Shown here: positions 1-33,678 of the stretch, one piece after another
Layout: every line of letters begins with the position of its first letter
Numbering within the stretch: position 1 is the stretch's first letter
Assembly (NCBI GenBank): GCA_913064955.1
Contig: CAJYBK010000006.1
Location: 1-33,678 of the forward strand
Direction of reading: 5' to 3'
DNA length: 33,678 nt
From: an uncultured Flavobacteriales bacterium
Lineage (GTDB): Bacteria; Bacteroidota; Bacteroidia; Flavobacteriales_D; Parvicellaceae
Made by a program: the position numbers and the translations under genes
The notes under the pieces: generated by a model
Database searches by the model: none
What the model saw: only the letters and a program-made list of their open reading frames with translations
Told to the model about the DNA's origin: nothing

Positions 1-64
1 CCTCTGTGGTATATTTGGCAGCACTGATTCAATCAAACACATAGAATCATCTAGATGAGATTTC

Positions 65-1612
65 CTAAAGTGTTAAGTCGTCTTTTTCTGTAGGGTGGAG
101 AATGGCAGGTAAGTCGTCAATAGTTCCTTTAATGGGCAAGTCTGACTTACCTATTAATAGGTCAAAGTAATCCACCCTATCTTCATGCCCATTTACCACC
201 GCATACAAGTCCAAATCTTTAAGTGGTAAGTGAAAGTCTGAAATTCCAAAACTTAAATCGGTTACTTTTAGTTCAGTGTAATAGGATTCGTTTAGTTTTT
301 CAATGCTCTTTTCCGGGTGCTCTAAGTCTATAATGTCATGGAAATTCATGGTCAACTCAATCCCTCCTGATAGGTCTTCCAAATCTTGAAGATTGAAAAA
401 ATTGGCTAAGAAGTCTAATTGAAAATTGGAGACTAATTTCAAATTAATTTCAGGCTCTTCGAAATTGGTGACTAATAAATCCCCTGTAAATTCACCTGCT
501 TCTGGTTTGGCAGAAAAATCAGTCAATGAAAACTCCATGGTAGTGGCATCTCGTTTTTCACCGTTAGTAAAATGTCCTTTAAACTGGAGGTCTTCAATTT
601 TTTTATGGTTTAAATTATTCGCAAAGAATGCTTGAGAACATCCAAACTCAGCATCAATAAAAGGCGTATGTCCATTAATTGATTTACCTTGAACTAAACC
701 TTTGAAATACACTTGGCCTTTATTATCATATTTTTTTAATGTAGGCGTAAGTTCTTCAGGAGCAAGCGCCATGAACAAGTCGAAATTTGGCTTTTCTCCA
801 CTGAAAATAATATCTAAGTACATATCATTAGCAAAGTCAATGTCTCCTTCCATGTTAAAAACAGCTCCTTCTAGTGCGATCTCGGAGGGAATAATTTTAA
901 GTATTTCTTCCTTTGCAACATAATCTATTTCCGTGTGCACATCAAAGTGCTTGTCATGAATAAAAGTAGTGTCTCCATTATCTATATAAGTAATAATGAA
1001 TTTTGAATCCAAGAACATTTGCACGTCATCACCACTTGTTTTAAAATTAGATGCTGCCTCATTAATAAATAGGTCAAAGTACATTCCATTTCCTTCGTTC
1101 AACTTGTTAATGTCTATATCAACCAACTTGATAGACTTTAAGTTCAAATGAAACTCTTCACTTGGATCTTCAATGTCTTTTTTAGTCGCCAAGGCATTGG
1201 TTACATTAAAACTTCCATCCGGGTGTTGAATAAGATTAATTGACCCCTCCTCTAGCAAAATAGATTTGATTTCCAAGTTACCGGAAACGACATCCCAAAC
1301 ATTAAATCCGATAAAAGCATCGTTAATTTCTAAGATGGGCGTTCCTGTTTTTGTTCCATCCTCAAAAAGTACTAACCCTTCTAAGTCAATCGATATGTAT
1401 GGGAAGTTTTCAAAAGGGGATATGTGGCTTCCTTTTAGTTCAAAATGTCCTTCAAAATCCTCGTTAAGTGTTGTAATTAATTCCTCAACTACTGCATCCT
1501 GATTCCAATAAAGCACTCCTATGAGTATTCCAAAAAGAAAGATAGGCACGAAGATGAGAAGTAAGATAAATCTTATCCAAAATCTTCGTTTTTTGAGAAA
1601 GGTAAATTTCAT
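65..1612 (-). CDS. AsmA-like envelope protein, apparently truncated or frameshifted at its 3' end
   Basis: A 515-residue protein that starts with a basic stretch and one strong membrane helix (about residues 9-36), followed by a long beta-rich region. This is the layout of AsmA-family proteins, which are anchored in the inner membrane, project into the periplasm and are linked to outer-membrane lipid homeostasis. The text around residues 440-505 (HEDRVDYFDLLIGKSDLPIKG, then DLPAILHPTEKD) resembles the repeated C-terminal section of Bacteroidota AsmA-like proteins. Those are usually about 800-1000 residues, so this one is short. It ends at a TAG (65-67). A +1 shift just there opens a frame that runs to the window edge and begins R-K-S-H-L-D, so a frameshift is likely. 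Family assignment is moderate, since it rests on architecture and remembered family text. Confidence 0.6.
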   Translation of the reverse strand: MKFTFLKKRRFWIRFILLLIFVPIFLFGILIGVLYWNQDAVVEELITTLNEDFEGHFELKGSHISPFENFPYISIDLEGLVLFEDGTKTGTPILEINDAFIGFNVWDVVSGNLEIKSILLEEGSINLIQHPDGSFNVTNALATKKDIEDPSEEFHLNLKSIKLVDIDINKLNEGNGMYFDLFINEAASNFKTSGDDVQMFLDSKFIITYIDNGDTTFIHDKHFDVHTEIDYVAKEEILKIIPSEIALEGAVFNMEGDIDFANDMYLDIIFSGEKPNFDLFMALAPEELTPTLKKYDNKGQVYFKGLVQGKSINGHTPFIDAEFGCSQAFFANNLNHKKIEDLQFKGHFTNGEKRDATTMEFSLTDFSAKPEAGEFTGDLLVTNFEEPEINLKLVSNFQLDFLANFFNLQDLEDLSGGIELTMNFHDIIDLEHPEKSIEKLNESYYTELKVTDLSFGISDFHLPLKDLDLYAVVNGHEDRVDYFDLLIGKSDLPIKGTIDDLPAILHPTEKDDLTL

Positions 1613-1782
1613 TTAAGGATAATTATTTAATAGTTCTTACAAATATCTTAAAATTTAGACGCTTACGCAATTATTGTAACAATCACATAACCTATTCGCA
1701 ATTATTACGTTCTGAATTTTCAAAATCTGTGCCTCTCTTTTGGTTTGTTTTCTTACTTTCACGCCAAATAAAAACCCACCTT

Positions 1783-2976
1783 ATGTTTCCTTTTTTAGTT
1801 ATAATCTTTTCGCTATTTTTATTAGGCATAGTCTTTATTCTCTATGCAATACGTTCTTATGCCATAAGTGGCTGGAAAATAGCGCAGCATGAACAACCTA
1901 GTTCTGAATCTGGCACACCTGGAGACTACGAAAAAAAATGGCTTTTTGCTGGACCTCCAGTGAACAGGAAGCAAGAAATACACCTTATGCTTGCCCATTA
2001 CCCAAAAATGATGTTAAGGTTTTTTAGGTTGATGCTTTACAAAGGACCTCAATTTCTAACTCACGTGGTTAAATATAGAATTAAACATGGTAAATGGGGT
2101 GTTTCACCAACGTTCTCTGATGAGGATTTATATAATGTTTTCATCAATAGCCCATTACTTTTGATGGCAAATTATGAAGGTGACAATATTGGATTCACTA
2201 TTCCAGATATGCCGCTAACCATGAATGAAGGGGTTAACCCAGCGGGTTTAGAGTTAGTTTTTAATGTGAAAATGAAAACTATTGTTTCGGCAAAGCACCA
2301 ATCAAAGGAAATACTTGGGGACAACGGCACAATTGCAAGTTTATTAATTACCACTTTAGCATTTTGGGCCCATCCTCAAACACATGTAGCGGCAGAAAAG
2401 TCAGCAAGAGAAATCGCTTCTAAAAAAATTGAAGGGTTAGAACCTTCAAATAAATTTGTTGTTGCACTTCATTATGGCTTGCTGTATTACTCTAACAGTC
2501 CTATATCCCCTAACCATTCCTTGAGTACAAATGTAAATCGTGTTAGTGGCATCGAGTCTTCTACAACCATTCCTCTTAAGCATGTTTTTGATCCAAGAAA
2601 AATGGAATTTAGATATTATAATTTTCTGATGCAATCAAGGGGAGTAGTTGCAAAACACTTAAAAGAGTTCGAACTAGATGTTAACTTAGATTTCCTTTTT
2701 AATAACATGGTTGTTCATTCCGTTGACCACTATCTATTGTATCAAAACATTTCTAAAGAAATTTGGAATATGGATGGTGGACAATCTATAAAATCCTACT
2801 GGAAATCAGTAATGTTTGCTAATATCTGGGTGAGCGATTTAGATAACATTTTAGAGGAAGAAAAAATAGGTAAACTAAGTGCCAAGAAATATCCTTTTTA
2901 CAACGCTGTTTATAATGATCTTGCTAAAGCGGATAAAGAATTAGCAGATTGCATTTTGGCTTCTACTTCCTTTTAA
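1783..2976 (+). CDS. Membrane-anchored protein of unknown function
   Basis: I do not recognise the family. The frame is open from an ATG at 1729, but I prefer the ATG at 1783 (397 residues). The protein then begins with a hydrophobic segment (MFPFLVIIFSLFLLGIVF...) typical of an N-terminal anchor, and a possible -7 element (TACTTTC, 1754-1760) falls between the two starts. After the helix comes a soluble region rich in aromatic and basic residues, with no cysteine-based or nucleotide-binding motif that I can see. Only 24 bases separate it from the GH31 gene downstream, so the two are probably co-transcribed. That suggests an envelope role, but this is only inference. Confidence 0.6.
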   Translation: MFPFLVIIFSLFLLGIVFILYAIRSYAISGWKIAQHEQPSSESGTPGDYEKKWLFAGPPVNRKQEIHLMLAHYPKMMLRFFRLMLYKGPQFLTHVVKYRIKHGKWGVSPTFSDEDLYNVFINSPLLLMANYEGDNIGFTIPDMPLTMNEGVNPAGLELVFNVKMKTIVSAKHQSKEILGDNGTIASLLITTLAFWAHPQTHVAAEKSAREIASKKIEGLEPSNKFVVALHYGLLYYSNSPISPNHSLSTNVNRVSGIESSTTIPLKHVFDPRKMEFRYYNFLMQSRGVVAKHLKEFELDVNLDFLFNNMVVHSVDHYLLYQNISKEIWNMDGGQSIKSYWKSVMFANIWVSDLDNILEEEKIGKLSAKKYPFYNAVYNDLAKADKELADCILASTSF

Positions 2977-3000
2977 ACTTAAAAAGTAAGAGCAATTACT

Positions 3001-4980
3001 ATGAGAGTTCTATTTATTATTTTCCTTTGTTGCCACTTTGCTACTCCAGGTCAAAAACTGGACACATTAAATGGAAAGGTCTTGATTTTAGAGGAAGAAA
3101 CAAATTTTCCTATTTATACTATCGATTGGGAAAACACCAAAGTAGGTCATGCTGACATTAAGGTCAAAGAAAAACTCGGGTCTTACAAAGTAAAAACTGG
3201 AACCATAGGATTATTGAAAGGTTATCAATTAATTAGAAAGCAAGACAATTTGCTTTTATGGAAAAACGGTGCTAAAGAGATTCAGTTGCTGTTGATTAAG
3301 AAAAAGAAAGGCGAGTTTAGGTTGGTGTTTTCTGGTAATCAATTATACAATCATTGGGAGGTTTCATTTGACAGAGTGCAAGAAGAGGTCATTTATGGTG
3401 GCGGCATTCAGTTTTCTGAATATGACAGTTACAACAAAAAACTCATTAATCTATCACAAGAAAACGGTATAGGCAGAGGGGGAGGAAGTATTTCCAAATG
3501 GACGAAACTGGGCAAAGTGGTAGGAGAGAATTACGCTACTTATTGTCCATCTCCATATGTTTTAACTTCTGCCAATAGGTTTTTTAAATGGAATGAATAC
3601 GCTTATTCTGAAGTTGACTTTACTTCTGATAAAATCAAATTCCTAATAACAGATGAGTCCGTTGAGTTTGAACTGGGACATGGTGGTCCTGAACAACAAT
3701 TAGAAGTCGCTGTCGCCCCTTTCCCATATGAATTACCCAATTGGTCAACCGGAACCATTTTAGGTATACAGGGAGGTTCTAAATCTGTTTTAGAGAAAGT
3801 CTCTTCTGTTTTGGATGCAGGTGCAAAAATAGATGCTGTATGGATCCAGGATTGGGTAGGCAAACGACAAACCAAATATGGCAGTAGGTTAAATTGGACA
3901 TGGGAATTAGACACTTTACAATATCCTCAATTCGAAAATTTCAAAAACGAACTATTAGCGAAAGAAATCAAACTCATTGGCTATGTCAATCCATTTTTTG
4001 CGGAGCGTGGAAAATACATCACGGAAGGTCTTGAAAAAGGCTATTTTATCTATCAGCACAACACAGACACACCAAGACTGTTCGATTACGGGGGCATGAA
4101 AGGTTATATGTTAGATATCTATAACGAGGATGCTTTTGAATGGATGAAGGGCATCATCAAAACCAACTTAATAGACAATGGGTTTTCAGGTTGGATGGCA
4201 GATTTTGCAGAATGGTACCCAATGGGGAATGATCCAGAATTCGTTTTAGAAGATATAAAACTACACAATGAATACCCTGTGCTGTGGGCTAAACTAAACT
4301 ATGAGGTAATCAAAGAAAGCGGCAAAGAACTTTTCTTTTTTAACCGTTCTGGTGGAAGGGCTACTTCTCAATATTCCTCTATGATGTGGGCTGGTGACCA
4401 AATGGTAGATTACAGCGAAGAAGATGGGTTACTTTCTGTCTTTGATGCTTATTTATCTTCGTCACATTCTGGCCTACCAATGATTCACAGTGATGCAGGC
4501 GGTTATACTTCTGTGATAAAACCAATTATCAAAAATTATATTAGGAATTCATCACTACTTAAAGACTGGCTATTTTTAGAAGCCTGCACACCTGTTCTGA
4601 GAACACATGAAGGGTTGCTACCAGATGACAATTCTCAAGTCTATGATGAAGATATGAAAGACTTCTTTGCTAAAACATCAATCCTTCATGCTAAACTTCA
4701 GACTTACTTTGAAACATTAATAACGGCTAGGAATGAACATAATCAAGCCATTTATTTAGAATCCAAAGCGGTTCATGATTCTTTCAATAATCATTTGAAA
4801 AGTTTTGCTGTAGGACAAGACTTAGTTATCTTTTTTGTTCCAGAGAAACAGAAATATAATGTGCATTCAGACTGGACATTTCTATCCCCTGAAGGCAAGA
4901 TAAGTGTTAATCCTACTATAGGGATGAAAGTGCAAGTATTGATTAGAAAAGGAAGTGCCGTTTGTAAAATGTTAAATTAA
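3001..4980 (+). CDS. GH31 glycoside hydrolase, sulfoquinovosidase (YihQ)-like
   Basis: A 659-residue family GH31 alpha-glycosidase. The (beta/alpha)8 catalytic part spans about residues 245-580. The nucleophile is D401 in GWMADFAEW and the acid/base is D466 in MMWAGDQ. All five residues of the QQRWY set that marks sulfoquinovosidases within GH31 can be placed: Q257 (GIQGG), Q283 (QDWVG), R296 and W299 (SRLNW), and Y502 (GGYT). Their spacing matches E. coli YihQ (262, 288, 301, 304, 508) with a steady 5-6 residue offset. Such enzymes release sulfoquinovose from sulfoquinovosyl glycerol of plant and algal sulfolipid. A short hydrophobic N-terminus (residues 2-15, with CC at 10-11) suggests periplasmic export, perhaps as a lipoprotein. 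It lies in a tight + strand unit with unknown genes on both sides. No sulfoquinovose catabolic genes are in the window, so the substrate is not proven. Confidence 0.88.
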   Translation: MRVLFIIFLCCHFATPGQKLDTLNGKVLILEEETNFPIYTIDWENTKVGHADIKVKEKLGSYKVKTGTIGLLKGYQLIRKQDNLLLWKNGAKEIQLLLIKKKKGEFRLVFSGNQLYNHWEVSFDRVQEEVIYGGGIQFSEYDSYNKKLINLSQENGIGRGGGSISKWTKLGKVVGENYATYCPSPYVLTSANRFFKWNEYAYSEVDFTSDKIKFLITDESVEFELGHGGPEQQLEVAVAPFPYELPNWSTGTILGIQGGSKSVLEKVSSVLDAGAKIDAVWIQDWVGKRQTKYGSRLNWTWELDTLQYPQFENFKNELLAKEIKLIGYVNPFFAERGKYITEGLEKGYFIYQHNTDTPRLFDYGGMKGYMLDIYNEDAFEWMKGIIKTNLIDNGFSGWMADFAEWYPMGNDPEFVLEDIKLHNEYPVLWAKLNYEVIKESGKELFFFNRSGGRATSQYSSMMWAGDQMVDYSEEDGLLSVFDAYLSSSHSGLPMIHSDAGGYTSVIKPIIKNYIRNSSLLKDWLFLEACTPVLRTHEGLLPDDNSQVYDEDMKDFFAKTSILHAKLQTYFETLITARNEHNQAIYLESKAVHDSFNNHLKSFAVGQDLVIFFVPEKQKYNVHSDWTFLSPEGKISVNPTIGMKVQVLIRKGSAVCKMLN

Positions 4981-5003
4981 CTTTTGAAAACCTTCATTAA
5001 ATT

Positions 5004-5621
5004 ATGCAATCAATCATTTACGAAACTTCCAGACCGGCCAAAACATTTACTACAAACACATATTTGTTTTTTGGAATAGTTCTATGTAGTATTGGTATTT
5101 ACTACTTCACAACTCAATTAAATTGGAATAGACCTGAAGAGTATATACCACTAGGAGCAATCCTTACAATAGGACTTTACTTCCTGTTAGGCTACCAAGG
5201 CAACTGGCCGATTCCTAGTTCAAAAGGATACACAGAAAAATTGGAGTATTCTATAAATTCTGAAACTAACAACCTGGAATGTACTAGAACATTCCAAAAA
5301 CATCCTCCACATAGATTTATCTTATGTTCATTAGACGGTGTACAGTCTTTTGATTATACCGTTGAATCAAGGACCACAACAACGAGAACTGGAGGTGTGG
5401 AGCAAGGTTATGGAGCAGGACTAGGTGACACCTCTCCAACAGGTTTGGCATATAGATATCAAAACGTAACTAGTTCCAATCATACCAACTTTATTATTCT
5501 GTTACCTTCTAATAAAAAGGTTCAAGTCTCATCGTCTATTTCAAATATCTCCGACTTTGCTATGAAACTAAAAGAATTGCTTGCTATGCAAAACTCCCCA
5601 ACTTCTCCTCAATCACTTTAA
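5004..5621 (+). CDS. Small membrane protein of unknown function with two N-terminal helices
   Basis: A 205-residue protein not recognised as a named family. Two hydrophobic segments (about residues 20-38 and 47-65) form a hairpin. A soluble C-terminal part contains a glycine- and threonine-rich loop (about residues 122-145) between beta-like segments, a shape seen in bacterial PH-like membrane proteins; that resemblance is only structural intuition. It starts 23 bases after the GH31 gene and is likely the last gene of the same transcript. Its 3' end overlaps the 3' end of the convergent valS gene by 38 bases, with no obvious terminator between them. Confidence 0.6.
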   Translation: MQSIIYETSRPAKTFTTNTYLFFGIVLCSIGIYYFTTQLNWNRPEEYIPLGAILTIGLYFLLGYQGNWPIPSSKGYTEKLEYSINSETNNLECTRTFQKHPPHRFILCSLDGVQSFDYTVESRTTTTRTGGVEQGYGAGLGDTSPTGLAYRYQNVTSSNHTNFIILLPSNKKVQVSSSISNISDFAMKLKELLAMQNSPTSPQSL

Positions 5622-6096
5622 TTTTAGCTAAAGCTTCTGCTTGCTTGCGCTTCTCATTAGCCACCACCTGCTCAGGAGCACCAGCAACAAACTTCTCGTT
5701 GTTTAGTTTCTTCTCAGCAATGGCCAAAGATCCTTTGGTGTATTCCAACTCTGCTTTCAATTTTTCAATTTCTGCTTCTACATCAATATCTTCAGAGAAT
5801 GGAATGAAATACTCATTAGACTTCACAATGAATGAAAACGCATTGTCAACTTTTTCAGATGTATACTCCAAAGATGAGATGTTCCCGATTTTTTGAATTA
5901 CTGAGTCAAACGAAGTATCAGTTTCTTGATTCTTTTTGATTCTAAGTTCGATCTCTACCTTATTGGCAATGTTCTTCTCCTTACGGATATTTCTAATGTT
6001 AGAAATTACCTCATCAGCAAAATTAAACCCATCTAAAATTGATTGATCAACTTTCTGAACCTCTGGCCAAGTTGCCACAATGATGCAGTCTCTTTC
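5584..6096 (-). pseudogene. valS: Valyl-tRNA synthetase, C-terminal part in a shifted frame
   Basis: This frame encodes [13 protein letters not shown] and then the end of ValRS: the conserved ATWPE segment, a linker, and a heptad-rich coiled coil (about IEKLKAELEYTKGSLAIAEKKL... through KVIEEKLGSFA) that acts as the tRNA-binding arm in this family. It is directly continuous in content with the larger upstream fragment but out of frame with it. A GTG at 6078 could formally start a 164-residue peptide, but it sits mid-motif and has no convincing initiation context, so I read this as part of one gene. It is bounded upstream by an in-frame TAA (6099-6097). Confidence 0.85.
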
Positions 6097-8218
6097 TTAC
6101 CGTTCCTGTACTACGTCCCTTATCTCCCTCTGCGATGAAAGGAGTAAATGGGTGAATAATTCTTAAAACAGTTTCAAAAATCTCTAGTGTTTTAGCATAA
6201 GTAGTTGCATCAATTGGTTGCAAATAAGCAGGCTTAACAATCTCTAAATACCAAGAACAGAAATCATCCCAAACCAATTTGTACGTTGACATCAGTGCTT
6301 CAGAAATTCTGAACTGGTCGTAACTTGTATTGATTTCTGCTAAACGCTCATTCAATTTATTCTCAAACCATTCAATTCCCTTCTTAGCGTATTCTGGTTG
6401 GTCAAAATCTTTTGCTTCCCAAGATTTAACCAATCTGAAAGCATTCCAGATTTTATTCGTGAAGTTTCTTCCCTGTTCGCATTGAGAACTATCAAAAGGC
6501 AAATCATTTCCTGCTGGACTGCTCAACAACATTCCCACGCGTACACCATCAGCACCATATTTTTCAATAAGGCCAATTGGATCTGGACTATTCCCAAGAG
6601 ATTTAGACATTTTACGGCCTAATTTATCTCTTACAATACCTGTATAGTAGACATTCTTAAATGGTAATTCATTTTTATACTCATATCCAGCCATGATCAT
6701 TCTAGCCACCCAGAAGAACATAATCTCAGGAGCAGTTACCAAATCATTTGTTGGATAGTAGTAGTCTAATTCTTTACTGTCATTGTCTTTGTCAAAACCA
6801 CCAAAAACAGCCATTGGCCATAACCAAGAAGAGAACCAAGTATCCATTACGTCTGCATCTTGACGCAAGTCATGAACAGTCAATTTATCATTGCCTGTTG
6901 CTGCTTTTGCCATCTCCAATGCTTCAACTATAGTTTCTGCAACCACATAATCATTGATTCCTTTTCCATAGAAATACGCAGGTATTTGATGTCCCCACCA
7001 AAGTTGACGAGAAACACACCAGTCTTTGACATTCTCCATCCAGTGTTTGTAAGAATTCTTGAATTTTGGTGGGTGAAATGCAATGTCATCATTCATTACA
7101 TGTTCTAAAGCAGGTTTTGCTAATTCTTCCATTTTGCAAAACCATTGCAATGACAGTTTAGGCTCAATAACAGCATCTGTTCTTTCAGAAAAACCAATCT
7201 TATTGATGTGGTCTTCTGTCTTAACCATGTAGCCTTGCTCATCCAAATCTTTGGCGATTGCTTTTCTAACTTCAAATCTATCTTTCCCTTCGTATGGCCC
7301 TCCATGTGCATTTAACGTTCCATTGTCGTTGAAGATGTCAATGCTATCCAGATTGTGCTTGATGCCAATTTCATAATCATTAGGATCATGTGCAGGAGTG
7401 ATTTTCAAACACCCTGTTCCAAATTCAGGATCAACATATTCATCTAAAATGATAGGAATCGATCTATTGGCTATTGGCACTATAACACTTTTACCAATTA
7501 AATGCTTATATCTTGTATCATTGGGGTTAATACAAACAGCGCTATCTCCCATGATAGTTTCAGGACGAGTAGTTGCAATGGTTACCCATTCATCATCTGC
7601 ATCTTGGACTTTATATCTTACATAGTAAAGTTTTGAATTTACTTCTTTGTGGTTTACCTCTTCATCACTCAATGCCGTTAAAGCCTGAGGATCCCAATTA
7701 ACCATTCTTACTCCTCTATAAATGTTTCCTTTTTTGTGTAGGTCACAAAACACTTGAATTACTGCCTTGTAATATCCTTCGTCCATTGTAAAATGGGTAC
7801 GATTCCAATCACAAGAAGCTCCTAGTTTCTTTAGTTGTTCAAGAATAATACCACCATGCTTGTGTGTCCACTCCCAGCAATGTTCCAAAAACTCTTCACG
7901 AGAAAGATCCGCCTTGTCTATCCCTTCATTTTTCAGTTTAGTAACCACTTTTGCTTCTGTAGCAATGGAAGCATGATCTGTACCGGGAACCCAACAAGCG
8001 TTTTTACCCATCATACGTGCTCTTCTAACCAATACATCTTGAATTGTATTGTTAAGCATATGCCCCATGTGTAAGACACCAGTAACATTTGGTGGAGGAA
8101 TTACAATAGTGTAAGCCTCTCTATCGTCTGGCGTGGAATTAAAAAAACCTTCCTTCATCCAGTAGTCATACCATTTGCTTTCTGTCTTTGTAGACTCGTA
8201 TATTTTTGGGATTTCCAT
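6047..8218 (-). CDS. valS: Valyl-tRNA synthetase, N-terminal 723 residues of a disrupted gene
   Basis: Class Ia aminoacyl-tRNA synthetase that charges tRNA-Val. The HIGH motif is HMGH (residues 50-53), the KMSKS motif is KMSKS (536-540), and the editing domain lies between them (ATTRPETI near residue 215-222). The anticodon-binding domain runs to the family text HPFTPFIAE. Right after that, where the family has EEIW, the frame continues as [18 protein letters not shown] and stops at 6047. The genuine C-terminus follows in another frame (5584-6096). From start to final stop the locus is 2635 bases, or 3 x 878 + 1, so a single extra base would explain the broken frame of a normal 877-residue ValRS. 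A -7-like TATTTTTG (8248-8241) lies upstream of the start. Confidence 0.93.
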
Positions 8219-8240
8219 TTTGCTGTTTTGTTTGAGACTG

Positions 8241-8248
8241 CAAAAATA
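8241..8248 (-). promoter_or_regulatory. Probable -7 element of the valS promoter
   Basis: On the minus strand the sequence reads TATTTTTG, an exact match to the Bacteroidota -7 consensus TAnnTTTG, 22 bases before the valS ATG. No clear TTTG is present at the expected -33 distance, so confidence is limited. Confidence 0.35.
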
Positions 8249-8338
8249 GGAAAGACAAACGACTTAGCGACTTATGAACGATGGATTTTTCGACAACGGA
8301 TATTGAACAACCTTTTTACTTAATTGAAAATTTAGAAA

Positions 8339-8370
8339 TTGACCTATTTGTACTGAAAATAGTACTTTTA
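8339..8370 (+). promoter_or_regulatory. Possible promoter of the DUF2797 gene with an overlapping dyad
   Basis: TTG (8339-8341) and TACTTTTA (8363-8370) are separated by 21 bases, close to the Bacteroidota promoter form. A 5-bp perfect inverted repeat, GTACT-N6-AGTAC (8350-8365), covers the spacer and the start of the -7 element, which is a position a repressor could use. Confidence 0.35.
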
Positions 8371-8383
8371 CAAAAACAATCGG

Positions 8384-9202
8384 ATGAGCATGCACCTAGG
8401 AAATATCAGAAAAATGAAGACGGCCCTTGAAGGGGAAGAAGTACAATACGGAATGGTACTTAATAACAACCTAGAAAAAGGAGAGGTTATTTCGCTAAAT
8501 GAGCATGTGGGAGAAAAAATCTACATTGAATTTCAGCATCAGATAAACTGTGTAGTAACAGGAGAAAAAATCAAAAAGGCATTTGGAGAAGGAATGAGTT
8601 ATGACGCTTTTATGAACTCCCCTATGGCAGTGGAAAGTATCATTAGGCCAGAATTGAGCAGAATTCATGAAGGAATAGCCTTGAGAGATGAAGAATGGGA
8701 ACGAAGAAATCACTTGCAACCTCATTATGTCTATTTATCTAAAACTTCTGGAGTAAAAGTGGGTGTAACTAGGTCTACTCAAGTTCCATTCAGGTGGATA
8801 GATCAAGGCGCAGTAGAGGCAATGATTATTGCAGAGACACCATACCGTCAGGCTGCAGGCTTAATTGAAGTTGCGCTAAAGGATTACGTAGCAGATAAAA
8901 CCAGTTGGCAAAAAATGTTGAAGAATGATTTAAATGACCTTTCGCTGGACGAAGCTCGAGACTATCTATTGGATTACGTGCCTGAAGAATTGGAAGAATT
9001 TGTAAAATATCGTGAGCCTATTCAACATCTTCACTTTCCTGTATTGAATTATCCAGAAAAGGTAAAGTCCATGAAACTAGACAGCACTCCTATTATAGAA
9101 AAGAAACTAACCGGTATCAAAGGACAGTATTTAATGTTTGAAGATGGGACAGTAATGAATATTAGAAGTCATTCGGGGTATTTGGTGAAAGTTGATTTTT
9201 AG
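8384..9202 (+). CDS. DUF2797 family protein lacking the usual zinc cysteines
   Basis: A 272-residue protein with the DUF2797 signature: HYVYLSKTSGVKVGVTR (about residues 114-130), then STQVPFRWIDQGA and PYRQAAGLIEVALKDYVADKTSW. The VYL...KVGVTR core resembles the GIY-YIG arrangement, so a nuclease-like fold is possible, but no activity is established. Other family members carry CxxC pairs in the N-terminal half; here C56 is the only cysteine in the whole protein, so the zinc site appears lost. ATG at 8384 is taken as the start; M3 and M11 are alternatives. It is transcribed alone, divergent from valS. Confidence 0.85.
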   Translation: MSMHLGNIRKMKTALEGEEVQYGMVLNNNLEKGEVISLNEHVGEKIYIEFQHQINCVVTGEKIKKAFGEGMSYDAFMNSPMAVESIIRPELSRIHEGIALRDEEWERRNHLQPHYVYLSKTSGVKVGVTRSTQVPFRWIDQGAVEAMIIAETPYRQAAGLIEVALKDYVADKTSWQKMLKNDLNDLSLDEARDYLLDYVPEELEEFVKYREPIQHLHFPVLNYPEKVKSMKLDSTPIIEKKLTGIKGQYLMFEDGTVMNIRSHSGYLVKVDF

Positions 9203-9248
9203 ATACTAGACAATAGAACGCTACGCTCCTAGACGCTAGATACTAGAC
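9200..9248. repeat. Short direct repeat in an intergenic TAGAC-rich tract
   Basis: TAGATACTAGAC occurs at 9200-9211 and again at 9237-9248, separated by 25 bases that themselves hold CGCT and TAGAC words. A further TAGAC lies near 9292. The first copy overlaps the stop codon region of the DUF2797 gene. No gene is seen in 9203-9335. It may be a remnant of a dispersed low-complexity repeat family. Confidence 0.5.
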
Positions 9249-9335
9249 TGGCTTCGCTAATAGATTTGGTCAATGGATGATGGTAGACTGCTCTAGTTGA
9301 GTATTGGTTATAATGACCATAGATGCGAGTAGCTA

Positions 9336-10658
9336 TTAAAACTTTGGCAATTTACTTTCGATAAAGTTCAAGTTTTTAGAATTCTGCAAAAAGTATAAGC
9401 ACCCCACGACTAAAAATGGCAAGGCAGGAACCTTATACCTTACAAGCGCACCAGCAACAGGAGTTGTAATTCCAATTATCACAAACAATAAAAGTGTAAA
9501 CACAAAGCAAAACCAAATTAAGTTTTTTGCGTCTTCTCGGAAGTATATTTCTCTATTAAAAAGTGCCAAGGCTATGCCAATCAGAAACATTAAAACAATG
9601 ATATTCTCGAATATGGCAGGGTAATACAAACTGCTTTTTGCATTCCACAGCAGCGGTCTAATAAAGCAATTGAGTAATCCTTCTGGAACAACTTTAACAA
9701 TGCCCACAAAAGAAGGCTCAATTGGAGTTAATTCAAATTCGCTGCCTGCATGCTGCCATTCGGCCAAGCGCTTAAAGTCACTCTGTTTTCTTTCCAAAAT
9801 TTTAACCAAATCAACATGCGGAGGGATGTGTTTTGCATTTAGAACAACTACTCCAAATAATGACAACAGTACTCCATAAACCAACACTTTTTTCATTTTA
9901 GTTAAGTGCGCTACTAAGAAACATATCATAGCAGGAAGAAACGCTACCAAGACATAAAATTTGATATAAAGCATTAGAAACAAAGTAACTGCCACTAAAA
10001 CTAAAGCTTGTTTGCGTTTACTATTGTCCAACACTTTGTTTATGGCATATAGCATAACCCCTAATGCCAATATCAAAATACCTTCTTTCAGCACTCCAGA
10101 TGTCCAAATGAAGATAGAAGGTAGAAAGAATAAAAACAAAAGAAGTGTTTTTTTTAGTTTGGAAAAATACTGTTTTACCACTTTGTAGATGGCGATCGTT
10201 CCTATCATCGAAAACATACAGAAAAATAGGCTGTGAACATGGTAACTCCCGAATGAAAACAACCTGATTACAGCGTTAATTCTAATAATTGTATGACTGT
10301 CATTATATATGTTGCTATCGTATGCTCTGTCCCAATTGTTCATGTGAATGTAATATTGATCAAAGAAATACTCGTTGTCAATATCATATCCTATTAATAG
10401 CCGGATATAATCCATGGGCTTTTCCCACAAAGCGTTGAACATATATTGGCTATCGTCATAATATTTAAAAATGTCGGCCTCCATCCTTTCAGGATACATA
10501 TCCGTGTAGATATAATATAGCCCTAAACTAGCAATGAACTTTAAAGAAAAAACTACCCACAAGAACTGATGGTTCGGCCCTGCAGTCTTGAAAAAACTCC
10601 ATCTTTTCAAGACCCAGCAAAACAATAAGAAATAAAATATGGTAATCAGGATATTCAA
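9336..10658 (-). CDS. Polytopic inner-membrane protein, possibly GT-C-like or polymerase-like
   Basis: A 440-residue protein with about ten hydrophobic helices (around residues 3-20, 32-50, 140-160, 169-190, 193-210, 218-242, 257-275, 345-365, 380-400, 405-432). There is a large loop between the second and third helices (about residues 52-135) rich in Y, D and N, and another polar loop at about 277-340. A big non-cytoplasmic loop between helices and an R-Y-K-V-P-A-L-P motif near the end are common in membrane glycosyltransferases and polysaccharide polymerases of Bacteroidota. I cannot name a family. A strong terminator ends about 14 bases before its start codon, so expression may depend on read-through. 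Confidence 0.7.
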   Translation of the reverse strand: MNILITIFYFLLFCWVLKRWSFFKTAGPNHQFLWVVFSLKFIASLGLYYIYTDMYPERMEADIFKYYDDSQYMFNALWEKPMDYIRLLIGYDIDNEYFFDQYYIHMNNWDRAYDSNIYNDSHTIIRINAVIRLFSFGSYHVHSLFFCMFSMIGTIAIYKVVKQYFSKLKKTLLLFLFFLPSIFIWTSGVLKEGILILALGVMLYAINKVLDNSKRKQALVLVAVTLFLMLYIKFYVLVAFLPAMICFLVAHLTKMKKVLVYGVLLSLFGVVVLNAKHIPPHVDLVKILERKQSDFKRLAEWQHAGSEFELTPIEPSFVGIVKVVPEGLLNCFIRPLLWNAKSSLYYPAIFENIIVLMFLIGIALALFNREIYFREDAKNLIWFCFVFTLLLFVIIGITTPVAGALVRYKVPALPFLVVGCLYFLQNSKNLNFIESKLPKF

Positions 10659-10671
10659 TGTGTAGCAAATG

Positions 10672-10708
10672 TAAAAAAAAAGTCCTGACTTCTTACGAAG
10701 TCAGGACT
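10672..10708 (-). terminator. Strong intrinsic terminator (perfect 12-bp stem plus U-tract)
   Basis: The stem AGTCCTGACTTC (minus strand) pairs perfectly with its complement across a GTAA loop, and nine T follow on the minus strand. It ends transcripts coming from the hydrolase-yggS unit or from the putative small-RNA promoter just upstream. Confidence 0.8.
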
Positions 10709-10748
10709 ATGTGCTACTATTAGAAGCAGCACATTATTTAACTACCCC
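10672..10748 (-). ncRNA. Candidate two-hairpin small RNA or transcription attenuator
   Basis: On the minus strand a promoter-like -7 (TACCTTTG, 10761-10754) is followed within about 80 bases by two adjacent hairpins and a run of Us. Hairpin 1 pairs 10734-10725 with 10718-10709 (ten pairs, one G-U, six-base loop). Hairpin 2 is a perfect 12-bp stem (10708-10697 with 10692-10681, loop GTAA) followed by nine T. Hairpin 1 also contains a tiny frame ATG TGC TGC TTC TAA (M-C-C-F), preceded by AGGGG. It could be an independent sRNA of about 75-80 nt or a leader of the membrane-protein gene 14 bases beyond the U-tract. The extent is estimated from the promoter and terminator. Confidence 0.5.
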
Positions 10749-10753
10749 TGATA

Positions 10754-10783
10754 CAAAGGTAACAGTGTTTATATATAACGAAA
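10754..10783 (-). promoter_or_regulatory. Candidate promoter for the two-hairpin RNA
   Basis: The minus strand shows TACCTTTG (10761-10754), an exact TAnnTTTG match. A weaker TTTCG lies at 10783-10779, about 17-18 bases upstream, at the usual -33 distance. The predicted start is near 10748. Confidence 0.5.
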
Positions 10784-10848
10784 CCCTTTTTCGTCATAAC
10801 CATTAAAAAACTTGCTTTAAGTGAATTTATCTTCGATAAACCAAAAGA

Positions 10849-11511
10849 TCAATTGTAATTCCGAACACCAAAAATGGAACTTCCCACTCTAACCATAGTA
10901 CTACCGCACTCAATAGCCTCTTTATAATCTCCACTCATTCCCATTGAAATTGTCTTGAAATCTTTACTCAAATTAGAATGAATTTTACTCTCTTCAAAAG
11001 TTGATTTAAGGTGATTAAATTCTTGTTTGATTTTAGAAACATCTTCAGTGAAAGTTGCCATTCCCATAAGACCTTTTACAGCAACGTTGGGGAAATCATT
11101 TAATTTGTCTAAAATCTCGTATAATTCTTCTTTATTTAGCCCGAACTTTGTTTCCTCTTGCGCAATGTGCATTTGCAGTAACACATCAATTACTCGATTC
11201 ACCTTTGTCCCTTGCTTGTTAATCTCTTTTAATAGTTTAAGGCTATCCACTCCATGAATTAAATGAACAAATGGAGCAATATATTTAACTTTATTTGATT
11301 GTAAATGGCCAATCATATGCCACTCTATATCTTTTGGCAAAGTCTCATGCTTAGTAACCAATTCCTGAACCTTGTTCTCCCCAAATACTCTTTGCCCAGC
11401 GGCATACGCTTCTTCTATTGCTTCATTTGGCTTTGTTTTAGAGACAGCAACCAGTGTCACACCTTCAGGGATTGAATTTCTTACAGAATTTAAATTTTGG
11501 GTAATGCTCAT
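10849..11511 (-). CDS. yggS: YggS/PLPBP family pyridoxal-phosphate homeostasis protein
   Basis: A 220-residue single-domain alanine-racemase-like fold protein that binds PLP without known catalytic turnover and buffers vitamin B6 and amino-acid balance. The PLP lysine is K25 in VAVSKTKP. Other family signatures visible are FGENKVQEL, WHMIGHLQSNK, and the C-terminal SMGMSGDYKEAI followed by GSTMVRVGSSIFG. The ATG overlaps the stop of the upstream hydrolase gene as ATGA (11508-11511), so the pair is translationally coupled. Length is normal for the family. Confidence 0.95.
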   Translation of the reverse strand: MSITQNLNSVRNSIPEGVTLVAVSKTKPNEAIEEAYAAGQRVFGENKVQELVTKHETLPKDIEWHMIGHLQSNKVKYIAPFVHLIHGVDSLKLLKEINKQGTKVNRVIDVLLQMHIAQEETKFGLNKEELYEILDKLNDFPNVAVKGLMGMATFTEDVSKIKQEFNHLKSTFEESKIHSNLSKDFKTISMGMSGDYKEAIECGSTMVRVGSSIFGVRNYN

Positions 11512-12437
11512 TTCTTAATACGGTTTTCAATCCAATTTAGAACATCCTGATAGACCTCTTCTTTATTAATTTCATTCAGCATTTCATGTCTTCCTTCTGC
11601 GTACATTTTGATTTCAATGTCCTCTACTCCTGCTTTGACTAATTTCTCTTTTACCTCAACTGGACCTTTCCCATAATCACCAACAGGGTCCATATCACCA
11701 GCAAATAGATATACCGGCTTGTGTTTGGCCACCTTTTCAATATTAGATAATTTATTGATGTCTAAAACGGCTTCTAATAAATCGTTGAAAAACTGAGAAG
11801 TAAAAATCTGCATGCAATACGGATCAGCAATATATTTATCCACTACCTCAGTGTCACGACTTAACCATTCTTTGTCTGTTCGTTTCTCGTACTTTTTATT
11901 AAAATCTCCAAATGCCAATTTTGTCATCAAATTGGTTTTGTTCTTTTTACCCATCATACTTGTGTTTATAGAAGCAAGCCTCTTTCCTACTGTACCCAAT
12001 AACCCTGGGTGACCAGCAGTAGCTGACAAAATGTAAGCATCTCCAGAATTGGGAAATTGATACATTAGAGATCGTACCACGAATGAACCCATACTATGTC
12101 CCAACATTATAACAGGAAGGTCATTGTCTTTTGAAAATGTCTCGTTCAAAAACTTAATGTCTTTTACAACCTTAATCCAGCCATCTTCCATTGCAAACAA
12201 TCCTACCTTATCAATACTTCCAGCAGTTTTTCCATGACCTCTTAAGTCACTGCTTCTTACTAAATAGCCGTGTTGATTTAAAAAAGAAGCGAAATGATCA
12301 TAACGTGCCGCATGCTCACTCATACCGTGGACAATGTGTACAATACCTTTTGGCATTTCACAGTCCCACTTGTATATCACTAAAGGCGTATTGTCGTGAC
12401 TTTTTATTGTTTCGTTTGTAAAGTTCATTTTTTGCAT
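11508..12437 (-). CDS. Alpha/beta hydrolase, lysophospholipase / monoacylglycerol lipase type
   Basis: A 309-residue serine hydrolase with the Hydrolase_4 layout. The oxyanion-region HGMSEHAARY lies at residues 37-46, LRGHGKT at 65-71, the nucleophile S115 in GHSMGS, the acid D250 in GDMDPVG, and the histidine H284 in GRHEM. Family members hydrolyse monoacylglycerols or lysophospholipids. There is no signal peptide, so it is likely cytosolic. It is first in a two-gene unit with yggS and has a good upstream promoter candidate (12452-12484). Confidence 0.88.
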   Translation of the reverse strand: MQKMNFTNETIKSHDNTPLVIYKWDCEMPKGIVHIVHGMSEHAARYDHFASFLNQHGYLVRSSDLRGHGKTAGSIDKVGLFAMEDGWIKVVKDIKFLNETFSKDNDLPVIMLGHSMGSFVVRSLMYQFPNSGDAYILSATAGHPGLLGTVGKRLASINTSMMGKKNKTNLMTKLAFGDFNKKYEKRTDKEWLSRDTEVVDKYIADPYCMQIFTSQFFNDLLEAVLDINKLSNIEKVAKHKPVYLFAGDMDPVGDYGKGPVEVKEKLVKAGVEDIEIKMYAEGRHEMLNEINKEEVYQDVLNWIENRIKK

Positions 12438-12451
12438 TTAACAATGAATTA

Positions 12452-12484
12452 CGAAGATAAACAAATCTTGCAAGGTGTCACAAA
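12452..12484 (-). promoter_or_regulatory. Promoter of the hydrolase-yggS unit
   Basis: On the minus strand TTTG (12484-12481) and TATCTTCG (12459-12452) are separated by 21 bases, one mismatch from the Bacteroidota consensus. The predicted transcript start lies about ten bases before the hydrolase ATG. Confidence 0.5.
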
Positions 12485-12524
12485 CTGCACGAACTTCTAT
12501 CTCTTCAGCAATAAAAACAACAAA

Positions 12525-13244
12525 TTAGAGCGACATCATTGCTTTAAATTTCACCGCTTGTCTGCGTGAAATTTCTATTTTCCTATCATCTTCTAAAGTA
12601 ACTTGAAGACCTCCGTTAAACCAGTTCTCAATATGTTTAACTTGCTGCAGGTTGATGATGAATTTACGGTTGGCTCTAAAGAATAACTTAGGATCTAGTT
12701 TGTTTTCCAAACTGTTCAAAGACTTTAAAACCAATGGTTTAAATTTGTCAAAATAGATGCGAACGTAATTTCCTTCTGATTCAAATAACTTAATTGTTTC
12801 TAGTTTGATGAACCAACATTTCTCTCCATCCTTTATAAAGATTTGATCTTCTTTTCTCAAAACACCTCTATCCAAACCATCAGTATCAACTTCCTCGTTT
12901 TCTTCGTGCAACTTTGCCATGGTTTCTTTCAACCTTTCTGGATCCACTGGTTTAACCACATAATCCAATGCATTTACTTCAAAAGCCTTCAGTGCATAAT
13001 CATTATATGCCGTTACAAACACAATCGCTGGTGTTTTGTCTATTTTCTCAATTACTTCAAAGCCATTTATTTCAGGCATTTCAATGTCCAAAAACACCAA
13101 ATCTGGTTTGTTGGCGTTGATGAACTCTATTGCTTCTATTCCATTAGAACATTCACCAATTATTTCAATCTCAGTATGTTCGTCCAAAAGTCTTCTTAAC
13201 TCTTTTCTTGCTAATCTTTCGTCATCTACAATTACTGCTCTCAT
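12525..13244 (-). CDS. LytTR-type response regulator
   Basis: A 239-residue two-domain regulator. The receiver domain (residues 1-120) has acidic pocket D7/D8, phospho-acceptor D53 in FLDIEMPEING, the T in FVTAYNDYALKAF and the K in VVKPVDPERL. The C-terminal LytTR DNA-binding domain (about 138-236) has FESEGNYVRIYF and FFRANRKFIINLQQVKHIE. It acts on DNA in the cytoplasm downstream of the partner kinase. Its ATG overlaps the kinase stop as ATGA (13241-13244), so the two are co-translated. The target genes cannot be read from this window. Confidence 0.95.
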   Translation of the reverse strand: MRAVIVDDERLARKELRRLLDEHTEIEIIGECSNGIEAIEFINANKPDLVFLDIEMPEINGFEVIEKIDKTPAIVFVTAYNDYALKAFEVNALDYVVKPVDPERLKETMAKLHEENEEVDTDGLDRGVLRKEDQIFIKDGEKCWFIKLETIKLFESEGNYVRIYFDKFKPLVLKSLNSLENKLDPKLFFRANRKFIINLQQVKHIENWFNGGLQVTLEDDRKIEISRRQAVKFKAMMSL

Positions 13245-14299
13245 GTTCTTGATGTTATTTCCGTTTGAAATGGCAATATTACCTTACTAATTACTTTATT
13301 GTTGTAGTTTTCTATGGTCAACGCGGCATTATTTCCATAAAGAATGCTTAACCTTTTCCTTGCGTTTTGTAGTCCTATTCCTACATCGGGAGAATTGTTA
13401 TGTTTATACTCTCCGTCATTGTGCACTTCAACACACAAAGAATCTCCTAGTTTCGAAACGTAAACTGCCACTGTGCCTCCTGCTGCTTTTTTACTTATAC
13501 CATGTTTGATTGCGTTCTCCACGAGTGTTTGAACAATTAGAGGTGGCAAAAAGGCTGCAACAGTATTGGGCTTTACGTCTTCTGTAAACGTAAGGCGTTC
13601 TTCAAAACGTACTTTTTCCAATGCTAAATAATCATGCACTATTTTAATTTCATCGCTAACAGTTACTAGCCTTTTTTTACCTAATAGCAGTGTGTTTCTC
13701 AACAAGTTAGACAATTGCGTTATGGAGATTTTGGCTAGTTTGGGATCTTCGTCTACTAATGCTCGGATGCTGTTCATTGCATTGAACATGAAATGAGGGT
13801 TTAATTGATTCTTTAAATTGCTTAATTCACTTTCCTTTTGAGAAGATTCAAGTTGTAAGTTTTTGACTTCTTGAAGTCTTGATTTATCGAAATAGTGGTA
13901 ACCAAAATATACGATGGTCCAAATTGTGGTCAGCACAAAATAACTCAACATTCCTCCAAGGAAACTCTTAAGAGTCTCACTGTCAAATTTGAAATCTGGT
14001 AGGATGAAGTAGTTAGCTCCAATCTTGAACGAAGTAATAATAATAGATAAAACTATTGCTCCTATTAAAGCCCTCGGCACAACTTTAGCTATCGACTTAT
14101 TCAACCAGCCTAATTTTAAAATAGCGGCACGATAGAAGTGTGTCACAAAAACTACGAAAAGAAGCATGGTAATCACCTTTACTAGCGTCTTCCATTCCAC
14201 TCTTCCGTTTACGAAATACTCACTAAGTAGTCCTAATGAAAAAACCGCTCCCCATCCTAAAAACTGTAACGCCCAATAAAGCATCCTTTTATTCGTCAT
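13241..14299 (-). CDS. LytS/YehU-type sensor histidine kinase
   Basis: A 352-residue membrane kinase. Four helices occupy about residues 8-28, 40-60, 76-98 and 112-135, then a short coiled coil leads to the His_kinase domain with phospho-acceptor H169 in LNPHFMFNAMNSI. The HATPase domain shows the N box TLVENAIKHG (E261, N262) and the G box GIGLQNARKRL. The short loops between helices mean there is no large extracytoplasmic sensor, so sensing probably happens in or at the membrane. It is paired with the downstream LytTR regulator. Confidence 0.94.
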   Translation of the reverse strand: MTNKRMLYWALQFLGWGAVFSLGLLSEYFVNGRVEWKTLVKVITMLLFVVFVTHFYRAAILKLGWLNKSIAKVVPRALIGAIVLSIIITSFKIGANYFILPDFKFDSETLKSFLGGMLSYFVLTTIWTIVYFGYHYFDKSRLQEVKNLQLESSQKESELSNLKNQLNPHFMFNAMNSIRALVDEDPKLAKISITQLSNLLRNTLLLGKKRLVTVSDEIKIVHDYLALEKVRFEERLTFTEDVKPNTVAAFLPPLIVQTLVENAIKHGISKKAAGGTVAVYVSKLGDSLCVEVHNDGEYKHNNSPDVGIGLQNARKRLSILYGNNAALTIENYNNKVISKVILPFQTEITSRT

Positions 14300-14408
14300 A
14301 TCACGAATATAACAAGTTTCAAGACAAAAGGTCTTATTACTACACCAAAGGTCAATTAATGATTATGTGGTGCTTTTAAATCATTTAAACAATTACAATA
14401 TGCTTCGA

Positions 14409-16841
14409 TTATTCCTTAACAAAGGAGCTGGTAACGATTGTTTTACTACCACTTCGAATCGAAACAAAATATGTTCCATTGCTTAAGTCTGCAACATTTA
14501 TTTGATTTGCCCAATAAGGTTTTTGCAATACAACTTGACCTGCGGTATTTAAAACCATAACTTCCTTATTTGATCCAAAAGGCACGTCCGATGCAAGTGT
14601 TAGCCAAGATGTGGTAGGATTTGGATAAATTTTTAATTCTAATGATTGCGACAATGTTTCTTGAACACCAATTGCAGATTTTCTCCACCCCAAAGCATAT
14701 TCTCCTTTTTTGAGTTCATCAAAATTGATATAACCATATCCATCAGTGGCAGAACCTAAGTTAGCAATAGTCGTGTTTGGAGTTTCAGTCCATTCTTCAC
14801 CAGCGTTCAGTCTGTAAAGCAGTTTAAGGCTGTCTTCATGAAAACCACTTTGACCACACAATTGATTATCCAAATTACCTCCTACAGATGTTTTAGCATT
14901 GAAAAACACCCTTCCTTCTGCTTGAAAACCAGGAGTAAAAATACCATCAACCTTCCAGTACCTTTCTTCACTTAAATAATAACTCCATTCATTTACTGGC
15001 TCTTTAAAAGTATCGGGTGCCACCCAATAATGCTCCACTCTAACTAAACTACTGTCAGTTCCAAAACTACTTGCGTTAAACCTAAAAAGTGGATATGTCA
15101 AATCTTTGGTTCCATTGGAAGTTATGACAATATTCTCTCCAGTGACGGCTTGGCTTATTTTATCTCCTCCATTTAAATAAACCATACTTGGAGCAAAAGA
15201 ACTGTTCAAAGTAACTTGAGTAAATTCACCATCAGCCACAAACGATGATGTTTCTTCATTCCAATTGTTATCCATGAACGTCACTTCTAAAGGTACATTC
15301 GCAAAATATTGAGAAGTTCCTTTCAACTTTTGATGAACAAATATGTCTATATCAAACGTTCCCCCATTAGCTACCACATTAAAAGAATCAATAGCAAAAC
15401 CCGGAAAACCTGGGTTTAAGACCCATCCCTCAAAAAAATCTGTAACATCTATTGTCGTATTTGCTGTTAGATGATCCCTGAAGTCATATGCGTCTACGTC
15501 TTTAAATTCATTAGCATCCAGAAAACTTTGTAATCCATTGAAAAACTCACTGTCTCCCATGTAACCTCTCAATGTATGGGCTACATCTGCTCCTTTATTG
15601 TAAGAATGATCACCATAAGTTATGTTGTGTGGCACTCCATGCAAGGCATAATAACCTGAATCTCTAATGTGTGCATTCAATAGCACATCTCTATGATTCG
15701 CTTTAATATCTTTTATATAACTGTTATAGCCATAAATACCTTCTAAAAATATCCTTTCTGAATAGGAGGCCATTCCCTCGTTAATCCACATATCCTCTGC
15801 AGTTCTGCAGGTGACTAAATCTCCCCACCAATGGTGCGATAATTCATGTGCCATTAATGTCTCGTATGCGGTTGACCCATTAGCGGTAATTTGAGGGTAT
15901 GCAATACTCGTGGCATGCTCCATAGCACCGGAACTAAAAGGTACTAAATGAAACCCCACCTTATCCCATAAATACGGTCCGTATTGCGATTCAAACGTAC
16001 TCATCGCTCCAAAAAGGTTAACAAAAGATGATTTCAAATTTCCTGTATCGGATGCTTCCGCAATTAACTGAACAGGAATATTAATGCCTTGTAGACTACT
16101 AGGATAAGTTTGATCTACATGCGTATAATTACTGACTGCCACACAAGCCAAATATGTTGGTATTTCTTGGTTTAATCTCCAGTCTCTGGTGTAAGATGTG
16201 CCGTTATCTGATTCATTAATCATTAAACCATTGGCATAACCTCGATGGGTAGGTAAGGACGTAATGGAAATATCATACGTAGCCCTTTCTACAAAATTAT
16301 CAAAACAAGGATGCCAAACACGTCCATAATTGTGGGGATTAGCACCAAAGCCGACTCCTAGGTTGTAGGAATAATTACCTTGAAAATAAAACCCGCCCCA
16401 GTTAGAAGGATCACCTTGTGGACTACCTTGATAATAAACAATGACACTATCCAAGTCATTAACATTGAGTGCTGATTGCAAAGTTACCACCAGTAAGGTA
16501 TCGTTATAAGAAAAAATATTTGTCGCTGTTCCTTGCTTTATTGAGTCAACAGTCATTTGTAACAGGTCCAAACTTATACTTCCCACTCCGTTTTGCAAAG
16601 ACTTAAACTTAACTTGGCAATTTCCTGCTATTATTTGAGATGACGATTGTGTAAAATCAAGGTCAACCTTATAATTGAGAACATCTATTGTGTCGCTTCT
16701 AAGATTGTCTGTTGCGCTGTTCTTCTGTGCTTGCTGATGATGCTTGTGATTACACTTAATTTGCTGACAAGTTTGAGCTGAAAATTGTATTGTTGTCCAG
16801 CAAAGTAAGATGGTGCAAAATGTCTTTAGGCCTATTTTCAC
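14409..16841 (-). CDS. Secreted M1-family metallopeptidase with T9SS C-terminal sorting domain
   Basis: An 810-residue protein with a signal peptide (residues 1-22, ending FSAQ). The M1 peptidase domain carries the zinc motif HELSHHWWGD (H332, E333, H336) with the third ligand E355 in WINEG. The substrate N-terminus motif is GAMEH (306-310), a variant of GxMEN. The C-terminus (about 735-810) is a type A T9SS sorting domain: LKIYPNPTTSWL, VMVLNTAGQVV, LSNGTYFVSI and a basic-containing end. It is therefore exported to the surface or medium, where it likely trims peptides from N-termini. A short Cys/His-rich stretch (TCQQIKCNHKHHQQ, residues 24-37) follows the signal cleavage site. It stands alone on the minus strand. 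Confidence 0.95.
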   Translation of the reverse strand: MKIGLKTFCTILLCWTTIQFSAQTCQQIKCNHKHHQQAQKNSATDNLRSDTIDVLNYKVDLDFTQSSSQIIAGNCQVKFKSLQNGVGSISLDLLQMTVDSIKQGTATNIFSYNDTLLVVTLQSALNVNDLDSVIVYYQGSPQGDPSNWGGFYFQGNYSYNLGVGFGANPHNYGRVWHPCFDNFVERATYDISITSLPTHRGYANGLMINESDNGTSYTRDWRLNQEIPTYLACVAVSNYTHVDQTYPSSLQGINIPVQLIAEASDTGNLKSSFVNLFGAMSTFESQYGPYLWDKVGFHLVPFSSGAMEHATSIAYPQITANGSTAYETLMAHELSHHWWGDLVTCRTAEDMWINEGMASYSERIFLEGIYGYNSYIKDIKANHRDVLLNAHIRDSGYYALHGVPHNITYGDHSYNKGADVAHTLRGYMGDSEFFNGLQSFLDANEFKDVDAYDFRDHLTANTTIDVTDFFEGWVLNPGFPGFAIDSFNVVANGGTFDIDIFVHQKLKGTSQYFANVPLEVTFMDNNWNEETSSFVADGEFTQVTLNSSFAPSMVYLNGGDKISQAVTGENIVITSNGTKDLTYPLFRFNASSFGTDSSLVRVEHYWVAPDTFKEPVNEWSYYLSEERYWKVDGIFTPGFQAEGRVFFNAKTSVGGNLDNQLCGQSGFHEDSLKLLYRLNAGEEWTETPNTTIANLGSATDGYGYINFDELKKGEYALGWRKSAIGVQETLSQSLELKIYPNPTTSWLTLASDVPFGSNKEVMVLNTAGQVVLQKPYWANQINVADLSNGTYFVSIRSGSKTIVTSSFVKE

Positions 16842-16946
16842 TAGTGTTTGGTTTAAAGTTGAATGCTAAAAGTACCAAAAACAATCCAACAAATATTGGA
16901 ATGCTATTAATTTTAGCTTCTGAAGACTAGGCAACTATCAAAGGCT

Positions 16947-16984
16947 TTATTGGTTATTATTGTATTCCTATATGTTACCAATAA
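16947..16984. promoter_or_regulatory. Inverted repeat upstream of the helical-repeat gene
   Basis: TTATTGGT (16947-16954) and ACCAATAA (16977-16984) are perfect complements, 22 bases apart, ending 20 bases before the ATG at 17005. It may be an operator or a 5'-UTR hairpin. Confidence 0.3.
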
Positions 16985-17004
16985 TGGATTAATATTGAAA
17001 AGTT

Positions 17005-18534
17005 ATGAAACCTTCTAATGAATTATTCGACCTTATTAAATCATTAACAAAATCTGAAAAACGATTTTTTAAACTTTCATCTTCCCTGCAAAGTGGAGAA
17101 AAAAACTATTTAAAGATTTTTGATTTTGTGGATAAACAAAATAGTTATGACGAGGATGAGTTAAAGGACGAATTTAAAAATGAAAGGTTCATTAATCATC
17201 TGCCTTCAGAGAAAAACCATTTGTACAAGTTAATCTTGAAAAGTTTAAGAGGGTTTCATTCAGACAATTCCATTAACTCCATTCTGAAAGAGGAAATCAA
17301 GAATGTTGAAATTCTTTATAAAAAATCGCTTTACAAGGAGTGTCGTAAGTTTCTATTAAGAGCTAAAAAGACGGCAGAAGAGCATGAAAAATTCTATTAT
17401 TGGTTTGAATTGATCTCATGGGAAAAACTGTTAATTGAAGAAGACTACGAGCAAGGAAATTTTAATTTTGATTTGGATAATTTGATTCAGGAGGAATTAA
17501 GCGTGATTGAAAAATTGAGAAATTTAGCGGAATATCAAATGATTTACTCTCGTATCAACTACATTTTTAGAAGTGGTGGTTTTGTTACAAGGCCTGATGA
17601 TATTGCCGCGGTAGATGAAATCTCTAATCACCATTTAATTATTGGGAAGAATACTGCGCTGTCTTCTAGTGCTGCTTCAATTTGCTATTATATTCAAGGA
17701 TTGTGTAATGCTACCAAAAGAGACTTCGAAACAGCATTGATTAAATTCAACAGAACTAAGGAAATTCTAGATAAGAAACCTAAACTAAAGCAAGACCTTG
17801 CCAAAAGATATGTAAGAACACAACACAACCTCATTCTGGCCCAAATTAGTATGGGTAATTATGATGAGGCTACTCTGCTTACAGCGGAGTTGGACAGTAT
17901 GACCGGTTCTAAAGGCTTCAATACATTTGATGTGAAGGTGAAGATCTTTACATGTGTTTATACCTCAAAAATTACTATTTCCTATCGTAAAGGTGATTTT
18001 CAGTCTACTTTAAAAATAGTGGAAGAAATGATTGAAGGACTGGAGTCTTACGGTGAAAGGTTGCCAAAAGAACAAGTCATTTTGTTTAGTTATCATATTG
18101 CCTACGTATTCTATGGTGCCGGATTATATCGAGATTCTTTAAAATGGGTCAACACCATTTTGAATGACAATGAGCAAAACTTAAGACAAGACATCTACTC
18201 TTATACACGAATATTCAACCTAATCCTTCACTACGAATTAGGCAACTATGACTTGCTCGAATACTTAATGAAGTCGACAACAAGACAGATCAAGAAAAAC
18301 TCTAAAACAGAGCAGGTTGAGTTAAGTATCCTAAAATTTTTAAAGAAAGTTATTCGTTTAGGAGACAAAGCTAAGGTCAAAGGTTTTGAAACTTATAAAG
18401 AGGAGCTAGACGCTATTCTTAAAGAAGAAAACCAATCGGCAATATTAGAATATTTCAATGTGTCAGCTTGGGTAGAATCAAAAATCAAAAACAAGTCTTT
18501 TGAAGAAACGATAAAGGAGATGTACATAGCGTAG
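17005..18534 (+). CDS. Alpha-helical repeat (TPR-like) protein of unknown function
   Basis: A 509-residue, almost wholly helical and highly charged protein without signal peptide or membrane helix. Repeated helix pairs around residues 95-400 (for example SLYKECRKFLLRAKKTAEEHEKFYYWFEL, split over two helices) suggest a TPR-like superhelix for protein-protein contacts. The N-terminal text KSLTKSEKRFFKLSS recurs in uncharacterised Bacteroidota proteins of this size as I remember them. It is convergent with the lipoprotein gene that ends at the very next base (18535). The function is unknown. Confidence 0.75.
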   Translation: MKPSNELFDLIKSLTKSEKRFFKLSSSLQSGEKNYLKIFDFVDKQNSYDEDELKDEFKNERFINHLPSEKNHLYKLILKSLRGFHSDNSINSILKEEIKNVEILYKKSLYKECRKFLLRAKKTAEEHEKFYYWFELISWEKLLIEEDYEQGNFNFDLDNLIQEELSVIEKLRNLAEYQMIYSRINYIFRSGGFVTRPDDIAAVDEISNHHLIIGKNTALSSSAASICYYIQGLCNATKRDFETALIKFNRTKEILDKKPKLKQDLAKRYVRTQHNLILAQISMGNYDEATLLTAELDSMTGSKGFNTFDVKVKIFTCVYTSKITISYRKGDFQSTLKIVEEMIEGLESYGERLPKEQVILFSYHIAYVFYGAGLYRDSLKWVNTILNDNEQNLRQDIYSYTRIFNLILHYELGNYDLLEYLMKSTTRQIKKNSKTEQVELSILKFLKKVIRLGDKAKVKGFETYKEELDAILKEENQSAILEYFNVSAWVESKIKNKSFEETIKEMYIA

Positions 18535-19035
18535 TTACTCGCTCTTGTATTTAAAAGTTATGCTTCTTTCAATGCCATTAGCAACCCCATCTAAGGTAAT
18601 GCTTAGGGAATCATTTTGCATTTTTTGATATGTCAATTTCTGGGGGTAGTCATTAGCTTTATTCTCAAATACAAACTTTCCGTTTCCGTTTTCAATCAAA
18701 GTAAAACTAACCATCGACTGACCTTTAGGCCTAGCAATATAGGTCAACTTATCATTAATCATCTGTATTGAAATGTACTCCATCAAAACAGTATCCGTGC
18801 CGGTAACAGAATAACCAGCGCCACTTAATGAATCAGGATAGGAATTCCATTTCTCAACGATGTAATTAGGTGGTTGTTTGAAGCCGAATGTTTTTCGGTC
18901 TACCCATGTTCCTTCCAGAAACCTTACGGATTCAATATTGGCAACTTCATTTTCAGTGGCATCCGTAGCATCGTTTTCGGAGCCACATGAACTCAGTAAA
19001 ATAATGGACACTATTGTGGTAAGAATAAACTTCAT
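18535..19035 (-). CDS. DUF6265-like lipoprotein
   Basis: A 166-residue lipoprotein with a lipobox ending at C17 (IILLSSC). The mature part has the DUF6265 pattern: FLEGTWVDR, then YISIQMINDKLTYIARPKGQ, FVFENKANDYPQKLTYQ and LDGVANG near the end. These proteins are small lipocalin-like beta-barrels of unknown ligand, expected at the periplasmic face of a membrane. It starts one base after the rlmB stop, so it is the last gene of the 21642-18535 unit. Confidence 0.8.
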   Translation of the reverse strand: MKFILTTIVSIILLSSCGSENDATDATENEVANIESVRFLEGTWVDRKTFGFKQPPNYIVEKWNSYPDSLSGAGYSVTGTDTVLMEYISIQMINDKLTYIARPKGQSMVSFTLIENGNGKFVFENKANDYPQKLTYQKMQNDSLSITLDGVANGIERSITFKYKSE

Positions 19036-19036
19036 G

Positions 19037-19828
19037 TTAAGCTCTTTGTCTATTTATTTCATACATCACAATTGAAGCAGAAACAGATACGTTTAAAGAT
19101 TCAATAGTACCGTACATTGGTATTTTAACAAAGTCATCACACATCTTCATGTACTCCTTTGACACACCATCTTCTTCGCTTCCCATAATAATTGCAATTG
19201 GGCCTGTAAGATCTGTGGTTGGTAATAAGTTTTCGGTTTTCTCTGTACACGCCACCACTTTTACACCTGACTGTTTTAACAATAAAATACTGTCCTTAAG
19301 ATTTAGTTCTTTGCAAACTGCTATTTTATTCAAAGCTCCAGCAGACGTTTTAACAGCATCAGCATTAATCTGAGCATTGCCTCTGGCTGGAATCACTATT
19401 GCATGCACATTATTACACTCTGCACTTCTAGCAATTGCTCCAACATTTCTTACATCGGTTATTCTATCAAGAATAAAAATTAGAGGCGTTTCACCTTTTT
19501 CAAAAATTTCTGGAATAATATCTTCCAACTTTTGATAGGTTATTGGACTTGCATAAGCCACTACACCTTGGTGGTTATTTTGAGTTAGTTTATTTAATTT
19601 CTGAATTGGCACAATCTGATAGACCTCATCATTTTCTTTCAATAAGTCTTTCAACTCTTTGAAAAGGTCTCCCTGTATTCCTTGTTGTACCATTACTTTA
19701 TTCAAGGTTCTACCTGCTTGTATGGCCTCAATAACTGCTCGTATACCATAAATCAAGGAAGGATCATCCTTCTTTTTGTAAGGTTTATTACTCTTCCAGT
19801 TTGGCTTTCTATCTCTTTCTTCGTGCAT
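19037..19828 (-). CDS. rlmB: TrmH/RlmB-family 23S rRNA 2'-O-ribose methyltransferase
   Basis: A 263-residue SPOUT methyltransferase that, in the RlmB branch, methylates the ribose of G2251 in 23S rRNA using S-adenosylmethionine. A substrate-binding N-terminal domain (YGIRAVIEAIQAGRTLNKVMVQ, spread over residues about 27-50) is followed by the trefoil-knot domain: ILDRITDVRNVGAIARSAE, IIMGSEEDGVS and IPMYGTIESLNVSVSASI. The N-terminus is basic and probably disordered. It starts nine bases after the GWxTD gene. Confidence 0.92.
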   Translation of the reverse strand: MHEERDRKPNWKSNKPYKKKDDPSLIYGIRAVIEAIQAGRTLNKVMVQQGIQGDLFKELKDLLKENDEVYQIVPIQKLNKLTQNNHQGVVAYASPITYQKLEDIIPEIFEKGETPLIFILDRITDVRNVGAIARSAECNNVHAIVIPARGNAQINADAVKTSAGALNKIAVCKELNLKDSILLLKQSGVKVVACTEKTENLLPTTDLTGPIAIIMGSEEDGVSKEYMKMCDDFVKIPMYGTIESLNVSVSASIVMYEINRQRA

Positions 19829-19837
19829 TTATTCAAT

Positions 19838-21112
19838 TTATTGGGCCCAATATACTCTTCCGCTTCTCCAAGCATCCACAGCTCTGTACCAATTAGATTT
19901 ATAGGATGGTGATCTTAATAGTTTATAATCATTATCTGAAAAAGGATTGTCAACTTCCACAAAAGTAAATTGCAGTGCTAATGCGTTATTCTCTTCACCG
20001 TAGAACCATATTTCTTCGTCCCTTGCTTTTCTTACAGTCTTTGGACTACCAAAAATTAGGCTTACCATTCCCCTATCTGTTTTCCACCCTTCCACATAGG
20101 AGGTAAAAACATCATTGGCGTCTTGCACTCTTTGGTAATATTTCTTAATTATTTCTCTCGCCCGTTCTTCACTTCCGCACTTCGTTAGCCAAAAATCATC
20201 TACATGTTTTTTAACATCAGTATCTGAAGTCAATTTTTCATATTCACTATTAGAACTGATAAATCTGATCGGCTCTACCATTCCAAATACATTCTTAATC
20301 TCAGGGAAATTCTTGCTAAACCCAAAGAATGTCAAGCCTTCCCTTTTGGTTGTATCCATAACTAAGTGGACAAACCCTGAGTCTCTCAGTGAACAAACAA
20401 AAGTGCCTTCCTGATTAATCATTTGCTCCACCGATTCTTCTGGAGTATAATTAAAAGGCTTAATACTTGTATTACTAAATGGTGGTGCTGCAATCGGAAA
20501 TTCTCTATAATATCTTAAGATATGGATTGATTTGCCTTTGTTTTCATTAGAGCTTACTTCTACAAGCATAGGCTTGTTTAGATAGTTATTGTAAACAATC
20601 TTACCAGTTTCCTTATTTCTTACAAGAAAAAACTGAGCACTTGCAGCCGTTGTTTTTTTCAAGTTTAATACCTGATCATTGGAATTGTTTCTATTTAAAT
20701 CAGTAGCAGTTACTCTCAAAGTATAGTTTTTTCCAAAAGCCGCTTTAAATGGGATTTTACCTGTAAGGAATTTACTTGATTTTTTTGCCGTTTCATCTTC
20801 TATTTTTACCGTCCCACTGTCCAAAACCAATTTTTTACTTTCGGGTCCATACACGGCATAATGTATTTCAATTTTTGCCTGATACGGTTGGGTCTTGTCC
20901 TTTCTAGCATACAATATGTCGTTGCTGTTTATTCTAAAATGTAATTCGGTTTCTTCCTTTGAAACATGATAAACCACATAGTCAGGCCTAATTGTAGTGC
21001 TTTTACCATTGTACAAATGCGCATAATTAGTGTTGGTGCTTACTTGTCTAGTACAAGAAAGCAACAAGAAAGCAAATCCTATCAGCAATGCTATTTTCTG
21101 AATTTGTTTCAT
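19838..21112 (-). CDS. GWxTD domain-containing lipoprotein
   Basis: A 424-residue lipoprotein with lipobox cysteine C20 (FAFLLLSC). The GWxTD motif is GWKTD at residues 342-346, followed by RGMVSLIFGSPKTVRKARDEE and a C-terminal WYRAVDAWRSGRVYW. The N-terminal half is beta-rich. GWxTD proteins are widespread in Bacteroidota; their function is not established, although an envelope location is expected. It overlaps the upstream lipoprotein gene by ATGA (21109-21112), which argues for joint production. Confidence 0.9.
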   Translation of the reverse strand: MKQIQKIALLIGFAFLLLSCTRQVSTNTNYAHLYNGKSTTIRPDYVVYHVSKEETELHFRINSNDILYARKDKTQPYQAKIEIHYAVYGPESKKLVLDSGTVKIEDETAKKSSKFLTGKIPFKAAFGKNYTLRVTATDLNRNNSNDQVLNLKKTTAASAQFFLVRNKETGKIVYNNYLNKPMLVEVSSNENKGKSIHILRYYREFPIAAPPFSNTSIKPFNYTPEESVEQMINQEGTFVCSLRDSGFVHLVMDTTKREGLTFFGFSKNFPEIKNVFGMVEPIRFISSNSEYEKLTSDTDVKKHVDDFWLTKCGSEERAREIIKKYYQRVQDANDVFTSYVEGWKTDRGMVSLIFGSPKTVRKARDEEIWFYGEENNALALQFTFVEVDNPFSDNDYKLLRSPSYKSNWYRAVDAWRSGRVYWAQ

Positions 21113-21642
21113 CTAATTATTGGCTCAGTCTCTATTTGACTGCTAACATTAAGCGCACGGTCAATCAACACAACGCCTAATTTAATAGTGTCGTTGTGAT
21201 TGGAAAAAGGATTGTAATAAATAGGTTCTACCGTAACATTAATTGTTCCTTTCAGTGTCTTGTTCTGACCAACTGGAGTCAAGTTTTTAATGCGATATGT
21301 GAAATTAACAGTGTCTGCCAAAGGTGAGTTTTCTCCTGAAGGATCTTGTGTTCCCTTAACCCATGTCCCATTCATCATTTCATAATACTGAACATAAAGG
21401 TTATAATGGTAAAAACTAGAAGAACTAAAGTCTCCGGTAGTGTCTGCTGGGTCCAACCCAATATCTCCATCTCCATCTGTAAAAGTCATCGAAAGCATCA
21501 ATGAATCTCCCATTTTGGTATATGATATGGTTTCCAAATTTGGTTCATTTGGATACGAAACAGGTTTTAAACAGGAAGAAACAGATATTATTAGTAAACT
21601 TGCCAAGGCAAAGGGTGATATTTGTAAAAACCTTTTAATCAT
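21109..21642 (-). CDS. Lipoprotein of unknown function, partner of the GWxTD gene
   Basis: A 177-residue protein with a lipoprotein signal ending at C24 (LLIISVSSC). The mature part contains FTDGDGDIGLDPADT, an aspartate-rich loop that may bind calcium, and an immunoglobulin-like beta pattern. Similar short lipoproteins with a TDGDGDIG loop are common in Bacteroidota. It is the first gene of a four-gene minus-strand unit. Its start lies only 22 bases from the divergent LuxE-like gene, and a -7-like TATCTTTA (21654-21647) lies almost at the ATG, which would give a nearly leaderless transcript. Confidence 0.75.
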   Translation of the reverse strand: MIKRFLQISPFALASLLIISVSSCLKPVSYPNEPNLETISYTKMGDSLMLSMTFTDGDGDIGLDPADTTGDFSSSSFYHYNLYVQYYEMMNGTWVKGTQDPSGENSPLADTVNFTYRIKNLTPVGQNKTLKGTINVTVEPIYYNPFSNHNDTIKLGVVLIDRALNVSSQIETEPIIR

Positions 21643-21664
21643 AACGTAAAGATATTAAATTCTA

Positions 21665-22666
21665 ATGAAGCCTAATGATATTGAAATAATAATTTCTCAA
21701 ATCTTTCAGTTGCAAAACGCTGCTGAATTTAACGCATTAGCGGTTAAAATATTTCATTTGCAATATCAAAATGTGGCGGTTTACAGAGCATATTGTGATG
21801 CCGTTCACAGTAATCCGAAATCTATTAAAACGGTTGAGGAAATTCCTTTTTTGCCAATCCAATTTTTTAAGTCGAAACGAATCTATTGGGATCAAATCGA
21901 GACAAAAAACGCCACTACTTTTATGAGCAGTGGCACTACTGCAACCGGAAGAAGCAAGCACCATGTTTTTGATTTAAAGGTTTATGAGCAATCATTTACA
22001 GCTTGTTTTGAGCAGTTTTACGGACCTGTTGAAGACATGACTATTCTAGCATTGCTCCCTTCCTATTTGGACCAAGGAAACTCCTCATTGGTCTACATGG
22101 TTAAATCTCTCATTGAAAAAAGTAATGACTCTCGTAGCGGCTTCTATTTAAACAATGATGAAATACTTCCCATTCTAAAATCCGTTGAATCTGAAGGTAA
22201 AAACACTTTATTGATAGGTGTTACTTATGCTTTATTGGATATGATTGAACAATCCATATTTAACCTAAATCATACCATCATAATGGAAACAGGAGGAATG
22301 AAAGGCAGAAGAAAAGAAATGACCAAGACCGAGTTGCATAACATACTTTGCAAAGGGTTTGGTGTGAAAGAGATACATAGCGAATATGGGATGACTGAAC
22401 TTTTGTCTCAAGGTTATTCTACTGGAGGAGAGTGGTTCCGTTTTCCAAATTGGATGAAATGTTTTCTTCGCCCGATTAATGATCCACTTACAATGTTATC
22501 AAAAACAGATAAGACAGGGGGAATTAATGTTATTGATTTAGCCAATATTTACAGTTGTTCATTTATCGCTACTCAAGACCTAGGAAGGTTGAATGATGGT
22601 CAATTAAAAATTATGGGGCGCTTTGACCATTCAGATACTAGGGGATGTAATTTAATGGTTGAATGA
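21665..22666 (+). CDS. LuxE/PaaK-like acyl-protein synthetase
   Basis: A 333-residue member of the adenylate-forming superfamily closest to LuxE. The phosphate-binding motif is SSGTTATGRS (residues 88-97), and later motifs include METGGMKGRRKEMTK and SEYGMTELLSQGY, which form the adenylate site. It ends early, at DLGRLNDG...GRFDHSDTRG, lacking the C-terminal lid of classical acyl-CoA synthetases, as LuxE proteins do. LuxE activates fatty acids as acyl-AMP and transfers them to its own cysteine. No luxC or luxD partner is present, so the acyl acceptor here is unknown. It ends 14 bases from the convergent DAHP synthase gene. Confidence 0.82.
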   Translation: MKPNDIEIIISQIFQLQNAAEFNALAVKIFHLQYQNVAVYRAYCDAVHSNPKSIKTVEEIPFLPIQFFKSKRIYWDQIETKNATTFMSSGTTATGRSKHHVFDLKVYEQSFTACFEQFYGPVEDMTILALLPSYLDQGNSSLVYMVKSLIEKSNDSRSGFYLNNDEILPILKSVESEGKNTLLIGVTYALLDMIEQSIFNLNHTIIMETGGMKGRRKEMTKTELHNILCKGFGVKEIHSEYGMTELLSQGYSTGGEWFRFPNWMKCFLRPINDPLTMLSKTDKTGGINVIDLANIYSCSFIATQDLGRLNDGQLKIMGRFDHSDTRGCNLMVE

Positions 22667-22680
22667 AACTCGACTTGTAA

Positions 22681-23766
22681 TTAGGGCTTTTTAATATTCA
22701 TCACATCATTTTGTTGCTTGATACTCTCATGGTGAACTGATGTTAATAATGTTTCTATAAAAGATTCGCTAAGGCCCAATTCTTTTGCCAAGGACTTCCT
22801 GGCATTGTAAATTTCTTTCCATCTGTTAGATTGTAAAATGGTGATGTCGTTTTCCTTTTTGAAACTACCTATTGCCCGAGCCACTTCCATTCTTTTGGAG
22901 AACACCTGAATAATCTTTTCATCTAATTGATCAATTTCAGAACGAAATTTCTCAAGCACACTTAGTACCTCGTTGTCCTCCGCGTCTTCATGTCTAGCCA
23001 CAAGGTTGTTCAGCAACTGTTCTAGTTGTGTGGGTGTTATTTGCTGAGCAGCATCACTCCATGCATCGTCTGGAGAGATGTGACTTTCTAACATTAAGCC
23101 GTCCATTGCCATGTCCAAAGCTTTTTGAGAAACCGACTCTAGCAAATCTCGTCTTCCACAAATATGACTAGGGTCACAAATAATAGGAACTTCAGGCATT
23201 CTCAATTTCAACTGAATTGGGATTTCCCACATCGGAACATTTCTATAAATAGTTTTATCAAAACTGGAAAAACCTCGATGAATTGCTGAAATATTTTGTA
23301 TGCCGGCCAACTGAATTCTTTCTATTGCTCCAATCCACAGCTCCATATCAGGATTGATAGGATTTTTTACCATCACAGGAATATCAACCCCTTTTAAAGC
23401 ATCTGCAATTTCTTGCACAGAAAAAGGATTCACAGTAGTTCTAGCGCCTAACCAAAGCACATCAATGTCGTTTTTTAAAGCGGCTTCTACATGTGTGGCA
23501 TTCGCCACCTCCGTGCAGACAGGAATGCCCATTGCTTTCCCTGCAGCTTTTAGCCAAACCAATCCCTGCCCCCCAACTCCTTCAAAAGAATTTGGTCGAG
23601 TTCTAGGTTTCCAAATTCCTGCTCTCAAAAGGTCTACTTTGTTTATTGCTTTTAACTGTGCTGCAGTTTCATGGACTTGCTCCTCTGTTTCAGCACTACA
23701 AGGGCCGCTTATGATTAACTTCTCTCCTTTGGTTTTTATACCTCCTATTTCTTTTGATGTATTCAT
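22681..23766 (-). CDS. Bifunctional DAHP synthase (type I beta) / chorismate mutase (AroQ)
   Basis: A 361-residue fusion for the shikimate pathway. The N-terminal barrel (about residues 14-260) condenses PEP and erythrose 4-phosphate; visible motifs are SGPCSAE, RAGIWKPRTRPNSFEG, LWLGARTTVNPFSVQ, VMVKNPINPD, SAIHRGFS and CDPSHICGRRD. The C-terminal AroQ helices (about 270-350) carry LSVLEKFRSEIDQLDEKI, then FSKRMEVARAIGSFK. In this fusion type the mutase domain also mediates feedback control by prephenate, according to studies of Bacteroidota homologues. No other aromatic gene is nearby. A -7 match TAAATTTG lies 18 bases upstream of the ATG. Confidence 0.95.
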   Translation of the reverse strand: MNTSKEIGGIKTKGEKLIISGPCSAETEEQVHETAAQLKAINKVDLLRAGIWKPRTRPNSFEGVGGQGLVWLKAAGKAMGIPVCTEVANATHVEAALKNDIDVLWLGARTTVNPFSVQEIADALKGVDIPVMVKNPINPDMELWIGAIERIQLAGIQNISAIHRGFSSFDKTIYRNVPMWEIPIQLKLRMPEVPIICDPSHICGRRDLLESVSQKALDMAMDGLMLESHISPDDAWSDAAQQITPTQLEQLLNNLVARHEDAEDNEVLSVLEKFRSEIDQLDEKIIQVFSKRMEVARAIGSFKKENDITILQSNRWKEIYNARKSLAKELGLSESFIETLLTSVHHESIKQQNDVMNIKKP

Positions 23767-23783
23767 TTACTCCTGTTCCTAGA

Positions 23784-23791
23784 CAAATTTA
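23784..23791 (-). promoter_or_regulatory. Probable -7 element of the DAHP synthase promoter
   Basis: The minus strand reads TAAATTTG, an exact TAnnTTTG match, 18 bases before the ATG. No clear -33 TTTG was found. Confidence 0.35.
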
Positions 23792-23823
23792 GCGGAACTT
23801 TTAGTAAAATAACGATGATTTGC

Positions 23824-23841
23824 TTTCTTTGTAGAAAGAAA
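23824..23841 (+). promoter_or_regulatory. Small hairpin just before the lipoprotein start codon
   Basis: TTTCTTT (23824-23830) pairs with AAAGAAA (23835-23841) around a GTAG loop, eight bases before the ATG at 23850. It could modulate translation initiation, but it is AT-rich and weak. Confidence 0.25.
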
Positions 23842-23849
23842 ACTCAATT

Positions 23850-24824
23850 ATGAAACTTATTTATATTCTCGCGCTTGCATTAATTATGATTAACTGCGCA
23901 TCTGAAGCCAAAGAGCAAAAAGATAATTCTAAAACGGAAAACGATTCAATTTCTGAAGTAGACACGGTCAATATAATTGTGGATGTAGATAGTTCAGTAA
24001 TAGAAAAAGATAGTATTGTCCCTCCTGTTCAAATGACAGACTCGGATAAAAAAAGTTTAAAAAAATACCTTTCTTCTGCTGAGGTAAAAAAACTTGATGC
24101 TGCTTTGAACAGTCTTAATAATTCCGAAATAGACAGTGTAATAATCAATTCGTTTCTTAGTATTCTTCAAATAACCGATTCTTTAAAATATCAAGTTATT
24201 CAAAAATCTGACTATGAGGCTGTGGATGAAAATGGAGATTACTACCCATTTAATTTACAATCAGAATTAGCTGGGTTAGAAAAGTCAATTCCTGGTTTCA
24301 CGAATTCATGTGTAGCGGAATGCACTGAATATGATTGTCGATTCGAACTAGGTCCTTATGTGCAGCGAGCCAAAGAAACAACTGGTCAAGCAGATGATGA
24401 GTTTTTTAAGTTGTTAATCCTTGCTAATGGTGAATATATGACTACTGCTCATCAGTTCCGAGCATGGTTTGCTCAGTTCTGGGATTACGGTGGCGCTTCT
24501 TTTTTAGGAAGTAATATTCATTTTGAATTTTTACAAAAATCCCAAGCTTTTCTAGCTAAACATGATATTAATTCTAACCTACTTCTATCCCTTCAACAAG
24601 AAGCCTTTGGTGATGTGCAGCATGGCATTTACATGAACAGTTCAGTGAAAGCAAGCAAGGAACTAAATGACATTATTAACTTAAATGTTTTTACTCCTGA
24701 GGAAAATGATCAATTAAAGCAACTTATGATTAAGATGGTATCGAAAGATTTTTTCTGCGAAAATTGTGTTTCCCAAAAATTACAATTTGATTGTGAAACG
24801 GGGAACTGTGATTTTGGTGGTTAG
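23850..24824 (+). CDS. Lipoprotein of unknown function with two cysteine clusters
   Basis: A 324-residue lipoprotein: signal peptide with lipobox cysteine C16 (ALIMINC), then an acidic, low-complexity linker (about residues 18-60). A helical domain follows. Two cysteine groups stand out: CVAECTEYDC around residues 154-163, and CENCVSQKLQFDCETGNCDFGG at the very end (residues about 303-324). They could form disulfides or a metal site in the periplasm. I do not recognise the family. Its last four bases overlap the end of the convergent barrel gene. Confidence 0.7.
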   Translation: MKLIYILALALIMINCASEAKEQKDNSKTENDSISEVDTVNIIVDVDSSVIEKDSIVPPVQMTDSDKKSLKKYLSSAEVKKLDAALNSLNNSEIDSVIINSFLSILQITDSLKYQVIQKSDYEAVDENGDYYPFNLQSELAGLEKSIPGFTNSCVAECTEYDCRFELGPYVQRAKETTGQADDEFFKLLILANGEYMTTAHQFRAWFAQFWDYGGASFLGSNIHFEFLQKSQAFLAKHDINSNLLLSLQQEAFGDVQHGIYMNSSVKASKELNDIINLNVFTPEENDQLKQLMIKMVSKDFFCENCVSQKLQFDCETGNCDFGG

Positions 24825-25555
24825 TCCTTTTTATTGGCAAAGAAGTATCGAAAATCTATGGTAATATACGTTCCTCTAAGTTCAGTATAATACTTCTTAT
24901 AATCAGTATTACCGTAGTAATAACGTATGTTAGTTTTGGTAATTGCTTTCAACGGGTTAACAAATGAAGCTCCCAAATAAAATCTGCCTTTTTCTTCAGT
25001 TCTGTATTCAAAGCCAACATTTGCTAGCAATGAAAAATGCATCCAAAAGTACTTATTAGAGTAGTGTTGAATCAAGCCATTTTCGCCACTACTGAGAACA
25101 CCAGACGCATACCAATCAATCCCCAGACCTCCTGAAGTATTCATGTAAAAGTTTTCAGAAAGTCTTATGTATACCAAAGCTTGTAGAGGTATTTGATAGG
25201 ATACAAATCCAAAATCCGCTATGTCACTTGTGTCTCTTCTAAAGTCATCCGCAACAATATTATAATTTCTTCGCGTATAGTTAATCCCCGTTTCGAAAGA
25301 GAATAAATTGGTAAAATCCCTTCTCAGAACCATTCCCAGACTATACCCGAATTTAGGGTCTACACTTAAATTAGTCAATGTGTCAGATAGATCTACTGGA
25401 CCTGCTCCAAAATAATTAATGGGAATAATAGGTTTAAATTGCGCACCAAAGACGTAATCTTTTGCTTTGTTGTTCTTTTTCTTCTGCGCGTTGGTCGCTA
25501 CAGTAAGAAAACAACTCATAAATAATAATATCCAACCTATTTTTTTCAAACCCAT
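24821..25555 (-). CDS. Outer-membrane beta-barrel protein
   Basis: A 244-residue protein with a cleavable signal peptide (residues 1-23, ending TNAQ) and a lysine-rich start to the mature chain. The rest alternates polar and aromatic residues in strands, and ends TYITIDFRYFFANKKD, with a terminal aromatic strand typical of barrels inserted by the BAM machinery. It belongs to the broad PorT/OmpA-like barrel group of Bacteroidota. Its substrate or partner is unknown, and nothing in the neighbours indicates one. Confidence 0.8.
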   Translation of the reverse strand: MGLKKIGWILLFMSCFLTVATNAQKKKNNKAKDYVFGAQFKPIIPINYFGAGPVDLSDTLTNLSVDPKFGYSLGMVLRRDFTNLFSFETGINYTRRNYNIVADDFRRDTSDIADFGFVSYQIPLQALVYIRLSENFYMNTSGGLGIDWYASGVLSSGENGLIQHYSNKYFWMHFSLLANVGFEYRTEEKGRFYLGASFVNPLKAITKTNIRYYYGNTDYKKYYTELRGTYITIDFRYFFANKKD

Positions 25556-25645
25556 TTCAATAATTAACGAAGATACAACGAAATCTTGATTGGGAATATT
25601 GTTAAATAGGATAAGGTGTGTCTAAATTAAGCAACGACCATTTGC

Positions 25646-25987
25646 CTAGTGAACATGAACCTGAATATCCATTTCTCGAAGCGGTGTGTATTTATCTTTA
25701 TTCAAGGAGCGTATAGTGGCATAAATAAACTTTCCTTGATTAATTAATTTTTGAATCATTGCGCTTGTTCTTTGGGAAACATAGCCCAGTTTATATCCTT
25801 TATAAAATACAGCCAATGAATTTTCGTCCCAAGTCCTTTTTTCATCCCGCTCAATTCTTAATTCAGCACCGTTTTTCAATTGGTGATAAATATAAATCAT
25901 ATCGTAATTAGCTAATTCATCCACGTGAGTTAGTATTCCCATTTGTGGTAAAACCGCTGGTTGTGTTGCTATTTGTAAATTTCTCAT
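25646..25987 (-). CDS. Stand-alone HIRAN domain protein
   Basis: A 113-residue protein that is almost entirely one HIRAN domain. The pattern is LKNGAELRIERDEKRTWDENS (residues about 37-57), then LAVFYKGYKLGYVSQRTSAMI and a final strand. HIRAN domains in larger proteins such as HLTF bind single-stranded DNA 3' ends; stand-alone bacterial copies are less understood. The gene lies 20 bases after a 102-residue companion and is probably co-transcribed with it from the 26317-26465 intergenic region. Confidence 0.8.
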   Translation of the reverse strand: MRNLQIATQPAVLPQMGILTHVDELANYDMIYIYHQLKNGAELRIERDEKRTWDENSLAVFYKGYKLGYVSQRTSAMIQKLINQGKFIYATIRSLNKDKYTPLREMDIQVHVH

Positions 25988-26007
25988 GCTTTTTTTGTTT
26001 TAATAGA

Positions 26008-26316
26008 TTATGCCGCTACTTGTAGTGCTGATTGACTTAACACTATGTTGTCAAACTGAAACTCTCTAAACCTGTCTGACGAGTGAAATAGTTTCTCAGT
26101 AATTGCATCATATAAATCCAACCCCATTACCGCTGTCTTATTTATGATCCAATTTAACCCTGTCCAATCTATGGTCATTTTGGAATGGTAACACTTGTCG
26201 TTTTTACATACCGTAAAATACAACATCAACGCTTCATCATCTGCTTCGTAAACCAAGTGTTCCGGTTGAATACTTTGCGTTGTGCTAAAAAGTTGTTCCA
26301 AGTTTATTGCTTCCAT
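26008..26316 (-). CDS. Small hypothetical protein upstream of the HIRAN gene
   Basis: A 102-residue, mildly acidic protein with no signal peptide or membrane helix and no recognisable family. It has an alternating beta-like middle (ALMLYFTVCKNDKCYHSKMTID, split over two strands) with two cysteines and a histidine, and a helical end. It is first in a two-gene unit with the HIRAN protein, so a shared role is plausible. Confidence 0.6.
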   Translation of the reverse strand: MEAINLEQLFSTTQSIQPEHLVYEADDEALMLYFTVCKNDKCYHSKMTIDWTGLNWIINKTAVMGLDLYDAITEKLFHSSDRFREFQFDNIVLSQSALQVAA

Positions 26317-26360
26317 TTTTGTTGTTTTATTAATTTGATACTACAAAGGTGAGGCAACAC

Positions 26361-26379
26361 AACGTAAAATGATTACGTT
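26361..26379. promoter_or_regulatory. Operator-like dyad between the HIRAN unit and the radical SAM gene
   Basis: AACGTAA (26361-26367) and TTACGTT (26373-26379) form a perfect 7-bp inverted repeat with a five-base spacer. It lies between divergent genes, just upstream of the -33 region of the + strand promoter, as expected for a transcription-factor site. Confidence 0.4.
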
Positions 26380-26389
26380 CTGAAAAAAG

Positions 26390-26418
26390 TTTAGTAAACC
26401 TATTTATATCTATCTTTG
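26390..26418 (+). promoter_or_regulatory. Promoter of the radical SAM gene
   Basis: TTTA (26390-26393) and TATCTTTG (26411-26418) are separated by 17 bases. The -7 element is an exact consensus match, and the -33 has one mismatch. The ATG follows 47 bases later. Confidence 0.5.
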
Positions 26419-26465
26419 TTTGCTTAAATAAGAAGCAACTGTCAGCATCTACACAAATACTTAAA

Positions 26466-27449
26466 ATGCTATCCTTCCGAAAGGTTTGGAACGGTGTTTT
26501 GCTGTACAAAAGTTTTTGGTTGTCACGAATTTTAAAGAAGCCTATTGTTTGGGGTAAACCATTAGCCCTTTCTATTGAGCCCACCACCGCATGTAATCTA
26601 GGGTGTCCTGAATGCCCCAGTGGATTGAAAGCTTTCAGTAGACCAACTGGCAACATGAAAAGTAACCTCAACGAAAAAATTATTGATGAACTCGGACCTA
26701 ATTTGGCTTACATTAATTTCTATTTTCAAGGAGAACCTTTTATCAATAAGAATATTTTTGATCTAATTGAATACGCCAATAATAAGGGAGTATATACCGC
26801 CACCTCAACCAATGCACACTTCTTAACTCCAGATAGTTGCCATAAAGTAATAGATAGTGGATTAAAAAGATTGATCATTTCTATTGATGGAACTACGCAA
26901 GAAGTATATGAGCAATATAGGAAAGAGGGACACCTAGACAAAGTACTAGAAGGCACCAAGAATATCATTGCGGCAAAAAAGGAGCGTAAAAGTCAGTTTC
27001 CTCATATCATCTTTCAGTTTTTGGTGGTAAAACCAAACGAGCATCAAATTGAAGATGCTAAAAAACTGGCGTCCTCACTCGGAGTAGATGAAATTAGATT
27101 TAAAACTGCTCAGGTATATTCTTACGAAAATGGCAACCCTCTTATCCCTAGCATTGAAAAATATAGTCGCTATAAAAAAATGCCCAACGGCAAATTCAAA
27201 CTCAAAAACAAGATGAGTAATCATTGTTGGAGAATGTGGAGCAGCGCTGTAATAACTTGGGACGGGAGTGTGGTACCTTGTTGTTTTGATAAAGACGCTA
27301 CACATAAATTGGGCAACCTCCAGTTTGTGAAATTTGCGGACATTTGGAAAAACAAAGACTATCAGCATTTTAGGAAAGCACTACTTACCAATCGTGAAGA
27401 AATAGACATTTGTAAGAATTGTTCCGAGGGGAGTAAGGTTTGGGCTTAA
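26466..27449 (+). CDS. Radical SAM/SPASM domain protein
   Basis: A 327-residue radical SAM enzyme. The iron-sulfur motif CxxxCxxC is CNLGCPEC (C43, C47, C50), followed by FYFQGEPFI (GE motif) and IISIDGTTQEVYEQYR. The C-terminal SPASM-type region has C254, C272, C273, C316 and C319 for an auxiliary cluster: SAVITWDGSVVPCCFD, then DICKNCSEG. Such enzymes often modify ribosomal peptides or act in cofactor or cell-wall pathways. No small cysteine-rich precursor peptide was seen next to it, so the substrate is open. YhhN follows 34 bases later. Confidence 0.92.
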   Translation: MLSFRKVWNGVLLYKSFWLSRILKKPIVWGKPLALSIEPTTACNLGCPECPSGLKAFSRPTGNMKSNLNEKIIDELGPNLAYINFYFQGEPFINKNIFDLIEYANNKGVYTATSTNAHFLTPDSCHKVIDSGLKRLIISIDGTTQEVYEQYRKEGHLDKVLEGTKNIIAAKKERKSQFPHIIFQFLVVKPNEHQIEDAKKLASSLGVDEIRFKTAQVYSYENGNPLIPSIEKYSRYKKMPNGKFKLKNKMSNHCWRMWSSAVITWDGSVVPCCFDKDATHKLGNLQFVKFADIWKNKDYQHFRKALLTNREEIDICKNCSEGSKVWA

Positions 27450-27483
27450 AAATTTTTACATATTTGTACTTCAATTTTAAGCA

Positions 27484-28182
27484 ATGAAAAATCCACAATT
27501 AATCCTACTTCTATATATAGTGCTTGCTATTGTTGAGATCACAGGTGACATTACAGGAATACGCCCTATAATATACGTGACCAAACCATTGCTGATGCCA
27601 GTACTAATGCTTTGGTTTTTTGCATTAACACCCAATAAAACTTCAAAATTCAAGAAAATCATTGCTGTTTCCATCGTGTGCTCCTTTTTTGGAGATACCT
27701 TTTTGCTCTTTGTAGAAAAGAATGAGATTTTCTTCTTGTTAGGGCTTGGGTCATTCTTAATAGGACAGTTGCTATATGGTTGGGCTTTTATTCTCAATAT
27801 TAAATCATCCGATCGCAAAGGCGATATAAGGTTGAATGTGCTCTTTGCCATTCTTTTTGGTGCATTTTACTTTATGTTAATGAATTTGCTTTTTCCTAAA
27901 TTAGGCGAGTTTCTAGTTCCTGTCCTCGTATACGGGTTGGCGATTTGTTTTATGGGACTTACGGCTGCCTATCGTTACAACAAAGTTGCAATGAATTCAT
28001 TTTATTTTGTGCTTGCCGGTGCTTTGACTTTTGTTGTTTCTGATACCTGTATCGCTTTGGACAAATTCTATTTCCCTGGAGGTTTTCCATATGCGCAAGC
28101 CTTAATAATGGTAACATATTGCACCGCTCAATATTTAATTGTGAAAGGCTGTGCAAATTATATTAACGAACAAAAAGGATAA
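27484..28182 (+). CDS. YhhN family protein (lysoplasmalogenase-like)
   Basis: A 232-residue polytopic protein with about eight helices, matching the YhhN/TMEM86 family. Visible family text includes YVTKPLLMPVLML near residue 31-43, CSFFGDTFLLF, and FVVSDTCIALDKF near the end, with the conserved acidic residues within the helices. Eukaryotic TMEM86 members hydrolyse the vinyl-ether bond of lysoplasmalogens; bacterial function is less certain. It may share a transcript with the radical SAM gene, 34 bases upstream. Confidence 0.85.
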   Translation: MKNPQLILLLYIVLAIVEITGDITGIRPIIYVTKPLLMPVLMLWFFALTPNKTSKFKKIIAVSIVCSFFGDTFLLFVEKNEIFFLLGLGSFLIGQLLYGWAFILNIKSSDRKGDIRLNVLFAILFGAFYFMLMNLLFPKLGEFLVPVLVYGLAICFMGLTAAYRYNKVAMNSFYFVLAGALTFVVSDTCIALDKFYFPGGFPYAQALIMVTYCTAQYLIVKGCANYINEQKG

Positions 28183-28229
28183 TATAACAATACATCCTAC
28201 TTGTTGCTATCTAACATTTTCCTTTCAAA

Positions 28230-28261
28230 TTTGCACAGGTTAGTTTAAAAATCTACTTTTG
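28230..28261 (+). promoter_or_regulatory. Consensus promoter of hppA
   Basis: TTTG (28230-28233) and TACTTTTG (28254-28261) are exact matches to the Bacteroidota consensus with a 20-base spacer. The ATG follows 31 bases after the -7 element. This is one of the two best promoters in the window. Confidence 0.75.
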
Positions 28262-28292
28262 CCACCCTAATTTTTAGAAACTTAGAAAAACT

Positions 28293-30587
28293 ATGGACAA
28301 TTTAATTTACATTTTACCAGTATTTGGTTTGATAGCATTGGGATACATGTTCTATCTATCAGCATGGGTAAAGAAACAAGATGCAGGCGATGCTAGAATG
28401 AAGCAAATCGCTAAGTATATTCAGGAAGGGGCTATGGCTTTCTTAAAAGCTGAATATCGTTTATTAATGATTTTCGTAATTGTTGCAGGAGCACTTTTAG
28501 GAGGTCTTTCATTTTTTGTAGAGTCTACTCACTGGTTTATAGTGGTAGCATTTGTATTGGGTGCTTTGTTCTCTGCTGTGGCAGGAAACATAGGTATGCG
28601 TATTGCTACGGAAGCTAACGTTAGAACTGCAGAAGCAGCGAAAACAAGTTTGCCGAAAGCACTTCAAGTATCTTTCAAAGCAGGTACAGTAATGGGTCTA
28701 GGTGTTGCTGGATTGGCTGTATTTGGATTGAGTGTAATTTTTGCTGGATTAGTTGCTGTTTTCTTAACTGACTCTATGAGTACTATGAGCGGACAACATC
28801 AAATGACCATTATTCTTGAAACATTGGCTGGGTTCTCTCTAGGAGCTGAGTCTATTGCTTTATTTGCAAGAGTTGGTGGAGGTATTTATACTAAGGCTGC
28901 TGATGTAGGTGCCGATTTAGTTGGTAAAGTTGAAGCGGGTATTCCTGAAGATGATCCGCGTAACCCTGCAACAATTGCAGATAACGTTGGAGATAATGTT
29001 GGTGATGTAGCTGGAATGGGAGCCGATTTATTTGGATCTTATGTAGCAACGATGCTTGCTGCTATGGTTTTGGGTAACTACAGCATTACTGCTTACCACT
29101 CTCCAGGAGGAACTACTGCAGACATGACTGACTTCAATGGAATGGGTCCTATCTTAATGCCTGTATTGATTGCTGGTTTAGGAATTATCTTCTCTATCAT
29201 TGGAACTTTCTTCGTAAGAATTAAAGATAACACTGCTAAAGAAAATAAAGTACAAGGTGCTTTTAATTTGGCTAACTGGTCAAGTTTAGTAATGACTGGT
29301 GTTGCATCTTATTTTATTATTAAATGGATGTTGCCTGCTAAGATGTATTTCACAAACATTGAAATGAAAATGTTTGCAAGTGATGGTGTGGAAGCTGCAA
29401 GAGGTTTTGACAACATTAGAATATTTTATGCTGTACTGATTGGATTGGCTGTAGGAGGTTTAATTTCTGTTTTAACAGAATATTACACAGCCATGGGTAA
29501 AAAACCAGTAATGGGTATCATCAAGAACTCATCTACAGGTGCTGCGACAAATATTATCGCTGGGTTATCTACTGGTATGATTTCTACTTTTGCACCAATC
29601 ATCCTTTTTGCTATGGCAATATGGGGAGCTTATGCTTGTGCTGGATTCTACGGAGTTGCAATCGCTGCTTCTGCAATGATGGCTACTACTGCAATGCAGT
29701 TGGCAATTGATGCTTTCGGACCTATTGCTGATAACGCTGGTGGAATTGCTGAGATGAGTGAATTACCAAAAGAGGTTCGTGAAAGAACTGATATCTTAGA
29801 TGCTGTAGGTAACACTACTGCTGCTGTAGGTAAGGGATTCGCTATTGCTTCTGCTGCATTGACAGCATTAGCGTTATTTGCGGCTTATGTAACGTTCACT
29901 GGTATTGATGGAATTAATATTTTCAAAGCGAAAGTATTGGCAGCCTTATTTATTGGAGGAATGGTTCCTGTTGTTTTCTCTGCATTAGCAATGTCTGCTG
30001 TAGGTAAAGCGGCAATGGAAATGGTAAAAGAGGTGAGACGTCAGTTCAAAGAAATCCCTGGTATTATGCAAGGGAAAAACGAACCTGAATATGATAAGTG
30101 TGTTGAAATTTCAACTAACGCTGCATTGAAAGAAATGATGTTACCTGGATTGATTACTATTATCTCTCCAATCATTATTGGATACGCAATGGGTGCTGAA
30201 GCATTAGGTGCTTATATGGCTGGTGTAACTGTTTCTGGTGTTCTTTGGGCAATCTTCCAAAACAACGCTGGTGGTGCATGGGACAACGCTAAAAAATCAT
30301 TTGAAGCGGGTGTTAAGATTGATGGTAAAATGACTTACAAAGGTTCTGATGCTCACAAAGCAGCAGTAACTGGAGATACCGTTGGAGATCCATTCAAAGA
30401 TACTTCTGGTCCTTCAATGAATATCTTGATTAAATTAACATGTTTAGTAGGTTTAGTTATTGCTCCACTATTAGGAGGACATAATGTTGAAACTGTTAGC
30501 CATGAAGAAGAAACTCCAGTAGAAGAAACTGTAACTCCTGAAAATGGTGATGCGACTGAAGAGACTTCAATGTTGATGGAATACTAA
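28293..30587 (+). CDS. hppA: Membrane-bound ion-pumping pyrophosphatase, K+-dependent type
   Basis: A 764-residue inner-membrane pump with about 16 helices that couples pyrophosphate hydrolysis to Na+ or H+ export. The pyrophosphate-binding acidic motifs are [19 protein letters not shown] and then [19 protein letters not shown]. Further conserved segments are [15 protein letters not shown] and the C-terminal [16 protein letters not shown]. The [13 protein letters not shown] motif carries alanine at the position where K+-independent pumps have lysine, so K+ activation is expected. Whether Na+ or H+ is pumped cannot be settled by eye. The last 30 or so residues form an acidic Glu/Thr-rich tail. 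It is flanked by a consensus promoter and a strong terminator. Confidence 0.97.
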
Positions 30588-30608
30588 ATAAATAGATATA
30601 ACATTTTG

Positions 30609-30642
30609 AAAAGGTCCTTGTAGAATTCTACAAGGGCCTTTT
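30609..30642. terminator. Bidirectional intrinsic terminator between hppA and the Lrp-type gene
   Basis: AAAAGGTCCTTGTAG (30609-30623) pairs with CTACAAGGGCCTTTT (30628-30642) with one G-U wobble and an AATT loop. The stem ends in T on both strands, so it can serve both convergent genes. Confidence 0.85.
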
Positions 30643-30647
30643 GTGTT

Positions 30648-31121
30648 TTAAAGCGTTATCTGACGTTTAATGCTCTCCGTAAGGCAAATTAATGTCTCTG
30701 TTCTCATAACGCTCTGTATCGACTGTATTTTATGATTTAGCACATCATACAAGTGCTGAGTATTCTTACAATGAATTTTTAAAAAGATACTATAGGCTCC
30801 CGTTGTAAAATATGCCTCCGTTACTTCCGGAACTTTTTTAAGGTTTTCCACTACCTCTTCGTAATCCGAGCCATGTTCTAAATGCACTCCTAAATAGGCG
30901 CTTAAATCATATCCTAGTTTCTGTGGATCCAAAAGAACAGTTGTACCTTGCACTACTCCCAGCTCTTCCAATTTTTTCATTCTAACATGAATTGTACCTG
31001 CAGAAACTATTAATTCTTTAGCTATTTCCGTATACGGAGTTTTAGCGTCTTTTGTCAAAATACTTAAAATCGACTTATCTAAATCATCAATTTCGTAATG
31101 GACGTCATATTTTTGATACAT
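30648..31121 (-). CDS. Lrp/AsnC family transcriptional regulator
   Basis: A 157-residue regulator. The N-terminal winged helix (about residues 10-60) reads IDDLDKSILSILTKDAKTPYTEIAKEL, divided over three helices, then GTIHVRMKKLEELGVV. The C-terminal RAM/AsnC ligand domain (about 75-150) shows GVHLEHGSDYEEVV, VTEAYFTTGAYSIFLKI and LICLTESIKRQ. These proteins assemble into octamers or higher forms and respond to amino acids. A perfect AT-rich dyad upstream (31152-31177) suggests autoregulation. The gene is single on the minus strand and ends against the hppA terminator. Confidence 0.95.
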   Translation of the reverse strand: MYQKYDVHYEIDDLDKSILSILTKDAKTPYTEIAKELIVSAGTIHVRMKKLEELGVVQGTTVLLDPQKLGYDLSAYLGVHLEHGSDYEEVVENLKKVPEVTEAYFTTGAYSIFLKIHCKNTQHLYDVLNHKIQSIQSVMRTETLICLTESIKRQITL

Positions 31122-31151
31122 GGTTTGTGTTTTTAATAAAATATAATGCTA

Positions 31152-31177
31152 TTAATTATCATATTCGCAATAATTAA
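31152..31177. promoter_or_regulatory. AT-rich dyad upstream of the Lrp-type gene, possible autoregulatory site
   Basis: TTAATTAT (31152-31159) and ATAATTAA (31170-31177) form a perfect 8-bp inverted repeat with a 10-base spacer, 31-56 bases before the regulator's ATG. Lrp-type proteins commonly bind AT-rich dyads of their own promoters. The same interval is 18 bases from the -33 of the + strand sRNA promoter. Confidence 0.4.
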
Positions 31178-31194
31178 CCCAATATACTATTTTA

Positions 31195-31226
31195 TTTGCA
31201 ACAAAAGAAGGTTTTCTCTATCTTTG
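31195..31226 (+). promoter_or_regulatory. Consensus promoter of the candidate small RNA
   Basis: TTTG (31195-31198) and TATCTTTG (31219-31226), both exact consensus, are separated by 20 bases. No coding frame follows before the terminator at 31267-31317. Confidence 0.7.
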
Positions 31227-31232
31227 ACACAG

Positions 31233-31317
31233 TAGAAAAAAGAGGTAGTAGTCTTTTGTAGTTTTGAATTGAGGTTTTATTTGGGAGGGGTCCCTTATAA
31301 AACCTCAATTTGTTTTT
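31233..31317 (+). ncRNA. Candidate small RNA (about 85 nt) or leader of the nuclease gene
   Basis: A consensus promoter is followed, about 40 bases later, by a perfect 14-bp stem (AATTGAGGTTTTAT, 31267-31280, with 31297-31310). An inner stem GGGA/TCCC lies in its loop, and TGTTTTT follows. The space between is purine-rich and single-stranded by eye (31233-31266). No open frame of useful length starts inside. It ends 92 bases before the nuclease ATG, so it may be a free-standing sRNA or an attenuated leader. Ends are inferred from the promoter and terminator. Confidence 0.55.
31267..31317 (+). terminator. Intrinsic terminator of the candidate small RNA
   Basis: A 14-bp perfect stem with an internal GGGA/TCCC stem-loop is followed on the + strand by TGTTTTT. 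Confidence 0.7.
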
Positions 31318-31408
31318 ACAATATATTATTCTATTTGCCATTTTACTTTGATGTCAATTAAATGGAAATGGAAAGGGTTATTTCAAAAGTTTTTACCTTT
31401 ACAGTAGA

Positions 31409-31849
31409 ATGATAAAAAGACCTTCCAAAGAAACTTCATTGGCTACAGTAAACCCTAAACTGGCTTCTGAATGGCACAATACATTAAACGGAAATCTGAC
31501 ACCTCTTGATGTAACTGCAGGTTCCAACAAAAAGGTATGGTGGAAATGTGACAAGGGAGAAGATCATGAGTGGGAGGCCAGTATTAAATCAAGAAATGCG
31601 GGCAGGGGTTGTTCAATCTGCAGTGGTAAAAAGGTGGTCAAGTCTGTAAGTTTAGGTTTCTTAAACCCTAAACTTACAGAAGAGTGGCACCCTTCCCTAA
31701 ACGGAGTGTTAACTCCAAACGATGTATCTATAGGCTCAAATAAAAAAGTGTGGTGGAAATGTAAAGCAGGTGAAGATCATGAGTGGGAGGCTAGCGTAGA
31801 CAAGAGAAATAACGGCCAAGGTTGTACAATTTGTGCAGGAAAAAAGTAG
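31409..31849 (+). CDS. Zinc-ribbon repeat nuclease, N-terminal part (repeats 1-2), zero frame
   Basis: A 146-residue frame holding the first two of seven repeats of about 70 residues. Each has the pattern L-x-EWH-x-x-LNG-x-LTP-x-DV, then WWKC, EDHEWEA, and GC-x-IC, as in the DUF4379 probable zinc-ribbon (treble clef) family. The metal ligands would be the C of WWKC, the H of EDH, and the C-x2-C pair. The frame ends at TAG (31847-31849) directly after A_AAA_AAG; a -1 shift there continues repeat 2 into repeat 3 without loss of a residue. Alone it would be a binding module without the nuclease. Confidence 0.85.
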   Translation: MIKRPSKETSLATVNPKLASEWHNTLNGNLTPLDVTAGSNKKVWWKCDKGEDHEWEASIKSRNAGRGCSICSGKKVVKSVSLGFLNPKLTEEWHPSLNGVLTPNDVSIGSNKKVWWKCKAGEDHEWEASVDKRNNGQGCTICAGKK

Positions 31850-32910
31850 TACAGTCTAATTCCTTGGCTGCTTTAAGCCCTATATTAACAGAGCAATGGC
31901 ACCCTACTTTAAATGGAAAAATATCACCAAAAGATGTTACAATAGGGAGCAGTTCTAGAAAGTATTGGTGGCAGTGCCCTGTTGCGGAAGACCATATTTA
32001 TGAAGCCAAAGTTAATAATAGAAAGCAAGGAGAAGGATGTCCGATTTGTGCAGGTAAAAAAGTAGTGCAATCTAACTCTTTGGCTACTATAAACCCTGAA
32101 TTAGCCAAAGAATGGCACCCAACATTAAATGGTAACATAACCTCTTCAGACATAACAGTAAGTGCAAACAAAAAGATATGGTGGAAGTGTGACAAAGGAG
32201 AAGATCACATATTGAAATCACTTGTCAGTTCTAGAACCGTTGGAAGAGGCTGTCCAATTTGCAGAGGACTAAAAGTAGTTGAGTCTAATTGTCTAAGAAC
32301 TGTTAGCCCTAAATTATCATTAGAGTGGCATTCAACTCTTAATGGCGATTTGACTCCAGATGATGTTTCTGCAGGAAGTAAGAAAAGGGTTTGGTGGCAA
32401 TGTTCTAAAGGTGAAGATCATATTTGGGCTGCGCCAATTTCAGAGAGGTCAAGCGGTCATGGTTGTGCTATATGCAGGGGGTTGAAGGTTGTTAAGTCTA
32501 ATAGTCTTGCTTACTTACAGCCTGAATTAACAAAGGAATGGCACCCTTCTCTTAATGGAAAACTGACTCCTTATGATGTTACATTAAAAAGTCATAAGCA
32601 GGTATGGTGGAAGTGTGACAAAGGAGATGATCATGAATGGAAAGCATCCATTGACAGCAGAACTAGGGGTAATGGCTGCCCTATATGTTCAGGAAGAAAA
32701 GTTGTGAAATCCAATAGTTTAGCAACTCTTAACCCTAAATTAGCAAGTGAATGGCACCCCACACTTAATGGGAATATTACACCTAACACAGTTGCTCTTA
32801 GCAGCAGTACTAAAAAATACTGGTGGCAGTGTTCCAAAGGTAAAGACCATGTTTGGTTAGCAAGTCCCAATAGTAGATCTTCAAAAGAAAGCGGGTGCCC
32901 ATATTGTACC
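31433..32910 (+). repeat. Seven tandem zinc-ribbon coding repeats (about 210 bases each)
   Basis: The repeats are clear at protein level: seven EWH or QWH motifs, seven WWxC motifs and seven GC-x2-C motifs, spaced about 70 residues. Codons differ freely between copies, so the duplication is old and the protein pattern is under selection. Repeats 3, 4 and 5 vary most in the EDHxxxA segment. Confidence 0.85.
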
Positions 32911-33411
32911 CTGACCCCTCAATCTAGACAAGAGTTAACAATCACTTTTGAATTGGCATCAATATTTAAAGACATAGACCCTAAAGGTCATAAAATTAGA
33001 GTAAAAGGAACTGTTCACTCAATTGATATTTATATTCCACTTCTAAACATGGGAATAGAGTTTGATGGACACTATTGGCACAAGGGCAAAAGAGATTTTG
33101 ACAAGGTAAAAACACTAAAACTAGAACAAGCGGGACTAAATATAATTAGGGTTAGGGAGGAGCCACTTAAAAAGATATTTGGATCTGATATAATAAGTAA
33201 GAAACCATATAATGGCAAAGAAATAACTAACAACCTGCTGGAATACTTTAAAACTGTACATGACTTTGATAAAGGCACGCTTAACAGGATAAACAAGTAC
33301 CTGTCAAAAGAAGAGTTACAAAACCAAAAAGGTTTAGAAAAATATATTGATTTCATTCTTGAAGAAAAAGCAAAAAAAAGGAGTGTTGAAACTATTGAGC
33401 TAACGTCTTAA
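31822..33411 (+). CDS. Zinc-ribbon repeat nuclease, C-terminal part (repeats 3-7 plus Vsr-like endonuclease)
   Basis: Real content begins near 31846, as the ATG at 31822 lies inside the repeat-2 coding region in the other frame. Five more zinc-ribbon repeats run to about 32910. The last, ending SGCPYC, leads into a nuclease domain (about 32917-33200) with SIDIYIP, GIEFDGHYWHKGKRDFDK and LNIIRVREEPLK. This is the layout of Vsr/PD-(D/E)XK-like enzymes; in the fused 667-residue product the likely catalytic residues are D540, E551, D553 and H558. A helical lysine-rich tail follows. The joined protein would be a DNA- or RNA-binding tandem array with a terminal cutter. The target is unknown. Confidence 0.88.
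   Translation: MYNLCRKKVVQSNSLAALSPILTEQWHPTLNGKISPKDVTIGSSSRKYWWQCPVAEDHIYEAKVNNRKQGEGCPICAGKKVVQSNSLATINPELAKEWHPTLNGNITSSDITVSANKKIWWKCDKGEDHILKSLVSSRTVGRGCPICRGLKVVESNCLRTVSPKLSLEWHSTLNGDLTPDDVSAGSKKRVWWQCSKGEDHIWAAPISERSSGHGCAICRGLKVVKSNSLAYLQPELTKEWHPSLNGKLTPYDVTLKSHKQVWWKCDKGDDHEWKASIDSRTRGNGCPICSGRKVVKSNSLATLNPKLASEWHPTLNGNITPNTVALSSSTKKYWWQCSKGKDHVWLASPNSRSSKESGCPYCTLTPQSRQELTITFELASIFKDIDPKGHKIRVKGTVHSIDIYIPLLNMGIEFDGHYWHKGKRDFDKVKTLKLEQAGLNIIRVREEPLKKIFGSDIISKKPYNGKEITNNLLEYFKTVHDFDKGTLNRINKYLSKEELQNQKGLEKYIDFILEEKAKKRSVETIELTS
31840..31849 (+). other. A_AAA_AAG slippery heptamer followed by an in-frame TAG
   Basis: In the zero frame the codons are GGA AAA AAG TAG. The heptamer 31840-31846 has the exact X_XXY_YYZ phase of the dnaX-type -1 frameshift site, and slipping by -1 gives GTA GTA CAG, which continues the conserved repeat linker KKVVQSNSL. 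The alternative is loss of one A from a homopolymer. Confidence 0.6.
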
Positions 33412-33417
33412 AACAAA

Positions 33418-33445
33418 AAAAGGTAGTCCAGATGAACTACCTTTT
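33418..33445. terminator. Bidirectional terminator between nuclease gene and tRNA
   Basis: AAAAGGTAGT (33418-33427) pairs with ACTACCTTTT (33436-33445) around an eight-base loop. On the minus strand a run of seven T and then GTTT follows, so it is strongest for the tRNA. It also sits seven bases after the nuclease stop codon. Confidence 0.8.
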
Positions 33446-33446
33446 G

Positions 33447-33520
33447 TGGGCCCTCACGGGCTCGAACCGTGGACCCCCTGATTATGAGTCAGGTGCTCTA
33501 ACCAGCTGAGCTAAGGGCCC
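33447..33520 (-). tRNA. tRNA with CAU anticodon (tRNA-Ile2 or elongator tRNA-Met)
   Basis: The minus strand folds as a complete cloverleaf of 74 bases: acceptor GGGCCCT with AGGGCCC, D-arm TAGCTCAGCTGGTTAGAGCA, anticodon loop CTCATAA, T-arm with GGTTCGAGC, and discriminator A. CCA is not encoded. The acceptor and anticodon stem resemble E. coli tRNA-Ile2, whose C34 is changed to lysidine by TilS, more than the elongator tRNA-Met; I favour Ile2 but cannot exclude Met. Confidence 0.9.
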
Positions 33521-33543
33521 ATTTCAAATTATTAGTTTGAAAT
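33521..33543. promoter_or_regulatory. Inverted repeat in the tRNA / HAD divergent promoter region
   Basis: ATTTCAAA (33521-33528) and TTTGAAAT (33536-33543) are perfect complements around seven bases, directly 5' of the tRNA. The dyad supplies a TTTG on both strands; on the + strand TTTG (33536-33539) lies 17-21 bases before TACATATTTG (33557-33566), a possible promoter for the HAD gene. Confidence 0.35.
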
Positions 33544-33594
33544 GCGGGTGCAATTTTACATATTTGCATTGAAATACGCAATAAAAAAGTGAAA

Positions 33595-33678
33595 TGATAA
33601 ACCTTTCGGGCATCAAAAACATCATATTTGACTTAGGTGGAGTCATTCTTAATGTAGATTACGACAAAACATCCGCTG
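33595..33678 (+). CDS. HAD-superfamily hydrolase, 5' end only
   Basis: The first 28 residues of a gene that runs off the window. The start MINLSGIKNIIFDLGGVILNVDY contains HAD motif I as FDLGGV (nucleophile D13), typical of HAD-IA phosphatases such as phosphoglycolate- or YihX-like enzymes. The rest is missing, so substrate class cannot be judged. Confidence 0.8.

Follow-up and report, generated by a model that had tools for sequence, protein, structure and literature searches.

The window, by which we mean the whole 33,678-nucleotide stretch of DNA analysed here, carries near its right-hand end a row of seven DUF4379 repeats followed by a nuclease domain. As the original prediction had it, this locus lies between an Lrp/AsnC gene and a tRNA-Met gene, both on the opposite strand. 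Its features are:

30648-31121, minus strand: Lrp/AsnC regulator, a flanking host gene outside the unit
31409-31849, plus strand: ORF A, 146 aa, with the start, DUF4379 repeats 1 and 2, and the stop codon TAG at 31847-31849
31436-31648, plus strand: DUF4379 repeat 1
31649-31860, plus strand: DUF4379 repeat 2, with the frame break inside its C-terminal linker
31840-31849, plus strand: frame break, AAAAAAG-TAG; a run of A6, which is A7 in the relative G009, with the -1 frame resuming as GTA GTA CAG (VVQ)
31846-33411, plus strand: ORF B, in the -1 frame, with the end of the repeat 2 linker, repeats 3-7, the nuclease, and the stop codon TAA at 33409-33411
31822-33411, plus strand: nominal extent of ORF B, counted from a TTG
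31861-32076, plus strand: DUF4379 repeat 3
32077-32289, plus strand: DUF4379 repeat 4
32290-32502, plus strand: DUF4379 repeat 5
32503-32715, plus strand: DUF4379 repeat 6
32716-32928, plus strand: DUF4379 repeat 7
32908-33408, plus strand: PD-(D/E)XK/Vsr-like nuclease domain, with invariant E (32932), D (33025), E (33058), D (33064), H (33079) and K (33109)
33418-33445, minus strand: Rho-independent terminator of the tRNA-Met, between the stop codon of the gene and the 3′ end of the tRNA
33446-33520, minus strand: tRNA-Met(CAT), with its 3′ end toward the gene

The region 31409-33411 had been described as one gene for a single fused protein of 667 residues. This is ruled out by the TAG that ends ORF A, the remainder being open in the -1 frame to 33411, and there are instead two ORFs in different frames. 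A one-base step back after the AAG at 31844-31846 reproduces the 667 residues exactly, and the predicted protein is evidently a read-through of the frame break. The same step restores the usual junction between repeats (CAGKK-VVQSNSLAAL). The run at 31840-31845 is A6 in the window, whereas at this junction the homologue in G009, a genome of the same family, has A7 (TGTGCAGGAAAAAAAGTTGTACAA) and is in frame; the Polaribacter homologue L016, about 53% identical, encodes seven repeats and the nuclease in a single uninterrupted frame of 665 codons. From these comparisons, loss of one A, through mutation or assembly error, is the simplest reading of the break. Most loci are from metagenome-assembled genomes, in which single-base indels may be errors. 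The frameshift is probably recent, and because of it the window copy is unlikely to yield an active full-length protein. ORF B alone, with five repeats and the nuclease, resembles the natural five-repeat homologues L017 and L019, and may thus retain some function by re-initiation. Outside the unit, a palindromic stretch at 31235-31318 (AATTGAGGTTTTATTTGGGAGGGGTCCCTTATAAAACCTCAATT core) lies upstream of lrp and is 80% conserved in the same-genus genome G001, likewise upstream of lrp; it is a possible regulatory element.

The repeats themselves are just as they had been read, seven tandem units of 71-72 residues, each with WW[KQ]C...DH...CxxC. All seven score above the gathering threshold of the Pfam family PF14311, DUF4379 (65-86 bits, compared with 24.5; E 6e-24 to 2e-17), and it is only the term "zinc ribbon" that has to be given up, since Pfam now describes the family as a probable treble clef zinc finger. 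The putative zinc-ligand pattern, C-x5-H...CxxC, is present in every repeat of the window and is nearly invariant in 20 aligned two-repeat segments, and a two-repeat structural model is confident within the units (pLDDT 89). By both sequence and fold, the sole solved relatives of the repeat are two kinetoplastid mitoribosome or ribosome-assembly proteins, mt-SAF33 and mS66.

A Vsr-like nuclease had been proposed for the C-terminal domain, with structure prediction as a check, and both the residues and the fold agree with this. Across the nuclease domains of 18 homologues, E9, D40, E51, D53, H58, K68 and R81 are invariant, the pattern E, D, ExD, H and K among them, and the predicted structure is a confident alpha/beta model of a nuclease (pLDDT 90). 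With its conserved acidic residues and histidine in the right predicted fold, the domain can be placed among the PD-(D/E)XK/Vsr-like nucleases. Of the 18 members, all match MTES_1575, ten match DUF559 and four weakly match Vsr, although the window's own domain scores under the curated cut-offs. A profile of the domain has one significant match in the PDB, 3r3p, entitled 'Mobile intron protein' (the I-Bth0305I domain; E 4e-4); at the positions of D53 and H58, however, this alignment shows N and A in 3r3p. The nuclease is thus related to the EDxHD family of I-Bth0305I, but since the catalytic set is not identical we do not file it there as a member. Foldseek searches with the nuclease model alone gave weak matches to R.BspD6I2, Bax1 and PvuRts1I (best E 9e-3) and were less informative than the profile.

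Homologues are rare and patchily distributed. Matches to the nuclease profile, some of them weak, came from 3 of 395 genomes in the class and from 11 of 399 in the order. The profile is commoner in two groups of Clostridia (27 of 397 and 27 of 394 genomes), and the genes are most frequent in genera of the Oscillospirales; relatives of the Polaribacter protein occur in 81 plasmid records. In 80 loci with both repeats and nuclease, the number of repeats ranges from 1 to 18 and is mostly 6-9, and in 64 of them the nuclease is embedded among the repeats, while in 13 it is C-terminal. A Margulisbacteria homologue of 1089 aa (L018:2317-5586), in one frame, has ten repeats before the nuclease domain and three after it. 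Near the intact Polaribacter homologue, one gene removed from it, lies a second, distant member of the nuclease-domain family (L016:8864-10027, minus strand, 387 aa; E 6e-10), in which no DUF4379 repeats were detected and for which there was no Pfam match.

The association with tRNA genes, suggested originally by the window alone, is significant across the family. A tRNA lies within 500 bp of 13 of the 65 homologues flanked by 600 bp or more on both sides (window excluded), compared with 7 of 421 random ORFs, a rate about twelve times higher (odds ratio 15, p = 5e-8, uncorrected for relatedness); these controls comprised the ORFs of 200 aa or more in forty 20-kb stretches chosen at random from genomes of the same searches, mainly from larger contigs of Clostridia genomes. 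For loci of the two Clostridia searches only, 9 of 43 are near a tRNA (p = 1.6e-6, also uncorrected for relatedness). In all 15 adjacent homologues, two of them with short flanks, and in the window as well, it is the 3′ end of the tRNA that faces the gene, compared with 4 of 7 controls. The tRNA's own terminator, a hairpin followed by a T-run, usually stands between tRNA and gene in the examples inspected; that of the window is native to the tRNA, because the same-genus genome G002 has the same tRNA-Met terminator without the gene. The adjoining tRNAs are those for Ser, Pro, Leu, Tyr, Thr and Met, and 80% of homologues are not beside a tRNA. In a partly resolved tree of the nuclease domain, closely related copies are found at different tRNA isotypes or at no tRNA, and because related genes sit at different isotypes the tRNA-side insertions are largely independent.

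Why should these genes lie on the 3′ side of tRNAs? They could be passengers of integrative elements whose attachment sites are tRNA 3′ ends, so that integrases and not the nuclease cause the link. The 3′-side bias is indeed typical of such sites, duplications of a tRNA end, which are typical of integrase islands, are found at two loci (L133 and L183), and a recombinase is encoded nearby in 8 of 64 loci away from tRNAs. At the tRNA-adjacent loci, however, no tyrosine or serine recombinase was found in the fetched stretch of any of the 16, the attachment-site duplicate is absent from nearly all, in most of them nothing but the tRNA terminator plus a short spacer lies between tRNA and gene, and homology between copies stops at the ORF. 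We therefore regard carriage by integrative elements as unlikely. For the window itself, a duplication of the tRNA-Met end around the gene was sought as an attachment-site signature, and none was found. At L133 (G943:C23:542000-556000) two nuclease genes stand in tandem at 4394-9301 next to tRNA-Leu(caa), and on their far side 22 bp of the tRNA 3′ end are repeated, which gives the impression that this pair is carried in an integrative island.

Occupied and gene-free versions of one tRNA site can be compared at the tRNA-Leu(cag)/thiC locus. The gene is present there in G1342, whereas it is missing from G1586 and G1584, which share the tRNA-thiC side; G1583 keeps the gene after tRNA-Leu(cag), but thiC is elsewhere, and homology ends at the stop codon of the gene. 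Gene-free relatives at the same tRNA are thus seen, yet there is no clean empty site at the level of strains, and the boundaries of empty sites are blurred by ordinary divergence of the spacers. For the window, no clean gene-free allele was present in the same-genus genomes compared, in which synteny differs.

In two pairs of near-identical copies, at different sites in different genomes, homology is confined to the ORF. L022 adjoins tRNA-Ser and L027 tRNA-Pro; the two are 85% identical between, approximately, the start and stop codons, and their flanks are unrelated. L024 and L157 are 97% identical over their shared 1.67 kb; in both pairs homology ends at the ORF start and at or before the ORF end. 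Some closely related units also keep a short, promoter-like stretch upstream. L173 and L174 (from G1512 and G1488) have about 4.9 kb in common at 90.5% identity, nuclease gene and flanks included, and unlike the ORF-limited pairs this copy is apparently either vertically inherited or co-transferred with its surroundings.

The genes are also solitary, as had been supposed. Among 639 neighbours of the 80 loci there is no shared partner gene, none occurring in more than four loci, and the survey of homologous neighbourhoods that had been proposed revealed ordinary host genes with scattered matches to defence families. Small genes do recur in pairs of loci. In several Oscillospirales loci such genes directly follow the nuclease gene (L158:4562-4996, L161:312-743, L024:8123-8488, L030:7908-8273), being DUF2513 in two and an identical-type 121-aa protein in two others; they vary by copy, like swapped passengers.

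This context bears on the suggestion that the protein is an anti-phage defence nuclease, its array recognising invading or modified DNA and its Vsr-like domain cutting it. Such a role would suit the accessory, patchy distribution, a few neighbours do match defence families, and the relatives of the nuclease include the MTES_1575, DUF559 and PvuRts1I-like restriction families. Against it stand the absence of any methylase or other constant partner in the 80 loci, the occurrence of the same architecture in phages, and the many frame-broken copies; no PADLOC model matches the protein, and defence matches among the 130 immediate neighbours are scattered. The same three results, the PADLOC null, the lack of a constant partner and the scatter among neighbours, led us to reject a defence island. 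The defence role put forward originally is thus not upheld, and we give it little credence. A modified base could still be what the array reads, the findings speaking neither for nor against this part of the proposal.

Broken reading frames are not confined to the window. In ten loci the coding sequence is divided among two or more ORFs, and the closest same-family homologue (G009:C5, L039:4964-6721, minus strand) has three separate single-base frame shifts, elsewhere than that of the window. A programmed break, in which -1 slippage on A AAA AAG yields both a two-repeat protein and the full protein, has in its favour that this heptamer is in the right phase and immediately before the stop, A AAA AAG followed by a stop being a textbook -1 slip site. 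The RNA downstream of the break, however, folds no better than shuffled sequences (z +1.25), and for this reason we rate programmed shifting as very improbable; in addition, the relative G009 has A7 in frame at this junction, the L016 homologue needs no shift, and the breaks in other homologues are at unrelated places. The frame break in the window is in keeping with a 2026 preprint (PMC13405050), which reports debilitating mutations in the majority of the homing endonuclease genes that exist today in another family.

The least credible alternative is an RNA-directed enzyme whose repeats bind a structured RNA such as tRNA for the nuclease to trim or cut, for although mt-SAF33 and mS66 sit on RNA-protein particles and some of the genes adjoin tRNAs, the nuclease belongs to a DNA-cutting superfamily, phage and plasmid relatives have no nearby tRNAs in the loci checked, and the majority of homologues are away from tRNAs.

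We conclude that the window gene is probably a free-standing, homing-endonuclease-like mobile gene, a selfish element of one ORF, because it belongs to a family that is solitary, patchy and decaying, that moves as an ORF-limited unit, that joins a zinc array to a Vsr-like cutter, and whose phage relatives are published as homing endonucleases. The row of treble-clef zinc modules would bind a long DNA target, DNA rather than RNA, and the PD-(D/E)XK/Vsr-like domain would cut it, after which the host would repair the cut against the gene-bearing copy and so install the gene. That modular zinc-binding repeats position a Vsr-fold cutter on a long target, as first proposed, is likely, the phage relatives being read in this way (PMC12350094) and the profile matching I-Bth0305I. 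Relatives would repeatedly have landed just past the terminator on the 3′ side of tRNAs, where the cost to the host may be low and the neighbouring sequence is presumably conserved between species. The window copy, with one A lost in repeat 2, would then stand at an early step in a cycle of invasion, decay and loss, an assembly error being the less likely cause.

The tRNA preference suggests either that the target lies in or beside tRNA genes, or that insertions survive at harmless sites. Classical homing to one cognate site appears insufficient, because related copies sit at different tRNAs, and it is a guess that the array recognises some sequence that tRNA genes have in common, such as the T-arm. 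More tentatively, these genes could represent widespread, recombinase-free, one-ORF mobile genes of cellular bacteria that land anew next to the 3′ ends of many different tRNA genes, their treble-clef arrays reading a tRNA-shared sequence; such tRNA-homing nucleases would have arrays of up to about 18 modules, often on both sides of the cutter. If the homing interpretation is correct, many bacterial 'zinc-ribbon domain-containing proteins' without an assigned function are homing-type selfish genes with the 3′ side of tRNAs as preferred landing place, and small one-gene insertions at such places are explained without integrases. The arrays being strings of near-identical modules, intact relatives would suit a test of modular DNA reading by DUF4379.

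Several known systems share part of this architecture. The Vsr, DUF559 and REase_MTES_1575 families resemble the nuclease in being those matched by the 18 members, the window's sub-threshold scores setting it apart, and the Vsr mismatch endonuclease is not known to have a zinc-finger array. The kinetoplastid proteins mt-SAF33 and mS66 provide the only solved folds of the repeat (9hny_Fd, rmsd 1.4 over 68 columns), but the solved chains so named have no nuclease domain and are part of RNA-protein particles. SegB of phage T4, a GIY-YIG enzyme, is free-standing like the present genes. Judging by a title cited in PMC10448857, it is also a nuclease linked to the inheritance of a tRNA gene region, although the genes described here are of the zinc-array, Vsr-like type and reside in bacterial chromosomes. 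In I-Bth0305I a multi-domain DNA-binding region is set on a Vsr-like cutter (PMC3943268), an arrangement to which the present one can be likened; its nuclease domain is the nearest solved one by profile, but the similarity is weak.

Finally, the closest counterparts are in phages. In phage homing endonucleases of the T5orf172 type, DNA is usually bound by CapR-type zinc fingers and related DUF domains (2023, PMC10448857). The PHROG families matched here are annotated 'HNH endonuclease' (E 2e-31), 'endonuclease' (2e-18) and 'homing endonuclease' (4e-10). Phage relatives found in this analysis include a gut-phage protein with eight repeats and a Sporosarcina phage gene located between helicase and primase; a scan of viral contigs with the full protein gave one weak match, to the nuclease only. 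The architecture is already known, and the tRNA-3′-side preference seems to be new: a literature search whose scope left out most subscription journals returned no paper on tRNA-linked free-standing nucleases of this type. A new outgroup of phage homing endonucleases, located in group II introns, was described in 2025 (PMC12350094); its members combine 3-5 modules related to CapR, DUF4379 and DUF723 with a domain that is a distant relative of EDxHD/Vsr, and they have thousands of relatives that lack annotation. The window gene is intergenic and is not carried by an intron, an Rfam search having found no intron in the window or in nine homologous loci. The two groups thus share a row of zinc modules of about 60-70 residues followed by a C-terminal Vsr-like nuclease, and the same PHROG families, but where the phage enzymes are intron-encoded with 3-5 modules, the window gene is free-standing and chromosomal, with seven modules, a tRNA beside it and a broken frame.
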